A stretch of DNA of 64,000 nucleotides from Methanococcus maripaludis (GTDB lineage Archaea; AGJL01; Methanococci; Methanococcales; Methanococcaceae), in the NCBI RefSeq assembly GCF_013760955.1, contig NZ_JACDUL010000003.1, positions 1 through 64,000 of the forward strand, read 5' to 3'. This document shows, piece by piece, positions 1 to 64,000 of the stretch. Position 1 is the first letter of the stretch. Every line of letters starts with the position of its first letter. The notes beneath the pieces were generated by a model. It was given only the letters and a program-made list of their open reading frames with translations. It did not search any database and was not told the origin of the DNA. A program made the translations under genes and the position numbers.

Positions 1-125
1 AAGTTGGATTCATCAGAATCTACAATTAAAACCTTTTTTCCCTGTTCTTCAATCTTTTGAGCCATTAATGTAATCAAAGTACTTTTTCCGCAACCACCAC
101 GGCCGCAAATAACCATTTTAGGCAT
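1..125 (-). CDS. CooC/MinD-type P-loop ATPase, N-terminal fragment
   Basis: Only the first 41 codons are in the window; the gene runs off the left edge. The protein opens MPKMVICGRGGCGKSTLI, a deviant Walker A motif (GRGGCGKST) of the MinD/NifH/CooC class, followed by a beta strand ending in VDSDESN as in CooC-like metallocluster maturation ATPases. Family knowledge suggests nickel or iron-sulfur cluster insertion (for example CO dehydrogenase maturation), but the specifying part is missing. The start is fixed by a strong GGAGGT ribosome site seven bases upstream on the minus strand. CfbC is less likely, since that family normally reads GKGGIGKST. Confidence 0.75.
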   Translation of the reverse strand, partial: MPKMVICGRGGCGKSTLITLMAQKIEEQGKKVLIVDSDESN

Positions 126-424
126 GATATTAACCTCCAAATTTACAAATAATGCTGGTTAATGCTTAGTATAAACAACTATATAAATCATACATATTTA
201 ATATAAAGTATTATTTAATACCTATAAAAATATATTTAAATAATATGGCCATACTCACGAAATGTTTTACTCGAACAGTATTTTGACGTTTGAATCTGTG
301 TTATATATTTTAAATTAGCGTAAACCCGCCAAAACAGATTCAATACTGAACTTAAAATAAATTAAAATTTAAAAAAGTAAAACATAAATTCTGGCGATTT
401 TGTGGAACATACTTATCTTTTTTA
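126..424. promoter_or_regulatory. Upstream region of the CooC-like gene with a nested inverted repeat
   Basis: This 299-base gap lies between the 3' end of the methyltransferase and the start of the CooC-like ATPase, both on the minus strand, so it should hold the ATPase promoter. It contains a nested inverted repeat: CAGTAT (276-281) pairs with ATACTG (343-348), and TGAATCTGT (291-299) pairs with ACAGATTCA (334-342). The core between the arms is AT-rich (TTATATATTTTAAATTA). It may be an operator or a structured leader. No ORF is supported. Confidence 0.35.
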
Positions 425-1282
425 TTATTTCAAAACTGCGTGGATGTATGAGACAGCGTTTTTCTCCCAAGATTTTACACTATAACCTGCTTCCAAAAAA
501 AGTGCTTTCCAGTCTTCAGGACCTCTTTGCACACCATGAAAATGATCAATTGGTTCCACTGCAAATACTTCACCGGATGGTTTTAAAACCCGTTTAATAT
601 CTTGCAATGCTTTTGCTACGTCATTAAGATGATGCAACATAAAAAAACAGGTCACTGTATCGAAGTATTCATCTTCAAAAGGTAATTCATAGGCGCTGGC
701 TACAGCAAAATTTGTATTGGTTACGCCTTCAATTCTTGCATTTAATTTGCACTGTTCTATTGAACCATCAATAATGTCTATCCCATATATTGTGGATTCC
801 GGTTTTACTTTGGCCATATTTATTGCAAGACTTCCAATGCCACAGCCTACATCAAGTATATTCTTTCCGTTTAGTGATGGAAGGATACTACTGAAGGCTT
901 CCATTTTCCTTGGTTCCATAGAAGTTTGTGGAAACTTTGCTTCGTTAATTTGATCAAAAGAGGTATATGGTAAAATACCATAGATATTAGCACCATTTTC
1001 AGCCATTAATCCCCTTACATAATGCATATCTCCTTCTTTTCGAATGTAGCTTACAACAGAAACTCCAATATTATTACAAAACCTTCTGTTTAATTCTTCT
1101 CTATTTTTATTAAACTTTGTTTTCAGGGGGTCATGTATTACCATATAATGTGAGTATTTATCGGTAAAAATTTCGTCTTCTGCAACCGTAATTTCAATAC
1201 CGCTTATCGCCTGCCTCCATAAATGTGGCATTTTTAGGTTATCTTCGGTTGTATGGTTATGAACTTTTCCTATATTTTCCAT
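425..1282 (-). CDS. Class I SAM-dependent methyltransferase
   Basis: A 285-residue soluble protein with a Rossmann methyltransferase domain in the C-terminal half. Motif I is LDVGCGIGSLAI (about residues 141-152), the acidic ribose-binding residue follows in YGIDIID, and motif IV lies near FDTVTCFFMLHHL. This layout fits the UbiE/Methyltransf_11 group, which methylates small molecules or lipids. The N-terminal 130 residues show no domain I can name. The start follows a CGGTGA ribosome site at good spacing. It is a single gene transcribed divergently from the TetR gene. The substrate is unknown. Confidence 0.85.
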   Translation of the reverse strand: MENIGKVHNHTTEDNLKMPHLWRQAISGIEITVAEDEIFTDKYSHYMVIHDPLKTKFNKNREELNRRFCNNIGVSVVSYIRKEGDMHYVRGLMAENGANIYGILPYTSFDQINEAKFPQTSMEPRKMEAFSSILPSLNGKNILDVGCGIGSLAINMAKVKPESTIYGIDIIDGSIEQCKLNARIEGVTNTNFAVASAYELPFEDEYFDTVTCFFMLHHLNDVAKALQDIKRVLKPSGEVFAVEPIDHFHGVQRGPEDWKALFLEAGYSVKSWEKNAVSYIHAVLK

Positions 1283-1548
1283 TTAATTCACCGTTATTCT
1301 TGTTATAATACAATAGTTTTCCCATTTTAACCCTTCCACAATAAATACTAGAAAAATTAGTTCAATAACTAAAAATTAATAGCCTAATTATTAAAAAAAG
1401 AATATTTAATAATACCGATTAAGTTTAGATTCGCTGTTAAAATTTGGACAATTATCTTTTTTATGTATCATTTTTGATTCTTTAAATCCTATTTGATAAT
1501 GATTTTCCAAGTTTCACGATCAAAGACTTATAAATACTCGCCCCAATA

Positions 1549-1592
1549 TTTATATATCAAAACAATCGTATAATTAATTGACTAATCAGTCA
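1549..1592 (+). promoter_or_regulatory. TetR-gene promoter and palindromic operator
   Basis: A TATA box (TTTATATA, 1549-1556) sits about 25 bases before a TetR-style operator at 1579-1592, TGACTAATCAGTCA, with inverted arms TGACT and AGTCA around four bases. The operator therefore covers the expected transcription start, a position suited to steric repression, and autoregulation by the adjacent TetR protein is the natural inference. A second TATA-like element (TTATAAATA) lies at 1528-1536. The remaining bases of the 1283-1607 gap are AT-rich and hold the divergent promoter of the methyltransferase. Confidence 0.6.
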
Positions 1593-1607
1593 GTGGATGA
1601 GATAGAT

Positions 1608-2186
1608 ATGAAAGCAAATATCGAAGACAAAAGAAAAGCCGTTATGGATGCTGCTTTGAAACTTTTTACTGAACGTGGATTTCAAGGTACATCTACAGCC
1701 CAAATTTCAAAAGAAGCAGGAGTAGCTACGGGTACGCTCTTCCATTACTTTCCAACGAAAGAAGACCTGATAAACAATCTTTATTTCGAAGTAAAGGGTG
1801 GTTTGAGCCGAGCTATGGTAAAAGACCTCGAATCACAAGTTAGCTTTAAAGACCGTTTGAAGAAAATATGGGATAATCTAGTTAGGTGGGGCTTAGATAA
1901 CCATGATGAGTTTCTTTTTGTTGGGCAATTTTGCAATTCTCCGTACATATCAAATTTTACTCGTGAAGAAGTTATGAAAGAGTACGTATTCTTACATACG
2001 CTTGTTGAAGAAGGTTTAAAAGAAGGACACATTAAAGAATTACCTTCAGAACTGGTCATGGCAATGTTTTATCAAAACAGCAGGATCGTTGTGGAGGTAA
2101 TTTCTGGCTATGATTCATCCAAAGACGAAAATAAACTTATAGATGACGGGTTTGAGATAATCTGGAATGGGCTTACCAGAAACTAA
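1608..2186 (+). CDS. TetR/AcrR family transcriptional regulator
   Basis: A 192-residue repressor of TetR type. The N-terminal helix-turn-helix is clear: KRKAVMDAALKLFTERGF, TSTAQISKEAGVATGTLFHYFPTKEDL, which matches the TetR_N pattern. The C-terminal ligand pocket is generic. An in-frame TTG exists at 1578, but it would begin inside the operator and at the likely transcription start; ATG 1608, with GGATGA eight bases upstream, is preferred. It heads a co-directional run of cupin, hydrolase and DUF3737 genes, which are the obvious targets. Such sets are commoner in bacteria than in methanogens, so horizontal transfer is likely. Confidence 0.88.
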   Translation: MKANIEDKRKAVMDAALKLFTERGFQGTSTAQISKEAGVATGTLFHYFPTKEDLINNLYFEVKGGLSRAMVKDLESQVSFKDRLKKIWDNLVRWGLDNHDEFLFVGQFCNSPYISNFTREEVMKEYVFLHTLVEEGLKEGHIKELPSELVMAMFYQNSRIVVEVISGYDSSKDENKLIDDGFEIIWNGLTRN

Positions 2187-2249
2187 ATTTTTTTGGTTAG
2201 AATATGACTGATTACTCAATCTATAAAATTTACCAAGAGAGGTTACAAC

Positions 2250-2675
2250 ATGACATTATCCGATGAGTTAAGCAATAGTACAATCTTTCCAAAAGGGGAA
2301 GAACTTCCAGAATTTTTGAGCAAGTATTTTTCCGGCAAAGTATGGGTTAACATGTTAGTTGGAAGGGATAACGAATTTAACTGCCCAATTGGCAATGTGA
2401 CATTCGAACCAAGATGTATAAATAACTGGCATAAACATCCAGGAGGACAGATTCTGCTCGTTACTGGTGGCCGTGGTTACTATCAAGAAGAAGGAAAGCC
2501 TGCACAAGAACTTAAAGCTGGAGATGTAGTTGAAATTCCAGCAAATGTAAAACACTGGCACGGGGCAGCTCCTGACAGCTGGTTTGTACACCTTTCTGTT
2601 GAGACTAATTCAAAAGCAGGCCCTGCAGAATGGTTAGAACCAGTATCTGCGGATGAATATAACAAATTAAAATAA
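2250..2675 (+). CDS. Cupin domain protein
   Basis: A 141-residue single-domain cupin. Cupin motif 1 lies at about residues 59-75 (WHKHPGGQILLVTGGRGYY), giving metal ligands H-x-H and Q in place of the usual Glu. Motif 2 follows as GDVVEIPANVKHWHGA, with the last metal His. This resembles the cupin proteins found beside carboxymuconolactone decarboxylases and quercetinase-like enzymes. The start follows a GAGGTT ribosome site. It sits between the TetR gene and an alpha/beta hydrolase and is probably co-transcribed with them. The substrate is unknown. Confidence 0.85.
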   Translation: MTLSDELSNSTIFPKGEELPEFLSKYFSGKVWVNMLVGRDNEFNCPIGNVTFEPRCINNWHKHPGGQILLVTGGRGYYQEEGKPAQELKAGDVVEIPANVKHWHGAAPDSWFVHLSVETNSKAGPAEWLEPVSADEYNKLK

Positions 2676-2711
2676 GCATATAATCTAAAACCAAAATCTG
2701 AGGATGAAAAT

Positions 2712-3701
2712 ATGGAATCAGTAAAAACAACAACTGTAGATCCTAAAACTCTTACATTCAAATTAAGTGAAAATGTGACTGTTCAAAAAGTAATGTTTAA
2801 AAATAAATTTGGAGTGGAAGTTGCAGGACACCTTTACATGTCAAAAGATATTGACACATCTAAAAAATATCCTGCAATTGTTATAGGAACACCTTATGGT
2901 GGCGTAAAAGAGCAAGGTGCCGGAATATATGGGCAGAATATGGCACAAAGAGGTTTTGTTGCCCTTGCATTTGACGAATCATACAATGGTGAAAGCAAAG
3001 GGGAACCAAGACACATTTCATCTCCTGACTTATTTGTTGAAGATTTTAGTGCAGCAGTTGATTTTATCGGCACCAGAGACTTTGTAGATCGGGAAAGAAT
3101 TGGGGCTATTGGAATTTGTGGAAGCGGAGGATTTTCAGTTACTGCAGCACAGGTTGATCCGAGAATCAAAGCAGTAGCAACCGCAAGTATGTATGATATT
3201 AGTAGCATGTTCAGAGATGGATTTGGAAAAACATTGACTGACGAACAACGTGATGCAATGTTATCTCAAATGGCTGAACAAAGATGGACTGACTTTGAAA
3301 ATGAAAGCCCATTGGTGCCTGAAGGATTTCCGAGAACACCGGCAGATTCAATTCCAGAAGGATTGGATCCAGTTACAAGTGAATTCTTTGAATATTATGC
3401 AATGAAAAGAGGATTCCATATAAATGCAGGAGCTTCATTTACTGCGACAAGTGGAATATCTTTCATGAATTTCCCGTTAATGAATTACATTGAAAGTATC
3501 TCCCCACGACCACTTTTATTCATCATAGGGGAAAACGGCCATTCCAACTACTACAGTGAAGAAGCATACGAAAGAGCTGCTGAACCAAAAGAACTTTACA
3601 TTGTGCCAGGTGCAAGACACATCGACTTGTACGATGGCGGAGACAATAATTACATTCCATTTGACAAGTTAGAAGGATTTTTCAAAGAAAATCTGAAATA
3701 A
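2712..3701 (+). CDS. Alpha/beta hydrolase, dienelactone-hydrolase-like
   Basis: A 329-residue alpha/beta hydrolase. The core starts near residue 40 (AGHLYMSKDI), the oxyanion strand is AIVIGTPYGGVKEQ, and the nucleophile elbow is GAIGICGSGGF (around residue 137), suggesting a cysteine nucleophile as in dienelactone hydrolases. The acid lies before the late His of GARHIDLYD. No signal peptide is present, so it is cytoplasmic. The start follows GAGGATGA. With the cupin it may form a detoxification or small catabolic module under TetR control. Esterase, thioesterase or xylan-esterase-like activity are all possible. Confidence 0.83.
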   Translation: MESVKTTTVDPKTLTFKLSENVTVQKVMFKNKFGVEVAGHLYMSKDIDTSKKYPAIVIGTPYGGVKEQGAGIYGQNMAQRGFVALAFDESYNGESKGEPRHISSPDLFVEDFSAAVDFIGTRDFVDRERIGAIGICGSGGFSVTAAQVDPRIKAVATASMYDISSMFRDGFGKTLTDEQRDAMLSQMAEQRWTDFENESPLVPEGFPRTPADSIPEGLDPVTSEFFEYYAMKRGFHINAGASFTATSGISFMNFPLMNYIESISPRPLLFIIGENGHSNYYSEEAYERAAEPKELYIVPGARHIDLYDGGDNNYIPFDKLEGFFKENLK

Positions 3702-3716
3702 AAACAAGTATTTGAT

Positions 3717-4325
3717 ATGGGACAAAACACCAACGATAATTTAAATATTCAAAGCAAAGGGATAATTCCCTTTACTAACGCTATATATTCTGAAAGTTTT
3801 GATCAAAAAGAGAAACCAACAGAATACAATAACTTAACCCTGGATGAAGAGCGTGCCTTGTATGGCATATATGACGCAACAGTCAGCAATTGTGTATTTG
3901 ATGGTCCTCTTGATGGAGAATCTGCTTTAAAAGAAAGTGAAGATATATACGTTTCAGATTGTGATTTCAGACTTCAATATCCTTTTTGGCATGTAAAAAA
4001 CGCCAAAATTGAAAATAGTCGTACGACCGAAACCTGCCGTGCCGCAATATGGTATACCAAACACATGACAATTGTAAAAAGTTATTTGGGAGGTATCAAA
4101 GCATTAAGAGAATGTGAAGACATCACTATTGAAGACTGTACCATTAAATCACCCGAATTTGGAGGTTTTCACACAAAATGGTAATAAAAAATACAGAACT
4201 CGAGTCAGAATATCCTTTCTTACAAAATTCCGACATTTTGTTTGATAATTTTGTATTGACTGGTAAATATTATAATCAATATTTTGAAAAACAATATTTT
4301 CCTTTTTCTTTAAAATTTTCTAAAT
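3717..4325 (+). pseudogene. DUF3737 family protein, frameshifted and truncated
   Basis: The open frame from 3717 to 4184 encodes the first half of a DUF3737 parallel beta-helix protein (ERALYGIYDATVSNCVFDG, then SALKESEDIYVSDCDF). It ends abruptly at FHTKW. The adjacent frame, from ATG 4178, carries on the homology: VIKNTELESEYPFL, then NSDILFDNFVLTGKYYNQY, before stopping at 4325. From memory of the family, these pieces are the next beta-helix rungs, so about one base was gained or lost near 4172-4180. Roughly the last 90-100 residues of a normal ~270-residue protein are missing, so repairing the frameshift alone would not restore it. It is the last gene of the TetR-cupin-hydrolase set. Confidence 0.7.
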
Positions 4326-4459
4326 AATTTAGAAAAACATACGTTTTTATTAATAATTAATCGGTTTTGTCAATACTTCGAGTCAGGCCTATTTCAAAAA
4401 TATTTTAAAGTTCTTTTTTAAAATATATATTTATATTAAAAAACTAAGGGGTAGAGGGG
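4326..4459 (+). promoter_or_regulatory. Promoter region of the DUF2202 gene
   Basis: This AT-rich gap follows the DUF3737 remnant. A long TATA-like run (AAAATATATATTTATATT, about 4422-4439) precedes an AAGGGGTAGAGGGG ribosome-binding stretch directly before ATG 4460. Nothing else is recognisable. Confidence 0.4.
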
Positions 4460-5284
4460 ATGGAAACGATTAAAATTACTACAAGTTTACTCTTGTTTTT
4501 GGTCATCATAAGTTCTGCATTTGCATATGGTAATCCGGGTAGGGGCTATGGTCAAAATCAAGGTGGACAATTGTATCAATTGTATGATGATACACAGGTA
4601 AATCACCAGCAAGAAATTAGCATGTATTCTGTTGAAGAATTAAGTCAGGAAGAAATTGATGGATTAATCTTGATGAGGGAAGAAGAAAAATTAGCTAGAG
4701 ACGTTTACTTGGAGCTATATGATATATGGGGACAGCAAATTTTCTTAAATATTGCAAATAGTGAAAGTACACACACAAATGCAGTGAAATTACTATTGGA
4801 TAAATATAATTTAACTGATCCTGTTACTGATGACACAAGAGGAGTATTTACAAATCAGGATTTAACAGAATTATATACAAGTCTAGTTGAAACTGGGTCG
4901 ACTTCATTATTGGATGCATTAATGGTCGGTGCAACCGTTGAAGATTTAGATATTTATGATTTGCAAAGATTGAATGAAATATCTGATAATCAGGATATTA
5001 CTGCAGTATATGATAATTTAGAAAAAGGTTCAAGAAACCATTTGAGATCATTTACAAAAGTAATTGAAACAAACGGTGGAACCTACGAACCTCAGTACAT
5101 TAGTGAATCAGAGTATCTCGAAATTATATCTGGCGATATGGAAACGGGTACTGGATATGGTGCACAGGGAGGTTTATCGACTCAATCTGGGCAAGGTAAC
5201 CAATACCAAGGCACCAGCCAAGACACTGAACCACAAGGGGTACTTGGAAAATTCTGGCAGGGCGTTATGAACTGGCTTAGATAA
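4460..5284 (+). CDS. Secreted DUF2202 (ferritin-like) protein
   Basis: A 274-residue protein with an N-terminal signal peptide (hydrophobic LLLFLVIISSAFA, then GNPG), so it is exported. Residues about 62-215 form the DUF2202 domain, with the characteristic LMREEEKLARDVYLELYD, FLNIANSESTHTNAV and NLEKGSRNHLRSF blocks. The Glu and His pattern suits a four-helix ferritin-like fold that may bind iron. A Gly/Gln-rich tail (residues ~228-258) ends in an amphipathic LGKFWQGVMNWLR, perhaps a membrane-association segment. It is a single gene with its own promoter. The role is not established; metal binding or redox protection at the cell surface is an inference. Confidence 0.85.
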   Translation: METIKITTSLLLFLVIISSAFAYGNPGRGYGQNQGGQLYQLYDDTQVNHQQEISMYSVEELSQEEIDGLILMREEEKLARDVYLELYDIWGQQIFLNIANSESTHTNAVKLLLDKYNLTDPVTDDTRGVFTNQDLTELYTSLVETGSTSLLDALMVGATVEDLDIYDLQRLNEISDNQDITAVYDNLEKGSRNHLRSFTKVIETNGGTYEPQYISESEYLEIISGDMETGTGYGAQGGLSTQSGQGNQYQGTSQDTEPQGVLGKFWQGVMNWLR

Positions 5285-5412
5285 ATTGTAAATTAAATCA
5301 GACAGTTTAAAAAAATAATTATTTCTTTTTTTAATTTTTAACCTAAAAAAAACAATATTTAAAACACACGGCACCCAGTCGAATTTAGAAAAAATCCAAC
5401 TATTTTTAATCA

Positions 5413-5436
5413 ATTTTCGAATATTCGATTAATCAA
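5413..5436. repeat. 24-base palindromic repeat, copy 1
   Basis: This copy contains the perfect 12-base palindrome TCGAATATTCGA (5417-5428), followed by GATTAATCAA. It matches a second copy at 9802-9825 at 22 of 24 positions. It lies in the 5285-5540 gap between the DUF2202 gene and the 3' end of the convergent MFS gene. Otherwise the gap is AT-rich with several T and A runs suited to transcription termination. Confidence 0.5.
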
Positions 5437-5540
5437 AAGTCTTTAATTTTTAATTTTTAAATAAATTAATCTAAACTATTTAATCTGATTTCAAAAGATC
5501 CCGAAACAAAATTTAAAATAATCAGAAAATGCTTTTTACA

Positions 5541-6769
5541 TTACATTATCTGTTTTTTCATCATGAAATACACTGGTATCCCCAATAGCTCAATACCAAC
5601 TAATACTAAAATCATCCAAAAAATGGAAATGTCGTAGAGATATCCTGCAAAAATGGCCCCAATAAAAAGAGTTAATCCGTAAATTACACTAAAAATACCG
5701 TATGCAGTTCCCCTTTTATTTATGCAGGTAATATCTGCAATGGATGCTTTCATTACCGTTTCGTGTGAACCCATAACAATTCCCCAGAGGAGCATTCCAA
5801 CAAATATTAGTGCAAAATTATACGAAAATACGAGCGGAATAAGCACTGCGGTTAGTAGGGGAACTATTCCTAAGATTAATAGACCTGCTTTTTCGTTATC
5901 GTGTTTTGATTTAAAAGAATCATACATTTTACCGACTAAAAGTCCAAATATCGCATCCACCATCATTGCAACCGCATAAAAAAAGGGAATTTCTGCATCT
6001 GAAATAATACCATTTACTTTCAAATGAAACCCGATAATTGCAAAGCTCACGAAACCAACTGTTGTAATGAATGTAAATAAGGAATAAGTCCAGAATACTT
6101 TTGGAATTTTTTTAGTCCCCTCTTTTTTCAAATCCAAACTTTCAAACTTTTCAGGAGACCTTACTTTAAAGTACGCAAAGAAGAGTACTATCATTAGCAT
6201 TACAAACGGCATCCAAAAGTAAGAGTATCCCTGTTGATAGTCAGCTACCGTTTTTATGGGTCCTGCGCCAATAAAAATGAAAGTAAATACGAGTGGGCCA
6301 ATTACTGCACAATTTGGTCCAAAAACTCTGCAATTCCAAATCCTAGTCCTGTTCCAACTTGTTTTGTTGCATATGATAGGATTGTATCTCTTGCAGGACT
6401 TCTTAATCCTTTACCCATCCTTTCAAGCACGATAAATATCGCAGCAAACTGCCAGTAATCTGAAAGTGCGAGAAGAGGAACAGAAATGAGAAGGCCGTAT
6501 CCAAAAATTGTAAAAAACCAATGTGCTTTTGTTTTATCCGAAAAGTAACCTGAAAATAACCGAATAGCATATCCTAAAAATTCACCAAAACCCACAACAA
6601 GACCAACAATCAGGGCACTCGCACCAAGTGTCTCTAAATAGGGCCCATTTACACTTCTAGCTCCTTCATAGATTATGTCCCCTAAAAGACTTATTACTCC
6701 AAAAAGAATTATGAGCATGAATGCGTTTTTTTGAGTTTCGCTTAAGTTACCAAAACATTTGTTAGACAT
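5541..6769 (-). pseudogene. MFS transporter, broken by a single-base frameshift
   Basis: Two adjacent minus-strand frames make up one transporter of about 409 residues. The N-terminal half (6302-6769) opens MSNKCFGNLSETQKNAF and holds the MFS loop GYFSDKTKAHW and RMGKGLRSPARD. It ends in FGIAEFLDQIVQ. Adding one G near 6310 turns the end into DQIGAVIGPLVFTFIFIGAG and runs straight into the second half (WMPFVMLMIVLFF, starting near 6212), which completes a 12-helix protein. The gene is therefore whole except for one deleted base. Either it is a recent pseudogene, or the read is wrong. The substrate is unknown. No good ribosome site precedes 6769. Confidence 0.85.
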
Positions 6770-6883
6770 GAATTATCATTGGTGAATTTTTTGAAAAATC
6801 TGAAAAATTAAGATAAATTGTATATAAATAAATTATTACTTTCGTAATTTTTAAAATATTCCCTGATAGAACCATTTAATTTG

Positions 6884-6895
6884 CCTGCTGGCAGG
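6884..6895. terminator. Short hairpin after the Fic gene
   Basis: CCTGC and GCAGG flank a two-base centre, with TTT and AAA outside. It lies 50 bases past the Fic stop codon on the minus strand and upstream of the MFS start, in a 176-base AT-rich gap. It could be a terminator or a small operator; the two-base loop favours a DNA palindrome. Confidence 0.3.
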
Positions 6896-6945
6896 TAAAT
6901 ATCTAATCCCAAACCTTTTCAAAATTTAATATCAACTAGTAAAAT

Positions 6946-8235
6946 TCACTTTTTATTCAAAACATACACAAATTCTTTTCCAGCTTTTTTCTTTTCCAAA
7001 TATCCTAAATCCACCAGATGGTTTAAATCCGCCCTTCCGGTTGCATAAGCTACGTTATATGTTGTAACGATTTCTTTAATCGTAATTATGTTTTCAGGAG
7101 TCTTTAAAATCTCTTTTAAAATCTCTGCTTGGCGCAGATTAAGATCTTCTGATTTATTTATAAGATTTAGAACTTCTTTTTGTTCAACCTGTTTTTTACT
7201 TAAATATTCCAATATTTCATCAAGGGATCTGCAGATGCATTCCAGGTTGTATTTTATAAAATACGTTAAATCCCCTTTATCATCTTTATAAAAAGTATCT
7301 GATTCCGTTTTTAAATAAGCGTCCCGATACTGTCCTTTTGATCCATTAATTACTCTTGAAATTGCCATATATTCAAATAACCAGTAATCATTCTTTAAAA
7401 GGTACCAGTAAAATAGGGATCTTGCAGTTCTACCATTTCCATCGTTGAATGGGTGAATATATCCAATTAAAAAGTGGATTATAATTCCTTTTATTATTGG
7501 ATGGATGAATTTGTCTTTTGAATTTGAAAATTCACATAAATTATTCATTAATGATTCAACCAGCTCGTATTTTGGAGGTTCGTGAAGCAGTGTTCCATCA
7601 GTAGAATAAACTGCAATTTCATTATTTTTTCTAAATTTTCCAACAAATTCGGGATCTTCAAGCGTTCCATCAGTGATAATTTTATGAATTTTTAATATTT
7701 CAGAAATAGAAAATTCTTTATTTTTTATTTCAAGGATGTATTTCATCGTATTGTAATTATTAAGGATCATTTTTTGATCTTTATTTTTTGGTTTTTGGCC
7801 TTTTTTTAGCATTTCCTTCGCTACTTTTCTCGTAGTTACTGCCCCTTCAATCTGGCTTGAAGCAATTGCTTCTTCCATTAATGAGTCTATAATATATCGT
7901 TCTTTTTCACTTGGAATAGATTCGAGTGCAGTTGAAAGGTTTCCAGATGCCGATTTATCGAGGGTATGCAGCTTTTCAATGAATTCATCGATTAAAGAAT
8001 AATTAAATGTCCATTTTCCAAAATGTATTGATTTTAAATTATTCATTCTAAACATTTTCATTATTGTCCAGATTATAACTGGATCTATCGGAAGTGTTTT
8101 ATGTTTTAATTCATTAAAATGAAGATACTTTTCATTGTATTTTTGGACAATATCAATTATTTCCCGATTTGGTACATATTTAAGTGCAATTTCAATGTTT
8201 TCTTTTGAATATTTTGGAATTTTTGGAAGTTTCAT
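6946..8235 (-). CDS. Fic family protein (AMP-transferase-like) with C-terminal winged helix
   Basis: A 429-residue Fic protein. The catalytic loop is HPFNDGNGRTARSL (around residues 256-269), a complete HPFxxGNGRxxR motif, so nucleotide transfer (usually AMP) to a target hydroxyl is expected. An N-terminal helix carries SSQIEG (residues ~126-131), the [S/T]xxxE[G/N] inhibitory motif of self-inhibited Fic proteins. The last 70 residues (LNLRQAEILKEILKTPENIITIKEIV) look like a winged helix, so the protein may also bind DNA. The start lies against a pair of direct repeats that look like operators. Its divergent partner is a DUF4143 ATPase. Its target is unknown. Confidence 0.92.
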   Translation of the reverse strand: MKLPKIPKYSKENIEIALKYVPNREIIDIVQKYNEKYLHFNELKHKTLPIDPVIIWTIMKMFRMNNLKSIHFGKWTFNYSLIDEFIEKLHTLDKSASGNLSTALESIPSEKERYIIDSLMEEAIASSQIEGAVTTRKVAKEMLKKGQKPKNKDQKMILNNYNTMKYILEIKNKEFSISEILKIHKIITDGTLEDPEFVGKFRKNNEIAVYSTDGTLLHEPPKYELVESLMNNLCEFSNSKDKFIHPIIKGIIIHFLIGYIHPFNDGNGRTARSLFYWYLLKNDYWLFEYMAISRVINGSKGQYRDAYLKTESDTFYKDDKGDLTYFIKYNLECICRSLDEILEYLSKKQVEQKEVLNLINKSEDLNLRQAEILKEILKTPENIITIKEIVTTYNVAYATGRADLNHLVDLGYLEKKKAGKEFVYVLNKK

Positions 8236-8247
8236 AAACTATCAACT

Positions 8248-8335
8248 ATCATTTTCTATCAATTCATTACATTTTGATAGATATTGATATTATCACATAT
8301 ATCATTTTCTATCAATTCATTACATTTTGATAGAT
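8248..8335. repeat. Two 35-base direct repeats, each with an inverted CTATCA/TGATAG pair
   Basis: Identical 35-base copies lie at 8248-8282 and 8301-8335, spaced 53 bases start to start (about five helical turns). Each contains CTATCA, 13 bases, then TGATAG. A further CTATCA half-site lies just 3' of the Fic start codon side (about 8238-8249), and a TGATAG at about 8385-8390. They adjoin the Fic start, so binding there would block Fic transcription; the winged helix in Fic itself is a candidate binder. Confidence 0.65.
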
Positions 8336-8429
8336 TATATAAATCAAAGATTTATTAACACAAAAAACTTTGTTTTTTAGTGTATTGATAGTTTAAATAT
8401 GCCAGTTTTTAAAACATTTAAATACCTTT

Positions 8430-8483
8430 ACTTATAGATAAGTAAATAATTGTATATTATTTACCTACATATGGGTAAATAAT
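8430..8483. promoter_or_regulatory. Overlapping palindromes at the DUF4143-ATPase promoter
   Basis: Three matching half-sites are packed here: GTAAATAAT (8442-8450), ATTATTTAC (8456-8464) and GGTAAATAAT (8474-8483), in alternating orientation. The first two and the last two each form perfect inverted repeats. ACTTAT/ATAAGT (8430-8443) adds a fourth palindrome. They end 12 bases before the ATPase start, with the ribosome site immediately after, so they should act on its transcription or early translation. Confidence 0.6.
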
Positions 8484-8495
8484 TGGGTGAAAGAT

Positions 8496-9767
8496 ATGGA
8501 ACTTCGGGATGCCATAAAATCAATAATTAAAGAATACGAACAAAGGGGCGTATCATTAAATGAAAGAAATTTAAAACTACCAGAAACAAACAAAGCTATT
8601 TCCGTAGTAGGAATAAGGAGATCTGGAAAAACATCCATATTGATGAAATTATTTAAAGAAACTGAAAATGCAATATTCTTTCCGCTTGATGATGATAGAG
8701 TATTTCCAGTAACTCTCGATACATTACAAGAAATAGTAAAAGTTTCAAAAGAAATTTACCCTAATGAAAAAATAACGTTCTTTTTTGACGAAATTCAGGA
8801 AATTGAAAACTTTGAACTTGTTATAAAGAGATTGGTTGAAAAAGAAGATTATAAAGTTTATTTGACCGGATCCTCTTCAAAACTACTTTCAAAAGAAATT
8901 GCAACACAACTTCGAGGAAGAAGTTTAAGTGTTGAAGTATTTCCTTTATCTTTCAAGGAATACCTCGATTTTAAGAAAATAACGTTAACTGATATATTAA
9001 CTGAACAGGAACACGCCAATATATTGAATAACTTGGAAAATTATCTAAATTATGGTGGATTTCCAGAAATTGTACTCGAAGAAGAAAATCGTGAAGATAT
9101 TTTGAAAAACTATTTTGATATGGTAGTTTATAAAGACATTATCGAAAGGTACAATGTTAAAAATACAGATTCATTGAGGTTATTTTTAAAATTTTTAATC
9201 AATTCAAACACAAAAAAAGTTTCAATCAATAAACTTGCAAATAACTTCAAATCAATGGGCTTTAGTGTAAGCAAAAATACATTGTATGAATATTTAAGCC
9301 ACCTAAACGACTCTTACGTAATATTCCCGTTAAAAAAATACGCTTACAGTTTAAAAGAGAGCAGTTTAAGTTTGATGAAATCATATGTGATCGATAATGG
9401 ATTTATAAAAATGTACGACTTTAAAAATTCAAGCGATATTGGAAAATACCTTGAAAATGCAGTTTTTATTGAGTTGAGAAGAAGAGGGTTATTTGAAAAT
9501 CAGGAACTCTTTTACTATGAAGATGATATCGGTGAAGTTGACTTCTTAGTTAAACAAAATGAGCATGTTTCAAAATTAATAAACGTCTGTTACAACTTAA
9601 ATTTTGAAAATTACGATAGGGAAATTAAAAAACTCGTTAAAATCGCTAAAAAAATAAAATGTAATGAATTATACTTGATAACGTTTGACCAAGAGCAGGA
9701 AATAACTGAAGATGGTATTTTAGTTAAATCAATTCCCTTCTGGAAGTTTATTGATTTAGAAATTTAA
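8496..9767 (+). CDS. AAA+ ATPase with DUF4143 domain
   Basis: A 423-residue protein of the archaeal/bacterial AAA_14-DUF4143 family. Walker A is GIRRSGKTSIL (near residue 40), Walker B is ITFFFDEIQEI, and sensor LTGSSSKLL follows; the DUF4143 region occupies the C-terminal half (LENAVFIELRRRG, then YYEDDIGEVDFLV), whose E-x-D-F-x-V pattern resembles a restriction-endonuclease-like fold. Such proteins are common in accessory regions of archaea, and their function is poorly defined. A GTG at 8487 is in frame, but GGTGA at 8486-8490 sits correctly for ATG 8496. It is divergent to the Fic gene. Confidence 0.85.
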   Translation: MELRDAIKSIIKEYEQRGVSLNERNLKLPETNKAISVVGIRRSGKTSILMKLFKETENAIFFPLDDDRVFPVTLDTLQEIVKVSKEIYPNEKITFFFDEIQEIENFELVIKRLVEKEDYKVYLTGSSSKLLSKEIATQLRGRSLSVEVFPLSFKEYLDFKKITLTDILTEQEHANILNNLENYLNYGGFPEIVLEEENREDILKNYFDMVVYKDIIERYNVKNTDSLRLFLKFLINSNTKKVSINKLANNFKSMGFSVSKNTLYEYLSHLNDSYVIFPLKKYAYSLKESSLSLMKSYVIDNGFIKMYDFKNSSDIGKYLENAVFIELRRRGLFENQELFYYEDDIGEVDFLVKQNEHVSKLINVCYNLNFENYDREIKKLVKIAKKIKCNELYLITFDQEQEITEDGILVKSIPFWKFIDLEI

Positions 9768-9801
9768 TTTTTTTCTCGAAAAATAAATATATCTTTACTC
9801 C

Positions 9802-9825
9802 ATTTTCGAATATTTGATCAATCAA
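9802..9825. repeat. 24-base palindromic repeat, copy 2
   Basis: This copy, with TCGAATATTTGATCAATCAA, matches the one at 5413-5436 with two substitutions. It lies 35 bases past the stop of the DUF4143 ATPase, so both copies sit just downstream of a plus-strand gene. A role in termination or as a protein site is possible. Confidence 0.45.
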
Positions 9826-9918
9826 CTGTTCTTAATTTCTTTTTTCCTTTTTTAACCCAATATATTGGTTTTGATTATTCCATAGGTTTAAGTAATGCTA
9901 TTTTCAAAATTTATATTG

Positions 9919-10041
9919 CCCGAGGTGGGAAAGATCTTGGGAAACGGGGAGTTTCTTAGGTCGTTAAAACGGTTTCATACCATGGAACAGTTCAATTTTT
10001 CGGGGGATTTATGAATTGTTCCGTATCCTTAACTTTTTTTT
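9919..10041 (+). ncRNA. Candidate small RNA with three G-loop hairpins and a T-run
   Basis: An unusually GC-rich island lies in AT-rich DNA. Hairpin 1: CCCGAG (9919-9924) with CTTGGG (9936-9941), loop GTGGGAAAGAT. Hairpin 2: GAAAC (9941-9945) with GTTTC (9951-9955), loop GGGGA. Hairpin 3: an 11-pair stem, GGAACAGTTCA (9984-9994) with TGAATTGTTCC (10012-10022), loop containing TTTTTCGGGGGATTTA. Each loop shows GGGA, GGGGA or GGGGGA. Eight Ts (10034-10041) follow, like an archaeal terminator. A TATA-like TTTAAGTA (about 9887-9894) is at the right distance upstream. No ORF covers it. It matches no RNA family I recognise. Confidence 0.55.
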
Positions 10042-10117
10042 CAAATTATTTTTCCAATTTATCGAATATATATGATTAAACGTATATTACAATAAAATAG
10101 GTTATGATCAAACTTAT

Positions 10118-10144
10118 AAATTATCCCTAGCAGGGCGATAATTT
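10118..10144. promoter_or_regulatory. Hairpin upstream of the ECF S component
   Basis: AAATTATC (10118-10125) and GATAATTT (10137-10144) enclose CCT and AGG, giving a two-part stem. It lies in the 10042-10302 leader region of the transporter gene. A second inverted repeat, CTGACATG/CATGTTAG with one central base, lies at 10261-10277, 26 bases before the start. Either may be an operator or a leader RNA element. No known riboswitch consensus was recognised. Confidence 0.35.
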
Positions 10145-10302
10145 AAAATAATTAAAACATATATTTTTTGCAATAAGCAATTAAATTATTTATATTCTTT
10201 TTGCAGATTGATACCAATAGAAACTTAATTAATGAACTCAAATGGGATTTAAAGTATTACCTGACATGCCATGTTAGAAATTTAGTTTAAAAGAGGGATA
10301 TT

Positions 10303-10905
10303 TTGACAGATAAATTAAGTGATCTCAAAATCGAACGAGAAGACTACAAAAAAGTGCTTTACAGGTATTTAATACTCCTTTCGATTGGAATCAACATTGT
10401 CGGAGCACATTTAGTTCTTCTTTTAAACTTACCCGCTTATTTAGATAGTGTGGGAACAATACTTGCTGCAATTTTGATGGGACCAATAATTGGTGCAGTT
10501 GTGGGTCTTGCAACACATTTTGGTTTAGGGGTAATTTTGGGTCCGGTTTATTTCCATTTTGCAATTGTAAATGGATTAATTGGATTGATTACCGGGTATA
10601 TATTTGATAAATATCCATTTAATTTAAAAACCGTGCTTGCCGCATCAGTTGTTATTTCATTAGTGGCTTCATTGATGGGGAATACCATAAGTTACATTGT
10701 ATTTTCGGGAATTACTGGTGAATCAGTTGATATTTTAACAAAACATCTGTTAGATCTTGGTTTCAACCTGTTTACTGCCGTATATATAACAGGATTTTTC
10801 TCAAATTTCTTAGATAAATTGATTTCATTTGCAATAGTGTTCTATATTATAGTATTACTATGTGATAAATTCAAATTGAAAGAATTTGAGCTATGTAAAA
10901 AATAA
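10303..10905 (+). CDS. ECF-type transporter S component-like membrane protein
   Basis: A 200-residue integral membrane protein with about six predicted helices (for example LILLSIGINIVGAHLVLLL and GTILAAILMGPIIGAVVGLA). The pattern LDSVGTILAAILMGPIIGA is typical of small substrate-binding S components of energy-coupling-factor vitamin/metal importers. No ATPase or T component gene is adjacent, so it would use a shared module. The start is TTG, supported by AGAGGG five bases before it. The substrate cannot be told from the sequence. Confidence 0.7.
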   Translation: MTDKLSDLKIEREDYKKVLYRYLILLSIGINIVGAHLVLLLNLPAYLDSVGTILAAILMGPIIGAVVGLATHFGLGVILGPVYFHFAIVNGLIGLITGYIFDKYPFNLKTVLAASVVISLVASLMGNTISYIVFSGITGESVDILTKHLLDLGFNLFTAVYITGFFSNFLDKLISFAIVFYIIVLLCDKFKLKEFELCKK

Positions 10906-11112
10906 CCATTGCTCTTTAAATTGCTCTTTTTAAATCGGTTGAAAATAAAAAAGAAGTGTTTAATATATAAATAAAATCATTAATGTTCCGATAAAAAATC
11001 TAAATAGAAAATTATAATAAAGATATATTGGATATAGAGTAAAGTTTGTACTTACCTTATTTAAAAAATAACTATATACCATTACGATACTTAACTACAC
11101 TCTCAAAAAAGT

Positions 11113-11223
11113 TTTAAATATGTGGTACTTTTATTAAATGTACTGCCTCCGAAGTTAAACTCTATGGCCCCAGAGTTTACATATTAAAATTTAACCCCGA
11201 ATACTCTTTTTTTTATTTTTATC
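11113..11223 (+). ncRNA. Possible small transcript with C-rich loop
   Basis: The gap 10906-11374 has no ORF. A TATA box (TTTAAATA, 11113-11120) predicts a start near 11140. A hairpin follows, AAACTCT (11157-11163) with AGAGTTT (11172-11178), its loop including GGCCCC. After the segment TTTAACCCCGAA comes a run of eight Ts (about 11214-11221). CCCCGAA is complementary to the TTCGGGG loops of the other candidate RNAs in this window. The rest of the gap is AT-rich. Expression is untested. Confidence 0.35.
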
Positions 11224-11374
11224 AATTCATTCGTTTTGATGGTTATTTGATACTTAAAATCTAGATTAAATTTCTAAATTAACCGATTTAAATATAAAAT
11301 TTCCGAAAAAGATTTTCTGTTTTAAAAATTGAAAAAAAGAATTTAAAATAATTTTAAAGTAAAAAAGAGAATAA

Positions 11375-13015
11375 TTAGTTGCCGCTTGCAACTTCAATTA
11401 TTGATCTTCTTCCTCTTTTTTCATGTTTAAATGAATCGAGGATTATTTCCGCATTGTCTGAAGATACGGTTACAAATGAGAACTTCTCAAATACTTTTAC
11501 ATCATCGATGTCTCTTCCTTTAACATCGGATTTTTTTGAGATGTGGTCAACTAACTTTTTAGGGTTCATTTTGTCGAGTTTACCAAGAGCTACGAATAAC
11601 CTAACGTTTCCGCCAGATACAAAGGATCTTCTTCCTTCGCCCCGGTCTCGTCTGCCTTCACTTCTTCCTTCGCCCCGGTCTCTTCCTTCCCTGTTTGCAG
11701 GTTTTCCGATTCTTTTGTAGTTTGATTCGCTTAATTCATCTTTCAATGCGTATTTTAAAACTGCTGAAAGAACTTCTTGTGGATCTGCATCTTCTAATAA
11801 TTCAGCAGCCATTTTTTCGCAGTCGTTGTATTTTCCAGATTCTAAAAGTTCTTTTATTCCTGAAACAATTTTTCTTTTCTTAGCTCCGATTATGTCTTTA
11901 ACGTCTGGAACTTCTTCTTTTCTAATTTCCGTGTTTGCAATTTTCTGGATGTATTTGAATTTTCTGAATTCTGAAGGTTCTACAAATGTAACTGCGTAAC
12001 CTTGTTTTCCAGCTCTTCCTGTTCTTCCAATTCTGTGAACGTATGATTCAGGGTTTTGTGGGATATCATAGTTTACAACGTGTGTTAAGTCGTTGATATC
12101 AATTCCTCTTGCTGCAACATCGGTTGCTACGAGAACGTTGATTTTTCTTGCTTTAAATTTATCAAGTGTTTTTTCTCTTTGTGCTTGGGTCATATCTCCG
12201 TGAAGACCTTCTGCAGCGTATCCTTTTTCAGTTAATCTGCTTGAGATTTCGTCAACGTCTGCTTTTGTTTTACAGAAGATTAAACCGTAGAACTCTTTTT
12301 CTACATCGATAATTCTTGAAAGTAATTCAAATTTATCTCTTGAGTGGATTTCGTAGTAGGACTGGTCTGTTAAAGTTGTTGTAAGCTGTTGTCTTTTAAC
12401 TTTAATGATGTCGTATTCTCTCATGTAGTTTTTAGCAAGTTTCATGATGCTGTCAGGTAATGTAGCTGAGAATAAAAGCATTCTTTTTTCAGTGCTTACT
12501 GATTTTAAGATTTCTTCTACATCGTCAATGAATCCCATGTTTAACATTTCATCAGCTTCGTCTAAAACTACGTATGAAACGTTTTCGAGTTTTATTGTTC
12601 TTCTTGAAATGTGGTCGAGAATCCTTCCTGGGGTTCCAACAACAATCTGAACTCCTCTTTTTAATTCTCTTATCTGCCTATCAATTGACTGTCCACCATA
12701 TACTGGGAAAACGTTCAATCTTTTTGAACCTTTGATTGAATCGATTTCTTCTGCAACCTGTATTGCAAGTTCTCTTGTAGGTGCTAAAATAAGTGCTTGT
12801 GTGTTTCTTGAGCTTTCGTCAATTGTTTCTAAAATAGGAATACCAAATGCTGCGGTTTTTCCAGTACCTGTTTGAGCTTGGCCGACAACGTCTCTTTTTC
12901 CTTCAATTAAAATAGGGATTGCTTGTTCTTGAATAGGGGTTGGGTTTGTGAAACCTTTCTTTTCTAACGCTTTTATTATCTCGTCAGATAAACCTAAATT
13001 TTTAAAACTTTCCAT
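11375..13015 (-). CDS. DEAD-box ATP-dependent RNA helicase with DbpA-like RNA-binding domain
   Basis: A 546-residue helicase. The full DEAD set is present: Q motif (NPTPIQEQAIP), AQTGTGKTAA, PTRELA, TPGRILDH, VLDEADEML, SATL, then domain 2 with ATDVAARGID and HRIGRTGRAG. A linker with RDRGEGR repeats (about 440-470) leads to a C-terminal DbpA RRM-like domain (VRLFVALGKLDKMNP). This layout resembles CshA/DeaD proteins that remodel structured RNA, often in the cold. GAGGA lies eight bases before ATG 13015; an earlier in-frame start at 13045 lacks this support. It has a long structured leader, suggesting post-transcriptional control. Confidence 0.93.
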   Translation of the reverse strand: MESFKNLGLSDEIIKALEKKGFTNPTPIQEQAIPILIEGKRDVVGQAQTGTGKTAAFGIPILETIDESSRNTQALILAPTRELAIQVAEEIDSIKGSKRLNVFPVYGGQSIDRQIRELKRGVQIVVGTPGRILDHISRRTIKLENVSYVVLDEADEMLNMGFIDDVEEILKSVSTEKRMLLFSATLPDSIMKLAKNYMREYDIIKVKRQQLTTTLTDQSYYEIHSRDKFELLSRIIDVEKEFYGLIFCKTKADVDEISSRLTEKGYAAEGLHGDMTQAQREKTLDKFKARKINVLVATDVAARGIDINDLTHVVNYDIPQNPESYVHRIGRTGRAGKQGYAVTFVEPSEFRKFKYIQKIANTEIRKEEVPDVKDIIGAKKRKIVSGIKELLESGKYNDCEKMAAELLEDADPQEVLSAVLKYALKDELSESNYKRIGKPANREGRDRGEGRSEGRRDRGEGRRSFVSGGNVRLFVALGKLDKMNPKKLVDHISKKSDVKGRDIDDVKVFEKFSFVTVSSDNAEIILDSFKHEKRGRRSIIEVASGN

Positions 13016-13260
13016 AGTATATCCTCTTTTTTGATTATACGTCAAAAATGAATACGAATATAAATTCTGAATAATCTTTTGAAAAAATCATAAATTTAAA
13101 AAGAGTAAATTAACTCCCAAATTTATAATTCACGAGGTTGTAGTCAAACCCTCATAAATCATAACGACATGGAGAAATTTGGGCTTTGACTATTAGTCTT
13201 TCCGATCAAAAGGATTTACATTCAATCCATCGCCAACTAGTACTACTAGCGTATACTCCT
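13016..13260 (-). promoter_or_regulatory. Structured 5' leader of the DEAD-box helicase (possible pseudoknot)
   Basis: Two inverted repeats are interleaved. CCCAAATTT (13116-13124) pairs with AAATTTGGG (13175-13183), nine pairs; TAGTCAAA (13141-13148) pairs with TTTGACTA (13185-13192), eight pairs. Because the segments alternate, the RNA must form a pseudoknot or switch between two folds. CTAGTA/TACTAG (13237-13249) adds a third palindrome. The block ends about 100 bases before the start codon on the helicase strand. Long leaders with regulatory elements are known for cold-regulated deaD genes in methanogens and bacteria. Confidence 0.5.
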
Positions 13261-13367
13261 ATATCAAGTTATCTGTTAATGTACCTAAAAAAATTAAAAA
13301 ATAAAGTTTAAAAGAACAAAAATATGCTAAGCCTAAAAAAGCTATTTCAAAAATAAAAATATTGATC

Positions 13368-13437
13368 AGCCACACGCCCCCCGAAATGTGGCTAACTTAA
13401 ATTATATGTTTTGAAATGTAGTTTCCCCCGAAATACA
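13368..13437 (-). ncRNA. Tandem hairpins with G-rich loops (candidate small RNA)
   Basis: Read on the minus strand, two hairpins follow each other. The first is TGTA-TTT (complement of 13431-13437) with AAAC-TACA (13417-13424), loop CGGGGG. The second has arms AGCCACA and TGTGGCT (13387-13393 and 13368-13374), loop TTTCGGGGGGCG. A T-rich stretch follows on this strand. The loop motif TTTCGGGGG recurs in the candidate RNA at 9919-10041. Either strand could be the transcribed one. No ORF overlaps. Confidence 0.4.
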
Positions 13438-14151
13438 CTTATAACACCGTGTTTATCATATTCCCTTTGATATTAACCCCAATTAAAAATAGTTTCAAAT
13501 TTGTCAGTTTTTACTATTATTATATATCGTTTAATCAGATAACTATTGCAAAATATAATCTCTCCATAGGGTAATATATACATTGTGCATTGTAGCCCGC
13601 AACTCCGCCCAATTATGAAAAATAGAACTAATTTATAATAATTAGTTCTTACAAATATATCAATAAATTAATACTGAATTATTTTGATAAGTTTAGTATT
13701 AATAAAACCGATTTTAACTGTTTTAACCAAAAATACAACTTAAAATTCCTTTTTTTAAAATTTTAAAAAATTAATAACTACTTTTTGGAATTTAAAATTA
13801 TAATATATCTTTTTTTCGTTAAATTTACCCATTACTATCGCAATTATGGCCCAAAAAAGCTATTTTTCGATTTTGAATATGCTGTTTTTCAAACCCAACA
13901 ATTTACTTAAATTGTTAGTTTAAAATATCCGGACAAAATCACCGAATTATAGAATCTATTGAACTATATAAATAAATATTGTAATATTTAGATAAATAAC
14001 TAAATAAAATTATATATAAAAATATTTGAACATATAAACTAATATACATAAACAAAAACGGTTAAAAATGGCTAAATAAATATATAAAGAATGAATAAAA
14101 TATTAAATTAACAATTAAGAAAATTTAAGAACTTAAATTTATGTTGGTAAT
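13438..14151. other. Long AT-rich non-coding region before the integrase
   Basis: No ORF of credible length is present. A TATA box (AATATATA, about 13571-13579) precedes a short C-rich stretch (GCCCGCAACTCCGCCC, about 13595-13611) and then a perfect ten-pair hairpin, AGAACTAATT (13624-13633) with AATTAGTTCT (13640-13649); together these could be another small transcript. From about 13960 to 14140 the DNA is almost pure A/T. Such DNA is common around integrated elements in archaea. No tRNA gene or attachment repeat was recognised. Confidence 0.5.
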
Positions 14152-14700
14152 ATGACAAGGCACTATTGCAAAGACTGGCTTACAAAAGACGAGTTAAAAT
14201 TATTTATCGATTCAGTAGACTCTAAAGAACATAAACTGTTCTTTAAAATGCTCTATGGGATGGCTCTCAGGGTTTCAGAACTCTTAACAATTGAAGTAAA
14301 AAATATAAATTTAAACGAAGGCGTTTGTAAATTACTAGACACTAAAACCGAAACATTCCAAATTTGCGTTATTCCGGAGTGGTTAAACGAAGATGTATTC
14401 GGACATATTGTAGATAATAAGTTAAATGATAATGACCGACTATTTAAGTTCAAAAACCGGACATATGCATGGGAACTTGTCAAAAGGTATACAAAAGACG
14501 CTAAAATCCATAAAGAATTTTCAACGCATACATTTAGAAGAAGTAGAGCATTACATCTGTTAAATGACGGGGTTCCGCTTGAAAAGGTGAGCAAATATCT
14601 AAGACATAAATCCATAAACACCACAATGCACTATCTGAAAATTACTGTTGACGATATTAAAAAGGAACTTGTCAAAATTGGAGATTGGTACGACTTATAA
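14152..14700 (+). CDS. Tyrosine recombinase (phage integrase family), catalytic domain only
   Basis: A 182-residue protein carrying just the catalytic domain. The Arg I residue lies in GMALRVSELL, the second box is THTFRRSRALHLL (H-x-x-R), then KYLRHKS provides the second His and TTMHYLKI the nucleophilic Tyr. There is no N-terminal SAM-like core-binding domain, and XerC/XerD proteins are normally about 300 residues. The ribosome site is weak (GGTAAT). The gene is flanked by long non-coding AT-rich DNA and a helix-turn-helix gene, suggesting a relic of an integrated element or a minimal recombinase. Confidence 0.85.
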   Translation: MTRHYCKDWLTKDELKLFIDSVDSKEHKLFFKMLYGMALRVSELLTIEVKNINLNEGVCKLLDTKTETFQICVIPEWLNEDVFGHIVDNKLNDNDRLFKFKNRTYAWELVKRYTKDAKIHKEFSTHTFRRSRALHLLNDGVPLEKVSKYLRHKSINTTMHYLKITVDDIKKELVKIGDWYDL

Positions 14701-14893
14701 TTAACATCGGGATACAATTTCGGACAATTTTTCAATTATGTATTCTAAATATAAAATAAAACTGACCAAATTAATAATTTACACTCTCGTTAAATATCTT
14801 TTATAATGAAAACCAATTAATTGCTTAACAGGATTTCAAAACACTTTTTTAACGTTAAAATCCAAATTTAAACTAAATTTAAAGATGATAAAA

Positions 14894-15415
14894 ATGTCTG
14901 AAAAATACAAAACTTACCACACTTCAAAATATCTATCGAAAAAAGAAGTAGATGATCTAATAAAACAGGGCATTGATGAAGTTACCATGCCAAAATCTGT
15001 TTATGAATACATGGAAGAAAAAAATAAAGGCGCATTAAACCGTCTTTTAATTTTTGGAGTAGATATATCAATTACGGATCAGGTTGGAAGGCCAAAAAAA
15101 GTTGAAGCTGACCTAAAGAAAAAAATAATTGAAGAGATTATAAACGGTAAAAGCATTCGAAAAGTTGCCGAAGAATATGATCTAAAAAAATCAACCCTGT
15201 GGGACAATATAAAAGATGATATGGCAAAAATAAAGCAGGAAAAATTTAGAAAAATGATTTATGACTATAAAGAGCTTTTAATTGAAAAAGGAAAGTATTC
15301 TGATTATATTGAAACCCTTTTCTATGAACTTGACATGAATATATCAAATGACGATTTAAAAGAAGCTGAAAAAATACTTCTAAAAATCATAGAATATTCC
15401 AAAAAGAAAGATTAA
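14894..15415 (+). CDS. Helix-turn-helix protein, Hin/resolvase-like DNA-binding domain
   Basis: A 173-residue protein. The middle reads GRPKKVEADLKKKIIEEI, then NGKSIRKVAEEYDLKKSTLWDNI, which matches the DNA-binding helix-turn-helix of serine invertases and transposon regulators (GRPKK minor-groove arm plus HTH). There is no serine recombinase catalytic domain. The C-terminal 75 residues are charged and helical, perhaps for dimer formation. ATG 14894 follows an AGATGAT ribosome-like site; ATG 14885 is also in frame. It lies after the recombinase gene, so it may regulate or aid it. The function is not known. Confidence 0.6.
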   Translation: MSEKYKTYHTSKYLSKKEVDDLIKQGIDEVTMPKSVYEYMEEKNKGALNRLLIFGVDISITDQVGRPKKVEADLKKKIIEEIINGKSIRKVAEEYDLKKSTLWDNIKDDMAKIKQEKFRKMIYDYKELLIEKGKYSDYIETLFYELDMNISNDDLKEAEKILLKIIEYSKKKD

Positions 15416-15525
15416 TTTTTTAAAATACTTTTTTAAAATTAGCTTTGGTTTTTAAATTTCTTATCAAAACAGTATTAATAAGTAAATAACCATAATATAT
15501 TACAGCCAGCACGGAGGGGAAATTT

Positions 15526-16539
15526 TTGCAATCGTTTAAAATAGCGCGCGTAATGGGGATACCAATTGAACTGCATATTACGTTTATTTTATTGTTAGTA
15601 GTTGTTTTCTATTTTTGGGGCCTTGAAGGGCTAATTTTATACATGTTTTTGTTTACATCCGTAGTTTTACACGAACTAGGGCATTCATATGTTGCAAAAA
15701 AATATGGGGTAAAAATAGAAAAAATACTGCTTCTACCAATTGGTGGAATGGCAATGATGAGCGAAATTTCAAGAGAAGGGGAATTTAAAATTGCAATTGC
15801 AGGGCCACTTGTAAGTTTAGTGATTGGGAGTGTATTACTTGGCATTTCGACAGTAACTGATTACACTATGGCAGAATATCCTCTTTTTCAAACCGTTGGA
15901 GGATTAAATATACTTCTTGGAATTTTTAATCTACTTCCCGCATTTCCAATGGATGGTGGAAGGGTATTTCGATCATTGCTTTCAAAATTAACTAAAATGA
16001 GCTATTTAAAAGCAACAAAACTCGCATCAACAGTCGGCCAGTATTTTGCATTACTCTTATTGATATTTGGGTTAATAAATTTCAATGTAATTTTAGTATT
16101 AATTGCAATATTCATATACTTTGGAGCATCTCAAGAATACAGGGCACTTGTTGCAGATACATTGTTTGAAAACGTGCCTGCAAAAGAAATAATGTCTAAA
16201 AATATAGTTTATGTAAATTCGGAAGACACTGTCGATGATGTTTTAAATTTAATGCTTGAAAATCGGTTTTTGGGATATCCTGTGCTAGAGGATGGAAAAA
16301 TCGTTGGAACAATTACAATGAATGAAATATCGTCTTCAGCAGCAAAAACGACAAAAGTAAAAGATTTGATGTTTCCACCAGTAATGGTTCCGCCGAATGC
16401 TGCACTAAATGAATTAATTCGTGGTATGACAAACACGGACCGTGTTTATGTTATAGATAATGGAAATATACTTGGAATAATCTCTAAAACAGATATAGTA
16501 AGAACTTTAAGTATTCTCGGGCTAAAAAATAACCGATAA
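15526..16539 (+). CDS. Site-2 protease (peptidase M50) with CBS pair
   Basis: A 337-residue membrane metalloprotease. The zinc motif HELGH (in VLHELGHSYVAKKYG, around residue 47) lies in a transmembrane helix, and the second zinc site is NLLPAFPMDGGRVF (around residues 133-146). About four to six helices end near residue 200. Two CBS domains follow (AKEIMSKNIVYVNSED and KVKDLMFPPVMVP), which would bind adenine nucleotides and sense energy state. Start TTG 15526 follows GGAGGGG. Related archaeal enzymes cut membrane-anchored regulators; the substrate here is unknown. The next gene encodes a small membrane protein and may be co-transcribed. Confidence 0.93.
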   Translation: MQSFKIARVMGIPIELHITFILLLVVVFYFWGLEGLILYMFLFTSVVLHELGHSYVAKKYGVKIEKILLLPIGGMAMMSEISREGEFKIAIAGPLVSLVIGSVLLGISTVTDYTMAEYPLFQTVGGLNILLGIFNLLPAFPMDGGRVFRSLLSKLTKMSYLKATKLASTVGQYFALLLLIFGLINFNVILVLIAIFIYFGASQEYRALVADTLFENVPAKEIMSKNIVYVNSEDTVDDVLNLMLENRFLGYPVLEDGKIVGTITMNEISSSAAKTTKVKDLMFPPVMVPPNAALNELIRGMTNTDRVYVIDNGNILGIISKTDIVRTLSILGLKNNR

Positions 16540-16580
16540 CAGATTTAAAATTTACCTTAGAGGGGGAAGGTGATTTTTTT

Positions 16581-16853
16581 ATGAAATCTGATGAACAGAT
16601 GTTTAGGGAACTACAAAAAATAACCATTTCATTTGGAGTGCTGTTTATCGCAATAACTGCATATCTTGAAGTAACAAAAAATTGGGATTCTATGTTACTT
16701 GTACTCCCGACATCGGGATTTTTATTGATAATTGCAGGGTTACATAAACAAATCCATGAAAATGATGACTTTAAAAAATACTTTCTAATTGGAATAACTC
16801 TTTTAATAATCGGAGTTGCCATCTTATTCATTTTACTTTTATATCTTGCTTAA
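16581..16853 (+). CDS. Small two-to-three-helix membrane protein
   Basis: A 90-residue protein with hydrophobic stretches at about 16-30 (FGVLFIAITAYLEV), 37-52 (MLLVLPTSGFLLIIAGL) and 68-88 (LIGITLLIIGVAILFILLLY). I do not recognise a family. A good ribosome site (GGTGA) lies before ATG. It begins 41 bases after the M50 protease and may share its transcript; a partner or substrate role is possible but unproven. Confidence 0.7.
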   Translation: MKSDEQMFRELQKITISFGVLFIAITAYLEVTKNWDSMLLVLPTSGFLLIIAGLHKQIHENDDFKKYFLIGITLLIIGVAILFILLLYLA

Positions 16854-16961
16854 ATACTAAATTTACCTTTTTTAACGTTTTTTACCCTATATTTCGTTTA
16901 TTATATAATTTTAATACATATTCATTTGATAATATATTAAAAAATAGAATTTAACCATATT

Positions 16962-16973
16962 GCACATATGGGG
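16962..16973. promoter_or_regulatory. GCACATATG motif upstream of the NifX/Mrp cluster
   Basis: GCACATATGGGG lies 61 bases before ATG 17034, just upstream of a TATA box (CTATATATAG, about 16979-16988). A perfect palindromic version occurs at 19209-19220 before the next transcription unit of the same cluster. Confidence 0.45.
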
Positions 16974-17033
16974 ATAACTATATATAGAAACCTGCCCCAC
17001 ATTTTACCAATAATATAAAACGAGGAGATAAAA

Positions 17034-17393
17034 ATGAAAATCTGTATTACTAGTACCGGAACTACTTTAGAAAGTACATTCGAACAAAGATTTGGAAGAA
17101 GTCCTTACTTCGTAATTTACGATACTGAATCAAAAGAATTCAATGCAATTGAAAATAAAAACGGTGAATCTGCTCACGGTGCAGGTATTGGATCTGCACA
17201 ATTAATAATCTCACAAAATGTATCTGCAGTAATCAGTGGCAATATGGGCCCAAATGCAAAACAGGTTTTAGATGGCGAAAATATTAAAACTTACAAAGGA
17301 ACAGGAAGCACGGTTCTTGAAAATATCGAGTTATTTGAAAAAAATGAATTATCTGAAATAACAAAGCCTGGACAAGCACACCAAGGCATGTAA
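17034..17393 (+). CDS. NifX/ORP-like dinitrogenase iron-molybdenum cofactor family protein
   Basis: A 119-residue single-domain protein of the NifB/NifX/ORP superfamily (PF02579). The signature is visible: KICITSTGTTLESTFEQRFGRSPYFVIYD, then ESAHGAGIGSAQLI and VSAVISGNMGPNA. In nitrogenase systems these proteins carry metal-sulfur clusters; in sulfate reducers the ORP member holds a Mo-Cu-S cluster. The start has a CGAGGAG ribosome site. It is first in a run with two ferredoxin-type MinD ATPases nine bases downstream. No nif genes are nearby, so a nitrogenase role is unlikely. Confidence 0.88.
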   Translation: MKICITSTGTTLESTFEQRFGRSPYFVIYDTESKEFNAIENKNGESAHGAGIGSAQLIISQNVSAVISGNMGPNAKQVLDGENIKTYKGTGSTVLENIELFEKNELSEITKPGQAHQGM

Positions 17394-17402
17394 GGAAAAA
17401 TT

Positions 17403-18260
17403 ATGAACATTTCAATATTGAGTGGAAAAGGTGGAACTGGAAAAACCACCATATCTACAAATCTAAGCGTTCTTCTGTCTGAAACTCACGAAAAAGTTCA
17501 ATACTTAGATTTCGATGTAGAAGAACCAAACGGATTTATTTTTTTAAAACCAACGATCGGATCTGAAAAAAAAGTTTTTAAAAAAGTTCCGAAAATTGAC
17601 GAAAACCTGTGCAATAACTGCGGTGAATGCAGCAGATTATGTAAATTTAATGCCCTATCAATAACACCAAACAATACAACAGTTTTTGAAAAATTATGCC
17701 ATGACTGCGGACTTTGCTACATTGCATGTCCAGTACAGGCGATTTCAGAAATTTCAAGAGAAATTGGAAAGATAGATTCTGGAAAATCAGAAACAAATCC
17801 AAATCTAAGTGTTTCTAGAGGCGTTTTAAAGATTGGTGAACCTTCAGGAGTTCCAGTCATTTCGGAATTAAAAAAATGCTTGGATGACAAATCACTAAAT
17901 ATACTTGATGCGCCACCGGGAAGCTCTTGTAGTGTATTACACACTGTTGAAGATAGCGATTATTCGATATTAGTTACTGAACCAACTAAATTTGGCCTTC
18001 ATGACTTAAAAATTGCGGTAGAAGTTTTAAGGTACTTAAAAATACCATTCGGTGTTTTGATCAATAAATCTGATGAATTTGATAGTATTATCGAAAACTA
18101 CTGTAAAGCTGAAAAAATCGATATTTTAGGAAAAATTCCATTTTCAAGAAATATTGCAAATAAATATTCAAAAGGAGACATTTTAATCCATGCGGATGCT
18201 GAATTTACAGAAAATTTGCAAAATATTGCCTCTGAACTTGAAAAGAGGTTGATATTATGA
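17403..18260 (+). CDS. MinD/Mrp-superfamily ATPase with inserted ferredoxin domain (first)
   Basis: A 285-residue P-loop ATPase of COG1149 type. Walker A is LSGKGGTGKTTIS at the N-terminus. Two 4Fe-4S motifs are inserted at about residues 63-105: CNNCGECSRLCKF and CHDCGLCYIACP. The C-terminal half returns to the MinD fold (LNILDAPPGSSCSVLH). It probably delivers electrons or assembles a cluster on a partner with ATP. The next paralogue overlaps it by four bases (ATGA type), so the two are translationally coupled and likely form a heterodimer. In bacterial ORP loci the same pair is found beside the NifX-like protein. Confidence 0.93.
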   Translation: MNISILSGKGGTGKTTISTNLSVLLSETHEKVQYLDFDVEEPNGFIFLKPTIGSEKKVFKKVPKIDENLCNNCGECSRLCKFNALSITPNNTTVFEKLCHDCGLCYIACPVQAISEISREIGKIDSGKSETNPNLSVSRGVLKIGEPSGVPVISELKKCLDDKSLNILDAPPGSSCSVLHTVEDSDYSILVTEPTKFGLHDLKIAVEVLRYLKIPFGVLINKSDEFDSIIENYCKAEKIDILGKIPFSRNIANKYSKGDILIHADAEFTENLQNIASELEKRLIL

Positions 18261-19105
18261 AACAGATTGTCATAATAAGTGGAAAAGGCGGAACTGGAAA
18301 AACCACGATATCTTCTTCATTTTCAGAACTACTGGATAAAAAAAATATTGCTGACTGCGATGTTGAAGCCCCTAACTTGCATTTAATGTTTGAAAATGAA
18401 ATTATTAAAACTAAAGAATACATCGGATCCCAAACTGCGATCATTGACTCCGATAAATGTATCAAATGTGAAAAATGTTTAGAATGTCGATTTGGTGCAA
18501 TAACTTCTGAAATAAAAGTAAACCCCTTAAAATGCGAAGGTTGTGGTTTATGCAAATATGTCTGCCCTGTTGATGCTGTAACTATGGTAGACAACATTAC
18601 TGGCCACATTTATTCTTCCAAAATCAAAGATGGGTATTTATCTTACGCAAAACTGAATATCGGAGCAGAAGGCGCTGGAAAAGTTGTAACGGAAGTTAGA
18701 AAAAATTCCCTTGAAAATCAAGGTTTTGAAAATTTACTGATTGATGGATCCCCTGGAATAGGCTGTGTTGTGATTGCGTCACTTGCAGGCTGTGATTATG
18801 CAGTGGTTGTAACTGAACCAACACAATCAGGATTAGATGATTTAAGCCGTGTTTTAGAACTTACCAAATTTTTTGATATCGAAAGCTATGTTATAATTAA
18901 TAAATATGACATTAATGAAGAAAAAACTTCCGAAATAATTGATTACTGTAAAAAGGCAGGCTTTGATATCTTGGGAAAAGTTCCATTTGATAGTACAGTA
19001 AATAAATCCATTCAAAACGGAATTCCAATTGTAAATTATGAAGATAGCATTGCAGGGGCCGAAATTAAAAAAATATGGAATGATTTTTACGAAAAAATCA
19101 AATAA
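18257..19105 (+). CDS. MinD/Mrp-superfamily ATPase with inserted ferredoxin domain (second)
   Basis: A 282-residue paralogue of the preceding ATPase. Walker A is ISGKGGTGKTTISS; the inserted ferredoxin part reads CIKCEKCLECRFGA and CEGCGLCKYVCPVDA. The switch-like segment LLIDGSPGIGCVVIAS follows. The first 4Fe-4S motif is unusual at its fourth Cys (C-x2-C-x2-C-x2-C). It shares a transcript with the first ATPase and the NifX-like gene. The pair is probably obligate; the product or target cluster is not known. Confidence 0.93.
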   Translation: MKQIVIISGKGGTGKTTISSSFSELLDKKNIADCDVEAPNLHLMFENEIIKTKEYIGSQTAIIDSDKCIKCEKCLECRFGAITSEIKVNPLKCEGCGLCKYVCPVDAVTMVDNITGHIYSSKIKDGYLSYAKLNIGAEGAGKVVTEVRKNSLENQGFENLLIDGSPGIGCVVIASLAGCDYAVVVTEPTQSGLDDLSRVLELTKFFDIESYVIINKYDINEEKTSEIIDYCKKAGFDILGKVPFDSTVNKSIQNGIPIVNYEDSIAGAEIKKIWNDFYEKIK

Positions 19106-19208
19106 TTACTTTTTTTACAGCTATTAACTAACCGATATTAATCTAAAAAAACCTGTAATTTCAAAAAAAGGTAGTATTATATACTTGTTTTTCAATATAA
19201 TGAAATAT

Positions 19209-19220
19209 GCACATATGTGC
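19209..19220. promoter_or_regulatory. Perfect palindrome GCACATATGTGC
   Basis: A 12-base perfect palindrome lies about 27-30 bases after a TATA-like TATTATATA (about 19174-19182), hence at the expected transcription start of the small Gly/Arg-rich gene. Nine to ten bases of it recur at 16962-16973 before the first gene of the cluster. A common repressor for both units is inferred. Confidence 0.5.
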
Positions 19221-19252
19221 GAAAATAAGTATTATAAAATAAGGTGAGTTAT

Positions 19253-19537
19253 ATGGATTACAGACTACACAGAAACTGCATATGCAGAAAATTATTTAAC
19301 ACAACTGAATACCTCGGGCTTGGAATCAGAAGGTTCTTTAGAATGGGATTAACTAACGAAGAAATTAAAAATGTCATTAAAAGAGAAACAGGTAAAGATA
19401 TATCTGATGAAGAAGTAAATAGATTATCAAAAGAAATCTCTGAAGAAGAAGTTATCGATGCTCGTGGAAGAAGAACCTTTTACGGTGCGGGCAGAGGCGG
19501 TAGAATGGGAAGAGGAATGGGCAGAGGGAGATTTTAA
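19253..19537 (+). CDS. Small Gly/Arg-rich protein of the NifX/Mrp cluster
   Basis: A 94-residue protein, family not recognised. The N-terminus holds two Cys (RNCICRKLF), the middle is a charged helical segment (TNEEIKNVIKRETGKDISDEEVNRLSKE is split by turns), and the C-terminus is rich in Gly, Arg and Met (GAGRGGRMGRGMGRGRF). Similar small Gly/Met-rich proteins accompany ORP-type loci in bacteria. GGTGA five bases before ATG 19253 fixes the start; the in-frame GTG at 19244 is part of that ribosome site. It has its own promoter with a palindromic operator. Confidence 0.7.
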   Translation: MDYRLHRNCICRKLFNTTEYLGLGIRRFFRMGLTNEEIKNVIKRETGKDISDEEVNRLSKEISEEEVIDARGRRTFYGAGRGGRMGRGMGRGRF

Positions 19538-19567
19538 ACATAACTAATTAAACAATAAGGCGATAAT

Positions 19568-19921
19568 TTGAAAATAGCAATCCCAGCACTTGATGAAAAA
19601 ACAGTTTCTTCACATTTTGGAAAAACTCCATTTTTTATGATTTTTGAAATAAACGAAAATAAAGAAATAATCGGTTCAAAAAAAGTTGGAAACTCCCCAT
19701 GTCACGGGGCTGCTCACGAAGAAGGTCACGGAGGACAAGGTCCGGGAACTACAGTTCAAACATTACTTTCTGAAGGAGTTAATGCAGTGGTTTTCGTAAA
19801 TATGGGTCAAAGAAGCGTAAATGCTTTAGCCAGCGTTGTTGAACTATACCAAACCTCTCTGGAAGATGTTGAAGCAGTATTGAAAGAATTTTTGAATGGA
19901 AATTTAGCAAAATTAAACTAA
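19568..19921 (+). CDS. NifX/ORP-like protein with His-rich loop
   Basis: A 117-residue second member of the NifB/NifX superfamily (KIAIPALDEKTVSSHFGKTPFFMIFE, cut here at a turn). It differs from the first by a His/Gly-rich loop: CHGAAHEEGHGGQGPG (around residues 43-58), a likely metal-binding segment with Cys and four His. The start is TTG after AGGCGAT. It follows the Gly/Arg-rich gene by 30 bases and is probably co-transcribed. Together with the first NifX-like protein it may carry or scaffold a metal-sulfur cluster. Confidence 0.88.
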   Translation: MKIAIPALDEKTVSSHFGKTPFFMIFEINENKEIIGSKKVGNSPCHGAAHEEGHGGQGPGTTVQTLLSEGVNAVVFVNMGQRSVNALASVVELYQTSLEDVEAVLKEFLNGNLAKLN

Positions 19922-20055
19922 TTTTAAATTAATTCTCCTTTTTTAATTTTCAAATAAAAAAATGTAAATCTTTTACGATTAATTTATTTTTAATCAAAAT
20001 ATGTTGTTTTGATGGATGGTAAAATATATTTATAGCTTTTTAAAAATATTATTCA

Positions 20056-20071
20056 TGTAGCCCAGGCTACA
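20056..20071. promoter_or_regulatory. Operator-like palindrome before a small gene
   Basis: TGTAGCC and GGCTACA flank two central bases. A TATA-like element (AAATATATTTATAG, about 20022-20035) lies about 25 bases upstream, so the palindrome covers the probable transcription start of the gene at 20150. The two-base centre argues for a protein-binding DNA site rather than an RNA hairpin. Confidence 0.45.
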
Positions 20072-20149
20072 CTGTCTAAAAATAATGAATACATATTCTA
20101 CCAAAATAATAAATGCTAATTAGTGCCGTTACGTAGAAGGGGGGAAACG

Positions 20150-20386
20150 ATGGACCTAATTAACGTTATATGCCATTGGGCAATGTATGAAGATACCATT
20201 GACCTTAAAAAACCACCAAATTGGATTTTGGAACATTTCAACAATACCTATCCTGAAGAAGATCTGGAATTTTCAATGGACTTTTTATGTATTCTTGGAA
20301 AATTTCAAAAATACCCTGAATCAAAAGTTTACGTCCCATTGAAAAATACAAATCAAAACATCGATATTTTCGGGCTTTTAGATTAA
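20150..20386 (+). CDS. Small acidic protein of unknown function
   Basis: A 78-residue protein, family not recognised (starts MDLINVICHWAMYEDTIDL, ends NTNQNIDIFGLLD). It has no membrane segment and no clear DNA-binding motif. A very strong AAGGGGGG ribosome site precedes ATG 20150; the upstream in-frame ATG at 20123 would put that site inside the gene and is rejected. It is a single gene with an operator-like palindrome at its promoter, so it is probably regulated. Coding potential is supported by the ribosome site only. Confidence 0.6.
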   Translation: MDLINVICHWAMYEDTIDLKKPPNWILEHFNNTYPEEDLEFSMDFLCILGKFQKYPESKVYVPLKNTNQNIDIFGLLD

Positions 20387-20481
20387 ACTGAAAATATTTT
20401 GAAAACATCATCAGTGTTAAAATTAATGTTAAAAAAGAGAATTAAATGACGTTAAAAGAGTTTAAGTTAAGTCAAAAAGAA

Positions 20482-20685
20482 TTATTCTTCACTTTCTGTT
20501 TTTTCATTCTTTTTGTATTCCATGTATCCGCATTTTCCACATGCAAATCTGTTTAAGTGTTCAGCCATGAATACGCCTGCACCACATTTTGGGCATGCTT
20601 TTTTCAATCTTTCTACAGCGTTTCCTTCAACTTTGTAGTAATCTGATTTTTTTGTTGTGGTTTTTGCACCTTTTTTAGCTGCCAT
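20482..20685 (-). CDS. rps27ae: 30S ribosomal protein S27ae
   Basis: A 67-residue small-subunit protein. Residues 1-20 are a Lys/Thr-rich tail; the zinc finger uses CPKCGAG and CGKCGYME (Cys4). Length and motif match archaeal S27ae, which has no ubiquitin fusion as in eukaryotes. It is last in the rpoE'-spt4-dpcK-rps24e-rps27ae operon, one base after rps24e. Confidence 0.96.
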
Positions 20686-20686
20686 A

Positions 20687-21001
20687 TTATTCCTCCGCTA
20701 CTTCAGCTTCTGCTTCTTCTTCAATTTTGTTTTTTTCTAAAACGGATTTTGTTTCGATTGTTGCCATTGCTTTTTCATCGTTGTAGATTTTTGCGTAACC
20801 TTCTGCTTCCAATTTACCAAAAATCTGATCTAATGTGTCAACTACGAGAACTTTTTTGTCTGCGTTTAAAACTGCAACAAGTTTCATTTTTACGTCTTTG
20901 ATTGAAGGGGTAGCTGCATCAAAGGATACTGTGAATTTTATTTCCCTTCTGTATAATAATGGGTTATTTTTGTCTGAGATAATGCTTATATCCATATCCA
21001 T
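20687..21001 (-). CDS. rps24e: 30S ribosomal protein S24e
   Basis: A 104-residue protein with the S24e start ([21 protein letters not shown] is the region, residues 3-23) and [15 protein letters not shown] further on; an acidic tail ([11 protein letters not shown]) ends it. The family binds 16S rRNA in the small subunit. It lies directly against dpcK (the next base) and rps27ae, in the conserved archaeal operon. Confidence 0.95.
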
Positions 21002-21478
21002 TCACCTTTCTTCCATGTCTTTTAGAAGTTTTTCAATTTTCTGTTTCAGTTCGTCTGTGATTTTTAACAGTACCATGCCTTCGTCAGGCTGTCCGTAAAT
21101 GACTGAGGTATCCTCGGGGAAGTACTTTATTACAGGTATTGTAAGTAAGTCTTCTTCACCCTTAATGATTAAAGCCATATCTCTATCATGTATGGTGGAA
21201 AGGTATTTAATCCTTTCTATGGCTTCATCAGAAATGCACCCCTGAGGATTTTCAACCTCAAAAATTGTTTTAAATTTGTGAGGAATGTTAACAGGAATAT
21301 TTCTTTTAGTTTTAAAGTCCAAAATTGATAAGTTTGGTATTATACCATTCGATAAAAGGTGTTTTGTAGTAACATCACCAATAGAAACGACCTTTCCATC
21401 TATACTGGGAAGTTCCTTATATACTTTTCCGAAAGGTTTTTTCAATTCGCGCGCTACTTCGTCGGTTAATAAATACAT
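21002..21478 (-). CDS. GTP-dependent dephospho-CoA kinase (DUF359 family)
   Basis: A 158-residue protein of the archaeal DUF359 family, shown in Thermococcus to phosphorylate dephospho-CoA with GTP, the last step of CoA synthesis. Key parts: [22 protein letters not shown], split before [24 protein letters not shown], then [14 protein letters not shown] and [25 protein letters not shown]. The Asp-rich substrate-site motifs (GDVTT, DFKTKR, GEEDL) are present. The ORF extends to 21487, but ATG 21478 gives the usual start. Methanogens lack bacterial CoaE, fitting this role. Confidence 0.9.
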
Positions 21479-21509
21479 AAAGGTCACTATAACAAAAATT
21501 AAAATTAAG

Positions 21510-21686
21510 TTATTTAACGCTCAATGCATATTTTCCTTTTATGTCAATTCCTGCTTTTTTTGCAACTTCTGAGTTGTGAGGATCGAGTACAATCAATAAA
21601 CCTCTAACGTTATCCGAAGTATCAAATCCACAAATTGGGCAAGTATCTTCTCTTGTGATGTATTTGCATCTTAAACATGCATTCAT
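21510..21686 (-). CDS. spt4: Transcription elongation factor Spt4 (RNA polymerase subunit E'')
   Basis: A 58-residue zinc protein, too short for most length cut-offs. Translation gives [20 protein letters not shown] at the N-terminus, i.e. two CxxC zinc pairs, then [20 protein letters not shown], the Spt4 core, ending IKGKYALSV. It partners Spt5 to keep RNA polymerase processive. It lies between rpoE' and the dephospho-CoA kinase gene, the usual archaeal order. A GAGGTGAAT ribosome-type sequence lies upstream. Confidence 0.95.
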
Positions 21687-21723
21687 TTAAATTCACCTCA
21701 AATAAAATTAAAAAGCGAAAAAA

Positions 21724-22287
21724 TTAATTTTCTTCACTTACTGTTTCATTTTCCTCTTCGAGCCACTCGAGTCTTCCAAGACCGTTCTGTCTCATTGTTA
21801 AAGCTATTTTGCTGCCCCTTTTCTTCTCTTCCCTCAAACTTACTGCAACAATTCTAGCTCTTACTTTATCGCCTTTTTCTAAAACTTTGCCTGTTTCTTT
21901 TCCAATAATTGCTTCTCTTTTTGGGTCAAAGCTTACAAAGTCATCCATAATTTGTGAGATGTGGATTAAACCATCAAGAGGGCCAAGTCTTACAAAAGCA
22001 CCGAACTCAACAACATCGACGATTTCCCCATCAACTACTTCTTGAAGTTCTGGAACGTATGTGAGCACATTAAATTCTGTTTCGTGGTATGCTGCACCGT
22101 CTCCGTAAATTATGCTTCCTTCGCTTACGTTATCCACATCAACAATCGAAAGGATAAATCCGACGTCCTTATCAAGAATTCCTTCGTATTTTTCCATTAA
22201 AACTCTTTTTACGTTTTCGCTTAAAGGGTTTCCAAACATTTTAGGGGGAATTCTTACGGTATCAGAAATTTTTAAAATTTTATACAA
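21724..22287 (-). CDS. rpoE1: DNA-directed RNA polymerase subunit E' (Rpo7)
   Basis: A 187-residue homologue of eukaryotic Rpb7. The N-terminal SHS2-like part (MYKILKISDTVRIPPKMFG) docks to the polymerase core; the C-terminal S1 domain reads GEIVDVVEFGAFVRLGPLDGLIH. With Rpo4 it forms the stalk that binds nascent RNA. The last 15 residues are acidic. It is the first gene of the ribosomal/spt4 operon; the promoter lies in the 155-base gap before it. Confidence 0.96.
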   Translation of the reverse strand: MYKILKISDTVRIPPKMFGNPLSENVKRVLMEKYEGILDKDVGFILSIVDVDNVSEGSIIYGDGAAYHETEFNVLTYVPELQEVVDGEIVDVVEFGAFVRLGPLDGLIHISQIMDDFVSFDPKREAIIGKETGKVLEKGDKVRARIVAVSLREEKKRGSKIALTMRQNGLGRLEWLEEENETVSEEN

Positions 22288-22442
22288 ATAACCACCTCAG
22301 TAGCAAATTAAACTTTTAAAACAGTTGAGATAACGAAATATTTTAAAATAATAAAACAGTTTCACTATATATATTCTCGTTTTTGATATATAAATTCTAC
22401 GTACGATTTTTATAGTTCTTAAAAATTAATTAAATATAAAAA

Positions 22443-23357
22443 TTATTTCTGGGCAATTCCGATGATATCTGACATTTTTAAATCTTTTTTCAGGAGATAT
22501 TCTTCAATTTCTTCATTTATTTTTTGGAATATATCATATCCTCGGTAGTAAACTCCAGTTCCAACCTGAACTGCAGAAGCTCCTGCCATCATGAATTCTA
22601 TTGCATCAGCTCCGGTCGTAACTCCACCAACCCCAATTACGGGAACATCTACTGCTGAAAAAATATCATAAACATTTTTAACTGCGATAGGTTTTATCGC
22701 TTTTCCGCTCATTCCACCAACTTTATTTCCAAGTATTGGAACGCCTGATTCGATATCGATTACCATTCCTGGACCAAGCGTGTTTATTGCAACAATTCCA
22801 TCAGCCCCGGCATTTACAACTGCATTTGCAATTTCTTTTATATCAGTTACATTTGGAGTTAATTTTGCAATTACTGGAATGTCTGAAACATCTTTTACGG
22901 CAGATACCACGTTTTTACAAAGGCAGGGATCCTGACCAATTGATGAGCCGTATCCCCCGCCTGCATGGGGACATGAAATGTTTAGTTCCAAAACATCTAC
23001 ATGTGGTACAATTATTTCAGCAGCTTTTTGAAATTCAACATCGTTTTTACCGTAAATTGAACCGATGATTTTAACGTCCATTCTTTTCATTTCTTCTTTT
23101 ATTCGCCCAATTTCTTCGACATATTCCTCTGCACCAGGATTTGGAAGTCCCATTGCATTTAAAAAGCCACCTTCAACTTCAACCATTGTTGGATTGTTGT
23201 GTCCAGGTTTCTTTTCAATTCCAACTGATTTGGTACATACTGCCCCTGCACCGTTTTTCGCCATCCTTTTTAATGCACTTCCAGTTTCTCCCATGACGCC
23301 TGCCGCAAGAAATACTGGATTTTTAAATTCAATATCCCAAAGTTTAGTTTTTAGCAT
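22443..23357 (-). CDS. pyrD: Dihydroorotate dehydrogenase, catalytic subunit (class 1B)
   Basis: A 304-residue TIM-barrel flavoprotein that oxidises dihydroorotate to orotate in pyrimidine synthesis. Typical motifs: NPVFLAAGVMGETG, then ELNISCPHAGGGYG with the catalytic Cys of class 1 enzymes, IPVIAKLTPNVTD, and GVPILGNKVGGMSGKAIKP, GVGGVTTGADAIEFMMAGA for FMN phosphate binding. Class 1B uses a PyrK iron-sulfur partner, whose gene is not in the window. It stands alone, divergent to the next gene. Confidence 0.96.
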   Translation of the reverse strand: MLKTKLWDIEFKNPVFLAAGVMGETGSALKRMAKNGAGAVCTKSVGIEKKPGHNNPTMVEVEGGFLNAMGLPNPGAEEYVEEIGRIKEEMKRMDVKIIGSIYGKNDVEFQKAAEIIVPHVDVLELNISCPHAGGGYGSSIGQDPCLCKNVVSAVKDVSDIPVIAKLTPNVTDIKEIANAVVNAGADGIVAINTLGPGMVIDIESGVPILGNKVGGMSGKAIKPIAVKNVYDIFSAVDVPVIGVGGVTTGADAIEFMMAGASAVQVGTGVYYRGYDIFQKINEEIEEYLLKKDLKMSDIIGIAQK

Positions 23358-23447
23358 CTGAAATCTCCCGATATTTTTGAATATATTTTATAAGAAGACA
23401 TATAAAAAACTAAAGAATGAGATAATCATGTTATCGCGGTAGATATT

Positions 23448-24245
23448 ATGGAAAATTTAATTGAAAATCTTATTATTGAGTTTGTGAAAAATTATGCAAA
23501 AGAACAGAATACAAAAACAAAATGGTTGACCCCAATTGTTGGATTTGCAGATTCTAACGACCCAGAATTTTTAGAATTAAAAGAAATAATTTCGGAAAAA
23601 CACCTAACTCCTAAAGAAGTATTGAGTGAATCAAAAAGTGTAATATGCTACTTTTTACCTTTTTCAAAAGAAATTAACCTTGGAAATGTAAAACCTGGCC
23701 TCGCATCTGAGACTTGGGCAATTTCTTATGTAGAAACAAACAAAATGATAGAAAAACTAAACGACTATCTCTCTGAAAAACTGGGTGAAATGAATTATAT
23801 CTGCTCAAAAATTCCCCCGACACACAATTTCGATAAAGAAAAGCTGATAAGCAACTGGTCACACAGGCACGTTGCAAAAATTGCAGGGCTTGGTACTTTT
23901 GGACTAAACAACATGTTAATTACAGAAAAAGGATGTAACGGTCGATTCGGAAGTTTAATTACATCTGCAAAATTAAAACCTAGTGAAAAACCAAATTATG
24001 AATACTGTTTGTATAAGTATAATGGTTCTTGTAAACTTTGCATTGAAAAATGTGAAAAACAAGCTTTAAAAATAAATGAATTTAACCGAAAGGAATGTTA
24101 TAAAGTATGTTTAACAAATGAAAAAGTTTATGAAAAATATGGGGTTGCAGATGTTTGTGGAAAATGTTTATGTGCAGTTCCGTGTTCTTTTACAAATCCA
24201 TCAAAAAACTTAAACGATAAATTAAAAGATAAAAATAAAGAATAA
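23448..24245 (+). CDS. QueG-like iron-sulfur protein (4Fe-4S double cluster)
   Basis: A 265-residue protein resembling epoxyqueuosine reductase without its C-terminal HEAT region. The core contains HRHVAKIAGLGTFGLNNMLIT, cut here, with RFGSLITSAKL next, as in QueG around its cobalamin site. Two 4Fe-4S clusters are indicated by CKLCIEKCEKQALKI and CGKCLCAVPCS plus nearby Cys. Archaea usually make archaeosine rather than queuosine, so the substrate probably differs; a corrinoid-dependent reduction or dehalogenation is conceivable. It is a single gene divergent to pyrD. Confidence 0.8.
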   Translation: MENLIENLIIEFVKNYAKEQNTKTKWLTPIVGFADSNDPEFLELKEIISEKHLTPKEVLSESKSVICYFLPFSKEINLGNVKPGLASETWAISYVETNKMIEKLNDYLSEKLGEMNYICSKIPPTHNFDKEKLISNWSHRHVAKIAGLGTFGLNNMLITEKGCNGRFGSLITSAKLKPSEKPNYEYCLYKYNGSCKLCIEKCEKQALKINEFNRKECYKVCLTNEKVYEKYGVADVCGKCLCAVPCSFTNPSKNLNDKLKDKNKE

Positions 24246-24251
24246 AAAGAT

Positions 24252-25355
24252 CTAAAACATCGTTTTATTTTCTCTTAAACAGGATTCTGCTTCTGCCAAT
24301 ATTTTTAAAATATCTTTTTCAGAATTATATTTTTTAAGAATAACTTCGGAAAGATTTCCATTTTGGATCCTGTTTTGGATGTGAATTAAATAAGATTTTT
24401 CTTCATCTGTTGCAACAGCAAATGCTTTTTTATAAAGCGATTCCAATTCTGCTTTTAACTTCTTTGTTCCAGATTTTATTGCCATATCTGTTAATTCAAT
24501 AATTGTTTCGTCGTCTTCTGCTACTTTTAAATCATTAACTCTTAAAAGACAGTTTATAAATGCTGAAACAGCCATATCTGCATGAACCGATTCCTGTTCA
24601 TCCATTATTTTTATTTCAACACATTTTCTTTCACGTCGTATAATTAAAGCCCTTGAATTTACCCATTCTTCGCATAAAACTTCTGCATCTTTTTTTCTAA
24701 GTTCTACGTACATTTTTTCAAGGAGTTTTTCATAATCAGACGATTTGTTAAGTTTTTCAGGTATTAAATTTCCGCAGATTTCGGGAATTTCTTTCTGATT
24801 TTTTTTGTAATATAATAGACGGTTATCCATATACCCAGTTACCTGCCCTTCAATTATTGGAGAAGATGCAGTTATTGCTACAAGGTACGGGAGGAGTGTT
24901 CTAAGTTTGTTGTGCTTTCTAACGAGATCTTCTTCACTTGAATATTCAATATTTACCTGCAAAGCCTGAATATTCATCCAACCGTGCTGTCTTAAGTTAA
25001 ATACTCTGTCATATGTATCGAAAACTTCTCTTTCATCGTGGTTCCAAAATGAAGTTTCCGATAAATTTAAAGTGGGGTGCATTCCAAGACCCAATAATTT
25101 GTACTGATTATTGGTCTTTTCGTAAAAACTTTTTAAACCAGTCACAATCTGAGTTTCGAGATTTGAAATACTTTCTGAAGGGTGATTTGGTTTAAATTCA
25201 ATTACGTGTTTTTGTAATTCTTTTGAAATACCAACTGTCTCGAAAGAAAATTCATTTTGTATTTTTCCAGAAATTTCTTCGATTATTAAGTCTGAAATTG
25301 GCATTGCTTTTAGATCCGAATTGTTGATGGAATATTCGTGTTCAGTTCCTATCAT
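24252..25355 (-). CDS. GCS2-family glutamate-cysteine ligase-like enzyme
   Basis: A 367-residue member of the GCS2 (YbdK-type) carboxylate-amine ligase family. The N-terminus IGTEHEYSI holds the paired acidic metal ligands; LGLGMHPTLNLSETSFWNHDE, then HGWMNIQALQVNIEY and SPIIEGQVTGYMDNRLLYY are family landmarks. It would couple a gamma-carboxyl group to an amine using ATP. Methanogens are not known for glutathione, so the product is unclear. It overlaps the ATP-grasp gene by 14 bases, making a tight operon with the RimK-like pair. A peptide cofactor or protein modification is the likely product type. Confidence 0.85.
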   Translation of the reverse strand: MIGTEHEYSINNSDLKAMPISDLIIEEISGKIQNEFSFETVGISKELQKHVIEFKPNHPSESISNLETQIVTGLKSFYEKTNNQYKLLGLGMHPTLNLSETSFWNHDEREVFDTYDRVFNLRQHGWMNIQALQVNIEYSSEEDLVRKHNKLRTLLPYLVAITASSPIIEGQVTGYMDNRLLYYKKNQKEIPEICGNLIPEKLNKSSDYEKLLEKMYVELRKKDAEVLCEEWVNSRALIIRRERKCVEIKIMDEQESVHADMAVSAFINCLLRVNDLKVAEDDETIIELTDMAIKSGTKKLKAELESLYKKAFAVATDEEKSYLIHIQNRIQNGNLSEVILKKYNSEKDILKILAEAESCLRENKTMF

Positions 25356-26292
25356 TTGCTACACCATCTAGGTCAATTGCTTCTGAAAAATTTGCCCTTG
25401 CACTTGGAAATTTCCGTCTTGAATCATCCATAATATACGATACAATTTTAGAATACGCTTCAGGGTAAAATTCGTCCTCCGTTGTTTCAAGTGACGGATT
25501 ATCATTTACCTCAATTACATAAACTTTTCCTGAATTTTCTTTTAAATCAACACCATAAAGACCCGTTCCAACAGCATTTGCAGCTTTTAACGCTGTGTTT
25601 ATAACTTTTTTTGGAACTTCATCATACATCACGCTTTCAACCATGCAGTATACCCTGTGCCCATCCACGCAGTCCTGTATCTTGAAAGTTTCTTTTGGAA
25701 TTAAGTATTTGCAAGCATAAATTACTTCACCGTTTAAAATTCCAACTCTCCAGTCAAATCTACTTTCTATAAATTCCTGTGCAACTAAAATATCCGAAAG
25801 TCTCAAAAATCTGGAAGCTACTTTTGAAAATTCTTCCAAAGACGTTACTTTTTCAACTCGCATTGAAAAGGAGGTTGATGGCTCTTTTACGATTAAAGGA
25901 AGCCCAATTTCTTCAGTAATGCTTTTTAAGTTTTCAATGTTGTTTTCAGATTTCTTTAAAAATTTGGTTTTTGGAATCGGTACGTCATTTTTCATCATGT
26001 GCAAATACATGTTTATCTTATCAGCACAGATTTGAATTGACTTTGAATCGTCAATTACCCTTACACCATTTAATTCTGCAATTCTTGATGCTACGTAGCT
26101 TATATTCATTGGATCGGTTTTAGAACGAATAAAAAGACCGTCTAATGTTTTTATTTTATGTATCTCATTTGGGAACAGAAAATAAAACTCGTGGCCCATT
26201 GATTCTGCAATATCCCGGAATCTGATTAAAGATTGGAGTTGATTTGAACTACTAAGGGTTTGTCTATCAACAAATACTCCAAATTTTCCCAT
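25342..26292 (-). CDS. RimK-type ATP-grasp ligase
   Basis: A 316-residue ATP-grasp enzyme. The adenine-binding hinge lies near LVAQEFIESRFDWRVGIL, and the metal site near the end is YVIEVNDNPSLETTEDE. The N-terminal third follows the RimK/MptN layout (KMGKFGVFVDR-like start, then SKSIQICADKINMYLHMMKN). Such enzymes add amino acids (often Glu) to a carboxylate. It is directly preceded by a RLAN-like gene (stop and start adjacent) and overlaps a GCS2 ligase gene, so the three should act together on a shared substrate. The identity of that substrate is not visible. Confidence 0.9.
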   Translation of the reverse strand: MGKFGVFVDRQTLSSSNQLQSLIRFRDIAESMGHEFYFLFPNEIHKIKTLDGLFIRSKTDPMNISYVASRIAELNGVRVIDDSKSIQICADKINMYLHMMKNDVPIPKTKFLKKSENNIENLKSITEEIGLPLIVKEPSTSFSMRVEKVTSLEEFSKVASRFLRLSDILVAQEFIESRFDWRVGILNGEVIYACKYLIPKETFKIQDCVDGHRVYCMVESVMYDEVPKKVINTALKAANAVGTGLYGVDLKENSGKVYVIEVNDNPSLETTEDEFYPEAYSKIVSYIMDDSRRKFPSARANFSEAIDLDGVANDRN

Positions 26293-26898
26293 TTAATCCA
26301 CCAACAAAGTCTTTTCGATCATTATTTTTTCTTCTTTTGAAAGTTTTGATACGTTTACAGGTGATAAGGACGAAAGAAATATTTTATCGTCGATAAATAC
26401 AAATAAAGCATTAATTAGCGGAATTTTAAATGTTTGATAGATTTTATTCGCCAGCTGTTTTATATGTTCATTTTCTGTGCATGCCTGTCCAAATAATATT
26501 GAAAAATTCCCCATTTCAAAATTTTCAGGAACTTTTTGATAACATAGCGGATATTTTCCGCAGTTTGTTACGTGTTTTGATATTCGCTTAGATTCTTCCC
26601 GATTTTTAACGATATAATATGTTGAAGGATCTGAAAAATAATTTACTGAGTAAACAATCGCAGGATTTGGAACATCTCCCGAAGAAATTTCCCATTCCAT
26701 AATAGGTATTCCTGAAAGCTCTGCCCTTTTAAGTGTTACTGGAACAATATATGCATCCAATACATCATTACTACTTGGAAAAACCTTATTTTTTCCAGAT
26801 ATCTCTTTTAATATCAGTTCGTAGTAACTTTCAGTTTTGTAAAAATAATCTTTGCTTATTAAACAGTCTATTCCGTCTTTTATTGTAGTATGAGACAT
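26293..26898 (-). CDS. RimK-like N-terminal (RLAN-type) protein
   Basis: A 201-residue protein that resembles the RimK-like ATP-grasp N-terminal domain (RLAN), here as a separate polypeptide. It contains DVLDAYIVPVTLKRAELSGIPI and FSDPSTYYIVKNREESKRISKHVT, split across turns, and NFSILFGQACTENEHIKQLA with a conserved Cys. Its stop codon touches the ATP-grasp start. The start is uncertain: ATG 26898 is used, with a TTG at 26907; GGTGA lies about 30 bases upstream, further than normal. In other organisms RLAN is fused to ATP-grasp ligases, which supports a complex. Confidence 0.7.
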   Translation of the reverse strand: MSHTTIKDGIDCLISKDYFYKTESYYELILKEISGKNKVFPSSNDVLDAYIVPVTLKRAELSGIPIMEWEISSGDVPNPAIVYSVNYFSDPSTYYIVKNREESKRISKHVTNCGKYPLCYQKVPENFEMGNFSILFGQACTENEHIKQLANKIYQTFKIPLINALFVFIDDKIFLSSLSPVNVSKLSKEEKIMIEKTLLVD

Positions 26899-27164
26899 TT
26901 TATTCAAAAAAAACCCTTTTTTTGGAATAAACTCACCTTCATTGCTGTTTTAAAGGCCCGACACTCCCCCACAATATAATCGAAGTATCATGATTCCTAC
27001 AACATCACGATATATAAATTTATGTAATCAAAAAAATCGATTTAAAACAGTTTTTTTTAGAATTAACGGTTTAAACACGGTAAAATCATGTAAACATATA
27101 TTAACCCTTTTGAAAATAAAATATATTGAGGCCAAAAAAGCCTTACATAAATTGGGGGGATATT

Positions 27165-27413
27165 ATGGAAGGTGAACAACACATTGAAAAAAGGCCCAGT
27201 ATCGTCTCACAGACCCACTCACGAAAAGATGCGCTAGATTGGGTATCTATTGTTTTGGTAATAATCGGGGGACTTAACTGGGGATTAGTTGGGGCTTTTA
27301 ATATAGACCTTATTCAAGTGGTATTTGGAAGTTTCCCAACAGTTGCAAGAATTTTATATATTCTTGTCGGACTATCTGCAATATACATGATTTACTATGC
27401 TTCAAAAACTTAA
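27165..27413 (+). CDS. DUF378 family membrane protein
   Basis: An 82-residue protein with two hydrophobic helices. The family signature is DWVSIVLVIIGGLNWGLVGAF, here broken at residue 18, then FGSFPTVARILYILVGLSAIYMIY. The N-terminal ~25 residues are polar and probably cytoplasmic. GGGGGGAT before ATG 27165 fixes the start; an upstream in-frame ATG at 27126 is rejected. It is divergent to the amidoligase operon, and a TATA box (GATATATAAAT) lies at about 27009-27019. Function unknown. Confidence 0.85.
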   Translation: MEGEQHIEKRPSIVSQTHSRKDALDWVSIVLVIIGGLNWGLVGAFNIDLIQVVFGSFPTVARILYILVGLSAIYMIYYASKT

Positions 27414-27451
27414 AAAAAATATTAAAATAATTTATTTTTAATTTTTAAGAT

Positions 27452-27946
27452 TTAATCTTCTTTTGATCGGTACATAGTACTTAACCATTCTTTTACGTAT
27501 TTTTCAGTTTCTTCTTTGTGGTTTAATACATCTAAAAATATGGTTCCGCCAATAATTTCGTTGTCAACTAGTTCTTTTTTCATATTTTCAAGTGTATTTC
27601 CAATAGTTTTTCCAGCAGTGCAGAATACCGCAACTTTTTTTCCTGCAAATTTGTATTTTGAAAAAAATGTCTTTAATGGAGCTGCCATATTTCCAGCCCA
27701 TACTGGAGTTCCAATATATATAATGTCATAATCATCTAAATTTAGAGATATTTCTTTTATTTCAGGCATTTTTCTAAACAATAAAAACCTGCCAAGTTCT
27801 AAAAACATTGTAAATCCTTTTTTTGGAATTTCAGTTACAGTTTCAATTTTTAATAATTCTGCACCTGTGTTTTCTGAAATAAGTTTAGCTACATATTCAG
27901 TATTTTCAAAAAGTGAGTAATATATCACAAGTTTTTTTCCATCCAT
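27452..27946 (-). CDS. Flavodoxin
   Basis: A 164-residue flavodoxin-like protein. The FMN phosphate loop is YYSLFENTEYVAK near the N-terminus, where the canonical T/S-x-T-x-N-T pattern is degenerate. The second loop is IYIGTPVWAGNMAAPLKTF, then AVFCTAGKTIGNT. It should carry electrons at low potential. RBS GAGGGGA precedes ATG. It lies just after the TatD-like gene on the same strand, possibly in one transcript. Confidence 0.88.
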   Translation of the reverse strand: MDGKKLVIYYSLFENTEYVAKLISENTGAELLKIETVTEIPKKGFTMFLELGRFLLFRKMPEIKEISLNLDDYDIIYIGTPVWAGNMAAPLKTFFSKYKFAGKKVAVFCTAGKTIGNTLENMKKELVDNEIIGGTIFLDVLNHKEETEKYVKEWLSTMYRSKED

Positions 27947-27964
27947 TTCAATCCCCTCGTTTAT

Positions 27965-28726
27965 TTAATTAATGTTAAATAATCCTGCTGCATTGTTATG
28001 TGAAACAGCTTTTATTACATTTTCTTCAAATCCTGCCATTTTTAGCTTTAAAACAGTTTTTGGAACCCCAAGTATATCGGACGGAGCTGAAGAACTGTCG
28101 CTATTTAGTAAAAATCTCTTTTCGCAATATTCCCCAAGTATTTCTACGGCGTCATTTGGAGTTAACTTTTGAGGCTGAACTGTTATTCCAAGTTTATAGT
28201 CGTTTTCCCATATAATTGGCACTGTTTCTTTTGTAACGTGCTCTATTACTATTTTTTTCTTAAAATCGATCGATAAATCCATTGTATCGAGGACTTCAAT
28301 AATATTTTTCGTTACAGCTTCTTTATTCGTTCTTGGAGTGTGGACTACGGCTGGAAGATTCATTTCTTTTGCAATAGATATCTGGTTTTCAAAAACTTCA
28401 ATTTCTTCCTTGCTACATTTTTCAAGCCCGATTTCTCCAACACCAACAACATTTTCTTTGTTTAGATATTCTCTTAAAATTTCATAATCTATTTTTGGCG
28501 GAATCGCTCTTGGATGAATTCCAATACATGCTTTCATATTCAAACCATTTTTTCGTGCTTTTGCTATTTCACTTTTCAAAATCTTGTCGAAATAGTCAAG
28601 AGCTGTGTCAAAAGATCTCATTTTTAAAGGATCGTGTGCATGGGTTATAACACAGTCGAAAACGGTTGCCATCAATTCAAAATCTTCGTAAGGTCTTGTA
28701 TCAGAATGTATGTGGGAATCAATCAT
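27965..28726 (-). CDS. TatD-related metal-dependent hydrolase
   Basis: A 253-residue amidohydrolase-fold protein. The N-terminal metal motif is MIDSHIHSD; further ligands lie in CIGIHPRAIP, GVGEIGLEK, PAVVHTPRTN and the late FLLNSDSSSAP with its Asp. This is the archaeal TatD-like group, annotated as putative deoxyribonucleases, though substrates are largely unproven. It is 18 bases upstream of the flavodoxin gene. Confidence 0.88.
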   Translation of the reverse strand: MIDSHIHSDTRPYEDFELMATVFDCVITHAHDPLKMRSFDTALDYFDKILKSEIAKARKNGLNMKACIGIHPRAIPPKIDYEILREYLNKENVVGVGEIGLEKCSKEEIEVFENQISIAKEMNLPAVVHTPRTNKEAVTKNIIEVLDTMDLSIDFKKKIVIEHVTKETVPIIWENDYKLGITVQPQKLTPNDAVEILGEYCEKRFLLNSDSSSAPSDILGVPKTVLKLKMAGFEENVIKAVSHNNAAGLFNIN

Positions 28727-28906
28727 TAAACCACCATATCGATATTTATTATTTTGAATTTGTTTTGAACTTAAAATGTAGCATATATTTCAAAGCACAG
28801 ATAGATTTATTCATAATTTTAATACATTTCTATTTTAACTTTGTTTTTACCCATTTATATACATTATAAAACATAAATAACAGTATTCATTTTGAGAGGC
28901 GGTAAA

Positions 28907-30208
28907 ATGGAACTTTATTTTAGAGGCGGTGCTTCTGAAGTTGGAAGAAGTTGTGTAGAGGTCAAAACCGAAAAAAGTACAGTTTTATTTGACTGCGGTG
29001 TAAAATTATCGTCTGAAGAATCAGAATATCCAATCCTAGATAATTTAAATGCAGATTGTGTCTTTGCATCACATGCACACCTCGATCACACGGGCGGAAT
29101 TCCAGTACTCATCAGAAAAGGAATGGTTCCTGCAATTTATGCTACAGAAGTTACAAAAGCAATATCTAAAGAGCTTTTAAGAGATTCTATAAAAATTGCA
29201 GGTGCAGAAGGACAGGATATTCCTTACGATAAAGCGGATGTGAATAAATCATTAAATCTCTTTAGAAAAGCTCGCTACAATCACCCCAAAAATTTCAAAG
29301 ATTTCGAGTTTGAATTTTTTAATGCAGGCCACATCCCTGGAAGTTCCACAATATCACTAAATTACAGTGGAAAACGAGTCGTTTACACGGGAGACACTAA
29401 AGTAAGCGATACGGATCTTGTAAAAGGTGCAGATCTGTCATATACAAAAGAACATATCGATTGCCTAATTGTTGAATCAACATACGGGGATAGCAATCAG
29501 GAAAATAGAGAAGAAGCTGAAAAAAATTTCATAAACAAAATAAAAGAAACACTTGATCGAGGAGGAATTCCCCTTGTTCCGGTATTTGCAGTTGATAGAA
29601 GTCAAGAAATCTTGATGATATTAAACAAGCACGATTTTGGAGTTCCAGTATACTTTGACGGCCTTGGAAGAAAAATTACAAGGATAATGTTGCAGTATCC
29701 TGCATTTTTAAACCATCCTGACGATTTAAAGGCAGCATTTTTGAACGTTACAGAAGTTGAATCAAAAGATAGGCCAAAAATAATAAAAGAAATCAGGCAG
29801 AACGGTGGAATAATTGTAAGTACTGCGGGAATGCTTGAAGGGGGCCCAATAATCCCATACATTACCGAATTTATGAAAGAACCTAAAAATTCGCTGATAT
29901 TTACCGGATATCAAGTTGAAGAAACCGCTGGAAGGCACTTGCTTGAAACTGGAAAACTTGAGATAGGGGAATTCGATGTGGAACCGAAATTCGAAATTGC
30001 ATCATATCAGTTTTCAGCACATGGCGAAATGGATGAATTAAGACATATTGTAAAAAAAGCAAATCCTGAAACCCTCGTAATCCAGCACGGTGAGGAAGAG
30101 GTTGTAAACGTATTCAAAGACTGGGCTGTTTCGGAAGGATTTAATGAAAATAAAGTATTCGCTCCAAAAGTTGGAAATAGAATAAACTTAACTGAAGTTT
30201 TAAAATAA
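28907..30208 (+). CDS. Beta-CASP metallo-nuclease, aCPSF2-type
   Basis: A 433-residue RNA-processing nuclease. The metallo-beta-lactamase core shows HAHLDHTGG, NAGHIPGSS and VVYTGDTKVSDT; beta-CASP motifs include VESTYGD and the late SYQFSAHGEMDEL. It has no N-terminal KH domains, unlike the essential termination factor aCPSF1, so it matches the shorter archaeal CPSF2 group (endo- and possibly 5' exonuclease). ATG 28907 follows GAGGCGGT; a TTG at 28892 is rejected. It is a single gene. Confidence 0.92.
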   Translation: MELYFRGGASEVGRSCVEVKTEKSTVLFDCGVKLSSEESEYPILDNLNADCVFASHAHLDHTGGIPVLIRKGMVPAIYATEVTKAISKELLRDSIKIAGAEGQDIPYDKADVNKSLNLFRKARYNHPKNFKDFEFEFFNAGHIPGSSTISLNYSGKRVVYTGDTKVSDTDLVKGADLSYTKEHIDCLIVESTYGDSNQENREEAEKNFINKIKETLDRGGIPLVPVFAVDRSQEILMILNKHDFGVPVYFDGLGRKITRIMLQYPAFLNHPDDLKAAFLNVTEVESKDRPKIIKEIRQNGGIIVSTAGMLEGGPIIPYITEFMKEPKNSLIFTGYQVEETAGRHLLETGKLEIGEFDVEPKFEIASYQFSAHGEMDELRHIVKKANPETLVIQHGEEEVVNVFKDWAVSEGFNENKVFAPKVGNRINLTEVLK

Positions 30209-30249
30209 ATTACAGCTTTTTTAAATTTTTTAAAACATAAAGAAAAAAG

Positions 30250-30948
30250 TTATTCTTCAACAATTTCAATTCCAAGAGTTAAAACGGTATCTTTTTTCAA
30301 ATAAAGTCTGTAATCAATTATTTTTGATGTCGTTTCCATTATTTTTTTTGAATATAAGGGATCAGTTACTGTGTTTAAAAATCCTCTGAGATCTCCTGGA
30401 GCCTTTATTCCATAAATATCGCTTGCACCGCTTGAAATTACAACCGGAGTGTCGTATTTTTTGGCAAGTTTTAAATTTCTTTGAAATGCCCATAAAATTT
30501 TTGATCTATCGTAATTTCTGCTTTTTAAAAGATTTCCAAAATTCAATTCAATTGCAACACGATTTGTACTGCCGAGTCTTGCAAGGATGTGGTCAAGTCC
30601 ATTATCCATCCTATTTAATTCAGGAGTAGATAAAATATCAACATCATTCATTTCAAGGACTCTCCTGTTTATTTTAATATCTCCACCTTCAACAAGTAAA
30701 ATATCAGCTTTATTTCTGTATTTTTTAACTGCTTTTTCCATTTCATTTTGATTTTTTGTTGAAATTTTTACTCCCGAAAATACTTTAAAATCGTGTTTTT
30801 CCCCATATTCAACTGCACTGTTGATTATTTCTTCGGAATATTCGTTATGATTTTGAACTGCAACGCTACCGTCCCATCCAAATCGTTTTAACGTCTTTAT
30901 CCCGTCTTCATCAAAAATATGATTTATATCAAAAATTCCTTCAAGCAT
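30250..30948 (-). CDS. rnp3: Ribonuclease P protein component 3 (Rpp30)
   Basis: A 232-residue protein with a TIM-like barrel. Recognisable strands: FDINHIFDEDGIKTLKRFGWDG, cut at residue 24; KVFSGVKISTKNQNEM; ADILLVEGGD; RVAIELNFGNLL; PVVISSGASDIYGIKAP. This is the archaeal Rpp30 family, which pairs with Pop5 and supports the RNase P RNA in cleaving tRNA 5' leaders. It follows the DUF211 gene on the same strand after 55 bases. Confidence 0.95.
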   Translation of the reverse strand: MLEGIFDINHIFDEDGIKTLKRFGWDGSVAVQNHNEYSEEIINSAVEYGEKHDFKVFSGVKISTKNQNEMEKAVKKYRNKADILLVEGGDIKINRRVLEMNDVDILSTPELNRMDNGLDHILARLGSTNRVAIELNFGNLLKSRNYDRSKILWAFQRNLKLAKKYDTPVVISSGASDIYGIKAPGDLRGFLNTVTDPLYSKKIMETTSKIIDYRLYLKKDTVLTLGIEIVEE

Positions 30949-31003
30949 TAAATCCCCTGAATTTAAATTGGATGTTAATAAAATAAAAAAATTAAAAAAG
31001 AAC

Positions 31004-31297
31004 TTAGTATCTATCTTGCGGAGTTTTTACTTCGTCGATGAGCTTTTTACCTGCTGCAACCTCATCAATACTGTGGATTACTCCATTCATAGATTCGATA
31101 ATTGCTTTTATTGCGTCATAGTCGAGATTGAATCCTTCGATTGTAATTTTAATATTTTCGGTAGATTTGTCTATTTCATAAACGGTTACATTTACACCGT
31201 CGATACCTTCTACAGAACATAATTTAACTGCTAAATCGGTTAATTTTGGTTCGTGTGTTTTTAAAACATCTAAAACCATTCTCCGTAACTTGGTCAA
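31004..31297 (-). CDS. DUF211 domain protein
   Basis: A 97-residue protein with the conserved DUF211 sequence: [15 protein letters not shown], then [22 protein letters not shown] and [14 protein letters not shown]. The fold is ferredoxin-like and forms oligomers; the function is unknown. The start is TTG, supported by GAGGAGG seven bases before it. It shares a divergent control region with cfbD. Confidence 0.9.
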
Positions 31298-31413
31298 AAG
31301 TATCCTCCTCTAAAGACAACTGCTATTTTTAAGATATTTCCATTGATTATTTCTTTTTAATTTAAAAGAGCTATTATTTATATTTATAGTTGTATCCCCA
31401 TATTCTATATATT

Positions 31414-31428
31414 ATTTGCATTGCAAAT
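31414..31428. promoter_or_regulatory. Palindrome between DUF211 and cfbD genes
   Basis: ATTTGCA and TGCAAAT flank one central base, giving a 15-base near-perfect palindrome in the 244-base divergent gap. A plus-strand TATA-like CTATATATTA (31405-31414) abuts it, and a minus-strand TATA-like AATATAAAT overlaps its other side. It could control both genes. Confidence 0.45.
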
Positions 31429-31541
31429 TTATATTACGAATTAATATCTTTTTATCAATAAATCATCGAATATTTCAAAATATTTTCAAAAAAATAAAAT
31501 AAAAAATTAACCCAATAAAAACCAGGATTTTAAGTGATATT

Positions 31542-32642
31542 ATGATTTTACACCCTCGACCTTCCCCAATTGCCGCGGCAATGTACCAATTAAGAGATAT
31601 TGGGGTTGATGCGATTATTCTCCATGGGCCAAGTGGATGCTGTTTTAGAACTGCCAGACTTCTCGAAATTGACGGAATAAGAGTTTTTACTAGTGCAATG
31701 GGTGAAAACGATTTTATTTTTGGTGCAATGGATAAATTAAGAGATGTAATAAACGAAGTTTTGGAATATCTAAAAAAGGAAACTCCAAAGGACGAAAAAT
31801 ACAGAATCGGAATTGTTGGAACCTGTGCAAGCATGATTATTGGAGAAGATCTCGAAAGTCTCATTGATGATTTTGACGACATAATAATTCCAGTAGACAT
31901 TCACAGCGGCCTTGTCGATAACACGGTTGGTGCGATAAGGGCGATGGATGGTGCTTTAAATGCTGGATTAATTGATTATTCTGAATATGAACGGCAGAAA
32001 AAAATGCTTGTTGCTGCAACCGACGTTGAAAAGAAACGAGGAATGGCAAAAAACAGGTATTTAAAACCGACATACGAAGACGACCTTGAAAACTTCATAA
32101 CTGTTTTAAAAGAAACTGATGAAAAAATAAAACAGGGAAATGAAGTAAAAATTGCCTGCGTTTTAAATGCAAAAAAAGAAACCGCATATTTATTTTCTGA
32201 CCCGCTTTTGGAAATAAACAGACACTTCAAATGCATCAATATTGCAAATCTCGATGAAAATATCGGTTTTGATAAAGTAAGAAATGATGCTAAAAATATT
32301 TTAAAGGAATTTAATGAAAACGGATTTAAAATTGATTATATTACTGGAGGACTTGATGAATATCCAATAACTGGTGAAAAGGCATTATCGTACTTAAAAG
32401 AAATTAATCCAGATATTGTTGTAGTTTCAGGAGTCCCTCATGCATTATTAATTGAAAATTTAAAAGAAATTAATCCAGATGTAATAACAGTTGGAATTAG
32501 TGATGGCCCAAGGCTATATCACCCGATAAAAGAAGTTTACAATTATGGAATAATCGAACTTGATGCTCATGCAAAGGTTCTTGGAAAGAAAAATATCGTG
32601 AAATCCAGATTTGGAGAAATTTTGAGTTTCATGACATTCTAA
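31542..32642 (+). CDS. cfbD: Ni-sirohydrochlorin a,c-diamide reductive cyclase, catalytic subunit
   Basis: A 366-residue nitrogenase-NifD-like protein. The N-terminus MILHPRPSPIAAAMYQLRD is typical of CfbD, with cluster-binding Cys in GPSGCCFRTAR and VGTCASMIIGED. With the CfbC reductase it reduces and cyclises the nickel tetrapyrrole to seco-F430, the penultimate step to coenzyme F430 of methyl-coenzyme M reductase. cfbC is not in the window. No strong ribosome site lies before the start (AAGTGATATT), suggesting a short leader. It is monocistronic. Confidence 0.95.
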   Translation: MILHPRPSPIAAAMYQLRDIGVDAIILHGPSGCCFRTARLLEIDGIRVFTSAMGENDFIFGAMDKLRDVINEVLEYLKKETPKDEKYRIGIVGTCASMIIGEDLESLIDDFDDIIIPVDIHSGLVDNTVGAIRAMDGALNAGLIDYSEYERQKKMLVAATDVEKKRGMAKNRYLKPTYEDDLENFITVLKETDEKIKQGNEVKIACVLNAKKETAYLFSDPLLEINRHFKCINIANLDENIGFDKVRNDAKNILKEFNENGFKIDYITGGLDEYPITGEKALSYLKEINPDIVVVSGVPHALLIENLKEINPDVITVGISDGPRLYHPIKEVYNYGIIELDAHAKVLGKKNIVKSRFGEILSFMTF

Positions 32643-32730
32643 AATTTTCTTTTTTAAATAGTCAAATATTAATAAAATCATGGAAATATTTTAATTGAAT
32701 TTATTGTTACCATTTTTACGAGGGAAAATA

Positions 32731-33678
32731 ATGCAGAAACCATGGGTTGAAAAATACAGGCCACAAACACTTTCTGAAGTTGTTGGACATCATGAAATCA
32801 TCAAAAGACTTACAAATTACGTTGAAAAAAAGTCAATGCCGCATTTATTATTTAGTGGATCCCCAGGGGTTGGAAAAACAACTGCAGCACTCGCTCTTGC
32901 AAAAGATTTATATGGGGAAACTTGGAGAGAAAATTTCCTCGAATTAAACAGTTCTGATGAAAGGGGAATCGATGTAATCAGAACCAAAGTAAAAGATTTT
33001 GCAAGAACGAAACCTATTGGAGATGCGCCATTTAAAGTAATATTTTTAGATGAGAGTGATGCTTTAACTTCAGATGCTCAAAACGCACTTAGAAGAACCA
33101 TGGAAAAATATTCTGATATCTGTAGATTTGTATTAAGCTGTAACTATCCAAGTAAAATTATTCCTCCGATTCAGTCAAGATGTGCGATATTTAGATTTTC
33201 ACCGTTAAAAACTGAAGATTTAGTTGAAAATCTAAAAGAAATTTCTGAAAAAGAGAATTTAACCCTTGAAAAGGGGGGAATTGATGCAATAATCTATGTT
33301 TCAGAAGGAGACATGAGAAAAGCAATCAATGTTTTACAGACCGCTGCAGCAGTTTCTGATACCGTAACTGAAGAAATAGTTTACAAAGTTGCTTCAAAGG
33401 CAAGACCTGATGAAATCAAAAAAATGACCCAGCTTGCATTGAATGGAAAGTTCGTTGAATCAAGAGAACAGCTCTACAACTTGATGATTGACTGGGGAAT
33501 GAGTGGAGAAGATATACTCATCCAGATATTTAGGGAAGTTCCAAATTTAGACATTTCTGAAAAAGAAAAAGTGCATTTAGTCGAAGCAATTGGAGAATGC
33601 GACTTTAGAATCGTTGAAGGTTCAAACGAAAGAATACAGTTAAGTGCACTCCTTGCAAAAATGGGAATTTTAGAATAA
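32731..33678 (+). CDS. rfcS: Replication factor C small subunit
   Basis: A 315-residue clamp loader ATPase. Motifs: WVEKYRPQTLSEVVGH, Walker A SGSPGVGKTTAAL, Walker B IFLDESDALTSDAQ, sensor 1 LSCNYPSK and the SRC arginine-finger box (QSRCAIFRF). It loads PCNA with the large subunit. GAGGGAAAATA precedes ATG 32731; an upstream ATG at 32695 extends into non-homologous sequence and is rejected. No intein is present. Confidence 0.96.
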   Translation: MQKPWVEKYRPQTLSEVVGHHEIIKRLTNYVEKKSMPHLLFSGSPGVGKTTAALALAKDLYGETWRENFLELNSSDERGIDVIRTKVKDFARTKPIGDAPFKVIFLDESDALTSDAQNALRRTMEKYSDICRFVLSCNYPSKIIPPIQSRCAIFRFSPLKTEDLVENLKEISEKENLTLEKGGIDAIIYVSEGDMRKAINVLQTAAAVSDTVTEEIVYKVASKARPDEIKKMTQLALNGKFVESREQLYNLMIDWGMSGEDILIQIFREVPNLDISEKEKVHLVEAIGECDFRIVEGSNERIQLSALLAKMGILE

Positions 33679-33722
33679 TAAACTTTTTTTTAAATTTTTT
33701 TAGATGAAATAAAAAAGAAAAT

Positions 33723-34292
33723 TTATTTTACGTAATTTACAACGTTTTTTTTTCTTTCAGGCGCAGTTTTTGGAGTTTCGATTAATTTATAACCAAAAGC
33801 AACTCCATAGTATGGTTCGAAGTTTTCCGGGATGTTTAATTTTTTAACATTTTCGGTCAAAAAGTATGGCCTTACAAGTCCAAGCCACACTGAACCAATA
33901 TTCATGCTTTCTGCTGCCAAAAGCATGTTTTGAATTGCCGCAGAACAGTCAACAATCGCCGAATGCGCATTTTTATTTCCAGAAACGACAATTAAAGTTG
34001 GAGCTTCGTAAAGAATGTTGTATTTTGGGTTGCTCATTGCATTTATCAAACTTTCAGGTATGTTTTTCATTGAGGTAGGATTTTCTGCGAGAGTCTTTTT
34101 TGATACAGTATTTATTTCATCGAGCAGTTCCGTGTTCTGAATTACTGTAAAGTGCCATGGCTGTTCATTTAACGCAGTTGGCGCATAAATTGCAGCTTCA
34201 ATTATCGCTTCGATTTCGCTGTCTTTTATCTGCTCGTTTCTAAATTTTCTAACACTTCTTCTATTTTTTATTGTTTCTAAAACTTGATTCAT
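33723..34292 (-). CDS. Nitroreductase family protein
   Basis: A 189-residue FMN-dependent oxidoreductase. The N-terminal FMN motif is IKNRRSVRKFRNEQI, then AAIYAPTALNEQPWHF, and GSVWLGLVRPYF; a C-terminal helix completes the dimer interface. The physiological substrate is unknown. It follows the LUD-domain gene by nine bases and is likely co-transcribed with it. Confidence 0.9.
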   Translation of the reverse strand: MNQVLETIKNRRSVRKFRNEQIKDSEIEAIIEAAIYAPTALNEQPWHFTVIQNTELLDEINTVSKKTLAENPTSMKNIPESLINAMSNPKYNILYEAPTLIVVSGNKNAHSAIVDCSAAIQNMLLAAESMNIGSVWLGLVRPYFLTENVKKLNIPENFEPYYGVAFGYKLIETPKTAPERKKNVVNYVK

Positions 34293-34301
34293 AATATCCC
34301 T

Positions 34302-34943
34302 TTAAAATCCGAGGCTTTTTGGTAAAACGAGGACTGTAACGTCTGTAAGCATCGGTCTTCTTTTAATTACTGAATAAATCCTGCAAGCCCGGGTTTCTGC
34401 ATCGCAGTTTACACAGTACCCTGTTTTTATGCAAGGGTTTAAAAATCCCAATCTCTTCATGTTTTTTGGCGCAGCTTCCATTTTAATTCTTTCAAATGCC
34501 GTTTCGATGTCTTTAACTAGTTTATTTAATCCGACAACAATTATCACTTTTTTCGGGCCAAATGCCATTGCAGAAACCCGGTTTCCAACCCCGTCGATAT
34601 TTACAAGTTCTCCTGCCGTTGTAATCGCATTCGTGCTTGAAATAAATATATCCGACGTCAATTGCTGTCTCATTACCTCCATTTTTTCTTCCATTGTAAG
34701 GCTTGGATTATTGTGGTCCAAAATCACCGCACCTTTTTCCCTTGCCTGCTCCGCGATATTTAAAGATTGGACCGTAACTGAACCGCCAAAACCAATTTTG
34801 GTTCCGTTTCCAACGTAGTTCATAATATAATTAGAAACTTCGCTTTCATCTTCAAAGTAATATGCGTCGAAGAGATTTTTCTTTAAATTTTCTACGAGTT
34901 TTTTGCCAGTAAGGTCGCTATGCCACTTGTGAACTTCTTGCAT
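34302..34943 (-). CDS. LUD domain (LutC/DUF162-like) protein
   Basis: A 213-residue protein of the LUD family, related to lactate-utilisation LutC. It contains YVGNGTKIGFGGSVTVQSLNI, split here, ILDHNNPSLTMEEKMEV, and SSTNAITTAGELVNIDGVGNRVSAM, with C-terminal Cys (PCIKTGYCVNCDAETRACR) that may bind a metal or cluster. Its role in methanogens is unknown; a redox or hydroxy-acid oxidase partner is inferred. It is upstream of the nitroreductase gene in the same unit. Confidence 0.88.
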   Translation of the reverse strand: MQEVHKWHSDLTGKKLVENLKKNLFDAYYFEDESEVSNYIMNYVGNGTKIGFGGSVTVQSLNIAEQAREKGAVILDHNNPSLTMEEKMEVMRQQLTSDIFISSTNAITTAGELVNIDGVGNRVSAMAFGPKKVIIVVGLNKLVKDIETAFERIKMEAAPKNMKRLGFLNPCIKTGYCVNCDAETRACRIYSVIKRRPMLTDVTVLVLPKSLGF

Positions 34944-35031
34944 TTTTTCCCCTAAAAATTGTTCTTGATTAAATCTTTAAAAAAAGTCATGTAAATAATC
35001 TATGTTTATAAAAATTGGAATTTAAAAGACA

Positions 35032-35112
35032 TTATTTGCCCGTTATAAATTTCAAAAGTCCGAGTAAAACAATTATTGTTACAGCGATAATAAATATTCC
35101 TTCGATTCCCAT
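35032..35112 (-). CDS. 26-residue small membrane protein
   Basis: A short ORF reads MGIEGIFIIAVTIIVLLGLL then KFITGK and a stop: one transmembrane helix with a positive C-terminal tail. A GGTGT sequence lies six bases before its ATG, in keeping with local ribosome sites. It lies in the gap between the LUD gene and the NosD-like gene, where no other feature is visible. Homologues were not checked; the helix alone could be fortuitous. Confidence 0.4.
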   Translation of the reverse strand: MGIEGIFIIAVTIIVLLGLLKFITGK

Positions 35113-35253
35113 TTTTGACACCGATATTTAGTTTGTTAAAAATTATAGGTCGATATACTATTTAAAATTTAGAAAAGAAAAAAGGAGTTATTTTAAATCA
35201 TATTTAAAAGAGTAATTTCGAAATTTAAAAAAGAAAAGGTATTTGATTTAAAG

Positions 35254-36021
35254 TTACTCGATTGTATCGTATTTGTTTCCGTTTACTAAATTAGTTTCAA
35301 AATCCATGTATATATCCGGGGTATTTCCCAGTGCAATATTTGCATTTACCGTGTTATTATTACAAGAGGATCCAAGAACCATACCATAATTCTCGTTATC
35401 TATTATTTCATTTGAAATAATTCTGTTATCCATTGCAACTCCGGCAAATTTTAGTCCGATATCGTTATTATTTACGAGGTTGTTTACTATATTATTTCCA
35501 TTTGCATAATAACTTGAATACAATCCTATAGCATTAGGCCCTGTACATTCATATATTTCGTTATCTTCTATGTTGCTATTGTTTGTCCTGCACATCCTGA
35601 TACCTACATCGTTTTTCGAAAGATCGTTTTTGAATATCGTGCATTCTGATGAATTTGCAAGGTATATTCCACTACCGAATTTTGATATGTTCATATCTCG
35701 GATTGTAACCCTTGATTTTGGATATACATATACCCCCATATCAACGACAAAACTGGTGCTACCTGTCGAATCCCCTTCAAGATAATTCCCGTTTCCATCA
35801 AGTATGACATTATCTGCATTTATTATTATTGCAGTTCCAGAAATATCTGATTTTGATATATTTAACAGATATTTTCCGGAGTCGGTTATAGTATATGGAA
35901 TTTCATTAATGTACACCGTATTTGTTCCAGGAACCCCTTCTTTTGCAGCACTTGCAATAGATATTCCCACACATAATGCGAGAGCCAATGCTATCAGTGG
36001 TTTATAACCAATCTTAGTCAT
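35254..36021 (-). CDS. Secreted NosD-like parallel beta-helix protein
   Basis: A 255-residue exported protein. The signal peptide is KPLIALALALCVGISIASAA (residues ~7-26). The rest has the NosD/pectate-lyase-like repeat style: ADNVILDGNGNYLEG, then repeats such as SRVTIRDMNISKFGSGIYLANSS (cut) and NNDIGLKFAG, MDNRIISNEIIDNENYGMVLGSS (cut), NNNTVNANIALGN. It should form a right-handed beta helix at the cell surface and may bind polysaccharide; no catalytic residues stand out. Confidence 0.85.
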   Translation of the reverse strand: MTKIGYKPLIALALALCVGISIASAAKEGVPGTNTVYINEIPYTITDSGKYLLNISKSDISGTAIIINADNVILDGNGNYLEGDSTGSTSFVVDMGVYVYPKSRVTIRDMNISKFGSGIYLANSSECTIFKNDLSKNDVGIRMCRTNNSNIEDNEIYECTGPNAIGLYSSYYANGNNIVNNLVNNNDIGLKFAGVAMDNRIISNEIIDNENYGMVLGSSCNNNTVNANIALGNTPDIYMDFETNLVNGNKYDTIE

Positions 36022-36327
36022 TTTTAACTCACCCCCGTGTTTACATTTTGATATATTATTGTTAAACTATTTAAAATTAATTAAAAAACCATTATAACAG
36101 TTTAATAATATAATTATTCGTTTATAATGTTATTACCCATAAAATAAATTGTTTTATAACATATTTATAAAAAATAAGGGTTTTAATCGTAAATTATTTA
36201 AAAATAATAAATTTTGTCAAAAAATCTAATCTGTTTTTAATTTAAGGTGGATGAAATGAACAATTTTTAAAAGAAAAAACCGCTTGAAAAAGTTTATTTT
36301 ATATCTTTAAAAAAATTTTAAAACAGT
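36022..36327. other. AT-rich gap between NosD-like gene and marker operon
   Basis: This gap has no ORF. It is AT-rich with long A/T runs. It holds the minus-strand promoter of the NosD-like gene (a TATATTATTG stretch near 36050) and the 3' end of the marker operon. No palindrome or RNA candidate stands out. Confidence 0.5.
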
Positions 36328-36774
36328 TTAGAGGTATACGAAAAATTCCCTTTCGAGAACTACTATTTTTTCGCCTTCTCCTTCAGGCCGTTCCATAATA
36401 ATTTCAAACCTGTCCCTTCCAGATACGTCCTGAACTGCAAATCCGAGTACGTACTGCAATTCGTCGTCATCGGTGTAGAGTTTAACATCTGTTTTGAATC
36501 GTCTTGCAAGCCTTGAAATTTCCCTTAATGTGAGTTTTAACTCAGTAAATAAAAATATGTAATCTTTTACGTAATCCAACTGCTCTTGTGTTCCAGTAAT
36601 TACAGGATATTCCCTATCCATCATTTCATCTTTTTTTATTTCGTATCCGATGTTGCAGACACATGCAAGCCTTCCGATAACGGATTGTGGAAGTCCTGGA
36701 GGTAGCGGTACTTCGATTACCTGTTCTGAGTTTTCATTTTCGTTTTCATTTTCAATTGTTCTGTCGATTTCCAT
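36328..36774 (-). CDS. Methanogen-conserved small protein beside marker 7
   Basis: A 148-residue soluble protein. The first 20 residues are Glu/Asn-rich (ENENENENSEQ); the body reads PLPPGLPQSVIGRLACVCNI, YPVITGTQEQLDYVKDYIF and DDDELQYVLGFAVQDVSGRDRF. I believe it is one of the conserved methanogenesis-marker-type proteins (DUF2102 or a similar group), but I cannot fix the number. It follows the marker 7 gene by 31 bases on the same strand, so a shared role in methyl-coenzyme M reductase activation is plausible. Confidence 0.5.
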   Translation of the reverse strand: MEIDRTIENENENENSEQVIEVPLPPGLPQSVIGRLACVCNIGYEIKKDEMMDREYPVITGTQEQLDYVKDYIFLFTELKLTLREISRLARRFKTDVKLYTDDDELQYVLGFAVQDVSGRDRFEIIMERPEGEGEKIVVLEREFFVYL

Positions 36775-36805
36775 ATTTTCCCCTATTTTCTTGATAATCG
36801 CTAAA

Positions 36806-37720
36806 TTAAGCTTTTTGTTCGTTTGATTTAACTTCTGACGTCGATTTTAACTTGATAAGTATATAGTTTTTCATCTCAGACCTTGTGATGTATGCGATGT
36901 CTTTTAAAAGGTACTTACCAATTTTAACATTTTCGATCTCTTCGTGGTTTCTATCGTAGTCCATTTTGATCCTCAAACCATCGAGCTGGGTTACTATTGG
37001 CATCGGAGCAAGAAGTCCACGAACCTCATCGATTTTCTTTTCAATTTCATCTTTTAAAACTACTGGCGGAATAATCGGAGGGTCGTATGAAAGTTCCAAT
37101 CTTTTATCGTTTATTTTTTTGGTAACTTCGTCAATCATTCGTCGCAGTGCCCTTATTTCTTCTCCTTTTCTAAGCCTTTGCGCTCGCCTTCCAAGGTCTC
37201 CAACATAGGTGTACGGGATATCGAGAGTTTCAGGTCCACCTGTTACAACGAGTGGAAGGTCGATTTTAAAGAGGTGGGTTTTATCTAGAATGCAGGATTC
37301 AAAGTTTCCCATTACGTAAATTGCGATGTCGTGCTCTTGAATCAATCTCTTTTCTTTTTCATGAATCTGGCTGATGCTTTTTCCCGCACCGTGTGCAAGC
37401 CCGATCATGTTTGGTTTTGCACCAAATTTCCTAACATATTCAGAAACATCGCATGCAATGTGGGGTAAGTGGTGTCTTGAAAGACTTGGAGAAACAATCG
37501 CAATTTCAATTCCTGCAAGAGGAGTTTCTACTATTTTTCCCTTGTATTGTTTTGCCTCTTCCTTGAAGTTTTCGATTTCATTATGCGGAATTGCAATTGT
37601 CATGTAAACATCGAGCTGCATTACGTGCTCCTGAATTATAAATCCACCAATGTCCTCAATCCATTCCTTCAAAATATTGTTTTTGTAGACTCCCCCTTCA
37701 TATCTGATTATCTCATACAT
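36806..37720 (-). CDS. Methanogenesis marker protein 7 family
   Basis: A 304-residue protein restricted, as far as I know, to methanogens. Landmarks recalled from the family are TPLAGIEIAIVSPSLSRHHLPH, split at residue 22, then CDVSEYVRKFGAK, NMIGLAHGAGKSI and LVVTGGPETLDIPY. Marker 7 has been found in the complex that activates methyl-coenzyme M reductase with ATP. The longer frame from 37771 would overlap the upstream gene by 32 bases; ATG 37720 with AAGGTGG before it gives the usual length of about 300. It is the middle gene of a three-gene unit. Confidence 0.7.
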   Translation of the reverse strand: MYEIIRYEGGVYKNNILKEWIEDIGGFIIQEHVMQLDVYMTIAIPHNEIENFKEEAKQYKGKIVETPLAGIEIAIVSPSLSRHHLPHIACDVSEYVRKFGAKPNMIGLAHGAGKSISQIHEKEKRLIQEHDIAIYVMGNFESCILDKTHLFKIDLPLVVTGGPETLDIPYTYVGDLGRRAQRLRKGEEIRALRRMIDEVTKKINDKRLELSYDPPIIPPVVLKDEIEKKIDEVRGLLAPMPIVTQLDGLRIKMDYDRNHEEIENVKIGKYLLKDIAYITRSEMKNYILIKLKSTSEVKSNEQKA

Positions 37721-37739
37721 CTTTTCCACCTTGTAAGGA

Positions 37740-38705
37740 TTAGAAATCAATCCTAACAGTAATAGTTCCAAAAGTCTTCATGCTCTTTTCAAACAGGGTT
37801 ACATCGGTAATTATCCTTTGAATCGATGATTTCTCATCTACGAGCGTAATATGGTCAGTTATGATTACTTCTTCAAATTTAGGTTTTTCAATCAATCTCA
37901 GTACTTCTTTTAAAATATTTAATTCGAGAATGTTTATAAGTTTCGTGGTTATTGAAATGTGGTCAACTTTACCATTTCTTTTCATTATTTTTGCAATTGG
38001 TTCCCATTCTCTATCCGAAATTTCGATGAAATCTTCTTTTTCACTTATAATGTAGCCTCTCGCACCCATCAATACAATTATCTCGTCTGCAAGTTCTTCA
38101 ACTTTTTTAGGATCGTCACCGTAAAAGTAGATGTTTGTTATGTGACTGCATTTGTTTATTTTTGGCTCAGGGCTGTATATTTCAGAAGTTCTTACAATAT
38201 CCCCTTTAGTAACGATTCCTTTGAGCTTTCCATCTTCGATAACAAGGATTCTTCCAATATCATTCTTTACCATTATTTTTTGAGCTTCTGAAGCTGAAAG
38301 ATAAGGTGAAGTTGAGATAAGATCGTCCTTTTTGGTCATTATGTCTTTTATTTTTAATTTTTTTAATTTTGACATTCCTGACTTTTTAGTTCTTAAATCT
38401 TCAAATGTGGCAATTCCAACAAGTTCTTTTTTTGAATTTAATACGGGATATCCCATGTGCCTGTATTTTTTTATGAGTGTCCCAAGTTCATCGATTGATT
38501 CATCCTCATTGAGAGTAACGAGGTCTTTTGTCATTATGTCGTTTACAACAATCTTGTCAAGCACTTTTAAATCGTAAAGCCTTACAAGATCACTTTCGGA
38601 TTCCTTTATAAAGTTAGTTATGTACTTAAATACATAATTTATTGAATCGTGCTCCATTCCAATATTATATACCCTTTCTATCGTTGAAAGCTTCCTAAAT
38701 AACAT
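37740..38705 (-). CDS. CBS-pair protein with C-terminal ligand-like domain
   Basis: A 321-residue protein. An N-terminal helical segment (residues 1-50) precedes two CBS domains: KIVVNDIMTKDLVTLNEDES and LKIKDIMTKKDDLISTSPY, which should bind adenine nucleotides or SAM. The C-terminal 140 residues (TNIYFYGDDPKKVEELADEIIV) resemble a ferredoxin-like or ribosome-hibernation-like fold also seen in the HPF/YfiA class, though I am not certain. GGTGGTTTAATG fixes the start. It leads the marker 7 unit, suggesting energy sensing for reductase activation. Confidence 0.8.
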   Translation of the reverse strand: MLFRKLSTIERVYNIGMEHDSINYVFKYITNFIKESESDLVRLYDLKVLDKIVVNDIMTKDLVTLNEDESIDELGTLIKKYRHMGYPVLNSKKELVGIATFEDLRTKKSGMSKLKKLKIKDIMTKKDDLISTSPYLSASEAQKIMVKNDIGRILVIEDGKLKGIVTKGDIVRTSEIYSPEPKINKCSHITNIYFYGDDPKKVEELADEIIVLMGARGYIISEKEDFIEISDREWEPIAKIMKRNGKVDHISITTKLINILELNILKEVLRLIEKPKFEEVIITDHITLVDEKSSIQRIITDVTLFEKSMKTFGTITVRIDF

Positions 38706-38930
38706 TAAACCACCGTAACGAATAACAAGATAAGATTGATCAAAATTATTAACTCATATATTATAAAACATATAAAAAACAAGCACTATTGAAAATCCAT
38801 TCTGGAGATTATCTTTTTTAAACGCAATAACCCATAATTTTGAATTTGGTTTTTAATTAATTTGGTTAACTTGATTTAAAAAATAAAAAAATAAAAAATT
38901 TAATTTACCATTATTCCGTATTGATCGTTT

Positions 38931-39029
38931 TTAGTCATTATTTTTTATTGCTTTGTGGAGGAAAAATGCTGAACCCCCCCATAAAACAATTGCCCCGAAT
39001 AAGAACATTATTATGGCACCGGTATTCAT
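38931..39029 (-). CDS. MetS-like small subunit of an NSS transporter
   Basis: A 32-residue membrane protein missed by length cut-offs: MNTGAIIMFLFGAIVLWGG then SAFFLHKAIKNND. This is the pattern of MetS, the small subunit needed by some bacterial sodium-coupled methionine/alanine transporters. A strong AAGGAGGT site lies before ATG, and it begins 12 bases after the stop of the SNF-family gene on the same strand. Membrane location is inferred from the single hydrophobic helix. Confidence 0.85.
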   Translation of the reverse strand: MNTGAIIMFLFGAIVLWGGSAFFLHKAIKNND

Positions 39030-39041
39030 TTTATTACCTCC

Positions 39042-40553
39042 TTATTCTTCATCTTTTTTAACAAATTCGTCCCATTCTTCAATTTCTTTTCCGCCACCAA
39101 TCCAAGGGATCATCGGCATTATTAATGAAACTACAAGACCAAATACTGGAAGACCCAAGCTCAATAATAAGAATATTGATGCGTAGCCTTCGTATCCCAT
39201 CGTCAATTCTGTCCATGCACCGTTTAATAGCATGTATATCAAAAACAAAGGCGAGAAAATACCTGCAAAGAATTTCCAGAATGATCCTAAATTGTATTCT
39301 GAAAGATTGTCGATGTATTTTTCGAGTTTGCTTCCTTTAAAGATATGTATTGCAACAATCATTTCAAGTACTGCAACAAGCGGAATTGTAAACCAGTTGA
39401 TGTAGTGGTCTACTGAATCTAACCAGTAAAGACCTGCGTTTGTTGCATATATCAAGCTTGCAAAGAAGCTTGTTGCAATAACTGCAGTAGCTGCTTTGTG
39501 TCTTGGAAGATTGAATTTATCAATTACTGCTGATGCAGTTGACTCGACAAGCGAAACTGATGAAGAAATTCCTGCAACAAATAGCGCGATAAAGAAGATT
39601 GCAGCAAGTACAAGTCCACCAGGCATTAATGAAAGTGCTTGAGGGAATGCAACGAATGCTAAACCAATACTTTGAGTTACAACTTCTGAAATAGGTACAC
39701 CTTGAGTCATTGCCATGTATCCGAGTGTTCCAAATACTGCAAATCCTGCTAAGAATGAAAATCCACAATTCATTAAAGAAATTGTAAATGCGCTAGCAGT
39801 TAAATCTGATTTTTTAGGTAAATAGCTTGAATATGCTATCATGATACCAAATCCAAGACTTAGTGTAAAGAATATCTGTGAAAATGCATCAATCCAAACT
39901 TTAGGAGTTAATAACAATGCAAAGTTTGGAGTTAAGTAGTATTCGATACCTGCAAGTCCGCCAGGTAATGTAACGCTTCTTGCAACAAGTGCGAGTATCA
40001 AGAAGAATAATACAGGCATTAAAATCTCATTTGCTTTTTCAAGACCTTTTCTAACACCCGAATTTACAACCAAATAATTTACGCCCCAAATTAAAACTAA
40101 TCCTGCAAGTACTGGTAAATTAAATCCTCCAAGGTCCCCGTGACCTGAGGAAAGTGCCAGAATATCACCAAAGAAGAATCCACCAAAGTCTGTTGGGAAT
40201 CCTACCATGAACAACTTAGCAAGGTAAACTAAAGCCCATGCAATAATTGCGGTATAGTATGTCGTGATAATGAACGCGGTAGCTACTGCAAACCAGCCTA
40301 TCCATTCAAAGTTTTTTCCAAGCCTTCTTAAAGCCAAAGGTGCTGAACCTTTTGTAGAATGCCCCAATGCAAGCTCCAACACCATTACCATTATACCTAC
40401 AAACAATAAAGCAACAAAATAAGGGATTAAAAAAGCCCCACCACCATTTTCATATGCCATGTACGGGAAACGCCAAATATTTCCGAGACCAACTGCAGAA
40501 CCAACTGCAGCTAAAATGAAACCCATCTTAGAGGCCCATTGTTCTCTTGCCAT
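39042..40553 (-). CDS. Sodium-dependent transporter, SNF/NSS family
   Basis: A 503-residue, 12-helix LeuT-fold transporter. The N-terminal signature REQWASKMGFILAAVGSAVG, then LGNIWRFPYMAYENGGGAF, is diagnostic; GISSSVSLVESTASAVIDKF is the TM8 region. It brings in amino acids with Na+. Its gene is followed at once by a MetS-like subunit gene, so methionine or alanine is a reasonable substrate guess. GGTGGTGATT precedes ATG. Confidence 0.95.
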   Translation of the reverse strand: MAREQWASKMGFILAAVGSAVGLGNIWRFPYMAYENGGGAFLIPYFVALLFVGIMVMVLELALGHSTKGSAPLALRRLGKNFEWIGWFAVATAFIITTYYTAIIAWALVYLAKLFMVGFPTDFGGFFFGDILALSSGHGDLGGFNLPVLAGLVLIWGVNYLVVNSGVRKGLEKANEILMPVLFFLILALVARSVTLPGGLAGIEYYLTPNFALLLTPKVWIDAFSQIFFTLSLGFGIMIAYSSYLPKKSDLTASAFTISLMNCGFSFLAGFAVFGTLGYMAMTQGVPISEVVTQSIGLAFVAFPQALSLMPGGLVLAAIFFIALFVAGISSSVSLVESTASAVIDKFNLPRHKAATAVIATSFFASLIYATNAGLYWLDSVDHYINWFTIPLVAVLEMIVAIHIFKGSKLEKYIDNLSEYNLGSFWKFFAGIFSPLFLIYMLLNGAWTELTMGYEGYASIFLLLSLGLPVFGLVVSLIMPMIPWIGGGKEIEEWDEFVKKDEE

Positions 40554-40692
40554 ACAATCACCACCATTTTTTTTAATACAAACACTAATTTTTCAAAATC
40601 GACTTATATATAAATTGTTATTTAGATTCGAACAAATAGCCATTAAAAAAGTAGATTTATGGAATTAAAACAATTGAAGAATTAAAAAAGGA

Positions 40693-41601
40693 TTATTCAA
40701 GATTATTTTCTTTGAGTCTTTCAATAACTCTATCCCATGAAGGAAGATTGGTCTGGCATCCCACCCGTTCCACGACAAAAGAAGCTACACAGGAACCAAC
40801 AAGCCCGCATTTCTTTAAATCGTTTCCTTTTAAGTATGCAGTTAAAAATCCTGCCCTGTAGCTGTCTCCAGCACCAGTCGGATCTTTTGCTTCAGTTAAA
40901 ATTGCTGGAACTTTTATTGTTTCGCCTTCTGAATAGATAATACTTCCCTGTTTTCCGTAAGTTACAATTAAAACCTTAACTCTATCCATTAACTCTTTTT
41001 CAGAGATGCTTAATAAATCAAGAGTTCTTTGGAATTCGTGGTTGTTCATGAATAAAAAATCAACATTTTTTATGATGTTTTCCATGTTTTCTTTTGAATA
41101 AAGAGTTAAATCCTGCCCTGGATCGAATGATACAAGTATACCCATTGAATTTGCTTTTTTGGCACATTTTAAATTGTAATTTGGATCCCCTGTTGCAAGG
41201 TGAACGATTTTCGAATCAAATTCTGGAACTTCGATATCAAGGTAATGTTTTGCAGCACCCCATAAAAAGTACGTAATCTGGTTGTTTTCAGGATCCGTAA
41301 ATATCCATGCCTTTGGAGTCTCTTCTTCAGTTGAAATAAATACATTTTCAGTTGAAACTCCCAATTTTTCCAGATATTCTCCGTATCCTGAATCTTTAAA
41401 GTCTGTTCCAACACACGAAAGTATTTCTGATTTCACGCCCAAATTTGCAATTTCTGCTGCAACGTTACATGCAGCACCGCCATAGTATTTTTTAGCAGTT
41501 GGAATCTGCATTGAAGTGTTTAATTCCGGAAATTTATCCACGTTAAATATATAATCGAGTGCAATATGTCCTACCGCCGTTATCTTACCAATTTTATCCA
41601 T
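40693..41601 (-). CDS. PfkB family carbohydrate/nucleoside kinase
   Basis: A 302-residue kinase. PfkB signatures are KYYGGAACNVAAEIANLG (N-terminal Gly-rich) and DPTGAGDSYRAGFLTAYL with the catalytic Asp. Its length and sequence resemble the Methanocaldococcus PfkB nucleoside kinase that phosphorylates inosine, guanosine and cytidine. A NAD-like or sugar kinase role cannot be excluded. It lies 27 bases after hisA on the same strand, possibly co-transcribed. Confidence 0.88.
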   Translation of the reverse strand: MDKIGKITAVGHIALDYIFNVDKFPELNTSMQIPTAKKYYGGAACNVAAEIANLGVKSEILSCVGTDFKDSGYGEYLEKLGVSTENVFISTEEETPKAWIFTDPENNQITYFLWGAAKHYLDIEVPEFDSKIVHLATGDPNYNLKCAKKANSMGILVSFDPGQDLTLYSKENMENIIKNVDFLFMNNHEFQRTLDLLSISEKELMDRVKVLIVTYGKQGSIIYSEGETIKVPAILTEAKDPTGAGDSYRAGFLTAYLKGNDLKKCGLVGSCVASFVVERVGCQTNLPSWDRVIERLKENNLE

Positions 41602-41627
41602 TAAACCACCAAATTATTATTAATCCA

Positions 41628-42344
41628 TTATTTTACTGCTTCAATCGCATCTTTTAAATTTATCAAGTTTTTGTAAATTGCAGAACCGACAACTACACCG
41701 TATACTCCGATTTTCTTAAATTTTAAAAGGTCGTCTATTGTAGTAACTCCGCCTGATGCCACAATAGGTATTTTAAGGTTATCAACGAGTTCTTTTGTTG
41801 GTTCAATATTTATTCCATTTAACAAACCTTCGCTGTCAACATTTGTAAATAGAATACTTCCTGCACCCATTTCTTCGAGTATTTTTCCAATTTCTACCGG
41901 AGTATACTTCGTTTTTTCTTTCCAGCCTTTTATTACAACTTTACCATCTTTTGCATCGAGTGAAACCATTATTTTTTCACTGCCAATTTTTTTCGAGAGT
42001 TCCCTGATTATTTCAGGGTTTTCTACAGCAACAGTCCCGATTATTACTTTTTCTGCCCCTTTTTCAATCAAATATACTGCATCCTCGATAGATCGAATTC
42101 CACCGCCGATTTGAACCGGAACTCCAGATGTTTTAATTATATCTTCGATAAATTCATCGTTTACCCGTTTTCCGTCAAGTGCACCATCGAGATCCACGAG
42201 GTGAAGCATTTCTGCACCCTCGCTTACCCATTTTTTTGCAATTTCTGGAGGATTATCTAATTCAACGTGTTTTTTATCAGGGTTTCCCTGAATAAGCTGT
42301 ACACATTTTTTATTTTTCATATCCACTGCAGGAATAACTAGCAC
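41628..42344 (-). CDS. hisA: Phosphoribosylformimino-AICAR ribotide isomerase
   Basis: A 238-residue TIM barrel of histidine biosynthesis. The start of the fold, [19 protein letters not shown], carries the catalytic Asp; [16 protein letters not shown] follows, then the second phosphate site [15 protein letters not shown]. The open frame extends to 42389, but GTG 42344 with GGTGGAT upstream begins exactly at the first strand and is preferred. HisA converts ProFAR to PRFAR. Other his genes are not in the window. Confidence 0.95.
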
Positions 42345-42531
42345 AATATCCACCTTTCGTGTAAATACGTCGTAAAAATAGGAAATCAACTTAGCCTGAA
42401 ATCTATTTTACATTAAATTTCAAGCTATATATGAATATCCCAATATAGAAAAACAGAAAAATTTAAAAATGGAGGTTATTTTTACAAATTTAAAATGGCA
42501 GGAAAATCCAGTAAATATTAAAATAAAAGAG

Positions 42532-44175
42532 TTAAAGATATCTTGCTCGTTTTTCAACTTCTTTCATGCATTCCAAAACAGATTCGGCCAGATTATAAGT
42601 TTTATAGCCTTCAACTATTTTATTCCATACTCTATCGAATTTATCGTAGTGAATACTCATTATAGATTTTTTTAAAACAATCAGATCAATTGCTTTATCT
42701 TCAACTAAATCACTGTATTTTCCAAGCCCAAAATCGATAACAAAAGTATTATCTGAAACTATAAAGTTTGAAGTCGTCAAATCATTGTGTACGATTCCAC
42801 CGACATGCATTTTTCCAATAATTTTTCCCAAATCTTCACAAAAATCAATACTTCCTTCTTCAATTTTTTCTTTTGCAATTTTTCCGTGAATATAGCTCAT
42901 TGCGATTTTTTTGTTTTCTTTATCGATGTCAAAAATACTCGGTGCATAAATTCCAAGTTCCTTAATCGCTGCTAAAAATCTGGCTTCTTTTACCGTTCTT
43001 CTCATTCTTATTAATTCATCCAGTTCAGATGTACGGTAACCCTTTTTAACTCGTTCTTTTGTAATCGATTCAAATTCTAAGTACCTTCCTTTAGAAATGT
43101 CTGCTTCGGCTCCTTTTCCAATTAAATGTTCTGGAATTATTCTAGATTTGATGTTACCATTTTCAGAATTGTTATTTTCTTCGTGAATCCAGTTAACTTC
43201 AACCATGTCGCTTCGGTAGTTAGAAATTGGTTTTGTATCTGCCAAATCCATTCTTTTTCCATTTAAATACTGCAAAATTCCAAGCCATGCAATCATTGCA
43301 CCGTTATCTCCACAAAATTCCCGTTCTGGAACGTAAAAATCAACATTCTGTTCACTGCACATTACATCCAACATTTCTTTCAAACGGTTATTTGCAGCAA
43401 CTCCGCCAACAAGCATTACTTCTGCTTTATTTGTATGTGCAAGCGCCCTTTCGGTAATTTCTGTAAGCATTGAAAATGAAGTTTCCTGTAATGAGTAACA
43501 TACATCCTCAATTCTTTCTTTTGAATCATATTTTTTCATTGCAGCTGTTAACAATCCTGAAAGAGAAATATCCATGCCCTTAACAGTATACGGAAGTTTC
43601 ATGAATTTGTTTCCGTCTTTTGCATATTTCTCGACGTAAACTCCACCAGGATGTGGCATATTGCAGTGCCTTGCAAACTGATCTAAACAGTTTCCTATTG
43701 CAATGTCGAGTGTTTCTCCAATTACGCGGTATTTTTTTCCAGTGTATGCTAAAACTTGCGTGTTTCCCCCACTTACATACAAAGTTAATGGATCTACTGC
43801 ATCTGTTTTTAATTTACCAATTTCAACGTGGCTTATACAGTGGTTTACCCCGATTATCGGTTTATTTATTGAAAGAGAAAGTGCCCTTGCAGTTGTTGCA
43901 GTAACCCTTAAACTTGGGCCCAATCCCGGACCTAATGAAAACGAAACTAGATCAATCTTTTCGATAGGAACTACTGTTAATGCTTCTTTTAAAAGTTTTA
44001 CAAAAGTTTCTGCGTGGTGATCTGCAGCTTCCCTTGGATGAATTCCCTGTACTGGCGGAGTGTAAATTATTGTTTTGTTAAATAAAACTTCTCCTTTAGA
44101 AGTAATGATTCCAACACCAGTTTTTTCCGCAGTTCCTTCAAATCCAATACATATTAAGTCTTTAGAAGTATCCAT
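42532..44175 (-). CDS. Bifunctional Kae1-Bud32 fusion (KEOPS complex)
   Basis: A 547-residue fusion. Residues ~1-325 are Kae1: [16 protein letters not shown], the [11 protein letters not shown] segment, and [12 protein letters not shown] with the two iron-binding His (HxxxH); GNTQVLAY and GGVAANNRL complete it. Residues ~340-547 are the Bud32 kinase: [28 protein letters not shown] and [10 protein letters not shown]. It makes t6A on ANN-decoding tRNAs. ATG 44175 has GGTGG upstream. The e-MtaB gene at 50878 would modify t6A further. Confidence 0.96.
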
Positions 44176-44337
44176 AACAGCCACCAAATTAATAAAGCAT
44201 AAAATAACCAATTATTAAAAAAAGATGCTTACAAATAAACAAGTAATTAATTTTTTATATTGTGTATCCTAATTAAACATATAAATTTTATGTAAATTAC
44301 AACGTATAATTTTATTCTCACCATATAGAGGGAAAAA

Positions 44338-46206
44338 ATGAAAACACTGTTGATACATTCCGATTATTTGGAATTCGAAGCCAAGGAAAAAACAAAGATT
44401 GCAGAAGATGCTGATGTTTTAAGCGGAAAAATGGATGAATGTTTAACCGTTTTTATTGCTGTTGAAAAAGATGACGAATCTGATCCAGATGCAGTTGTTA
44501 AAAACGCGGTTGAAGAAATAGTAAAAACTGCTGACAATTTAAAAGTGAAAAACGTTGTAGTATACCCTTACGCACACCTATCAAGCGATTTAGGATCCCC
44601 TGCTACTGCAAAAGAAATTTTAGCAGAAATTGAAAAAGAACTCTCAGGAAACTATGAAGTACTCAGAGCACCATTTGGATGGTACAAAGCATTTAAAATC
44701 AGCTGTAAGGGGCATCCTTTGAGTGAACTTTCAAGAAAAATAACAACTGAAAGAAAAGAAGAAGTTAAAAAAGAAAAAATTGTTTCAAAATTCTACATAA
44801 TAAACGGAGAAAACCTCGAACTTACCGAAGTTAACGACGAAATTATCTCAAAAATGGAAGATAAAGGACTTTTAGCTCTTTTAAAACACGAACTCGATAT
44901 CAAAGAAGAAGGAACCGAAAAAGGAGAACCTCCTCACGTTAAATACATTAAAGAAAAAGAAATCTGCGATTATGAACCTAGTTCAGATGCAGGACACTTC
45001 AGATGGTATCCAAAAGGAAAATTAATAAGAGATTTACTCTCAGACTATGTGTACAACCTTGTTGTAGAAAGGGGCGGAATGCCTGTTGAAACTCCGGTAA
45101 TGTACGACCTTCAAAACAATGCGATAAGAGAACACGCTGATAAATTTGGAGAAAGACAGTACAGATTCAAACAAGGAAACAAGGATTTAATGCTTCGGTT
45201 CGCAGCTTGCTTTGGCCAGTTCATGATGAAAAAAGACATGTACCTCTTACCAAAACACATGCCTCTTAAATTATACGAACTCTCAACATACAGCTTCAGA
45301 TACGAACAGAGAGGAGAATTAGTTGGTTTGAAAAGATTAAGGGCGTTTACAATGCCAGATATGCATACAGTCTGTATTGACATGAAACAGGCAATGGAAG
45401 CATTTGAAGACCAGCTTTGGATGGGTTTGAAAACAGGAGATGACTTTAAAACTCCTTACGCAATAATTTTCAGATTCACAGAAGACTTCTTTGAAGAAAA
45501 CAAAGACTGGTTCTTTGGAATGGCAAAAGAATACAAACAAAAATACGGAAAAGATGCAATTCTCGAAATCTTACCTGGAAGAAAACATTACTGGGTTGGA
45601 AAAGTCGATATGGCAGTTGTTGACAGCTTTGGAAGGCCAATTGAAAACCCAACTGTTCAAATTGACGTTGAAAGCGCTGAAAGATTTGGAATCGTTGTTC
45701 ATGATGGCGATAAAAAAGTTCACCCAATCATCCTTCACTGCTCCCCAACAGGAAGTGTTGAAAGAGTTTTATGTGGTCTTTTAGAAAACGCTTACTTAAA
45801 TACATTAGAAAACAAACCTCCTGCACTCCCAACATGGTTAACCCCGATTCAAGCAAGAGTTATCCCGGTTGGAGATAAACATGAAGAATTTGCCCTTGAA
45901 GTTGCAAATAAATTAAGAGCTTCGGGAATAAGAGCTGACTTTGATGATAGAGAAGACAGCATGGGTAAAAAAGTTAGAAACGCTGGAACTGACTGGGTAA
46001 ACTATGTTGTTGTAATTGGTGACAACGAAATGGAAACCGGTAAATTAACCGTAACCATTAGAGAAGAATCAGAACTCAAAAAAGCTAAAAAAGAAGCATT
46101 GACTGTTGAAGAATTGATTGAAAAAATAACTTCCGATGTTAAAGATGCTCCAAAAAGACCACTTCCACTCCCAATGAAGTGCTCAGTACAGCCAATCTTT
46201 AGATAA
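44338..46206 (+). CDS. thrS: Threonyl-tRNA synthetase, archaeal type
   Basis: A 622-residue class II synthetase. Residues 1-140 form the archaeal editing domain related to D-aminoacyl-tRNA deacylase (KTLLIHSDYLEFEAKEKTK, then PYAHLSSDLGSP), which removes Ser from tRNA-Thr. Core motifs are GMPVETPVMYDLQNNA, ELSTYSFRYEQRGEL and HPIILHCSPTGSVERV. The C-terminal anticodon domain starts near VIPVGDKHEEFALEVANKLR. RBS GAGGG precedes ATG. It is a single gene with its own promoter. Confidence 0.97.
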   Translation: MKTLLIHSDYLEFEAKEKTKIAEDADVLSGKMDECLTVFIAVEKDDESDPDAVVKNAVEEIVKTADNLKVKNVVVYPYAHLSSDLGSPATAKEILAEIEKELSGNYEVLRAPFGWYKAFKISCKGHPLSELSRKITTERKEEVKKEKIVSKFYIINGENLELTEVNDEIISKMEDKGLLALLKHELDIKEEGTEKGEPPHVKYIKEKEICDYEPSSDAGHFRWYPKGKLIRDLLSDYVYNLVVERGGMPVETPVMYDLQNNAIREHADKFGERQYRFKQGNKDLMLRFAACFGQFMMKKDMYLLPKHMPLKLYELSTYSFRYEQRGELVGLKRLRAFTMPDMHTVCIDMKQAMEAFEDQLWMGLKTGDDFKTPYAIIFRFTEDFFEENKDWFFGMAKEYKQKYGKDAILEILPGRKHYWVGKVDMAVVDSFGRPIENPTVQIDVESAERFGIVVHDGDKKVHPIILHCSPTGSVERVLCGLLENAYLNTLENKPPALPTWLTPIQARVIPVGDKHEEFALEVANKLRASGIRADFDDREDSMGKKVRNAGTDWVNYVVVIGDNEMETGKLTVTIREESELKKAKKEALTVEELIEKITSDVKDAPKRPLPLPMKCSVQPIFR

Positions 46207-46265
46207 TTAACTTAATTAAATTTTTTTAAAATCTTTTTTTTGAAATAAATTAAAAAAATAGTATT

Positions 46266-48473
46266 TTATTTAGTTTTGAAACTTTCTGCATCTTTTGCTA
46301 ATTTTCTTGATATTTCTATCATTTTCTCTGCTGAAGCATCTATTTCCTCAACAACCCTATTCTGTTCTTCTGAGGATGCAGTTAATTCTTCTGCAGTTGC
46401 TGCAAACTCTTCAGAGATTGATGCAATATCCTGCACATTTTTAAGTGCTTCCTGCGTATTTTTAGATGCGTCGTTTGCATTTTCTTTGATTTTTGCAATC
46501 ATTTTTGCAGATGTTTCAACACTTTCTTTTATTTTCATGAATGCATTGTTAACTTCATCGATTGCAACAACTCCCCTATCGACTTCATCTCTTCCTGCAA
46601 GACCTAAATCAATTGTTGCTCCAACTTTTTTGTTAATTCCACTAATTGTCCTGTTAATATCTTCAACGGATTTTTTAATTTCTTCTGCGAGTGACTTGAT
46701 TTCACTTGCAACAACAGCAAATCCTTTTCCAGCTTCTCCAGCGCGAGCTGCTTCAATTGAAGCGTTCAAAGCAAGTAATCCAGTCTGTTCTGCAACGTCT
46801 TTAATCAAAACTGTAACTTCGTTGATTTTTTTGGATTCTTCCCCGAGTTCCTGGATTGATCTTCCAAGTTCATCAATTACGTTTGTGATTTTTTGCATAG
46901 TGTCGATTGCATTTTCAACCTTTTTAACACCCATTTCTGAATTATCTTTCACATCAATTGCTGAATCAACGCTCTTTTCTGCATCCATATACATCATTTC
47001 TGCAACGTTTGCAGTTCTTTCAAGTTCGTCTGAAGTATCCTGTAATTTTGCAGACTGATCCGCTGCGGCAGTCGCAACCTGATTTGCAGCATCGGTAACC
47101 TGTTCTGAAGTTTCTTTAGCTCTTTTTAAGCCATCAGTAACTTCTTCGAGTTCACCATTTAATACAACAATTTCTGATTTCAATCCTTCCATCATTTTTG
47201 AAACGTTCTCAATAGCGTGGTTTATTGTTTTTTGGAGTTTATTTCTTTCCCTGTTTTCATCCGCCCTTATTGAAAAGTCCCCTTTTGCAAGGTAGCCCAT
47301 AACATCAAATATTTCTTTTAAAGTATTTGCAAGAACCACTTTGTCAGTATCTAATGTTGCATGTAATTCTTTAATATCTGCGGCCATTTTGTTGAATGAA
47401 TTTGCAAGATCTTCTAATTCATCGCCAGTTTTTACATTTATAAGCTTATCGTAGTTTCCGCTACCAAAACTATGTACTCCATCTTCCAATTCTTTGATAG
47501 GTTTTGTAATACTTCTTGAAGAAACTAAAGAAATACCTACGGCAATAATGAGCCCAACTAATGCAATAAGTAAAGTATTATTTCTTGCACCATTAACCAT
47601 TGCAACAAATGGGGCTTCAGGAGTTCCAACAAATAACATTCCGATTGTATTTCCGCTAGAGTCTTTCAATGGAACATATTTTGTAAGGAAGTCCTCACCA
47701 ACTACATTTGCAGTTCCACTGTAATCTTTTCCTTCGAGTACTACTGTGTTATATACTGCATCTGATGCAGTTGTTCCAATAGCTCTGCCATTTTCAGAGA
47801 CTACACTCGTGGATATTCTGTATTTATCTAAAAATATTGTTGATTCGTCGCCAGTTGTGGCTTTTACTTCATCGATAAGGTAATAATCTTTATTTAATAC
47901 ATCTACAAACGCTACATTTCCAATTATGCTATTACCGTTGTCGTAGATGGGGTAGGCTACGACTAATGCAAGCGCGTTGTCGACGTTTTTAATAGTAGAA
48001 TCGCTAAATTTTGAAGAAATATCATTTGAAATAACTTCAAATCCAGAATTAGATTCCGAGTTTGAAACCTTTAATACTACTGAACCTAGTGAAATGCTGT
48101 TTTCACAGGATGATGCGATAGTTTTACCATTGGGGTCGGTAAATAAAACTAAATCTGCATACGAAGCACTTTTGAGAGTTTCAGTACGTAGTTTAAGGTC
48201 AGCAATATCTGTATTTTTAATACTAGTTTTTACGCCCTCTGTACTTGATGCGTAGGTTGATAAAGCCTTAAGTTCAGCAAATCTTGTATTCATTATTATT
48301 TCTGCGGTGTTAAGGTCTGAATCCAATTTGCTTGCAGATTGTTCTTCCATATTTGAGGTTATTGTGCTGGTTGAAACAAATCCGAGTACTGCAATTGGAA
48401 TTATAACACTAATTATTGAAAATAATAATAATTTAGTCCCAATTTTTTTTGTACCAAATTTCATTAATGACAC
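46266..48473 (-). CDS. Methyl-accepting chemotaxis protein (first)
   Basis: A 735-residue chemoreceptor. TM1 is [20 protein letters not shown]; the outer sensor (residues ~35-300) is a Cache-like domain ([20 protein letters not shown]); TM2 is [23 protein letters not shown] segments ([19 protein letters not shown]) follow, and the signalling tip [23 protein letters not shown] is complete. It acts with CheA and CheW on the archaellum motor. About 266 bases of its signalling-domain DNA are identical to the next chemoreceptor gene. Confidence 0.95.
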
Positions 48474-48540
48474 CTGTTATACTCTCTCCCAATTATTCTG
48501 TCAATTGCAAACTATATATCGTTTTTATGTGGGTTTTTGT

Positions 48541-48558
48541 GTAGGTTCACCGACCTAC
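48541..48558. promoter_or_regulatory. Hairpin/palindrome upstream of the first chemoreceptor
   Basis: GTAGGT and ACCTAC flank six bases in the 144-base gap between the two chemoreceptor genes. A minus-strand TATA-like GATATATAG (about 48510-48518) lies on the gene side, so it sits upstream of the promoter; it might instead end the transcript of the second chemoreceptor. Confidence 0.3.
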
Positions 48559-48617
48559 CCTAAAATCATAAAAAAATCGTGAATTATAGGATATAATAAA
48601 TAAAAACAAAAAAGAGA

Positions 48618-50714
48618 TTAAATTTTAAACTGCAATAATCTAGTAGATATGGATTTGGAAGCTCTTGAAATCGCCTCTGAAACTTTATCTATGCCCCCAA
48701 TTGCAGAATTTTGATCTTCTGTTGAAGCATTTAATTTTTCTGCGGTATATGCAAGCTCTTCGGAGATTTTTGAAACTTCCTGGACATTTTTCAAAACATT
48801 TGATGTATTTTCAGAAACTTCTTGAACGTAACCTTTTATTTCTTCTATTTTATCAGAAGTATTTTTAATACTGCCCCGAATATTTAAAAATGCATCATTT
48901 ACATCATTTATCGCATAATATCCATCATTTACTGCGTTTTTACCGTTTTGTTCAAGTTTTATAGTATTTGATATTCTTACCTGAACTCCCCGTACTGTTT
49001 TATTAATATCTTCAACGGATTTTTTAATTTCTTCTGCGAGTGACTTGATTTCACTTGCAACAACAGCAAATCCTTTTCCAGCTTCTCCAGCGCGAGCTGC
49101 TTCAATTGAAGCGTTCAAAGCAAGTAATCCAGTCTGTTCTGCAACGTCTTTAATCAAAACTGTAACTTCGTTGATTTTTTTGGATTCTTCCCCGAGTTCC
49201 TGGATTGATCTTCCAAGTTCATCAATTACGTTTGTGATTTTTTGCATAGTGTCGATTGCATTTTCAACTTTTTTGACACCCATTTCTGAATTTTGATTAA
49301 TTTCTTTTGAAGCGACCGTTGTATTCAAAACTGCAGAATTTACATTTTCAACAGCTTTCGCAGTTGATTTAATATCTTCAGAAATTTCCTGTAGTTTCGT
49401 ACATTGTTCGCCAGTTGAAGACGCTACATGGTCTGCTGCATCTTTAACTCCCTCAGATATTGTCATTGTTGTTGTAAGTTCTTTATTGAGATTTATTGTC
49501 TGCTGATCAAGAACAGAAACTTCAGACTGAACCGATTTCAAAAGTTGTGAAAAATTATTTATGGCTTGATTCACATTCTTTTGGAGCCTGTTTTTATCCT
49601 GATTTTCATCCAATCTAACTGAAAGGTTTCCACGAGACATTTCATACATAAAATCAGATAATTCATGTAATGTTTTTGCCATTGTCTTTCTATCCGTATC
49701 TATAAGATCATTAAGTGTCATTATACTATTTGCCATCTTATTAAATGAATCTGCAAGATCTTCTAATTCATCGCCCGTATTTACATCGATATTATGATCA
49801 TAAACTCCTTTTGAAAACTGTTCTGCCCCATTTTTAAGTTTGGTTATTGGTTTTGTAAGGTTTCTCGAAGAAATTAATGATACGACAATAGAAACTACAA
49901 ATCCAAAAAATGCTACAATTAAATTATGACTTCTTGCAGCAGTTAAATAACTCAAAGCCGTGCTTTTTGGAGTAGATATTACTAAATATCCTAAAAGATT
50001 GCCTCGCACATCTTCTATCTTTAAATAATCGTTACCAGATTCTAAAAAACTTTCATATTCAGATTCTGACGCTGAATTTTCAAAAAAGCTAGAAATATGG
50101 GATAGTTTAGCCTTGTCAGCTAGCGTTGTTGATACAAACATTCCATTCATATATAGTGAAACATCAAAATTTGAAAAATCTTTTAAATTATTTACAAATT
50201 CATTTTCATCTAAATAATCAATAATAACAACTGATCCAACTAATTCTTGATTTTTATAGATATTTTGAACTTGTATTACTGAAAATTGATTCAAATTACC
50301 ATTTTTTATAAGTAAATAGCCCGAATTTAGGTTTTTAAAATCAAAATTATTGTTTAACTCATTTTCAGTTATTGCATTTTCATAATCATCTAAAAAAATT
50401 ACTTCATCAACCCCCAAACTAGATTTGATATTTTCGGATTCGATATTTAGGGAATTAAAATTATTTTCAATGATATAACTTTTTATATTTTCGTTTTCTG
50501 ATAAGTATTTTAAAAAACTAGCCATTTCTTCATTTTTTTGGTCTAAATTATACGATATAGACTTTTTCGAAAGATCAAGCTTTTCTAAAGATTCATAGTT
50601 AGAGTAATTTTCGGTCGTTAAATTTGAAACGATCGTGAGTATTAATATCGGGAGTGCAAGCCCAATTATGGATGTTAACATTAATTTAGTTCTTATATTA
50701 TTTACTGATCTCAT
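48618..50714 (-). CDS. Methyl-accepting chemotaxis protein (second)
   Basis: A 698-residue chemoreceptor. TM1 is [20 protein letters not shown]; the sensor region (residues ~35-275) differs from that of the first receptor and looks Cache-like ([17 protein letters not shown]); TM2 is [23 protein letters not shown] ([19 protein letters not shown]) and the signalling tip follow. It lies directly upstream of the first receptor on the same strand. The divergent sensors imply different ligands; the shared signalling block reflects gene conversion. Confidence 0.95.
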
Positions 50715-50877
50715 ATTTGCCCTCTACACTAATAACTTTAAATATCCGAATATTTAAATAAAATATGGATAAATAATTCCTGTTTTTTAAAATAATAAGG
50801 AATTAACATTCCGTATAAAAATTTAAAGATATTTATAGTTTTTGTGTAGATTTAAAGAATAATGATAAAAAGAGAGG

Positions 50878-52155
50878 TTAATTTAGTAGTTTACCCGAAA
50901 GTCCGAAAGTCTTTGCACCAGTTATTTTAGCTCGTTTAAATTCGCCGATTTGAGCAGGTTCTTCAAAAATCACGTTTTTGCAGTTGTTGGTAACCCCTAA
51001 ATTATTTTTGGTTACGAGTATCTCGAAAGTTTCACCAATATGTCTTTTATTATTTTCATAGCTTAACTCTCGCCGGAGTTCATTTAAAATTTCAGACCTT
51101 TCTTTCCTTATTTTTGTATCAACCTGTTTTAAAACGGCTGCTTTTGTGTATTTTCTCTGAGAATATTTTGCAGCATGTGTAAAGTCAGGCTTTATCTTTT
51201 TTACAATTTCAAGGGTGTTTTCAAATGCTTCTTCAGTTTCAGTGGGGAATCCAACGATTACATCGGTTGTAAAGTTTAAATTCTTGATTTTTGATTTGAA
51301 TTCATCCAATACGGAAATATATTCATCGACCGTGTAGTTTCTGTTCATATCTTTTAAAACCTGATCGTCACCGCTTTGGATTGGAAGGTGAAGGAATTTT
51401 ACGACCTTTTCGGACTTAAAAGATTCAATCAATTCGTCAAGAATCGGTTCTGCAAATTTCGCGTGCATCATTCCAATTCTCATTGCAAATTTTTCAGGAA
51501 TTTCTGAAATGTCATCGATTAAATTTGAAAGATTATCTTTATTATCGAGGCCGTAACATGCGGTATCCTGCGCTGTTACGAGTAAACACTTTGTACCTGT
51601 TTTTACAAGTTCTTCTGCCTTTTTAACAATTAAATCTCGATCGTATGAAACTAAATTTCCCCTTGCACGTTTTACAATACAATAGGTGCAACTCCCAAGA
51701 CATCCCTCACATATTGGAAGTGCAGTAATTAACCCTTGTGAACTTACTTTTTTGATTTTTTCGTTTAAATTGTCTTCAAAATTTAAATTTTGATTATATT
51801 CATTATATTTTTCAGAACATTCCTTTAAAAGATTATCTTTCAAAATAATTCCAGAATACTGCGCTTCTCTTGGCATTATCAAAACATCTGCAAGATTTTT
51901 GATTTTTTTAGGTAGTGCTTTTGCCATGCATCCTGCTACAACAACTTTTTTATCCAATGATTTGAAATATTCTATTCGTGAAATCATTCTGTGTTCGGTT
52001 TCCTGCCTTACAATACAGGTATTTATGACAATTATGTCGGAATCGTCCACATTATCTGCCAATTCAAATTCTTCAAATTCGTTAACTGAATTTTTTATTA
52101 TTTCTGTGTCTGCAGTGTTTAAAGTGCAGCCATATCCTTCAATGTAAATTTTCAA
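50878..52155 (-). CDS. tRNA methylthiotransferase, CDKAL1/e-MtaB type
   Basis: A 425-residue radical SAM enzyme. The N-terminal domain has cluster Cys in GYGCTLNTADTE, INTCIVRQETEH and VVAGCMAK; the radical SAM cluster is EGCLGSCTYCIVKRARGN (CxxxCxxC). A C-terminal TRAM domain follows (HIGETFEILVTKNNLGVTNN). It converts t6A37 to ms2t6A37. It fits with the t6A-making Kae1-Bud32 in this window. It is divergent to comD, 33 bases away. Confidence 0.93.
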   Translation of the reverse strand: MKIYIEGYGCTLNTADTEIIKNSVNEFEEFELADNVDDSDIIVINTCIVRQETEHRMISRIEYFKSLDKKVVVAGCMAKALPKKIKNLADVLIMPREAQYSGIILKDNLLKECSEKYNEYNQNLNFEDNLNEKIKKVSSQGLITALPICEGCLGSCTYCIVKRARGNLVSYDRDLIVKKAEELVKTGTKCLLVTAQDTACYGLDNKDNLSNLIDDISEIPEKFAMRIGMMHAKFAEPILDELIESFKSEKVVKFLHLPIQSGDDQVLKDMNRNYTVDEYISVLDEFKSKIKNLNFTTDVIVGFPTETEEAFENTLEIVKKIKPDFTHAAKYSQRKYTKAAVLKQVDTKIRKERSEILNELRRELSYENNKRHIGETFEILVTKNNLGVTNNCKNVIFEEPAQIGEFKRAKITGAKTFGLSGKLLN

Positions 52156-52188
52156 TTTATCACCAAAATAAAACCAGATGGTGGAGTT

Positions 52189-52689
52189 ATGAATGCAAGT
52201 GAAGCTGTTTATAAAGCAATACTAGATTCAGGGGTTGATTTTGTAACAAGTGTTCCTTGTGCAAATTTAAAAACTGTTTTAAATTATCTAAACGATGACA
52301 AAGATATTCAGCATATTCCTGTAACTCGTGAAGAGGAAGGAATTGGTGTTTGTGCGGGAGCTTATCTTGGAGGCAAAAAAACTGCACTTTTGATGCAGAA
52401 TTCTGGCCTTGGAAACTCGATAAATGCGATAGGATCCCTAGTTAAAGTTTATAAAATCCCGATTTTAATTATAATAAGTCACAGGGGCGATTTAAAGGAA
52501 AAAATTTCTGCACAAATTCCAATGGGCCAGTGGACCAAAAAATTGCTTGAAACAGTTGAAATTCCATATTTCAGCCCAAAAACACCGGATGAAGCTTATA
52601 AATTAATAAAGGATGCGTCAGAACTTTCAATAAACATGGAATACCCTGTAGCAATACTTCTCGATGCACTTTATTGGGAACATGAATAA
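52189..52689 (+). CDS. comD: Sulfopyruvate decarboxylase, alpha subunit
   Basis: A 166-residue protein like the PYR-domain half of thiamine-diphosphate decarboxylases: MNASEAVYKAILDSGVDFV, then TSVPCANLKTVL, VTREEEGIGVCAGAYLGG with the catalytic Glu, and QNSGLGNSINAIGSL. With ComE it makes sulfoacetaldehyde for coenzyme M. comE is not adjacent and must lie elsewhere. GGTGGAG precedes ATG. The length fits a split enzyme. Confidence 0.93.
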   Translation: MNASEAVYKAILDSGVDFVTSVPCANLKTVLNYLNDDKDIQHIPVTREEEGIGVCAGAYLGGKKTALLMQNSGLGNSINAIGSLVKVYKIPILIIISHRGDLKEKISAQIPMGQWTKKLLETVEIPYFSPKTPDEAYKLIKDASELSINMEYPVAILLDALYWEHE

Positions 52690-52759
52690 TCGAGAAATTT
52701 ATTATATTTTCTTTTTTTCTAATTTTAATTAAAAAATAGTTAAAATTATTTTATTTTAA

Positions 52760-53641
<882 letters not shown>

Positions 53642-53753
53642 TTATAAAAAAATTATTACCGAAAAGTTAATGTGTTTTATGAATCTTAAAAAATCTAACA
53701 AAAGAGTATTTTATATTATAATTTATAATTATCGGTGAGTTTGAGGTAAGAGT

Positions 53754-54914
53754 ATGGAAGACATCATTGTAATTGGTTCAGGAGTTGGGGGAAGTACAGT
53801 ATTTAAGGAGTTAAAGGGGGCGTTTCCCGATCAAAAAATACGACTGCTTGAAAGCGGAAGTAATCCATCTTATGTTTCTGAAGGAGAAAATATTGAAATA
53901 ATCTATGCGAGTTCATTTGGTGGGACAGGCGTTTATTCTGTTGCAAATGCAGTTCGAATTGATGTGAAAGAACTTGGAATTTCAAAAAATGATTCAATAT
54001 ATGAAGATATTGAAAAAGAGTTATCGGTTTCAGACGTTCCTAATGATTACTTAGGAGAAAATTCAAAAAAACTTCTAGAAATGGGATTTTCAAAAACTCC
54101 GAAATTTATTAACTTTGAATTATGTAAAAGCTGCGGGCTCTGTGCACACGAACCCTGTGATGCCAAATGGATACCGTGTGATTTTTTAAGGGAATATAAA
54201 GACGATATAGTAACCGATACGGTTGTAATGAAACTTGCAAAGCAGGACGGAGCTTTTTCTATTCTTGCACTTGATAAAAAAAGCGGTGAACTTAAAATTT
54301 ACAAATCAAAACAAGTGATTGTATCTGCTGGAGCCATAAATTCACCCAGAATTTTAAAAACCATAGTAAATAATGAAGAAATTGGTAAAAATTTATATCT
54401 TGATACTTTTGTGACTGTCGGAGGAATTTTAAAAGATTCAAAACTAAAATCAGAAGTTTCAATGGCAGTTAATAAAAAATACGACGAGTTTTTAGTTGCA
54501 ACCCATTATTCAGACTTACTACACAAAAGAATTTCAGAAGTTGAAGAGGTAAATAAAAACGATATATTCAGCCTCATGGTAAAAATTAAAGACGAAAATA
54601 CCGGAGAAGTACTTGAATATAGTGTAAAAAAAGAAATGTCAATGAAAGATACGAGGACTTTGTGTGAAGGCGTTTCTAAAGCTTCAAAATATCTCTATAA
54701 TCTAGGTATTGAAAATATATATTCAACAGTTCCAAGAGGATCGCACTCTGGAGGAACGTGTGCAGTTGGAAAAGTTGTTGATGAAAACTTAGAAACCGAA
54801 ATTGAAGGATTATATGTGTGTGATGCATCAGTAATTCCAAAAGCACCGGGTGCTCCACCAATTTTAGGAATTATGGCAATTTCAAAGAAATTTGTCGAAA
54901 ACTTAAAAAAATAG
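53754..54914 (+). CDS. GMC-like FAD oxidoreductase with cysteine cluster
   Basis: A 386-residue flavoprotein. The FAD fingerprint is IIVIGSGVGGSTVFKELKG; the late flavin motif is GLYVCDASVIPKAPGAPPIL, with TVPRGSHSGGTCAVG, as in GMC oxidoreductases. Between them lies CKSCGLCAHEPCDAKWIPCDF, an insertion with four to five Cys that looks like a 4Fe-4S binding site. It lacks the long GMC substrate domain. GAGGTAA precedes ATG. Such proteins may oxidise polyprenyl or other alcohols; the substrate is unknown. Confidence 0.82.
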   Translation: MEDIIVIGSGVGGSTVFKELKGAFPDQKIRLLESGSNPSYVSEGENIEIIYASSFGGTGVYSVANAVRIDVKELGISKNDSIYEDIEKELSVSDVPNDYLGENSKKLLEMGFSKTPKFINFELCKSCGLCAHEPCDAKWIPCDFLREYKDDIVTDTVVMKLAKQDGAFSILALDKKSGELKIYKSKQVIVSAGAINSPRILKTIVNNEEIGKNLYLDTFVTVGGILKDSKLKSEVSMAVNKKYDEFLVATHYSDLLHKRISEVEEVNKNDIFSLMVKIKDENTGEVLEYSVKKEMSMKDTRTLCEGVSKASKYLYNLGIENIYSTVPRGSHSGGTCAVGKVVDENLETEIEGLYVCDASVIPKAPGAPPILGIMAISKKFVENLKK

Positions 54915-54933
54915 TCTTAAATTTTAATTTTAT

Positions 54934-55854
54934 TTAATTTTTTAATTTCAAAAGAATTTCATCTACCAATGTATCAAGATTTATTCCTTTTAAAACGTCG
55001 ACTACAGGTAAATCCAGCTCTTTTGATAGTTTTTCGATTGATTCTTCCAATTTTTCTTCATCCATACACTTTGAGTTTAACGTAACTGCAATTACAGGCT
55101 TTCCACTCAAAAGTTCTATTGTAGAAATATTCTTTTTTATAACGTCTAAATCTAAAGTATCAGATGCTAAAATTGTAAAATCCGGTTTTGAACCAAATAA
55201 AACTGCGATACTAATTATACCGCCACCCCTACCAGTTCCAACTTCTAATGTATCTGCAAATATTCCTGTTTGGCTTGATACGATAATTAAATCCCTATCT
55301 TTTGTATCAAGTTTTTTTACTGCCCCAAATACGGTGGATGCGCAGTGGCATGTTTCTATAGTTTGTGGAATTACCATCTCATCGATACCGCAGATTAAAG
55401 ATTGCGGTTCTGTTCCAACAATTCCAAGTTTAATTCTTTTTTCGAGTTCCTTTTTTAAAATCATACAAGTTGTGAATTTTCCAGACTGCCTGCTGGTTCC
55501 CATGATGGTCATTACTTTTGTATTAATACCCTCAAGTCCACTTTTTGCATAAGCTTGTAATTCATCGTATTTTTTAGGATTTGATGAATCATAGTATTCA
55601 ATGTTATATTTTGAAGCTAATTCTTTTAAATAATCAATTTTTCCGACCCTACAAAGCCTTGCCATGTTGTAGATATTTTTTCCTTTCCTAATTTCTTCTT
55701 CGATCGTCTTTTTCCAAACTTCTATATCATCTGGGCCAAGTATTTCTTTAGTCCATATGAATGTATCGTAATTTAAGGTATCTATCAAGATATTTCCAAA
55801 AAGCCGGATGCCGTTGGCCACCTTATCCTGATGAGATAGATTTACCCGTTTCAT
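54934..55854 (-). CDS. DUF1611 family P-loop protein
   Basis: A 306-residue protein. A P-loop-like TIMGTSRQSGKFTTCMIL (residues ~115) is followed by GIVGTEPQSLICGIDEMVIP and LIIVSSQTGIFADTLEVGTG. These match the DUF1611/DgcN group, in which a bacterial member has been linked to D-glutamate N-acetylation. The N-terminal 100 residues are a separate domain. The start and CofD are unrelated neighbours. The reaction here is unproven. Confidence 0.7.
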   Translation of the reverse strand: MKRVNLSHQDKVANGIRLFGNILIDTLNYDTFIWTKEILGPDDIEVWKKTIEEEIRKGKNIYNMARLCRVGKIDYLKELASKYNIEYYDSSNPKKYDELQAYAKSGLEGINTKVMTIMGTSRQSGKFTTCMILKKELEKRIKLGIVGTEPQSLICGIDEMVIPQTIETCHCASTVFGAVKKLDTKDRDLIIVSSQTGIFADTLEVGTGRGGGIISIAVLFGSKPDFTILASDTLDLDVIKKNISTIELLSGKPVIAVTLNSKCMDEEKLEESIEKLSKELDLPVVDVLKGINLDTLVDEILLKLKN

Positions 55855-56012
55855 AGATTATTCAACCGCTGATTTTTTGTCTAAAAAAATATTAGTATTT
55901 AAAGCTTTCGATTTGAAATCGATAGTTTATTTAATAAATTTAAAATCTAATATACAATTGAGTATTTAATTTAAATACCTTTTGGGATTATTAAAGACAA
56001 CAGGAGAATAAA

Positions 56013-56426
56013 ATGAAAAAAATCAAAGAAATAGTAATTAAAGACATTATGAGCAGTGACGTAGTTTCAGTTGCACCTGAATCCGGAGTAATTGAATCAT
56101 TTGAAGCCCTTTTAAAAAATAAAATAAGCTGTCTGCCTGTTGTAAACCAAAACAACGAAACAATAGGTATTGTAACGACTACAGACATAGGATACAATTT
56201 AATAGTCGATAAATACACTTTAGAAACCACAATAGCAGATGTTATGACCAAAAACGTTGTAACAATTGGACAGGACGAATCTGCGGTTGACGCTTTGAAA
56301 AAAATGGATCTTCACGGAGATGGAAGAGAAATTATAAACCAGTTACCTGTAGTTAACAGCGAAAATAAATTGGTTGGGATACTTTCAGATGGAGATATTC
56401 TTAGAGCTATCTCAAAACTCTGCTAA
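56013..56426 (+). CDS. CBS domain protein
   Basis: A 137-residue protein made of two CBS repeats only: [22 protein letters not shown] and [22 protein letters not shown], each ending in a GIVTTTDIG- or [11 protein letters not shown]-type strand. It should bind adenosine nucleotides and regulate a partner. ACAGGAGAATAA precedes ATG. No partner is adjacent; it is a single gene between convergent or divergent units. Confidence 0.92.
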
Positions 56427-56442
56427 TTTCTATTTTTAAAAA

Positions 56443-57207
56443 TTATAACTTTTTAATCCAGTCTATCTTGTTTGATAACACACATCGTGCTACGGATGCA
56501 AAATCTGCATATTCGAGCATTTCTTTTGCGGTTTCAATCGAATTAACTGAATTGTTACCAATTATTATTTTTTCAGGGAAACTCTCCCTAATTTTTTTCA
56601 AATATTCTAGATCTGCGTAATTTTTTCCAGGATTAAAACAGTCGATGTGTATTCCATCAAAATATTCTCGAACTTTATCAAGTAATTCTATTAATTCTTC
56701 GGCTGTTAAAAAATTAGCCCGTAATTTTAAAAAAATAGGAATTTCTAAGTTTAATTTTCGAATATTTTTTAAAAAATCTATTAATTTGGATTCATTTTTA
56801 AGTAAATTCTGTCCAAGTTCAAGATCAGTTATTTCGGGTTGTCTACAGTGGCAGTTTAATTCCAAAATATCTGCATTTTTTGAAATTTCGAGGATAGGGG
56901 ATTTTGCTTTGGAAAAATCGTTAAATCTGATATTTACAGAAACTAAAGAGTTACTTTTTTTCGCTTTTTCAATTTCAGAATTTATTTTTTCGTCGAGTTC
57001 ATTTAAATCATAAATAAATTCTTTTCTTCCGCGATTTTCAATTTTTTTGCTCACAATATCAGTTTCAGAATCTAAATTAAATGCACCAAGACATACAATT
57101 CCGAAAGTATCCTTATAATTTAAACAAAAATCGCCATCAGTAATCCCCGCCATTGGAGCAAGGACTATTTTTTTGGATAAGTTGTAAAGTTTATCTAATT
57201 TTTTCAT
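56443..57207 (-). CDS. Dus-like TIM-barrel protein of methanogens
   Basis: A 254-residue flavin-type barrel related to tRNA-dihydrouridine synthases: KIVLAPMAGITDGDFCLNYK resembles the FMN-binding start, then ADILELNCHCRQPEITDLELG and FDGIHIDCFNPGKNYADLEYL (each within the barrel). The usual Dus catalytic Cys motif NxGCP is replaced by NCHCRQP, and the RNA-binding domain is missing. It is therefore probably not a true Dus; a cofactor role is suggested by gch3 and cofD directly upstream on the same strand. Confidence 0.75.
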   Translation of the reverse strand: MKKLDKLYNLSKKIVLAPMAGITDGDFCLNYKDTFGIVCLGAFNLDSETDIVSKKIENRGRKEFIYDLNELDEKINSEIEKAKKSNSLVSVNIRFNDFSKAKSPILEISKNADILELNCHCRQPEITDLELGQNLLKNESKLIDFLKNIRKLNLEIPIFLKLRANFLTAEELIELLDKVREYFDGIHIDCFNPGKNYADLEYLKKIRESFPEKIIIGNNSVNSIETAKEMLEYADFASVARCVLSNKIDWIKKL

Positions 57208-57234
57208 AAAATCCCAAATAAAAAAAGAATTAGT

Positions 57235-58035
57235 TTAAATTGGGCACATGTAGTTGTAAGTTATATCTTTTCTCTCTTCGATGCTCTGTTTCAAAGTGTA
57301 AACTTGGAAATCAGTTTTTCCTTCTCGAATAACTTCTAAACCGATATCTGCAAGGTTTGATGCATCTTCAGCAGTTTTTCCAATACCAATACCTGCTTTC
57401 AAGTCGATTCCACAGGAATCTCGTATATCTTCGAACATGCAGAGGAAATCTTTTTCGCTCATTCCGTTGCATGGGCACATGAAGTTGTCCCCACCAATGA
57501 AAAAGCCCATTGAATCGTATTTTTTAAGTTCTTCCATTAATTTAAGCTTTGTCATTTGTACTGAAAGATATGTATCGTATGCGGTTTCTAAATCAGTTAA
57601 TTTTCCAGTTATGTCGTTTATGTCAACGTGTGCAAGCTGCACATAACCATTTGATACAAATTCATTAGCTACGTCCAAAACTTCTTTTCTAACATCGTCT
57701 TGTGCACTACCGTATTCTTGAATCGTTTCTGTTGCAAGTTTTTGAGCTTCATATGCTGTTTCTGCAGAAGCTACTGCCATGCTAACTGTAAATGGGTATC
57801 TGTTTTTTACGCTATTTTGAATTCTTTTGTGGGTTTCTAAATCAATTCCGTTTGTAATTGCTATTATATTATCAAATCTTGTGTAAAACGCAAGACCTCT
57901 GTGTGCTCCAAACTGCAAATTCATGTCGCAGTAAAGTCTCGATTGAAGTGCCTGTAGGTCACTTTCTCTTCTTGGATTGGGGGTAACTGTCCATGGGCCG
58001 TAATTATCAATTTGTACAACGGTTATTTGAATCAT
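57235..58035 (-). CDS. gch3: GTP cyclohydrolase III
   Basis: A 266-residue enzyme that turns GTP into formylamino-pyrimidine phosphate, the first step of archaeal riboflavin and F420 deazaflavin synthesis. The sequence [20 protein letters not shown] is typical, and the two palm-like halves each hold a degenerate cyclase motif ([15 protein letters not shown] and [12 protein letters not shown]). GGAGATAATAATG-type ribosome sequence precedes the start. It is 28 bases upstream of the Dus-like gene. Confidence 0.95.
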
Positions 58036-58140
58036 TATTATCTCCTTTATTAATCCGCTAACTTTTCAGTTTACGAAGCAATAACTTGACTTTAATCTGA
58101 CGCTTAATAAAAATATTACTCAATAATATTATTAATACCA

Positions 58141-59070
58141 TTATCGGGATTTGTAATAGTCAAGAATATTTCTCGCGAGATTTATTTTATCATCAATAGT
58201 CTTCATTATCGTATTAGCATATAAAACTTCACAATTTATATCTTTCTTTTTATTGATATCACTATTGTCTAGAACTAGAACGTCTACAATATCTTTATAA
58301 TATTCATAAACTCCAACTGCACTTACAGGATATCCTTTTGCATTCATAAGTGTTCCTGCAGGCCCGCTTACTGGATTTTCACCAACGATTGGCGAAACTG
58401 CAAAAACCAGTTTTTCTTTCAACGCATTTTTTATTTCAGAAATACTCAAAATTGGGCCAATTGAGGTTATCGGGTTTGATGGGCCGATTAAAACAAAATC
58501 ACTTTCATGAATTGCTTTTAAAACGCCGTTCGCAGCTTTTGCATAATTTGAATTTTCATAAAATATATCCAGAACCTTTGCATTGCCTTTTCTAAAAATC
58601 CAAAAATCGTGAAACTTCAAAAGAATTTTTTCATTGTTTTCTTCGATTAAAACTTTGGATTCGACTTTCTCGTTTGACATTGGATAAATTTTTGAGTTTA
58701 TCAAAAGTGATTTTCGCTCAATATCCACAATTTCAGACATTTTAACTCCGTTTTTTAAAGAAGAAGCTTTGTGCATCTTTAATGCCCTATCTTTATCCCC
58801 TATCTTCAAAACTTCGTCAAATCCAAAATTTTTAAGCTGTTCGTGACAGAAAAAAGTATCCCCTTTTAAACCATACCATGTTTCGTCATTTATCAAATCA
58901 GAAAATGTGTATAAAACAGTATCTATGTCTGGGGACAAGTAAATGTCTCCAATATACGTATCTTCGCCAGTATTTACAATAACAGATATATCCTCATTTG
59001 GAAGAATTTCTTTAAAACCCTGTATCAGTTTTGGTGTGCCAGTTCCACCGGAAAGAATCGTTATCTTCAT
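58141..59070 (-). CDS. cofD: 2-phospho-L-lactate transferase
   Basis: A 309-residue enzyme that joins the lactyl-phospho group to Fo in coenzyme F420 synthesis. The N-terminus MKITILSGGTGTPKLIQG, NTGEDTYIGDIYLSPDIDT and FVLIGPSNPITSIGPIL with the phosphate-binding loop SPIVGENPVSGPAGTLM are diagnostic. The longer frame from 59094 would overlap the glycosyltransferase gene; ATG 59070 with GTGA upstream begins at the true first strand. It follows the glycosyltransferase gene by 13 bases. Confidence 0.96.
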   Translation of the reverse strand: MKITILSGGTGTPKLIQGFKEILPNEDISVIVNTGEDTYIGDIYLSPDIDTVLYTFSDLINDETWYGLKGDTFFCHEQLKNFGFDEVLKIGDKDRALKMHKASSLKNGVKMSEIVDIERKSLLINSKIYPMSNEKVESKVLIEENNEKILLKFHDFWIFRKGNAKVLDIFYENSNYAKAANGVLKAIHESDFVLIGPSNPITSIGPILSISEIKNALKEKLVFAVSPIVGENPVSGPAGTLMNAKGYPVSAVGVYEYYKDIVDVLVLDNSDINKKKDINCEVLYANTIMKTIDDKINLARNILDYYKSR

Positions 59071-59083
59071 ATTTTCACTTGAA

Positions 59084-60169
59084 TTAAAGTCCATTTTCTA
59101 CAATATCCATAACCTTGTCGGTTCCACTATTTTTAAGGTAAATATTCATTAATTTTTTAGAATTTTCAAGGTATTTTGTATTTGAGGCCATTTTTTCAAT
59201 TGCTTCTTCTAAATTATTGTCAACATCCCTGTAAGAAAGTGCAATTCCACAACCCATGTCAGCTATTTTTTTCGCGTTATTTTCCTGTTCTGGATGATCG
59301 AGATCAGGAATTGTTATTATTGGTTTTCCAAAACATGTCGCTTCCATCAAAGTTGAATGTCCCCCGTGGCATACAACAAAAGAACATTTTTTTATCAATT
59401 CATCCATATTCGTTGTTATTGGAATTACTTCAACATTTTTAGATTTTATTTTTTCGAGTTTTTCTGCAACATCATAGCTTCCGCAAACCATCTTTACTTT
59501 TAATCCTTTTTTAGCGGAAATCTTGTTTAAAAGCTCCAATATTTTGTATCGATATTCAAAGCCACCTATGATACATAAAATATACCCTTCATCATGAATT
59601 TCTTCAGGAACTACATCATATCTAATAAGAGGGCCGATAAATGAAAGGTTTTCTAAGAGTTTTAAGTTATATTCGCATACCGTGTAGGGAAGTGGAAAAT
59701 CGGGAATTATGACCTTTTCTGCAGATTTGTTGATTACATTTAATATTTCCATTACCGGATAAACAATATATTTTTCCTTTTTATCCGTTTTAGTACAGTT
59801 TTGATTGGTTATAATATAATATGGCTTTTTAAAAACCTTTGATGCTACAACTGAACTGTATTTGCAGTCCGAAATAACTAGATCCGGATCATAATCCTTT
59901 ATTATTTCGACTTCTTTTTTTATTGCTCTTGCAGGGTGGTAATCGTTGTTAAATATGCTCTTTTTAACATCAAACTTACCGTCTTTTCCGGAAAGTCTAA
60001 TTTCAGGATAAGTTTCAAAGACATTTCCACCAGACATTTCTACAAAGTCCTTGCTTTTGCCGTATGCTGCATATTTAACTTCATGTTTCTTTGATAATTC
60101 ATTTCCAATAGCAATGCAACGAGTGGTGTGCCCAAATCCCTCACCACATATGGAAATAAGTATTTTCAT
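59084..60169 (-). CDS. Glycosyltransferase-like protein (GT28/UGT type)
   Basis: A 361-residue GT-B fold protein. The start KILISICGEGFGHTTRCIAIG carries the GxGH loop; the nucleotide-binding C-terminal part reads YILCIIGGFEYRYKI and the motif CHGGHSTLMEATCFGKPIITIP, as in MurG/UGT family 28 enzymes. The acceptor is unknown; lipid or cell-surface glycan are possibilities. It lies directly upstream of cofD on the same strand, with no obvious metabolic link. Confidence 0.85.
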   Translation of the reverse strand: MKILISICGEGFGHTTRCIAIGNELSKKHEVKYAAYGKSKDFVEMSGGNVFETYPEIRLSGKDGKFDVKKSIFNNDYHPARAIKKEVEIIKDYDPDLVISDCKYSSVVASKVFKKPYYIITNQNCTKTDKKEKYIVYPVMEILNVINKSAEKVIIPDFPLPYTVCEYNLKLLENLSFIGPLIRYDVVPEEIHDEGYILCIIGGFEYRYKILELLNKISAKKGLKVKMVCGSYDVAEKLEKIKSKNVEVIPITTNMDELIKKCSFVVCHGGHSTLMEATCFGKPIITIPDLDHPEQENNAKKIADMGCGIALSYRDVDNNLEEAIEKMASNTKYLENSKKLMNIYLKNSGTDKVMDIVENGL

Positions 60170-60455
60170 AATATTTCACCTAAATACGTCCAAATAGTTA
60201 TTATCGTATCATTATGTCCCTAAATAGCCTAATTTAACGTCTTAATTTCTTAAAAATGATAAAAATTGAAAAATTGGATTTTTTGGTATTTTACTAATTT
60301 AAACTCCAATATTCATTCCTTGATTGTTCGATTTCAATTTAACAATTATAGTATATTAAGAAATCCTTCATCCAAACATTAAAATTTATAATTTAAAATA
60401 GTGTTCTATGCCACATATAGTTTTCCATGTTAAAAACGATATACAAGAGGAATCA
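60170..60455. other. Gap before the glycosyltransferase gene
   Basis: This 286-base AT-rich gap separates two minus-strand genes and should hold the glycosyltransferase promoter. I see no ORF, palindrome or RNA candidate in it. Confidence 0.5.
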
Positions 60456-61814
60456 TTAAATTGATCCATCTAAATCTTCTGAAATAGCAATTTTGTTGAT
60501 TCTTCCTATTTTTACTTTTCTAACCATTCCTCTCTGTTCAAGATCTGAAATCATCCTTGAAACTTTAGGTTTAGTAAGTCCCGTTATGTCAACAATTTCT
60601 TTTTGAGAAATGGATCCATGTTCTCTAATTAATTCAATTAATCCTTTTTCATCGTCGGTTAGAATATTCATCAATGTTTCACTTTTATGGGACTCGTAAT
60701 CCCCGATTCTACCCATCAATTCCAAAATATAATCTTCTTTTTCTTCCAAAATTTCATTCAATTCCGTAATTTTTATTTTGAGTTCTTCAGATAATTTTTT
60801 GTAAGAACTTAGATTTTTAATTTCTGAATCTTTTGAAATTACTTCTTCCTTTAATTTTGCAAAATTTTCAAGTTGAGCTTTGAACTCCATGATTTTCTCT
60901 TTTAATTCAGATATTTTTGATTCATATTCAGTTAACGTGTTCTTTGATAAATCCAATTCTTTTAAAACGTGGTCGTTTAATTCTTCCAATCTTCGAATTT
61001 CTTTATTTTTATTCTGTAAATTGAGTTGTGATATTTCAAGCCCTTTATTTAATCCAATTATCTCGTTTTGTAGTTCATTTATCATTTTTACCTTGTTATA
61101 ATTTCGGTATATAAAAAATATTAATGCAACTACGAGCACACCCAAAACAATGCTTATCGCACGATATAAATTTTCGTTATTATCTTCTGTAATTACTGGA
61201 GTTATTGCAGTCATTACATAATTTATAGTAACTTCAAAATATTTCTCATCGGAAGTTAATTCCTTTTCCCATTCTACAAATATACTCTTACCGTTCGTTC
61301 CAACCGTGTAATCCCTTGGATTTATACTCAAAACATCTTTTACTGGAGAAACTATTGCCGCTCCCTCGGGAAGCTGCACTGAAACTTTGAAATTTGAATC
61401 ATACGCTGGAACTATGATATATACCTGTTTTTTTCCACTAAGATCGGAAACCTGGCCGTTAAAACTGATCGATAAATCACCGCTCTGCCAAGCACCTATT
61501 GGTTCATCCAATTTTACATTAACTTCAGTCACACCTGCATCATTTGTAGTTATCGAATAAGAATCAATTCCTTTTGAAGAATTAAACGTTAAATCTGAAG
61601 TTTCTTGGGGAATACTGTAGCTGATATCGTATAAATCGTCTGAATTATTGTTGTAAATTTTCAAATCTATTATTTCGTAAAAATTATCGTTTTGATCTAT
61701 CGTGTATTGGACGGAATACTCATCAAACCTGTATGAATCAACCGTACTTATCGAACAAAAAATTAATGCAATTATTAGATATATTCTGTAATTAGTTGAA
61801 ATCGGCTTTGACAT
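60456..61814 (-). CDS. Membrane-anchored coiled-coil transcription regulator
   Basis: A 452-residue one-component regulator. A signal/anchor (YRIYLIIALIFCSISTVDS) starts it; residues ~25-215 form an exposed beta-rich domain; a second helix lies at ~222-242 (AISIVLGVLVVALIFFIYRN). Residues ~245-390 are a long coiled coil (LNKGLEISQLNLQNKNKEIRR and beyond). The C-terminal winged helix is clear: LTDDEKGLIELIREHGSIS, VDITGLTKPKVSRMISDLEQR. This layout matches archaeal DUF7343/DUF7345-type membrane regulators. Ligand and target genes are unknown. Confidence 0.83.
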   Translation of the reverse strand: MSKPISTNYRIYLIIALIFCSISTVDSYRFDEYSVQYTIDQNDNFYEIIDLKIYNNNSDDLYDISYSIPQETSDLTFNSSKGIDSYSITTNDAGVTEVNVKLDEPIGAWQSGDLSISFNGQVSDLSGKKQVYIIVPAYDSNFKVSVQLPEGAAIVSPVKDVLSINPRDYTVGTNGKSIFVEWEKELTSDEKYFEVTINYVMTAITPVITEDNNENLYRAISIVLGVLVVALIFFIYRNYNKVKMINELQNEIIGLNKGLEISQLNLQNKNKEIRRLEELNDHVLKELDLSKNTLTEYESKISELKEKIMEFKAQLENFAKLKEEVISKDSEIKNLSSYKKLSEELKIKITELNEILEEKEDYILELMGRIGDYESHKSETLMNILTDDEKGLIELIREHGSISQKEIVDITGLTKPKVSRMISDLEQRGMVRKVKIGRINKIAISEDLDGSI

Positions 61815-61833
61815 CGTATCTTACCCTAAAAGC

Positions 61834-62772
61834 TTAAATTAAATCTCTTTCAATCTCATTTGCTGCAATTACCATATTATTTAATTTTGAGTATGCAACA
61901 TCTAGTGGAAGTAACCTCATACCGCAGTCTGGGTCAATTATGACAGAATCATTTAGTGAATTCCCAAATTTAGAATTATTCTTTAATATTTCTATTCCTT
62001 CACTTATTAATGCTTTTACTTCGTCGACAGAATCTATAGATTTAAGTTTGGTGTTTATGCACCCAAAACCAACTTTTTTCGTGATTTCATTTAATATTTC
62101 AAGATTTTTTTTGCACGATGCAAATTCGTGGTCCAAAATATCAACATTAAATTCATTTAATTTGTAAAATATTTTTGAAACGTCCCCACAAACATGCATT
62201 GCAACAGGAACATTTATTCCAAAAGTAAGGATATCCATTGCTTTTTTTGCAACTTCAAGATCGTATAATCCAGTTGAAAGAATTGGCTCGTCAAACTGAA
62301 TCATTTTTACATGATTTTGAATCGAGAGTGCTTCCTTGTTTAAAGCCTTTGCTAAATCGTAAATTAAATTTTCATCCTTGTTGTCAGCATAATAATTTTC
62401 AACACGAATAGATGAAGCTAACGTACATGCTCCTGTTATTATTCCTTTTACTCCTTTTTCAGAGTCTTTCTTTGAAATATATTTTAGAGAATATCTTATG
62501 TCGTTTAAAGTGATTGGTTTTACAAATTCAACCCGATTTACAACTCGTCTGCCTTCAAAACCATACATGTTTGACACAAATATTTCAACCATATCGCCCC
62601 TGACCTGGCCGTCACTTAAAATGTCAATTCCTGCATTTAATTGATCGTCTAAAGCCCGTTTTATTGAATTTTCGTATTCGTCATACTTTCCAAAAAATTT
62701 CTTAAGTTTATCAGATATAGAATCAGGCTGCCCCTTAACTACGGGATAACTACCAACAACAGTTTTTATCAT
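61834..62772 (-). CDS. MetE-like methionine synthase core protein
   Basis: A 312-residue protein resembling only the C-terminal catalytic barrel of cobalamin-independent methionine synthase. Zinc ligands lie in AMHVCGDVSK (His, Cys) and IIDPDCGMRLL (Cys); the substrate site is IQFDEPILSTGLYD. In methanogens such core enzymes (MesA-like) take the methyl group from a corrinoid protein rather than folate. The start MIKTVVGSYPVVKG is typical. It follows the ACT-domain gene by 36 bases on the same strand. Confidence 0.88.
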   Translation of the reverse strand: MIKTVVGSYPVVKGQPDSISDKLKKFFGKYDEYENSIKRALDDQLNAGIDILSDGQVRGDMVEIFVSNMYGFEGRRVVNRVEFVKPITLNDIRYSLKYISKKDSEKGVKGIITGACTLASSIRVENYYADNKDENLIYDLAKALNKEALSIQNHVKMIQFDEPILSTGLYDLEVAKKAMDILTFGINVPVAMHVCGDVSKIFYKLNEFNVDILDHEFASCKKNLEILNEITKKVGFGCINTKLKSIDSVDEVKALISEGIEILKNNSKFGNSLNDSVIIDPDCGMRLLPLDVAYSKLNNMVIAANEIERDLI

Positions 62773-62808
62773 AAAATCACCTAAAAAGAATAAAAAAATA
62801 ATATAAAA

Positions 62809-63462
62809 TTAAAGTATTCTTCCGCGAACCTTATTTATGTCAAACTTAGCAGTATCTGCAACAGTCATTACTGCAATAACTCCTGCCTGTAATGGATCGG
62901 TTACAATCAAATCTGCAATCGTTGGAAGGCTCCCAAACATGTTCAAACAGATTACCGGGATGTTTGTATCTTTTTTTACTTCTTCAACAGCTTTTGTAAT
63001 TTCTCCACCCATTAAAGAACCTGCCAAAACCAAAACTCCGGCTCTTGGAAGTGTTTTTATTGCTAAAATAGCATCTGCAAGATTTTCTTCCCCAACAACT
63101 GCCATTGTATCAACACTTATTCGCTCCCCACGAATATTGTGCCTGTCAGCTTCGCTTATTGCACCTAACGCAACTTGCGATACTTGTGCTCCGCCACCAA
63201 ATATCAAAACTCTCTTACCAAATATCTTTTTCATGGTTTTGTGAATTTCAACCTTTTTTACAAATTCTAATTTTTCAAGTTTTTCGACCAGATTTTCCTC
63301 GTCTTCGACTCCATCAAGTTCCATGTATATTAAACCAGTATTATCTCCAATAATAAACTGCTGAGTGTACACTATGTTTGCATTTAATTCCGAAATTATT
63401 CCTGTTAACCTGTAAAGTATACCTACACGGTCTTCCGCAATTACAGTAAGTCCAAGCTGCAT
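62809..63462 (-). CDS. ACT domain protein with DUF5612
   Basis: A 217-residue protein. Residues ~1-75 are an ACT ligand-binding domain (GLTVIAEDRVGILYRLTGII). The rest (GKRVLIFGGGAQVSQVALGA, then GVLVLAGSLMGGEITKAVEEV) is a Rossmann-like DUF5612 region. ACT domains usually bind amino acids, so control of amino acid metabolism is plausible, and the next gene downstream is methionine synthase-like. AAGGCGATTCA precedes ATG. Confidence 0.82.
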   Translation of the reverse strand: MQLGLTVIAEDRVGILYRLTGIISELNANIVYTQQFIIGDNTGLIYMELDGVEDEENLVEKLEKLEFVKKVEIHKTMKKIFGKRVLIFGGGAQVSQVALGAISEADRHNIRGERISVDTMAVVGEENLADAILAIKTLPRAGVLVLAGSLMGGEITKAVEEVKKDTNIPVICLNMFGSLPTIADLIVTDPLQAGVIAVMTVADTAKFDINKVRGRIL

Positions 63463-63471
63463 TGAATCGCC

Positions 63472-64000
63472 TTATCTTAAATATTTAGGATTGCTTGCCA
63501 TTTCCATCAGTCTTTTTACACGTTCTTCTGTTGAAGGGTGTGTTGAAAATAACCTTGCAACGTTTCCTGCTTTAAAAGGATTTATAATAAACATGTGCGC
63601 GGTTGCAGGGCTTCCATTTTTTAAAGGATGGTATTTAACCCCTTTTTCAAGTTTTGTGAGTGCATTTGCAAGGTAAATCGGGTTTGAATACTTTGCACCA
63701 CTCTCATCAGCAGTAAATTCATTCTGCCTTGAAACTGCAAATTGAATAACCATTGCTGCAATTGGCGCCAAAATTACGAAAAGCAATGATGCAACAATCT
63801 GCATTGGATTTCCATCGTCATCCCTTCCGTATCCAAATAACATTCCCCATTGCAAGAAATTTGCAATATACATTATTGCTCCAGCCATTGTTGCAACTAT
63901 CGTTCCAATCAAAATATCTCTGTGCTTTATGTGTCCAATTTCATGTGCTAAAACTCCTTCGAGTTCCTGCTCATTTAAAAGTTGTAGTATTCCAGTAGTA
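63472..64000 (-). CDS. htpX: Zinc metalloprotease HtpX (M48), C-terminal part
   Basis: The gene enters from the right edge, so its N-terminus and first membrane helices are missing. The visible part begins with LLNEQELEGVLAHEIGHIKHRD, with the HEIGH zinc motif near 63935-63950, then two helices (IGTIVATMAGAIMYIANFLQ), SRQNEFTADESGAKYS with the third zinc Glu, and the FSTHPSTEERVKRL C-terminal box. It degrades misfolded membrane proteins. It ends 9 bases before the ACT-domain gene on the same strand. Confidence 0.95.
   Translation of the reverse strand, partial: TTGILQLLNEQELEGVLAHEIGHIKHRDILIGTIVATMAGAIMYIANFLQWGMLFGYGRDDDGNPMQIVASLLFVILAPIAAMVIQFAVSRQNEFTADESGAKYSNPIYLANALTKLEKGVKYHPLKNGSPATAHMFIINPFKAGNVARLFSTHPSTEERVKRLMEMASNPKYLR

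What the first reader, a model, noticed from the sequence alone, without database searches (positions are those of the whole stretch)
24252..26907. Three-gene amidoligase operon with no assigned product
A RLAN-like protein, a RimK-type ATP-grasp ligase and a GCS2 ligase are fused end to end (touching or overlapping genes). Two different amide-forming ligases in one operon imply a short peptide or peptide-modified product. Methanogens are not known to make glutathione. This is the best candidate here for an undescribed pathway.
Basis: partly seen in the sequence, partly recalled or inferred. Interest (0 to 1): 0.66.

Follow-up and report, generated by a model that had tools for sequence, protein, structure and literature searches.

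The report
Archaeal two-ligase operon, product unknown
A few marine methane-producing archaea carry a compact gene set for two different ATP-driven bond-making enzymes that very likely build a small, still unidentified glutamyl peptide-like compound; relatives of the same gene set occur widely in bacteria and archaea, so finding the product would explain many genomes at once.

Summary
Three minus-strand genes, RLAN (26293-26907), RimK-type ATP-grasp (25342-26292) and GCS2 (24252-25355), touch or overlap, and all pass Pfam cut-offs. Active-site residues of both ligases are conserved and the genes are under purifying selection. The trio occurs in 4 of 36 genomes of the window's phylum, always beside a QueG-like Fe-S gene (23448-24245), so it looks like a four-gene acquired islet.

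It is not isolated. The same subfamilies form a split RLAN/RimK/GCS2 unit in Methanothrix and Bathyarchaeia (usually with a CxxCxxCC protein), and a fused RLAN-RimK + GCS2 operon in many bacteria (often with N-formylglutamate amidohydrolase and a C39-like peptidase). In all three gene trees Methanococcus groups with Methanothrix.

New here: the predicted RLAN fold matches ATP-grasp ligases, so RLAN is probably a dead ATP-grasp partner of RimK. Cofactor glutamylation is unlikely, because the genome has separate CofF and MptN genes.

Best explanation: two ATP-dependent amide ligations making a small gamma-glutamyl pseudo-peptide. The product is unknown; protein or peptide modification remains possible. 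The arrangement was, from memory, described by Iyer et al. 2009, so this is a new variant of a known kind.

The parts
26293..26907 (-). RLAN protein, 204 aa; predicted catalytically dead ATP-grasp-like partner of the RimK protein
   Evidence: Pfam PF14401 33.5 bits, cut-off 25. AlphaFold model confident for residues 45-204; PDB matches are ATP-grasp ligases, e.g. RimK 4iwx TM 0.65. Weak profile match to RimK, P 2.7e-4 against 0.023 or worse for controls. Lacks the Lys and E-x-N of active ATP-grasp domains.
25342..26292 (-). RimK-type ATP-grasp amide ligase, 316 aa
   Evidence: PF08443 45.6 bits, cut-off 21; rimK_fam 82.7 below its subfamily cut-off 143.4, so a divergent branch. K92, K136, D180, R182, D249, E261, N263 invariant in 21 homologues.
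24252..25355 (-). GCS2-family carboxylate-amine (gamma-glutamyl) ligase, 367 aa; overlaps the RimK gene at 25342-25355
   Evidence: PF04107 142.6 bits, cut-off 21. Model pLDDT 90; PDB matches YbdK TM 0.70 and plant glutamate-cysteine ligase TM 0.71-0.76. E46, E53, N128, R179, R235, E247 invariant and E5, E7 at least 90%.
23448..24245 (+). QueG-like Fe-S protein, 265 aa; convergent neighbour with the same distribution as the trio; possible functional partner
   Evidence: Weak matches to epoxyqueuosine reductase and reductive dehalogenase; found in the same 4 of 36 genomes, always adjacent; not beside the trio outside this genus.

Best explanation
The trio is a two-step, ATP-dependent biosynthetic unit for a small gamma-glutamyl pseudo-peptide. 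One step (inferred): GCS2 phosphorylates the gamma-carboxylate of glutamate or a close analogue and joins it to an amine, as glutamate-cysteine ligase and YbdK do. Other step (inferred): RimK phosphorylates a carboxylate and adds an amino acid, most likely glutamate. The order of the steps is not known. RLAN is a catalytically dead ATP-grasp-like subunit that probably pairs with RimK and helps to hold the acceptor; in bacteria the two are one polypeptide. Shown: gene anatomy, conserved active sites, predicted folds, co-inheritance. Inferred: chemistry, substrates, product. The acceptor amine is open, with a weak hint towards polyamines from Bathyarchaeia.
For: Both ligase active sites are conserved across bacteria and archaea. 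The GCS2 model matches gamma-glutamyl ligases. All three gene trees place Methanococcus with Methanothrix and separate archaea from bacteria, so the parts travel together. RLAN and RimK lie next to GCS2 in 20 of 20 Methanosarcinia loci read (RLAN of L171 read), and a RimK relative is in 52 of 53 bacterial loci. No candidate protein target is encoded beside the trio in Methanococcus. Bacterial loci add N-formylglutamate amidohydrolase (40 of 53) and a C39-like peptidase (39 of 53), enzymes that would act on small amides or peptides. A GCS2-less bacterial RimK relative sits beside a GNAT protein, an alternative amine-capping enzyme.
Against: No product, substrate or phenotype is known. RimK relatives also modify proteins, and a C39-like peptidase fits peptide processing as well. 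RimK carries a frameshift in one of the four genomes (G016), so the unit is dispensable there or that sequence has an error. GCS2 occurs without any RLAN in five archaeal genomes tested, so the two need not always work together. The acceptor cannot be read from sequence.
Confidence: 0.5

Rival explanations
1. Protein or ribosomal-peptide modification: RLAN-RimK adds amino acids to a protein or peptide C terminus and GCS2 caps or branches it; in bacteria the C39-like peptidase and FGase reverse or trim the tag.
For: RimK adds glutamates to RpsF and RimB removes them (PMC12239564). Bacterial operons pair the ligases with a C39-like peptidase. The GCS2 fold is distantly shared with the Pup ligase PafA (4bjr, E 2.8e-3). 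Archaeal operons often hold a small CxxCxxCC protein that could be a target.
Against: No small precursor or target gene lies beside the trio in Methanococcus. The CxxCxxCC proteins show no conserved C-terminal tail by eye, and Methanococcus has none in the operon; its own two copies are not specially close to the operonic ones.
Confidence: 0.22
2. Amine or polyamine conjugation: GCS2 and RimK attach glutamate or other amino acids to agmatine, putrescine or a larger polyamine.
For: In one Bathyarchaeial clade a deoxyhypusine-synthase-family gene follows RLAN-RimK on the same strand, next to a second divergent copy. GCS2 genes of another clade lie near pyruvoyl-dependent arginine decarboxylase.
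Against: Neither gene was seen beside the trio in Methanococcus, in Methanothrix relatives or in bacteria. The arginine-decarboxylase-linked GCS2 genomes have no RLAN. Neighbours within one clade may be shared by descent.
Confidence: 0.12
3. Glutathione-like thiol synthesis: GCS2 makes gamma-glutamylcysteine and RimK acts in the place of glutathione synthetase.
For: The GCS2 model has its best TM-score with plant glutamate-cysteine ligase (0.76). GSH itself is made by a GCS followed by an ATP-grasp ligase (own knowledge). In Methanosarcinia a thioredoxin-domain DUF255 protein lies upstream in 17 of 20 loci.
Against: Far below every glutamate-cysteine ligase cut-off (best 39.6 of 249). Operons occur in Legionella and other gammaproteobacteria, groups that make GSH by other enzymes (own knowledge). 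Five unidentified methanogens lacked GSH and gamma-Glu-Cys (PMC7278568). The DUF255 protein is absent from three of the four Methanococcus genomes with the trio.
Confidence: 0.1
4. Glutamylation of a known methanogen cofactor (F420 or methanopterin).
For: RimK is a distant relative of MptN and CofF (72.4 and 46.3 bits).
Against: CofF (504 bits, cut-off 300) and MptN (376 bits, cut-off 350) are separate genes in this genome. The trio's GCS2 is missing from 32 of 36 genomes of the phylum, which should need both cofactors too. The same system is in bacteria such as Legionella and Bacteroidota.
Confidence: 0.04

Closest known systems
RLAN-RimK / GCS2 amidoligase neighbourhoods (Iyer et al. 2009, Mol Biosyst 5:1636; content recalled, paper not held)
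   Same: RLAN domain, RimK-like ATP-grasp and GCS2 encoded together; no known product.
   Different: Here RLAN and RimK are separate genes, there is no peptidase, FGase or GNAT, and a QueG-like Fe-S gene is the linked neighbour. RLAN as an ATP-grasp-like fold is, as far as I recall, not in the Pfam description.
Bacterial C39 peptidase / RLAN-RimK fusion / GCS2 / FGase operon (e.g. loci L046-L100; Legionella adelaidensis NZ_LR134436 without the C39 gene in the stretch read)
   Same: Same GCS2 and RimK subfamilies (about 29-35% identity), overlapping genes, same order of RLAN, RimK and GCS2.
   Different: Fused RLAN-RimK; extra hydrolases; separate branch of all three trees.
Methanothrix-type operon RLAN / RimK / CxxCxxCC / GCS2 (L021-L023, L048, L161-L180)
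   Same: Closest relatives of the window's genes outside the genus (GCS2 46-49%, RimK 55-58%); split RLAN and RimK; same order.
   Different: CxxCxxCC gene between RimK and GCS2, DUF255 gene upstream; both missing from this locus.
YbdK-type carboxylate-amine ligases and glutamate-cysteine ligases
   Same: Fold, and acids of the ATP/metal site.
   Different: Well below family cut-offs (54 of 176.4 for the YbdK family).
RimK, MptN, CofF, LysX/ArgX
   Same: ATP-grasp fold and catalytic residues.
   Different: Below all equivalog cut-offs; the motif around the second substrate site differs from classical RimK (classical motif from memory).

Membership tests
RLAN-RimK/GCS2 amidoligase system | RLAN domain present | tested here: met
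   33.5 bits, cut-off 25; all 30 aligned RLAN sequences match PF14401 at E 0.1 or better
RLAN-RimK/GCS2 amidoligase system | RimK-like ATP-grasp directly after RLAN with intact catalytic residues | tested here: met
   Separate gene, zero gap; residues invariant
RLAN-RimK/GCS2 amidoligase system | GCS2 ligase in the same operon with intact acids | tested here: met
   14-base overlap; E46, E53, E247 invariant, E5, E7 at least 90%
RLAN-RimK/GCS2 amidoligase system | Accessory FGase, C39 peptidase or GNAT (bacterial form) | tested here: not met
   None among the flanking ORFs scanned by Pfam; FGase and C39 present in 40 and 39 of 53 bacterial loci. Accessory only, so not held against membership of the core system
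Glutamate-cysteine ligase (GshA) | Reaches a curated equivalog cut-off | tested here: not met
   Best 39.6 of 249.05 bits (TIGR02048)
Glutamate-cysteine ligase (GshA) | Makes gamma-glutamylcysteine | not testable with these tools
   Needs an enzyme assay
YbdK carboxylate-amine ligase | Reaches subfamily cut-off | tested here: not met
   54 of 176.4 bits, although the fold matches (TM 0.70)
MptN / CofF cofactor ligases | Reaches equivalog cut-off | tested here: not met
   72.4 of 350 and 46.3 of 300; true MptN and CofF are other genes
RimK ribosomal S6 ligase | Reaches equivalog cut-off | tested here: not met
   27.8 of 331 bits
ATP-grasp fold (RLAN) | Overall fold | tested here: met
   The 50 listed PDB matches are ATP-grasp proteins; TM up to 0.65, best E 1.5e-7. 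Rests on a predicted model
ATP-grasp fold (RLAN) | Sequence homology to RimK | tested here: inconclusive
   hhalign P 2.7e-4 and 1.6e-3 (archaeal RLAN) against controls 0.023-0.62; bacterial RLAN alone P 0.017-0.032
ATP-grasp fold (RLAN) | Catalytic Lys and E-x-N | tested here: not met
   No such conserved residues in alignment A3

The most novel reading that the evidence does not exclude
An undescribed small gamma-glutamyl pseudo-peptide is made by one ligase system shared by archaea and bacteria, and its RLAN subunit is a dead duplicate of the ATP-grasp ligase it serves.
Probability: 0.4. Interest if true: 0.75.

Novelty: new variant of a known kind. Interest (0 to 1): 0.5.

Why it matters
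The same ligase pair occurs in Methanothrix, Bathyarchaeia, Legionella, Bacteroidota, Planctomycetota and others, with no product known to me. Methanococcus maripaludis is genetically tractable (own knowledge), and this genus holds the smallest version of the system (no hydrolases, no CxxCxxCC gene), so a deletion with metabolomics there would be a direct route to the product. If RLAN is a pseudo-ATP-grasp, a Pfam domain recalled as an uncharacterised fold gains a fold, an origin and a testable role.

Tried and rejected
CxxCxxCC (YkgJ) partner elsewhere in the genome: the four genomes with the trio have a second copy and the three sister genomes lack it, but it is not specially close to the operonic type; rejected. 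DUF255 thioredoxin protein as partner in Methanococcus: present in only one of four; rejected. Composition evidence for recent transfer: trio G+C 32.1% against 32.5% for the window; none. Viral contigs: no relative found. QueG-like gene as a general partner: not beside the trio outside the genus, and distant homologues occur in genomes with and without the trio. Polyamine link: kept as a weak rival only. Sigma-70 promoter patterns are at chance and unsuited to archaea; terminator-like patterns (5 found, 2.0 expected) do not mark the operon ends. Literature: no experimental study of this trio in the held library. A first alignment for the GCS2 fold held one plasmid-derived sequence and was not accepted; it was redone without that row.

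Full report
Check of the observation. The three ORFs lie exactly where stated, all on the minus strand: RLAN 26293-26907, RimK 25342-26292 and GCS2 24252-25355. RLAN and RimK abut; RimK and GCS2 overlap by 14 bases. All pass Pfam cut-offs. The genes are touching, not fused. In three other genomes of the same genus the order is the same, with dN/dS of 0.09-0.22, so these are selected genes. One of those genomes (G016) has a frameshift in the first part of rimK.

Distribution in the phylum. RLAN and GCS2 are each found in 4 of 36 genomes, all in the window's genus. The convergent QueG-like Fe-S gene 23448-24245 has exactly the same distribution and place. In the three genus members without the trio, the flanking DHOD and DUF378 genes are neighbours. 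The simplest reading is one gain of a four-gene islet in the ancestor of the four; gain in the genus ancestor followed by one loss is also possible. Base composition gives no sign of recent import.

Relatives. A scan of 84,980 species genomes found 285 relatives of this GCS2 subfamily; the best 80 were read. Of 53 bacterial loci, 52 hold a RimK relative, 40 an N-formylglutamate amidohydrolase and 39 a C39-like peptidase. In bacteria RLAN and RimK are one protein. In archaea they are separate genes, as here. A CxxCxxCC protein is in 21 of 27 archaeal loci. In a class-wide sample around Methanothrix, 39 of 150 genomes have the GCS2, and in all 20 loci read RLAN and RimK are adjacent to it. Six Bathyarchaeial genomes with GCS2 but no RLAN in the fetched stretch each have one RLAN elsewhere. 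Five archaeal genomes have GCS2 without RLAN: the Archaeoglobaceae bin and the four of the clade near arginine decarboxylase; these are bins and may be incomplete.

Co-inheritance. Quick maximum-likelihood trees put Methanococcus with Methanothrix for GCS2 (SH-aLRT 100), RimK (99) and RLAN (98), and separate archaea from bacteria in each. The three parts therefore travel as a unit.

Active sites. Across 25-26 homologues the GCS2 residues E46, E53, N128, R179, R235, E247 are invariant, and E5 and E7 at least 90% conserved. The alignment to YbdK places E5/E7, E53 and E247 on acids of YbdK as well. The model (pLDDT 90) matches YbdK and plant glutamate-cysteine ligase. RimK keeps K92, K136, D180, R182, D249, E261 and N263; their roles in ATP and metal binding are from knowledge of the ATP-grasp family.

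Cofactor hypothesis. The genome has a CofF (504 bits, cut-off 300) and an MptN (376 bits, cut-off 350) apart from this locus, plus another RimK-family gene. Together with absence of the trio's GCS2 from 32 of 36 genomes of the phylum, this makes cofactor glutamylation unlikely.

RLAN. The AlphaFold model is confident for residues 45-204 and poor before that. The 50 listed PDB matches are ATP-grasp proteins (RimK 4iwx TM 0.65, ArgX 3vpb 0.64-0.65, D-Ala-D-Ala ligases; E about 1e-7 to 3e-6). Profile comparison of archaeal RLAN with RimK gives P 2.7e-4 (archaeal RimK) and 1.6e-3 (bacterial RimK), while seven unrelated or reversed controls give 0.023-0.62; a first run with all RLAN sequences gave 4.3e-4 against 0.55 for GCS2. 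A PDB profile search by sequence has D-Ala-D-Ala ligase as its weak top hit (E 0.025, not significant alone). Bacterial RLAN alone is not significant (P 0.017-0.032). I conclude that RLAN is probably a degenerate ATP-grasp domain without the catalytic Lys and E-x-N, perhaps arisen by duplication next to RimK. This rests mainly on the predicted fold.

Mechanism. The most economical reading is two ATP-dependent amide ligations on a small substrate: gamma-glutamylation by GCS2 and addition of an amino acid by RimK, with RLAN as non-catalytic partner. Protein or peptide modification, polyamine conjugation and thiol synthesis are rivals at lower odds. No experiment on this trio was found in the held literature; RimK biology from PMC12239564 and archaeal thiols from PMC7278568 were used as background.

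Novelty. From memory, RLAN-RimK/GCS2 neighbourhoods were reported by Iyer et al. 2009, so the kind is known. What is new here, as far as I can tell, is the split archaeal variant with its own partners, the four-gene islet in Methanococcus, and the fold assignment of RLAN.

Noticed in passing
window 23448-24245 (+): QueG-like / reductive-dehalogenase-like Fe-S protein with no Pfam match, present in the same four genomes as the trio and always beside it.
   Followed up: partly
L013 about 8042-8223: rimK of genome G016 carries a frameshift in its first part, either a natural loss or a sequence error.
   Followed up: no
L035, L044, L142-L144, L146, L147: Bathyarchaeial RLAN-RimK followed on the same strand by a deoxyhypusine-synthase-family gene, with a second copy of that family divergent beside it.
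   Followed up: partly
L026, L034, L038: GCS2 of an RLAN-less Bathyarchaeial clade lies two genes downstream of pyruvoyl-dependent arginine decarboxylase, with a small protein without Pfam match between them; L030 has the small protein but its stretch begins too late to show the decarboxylase.
   Followed up: partly
L161-L180: DUF255 thioredoxin-domain protein upstream of RLAN-RimK in 17 of 20 Methanosarcinia loci while other neighbours change.
   Followed up: partly
L018 5127-6353 and 7001-7726: Azospirillum GNAT protein with a C39-like second half (by eye) near a RimK-like match, with no GCS2 of this subfamily found on the plasmid: a possible variant with GNAT in place of GCS2.
   Followed up: partly
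G000:C1:392450-393049 (L002 1435-2244): A further RimK-family ligase in the same genome that is neither MptN nor CofF by cut-off.
   Followed up: no
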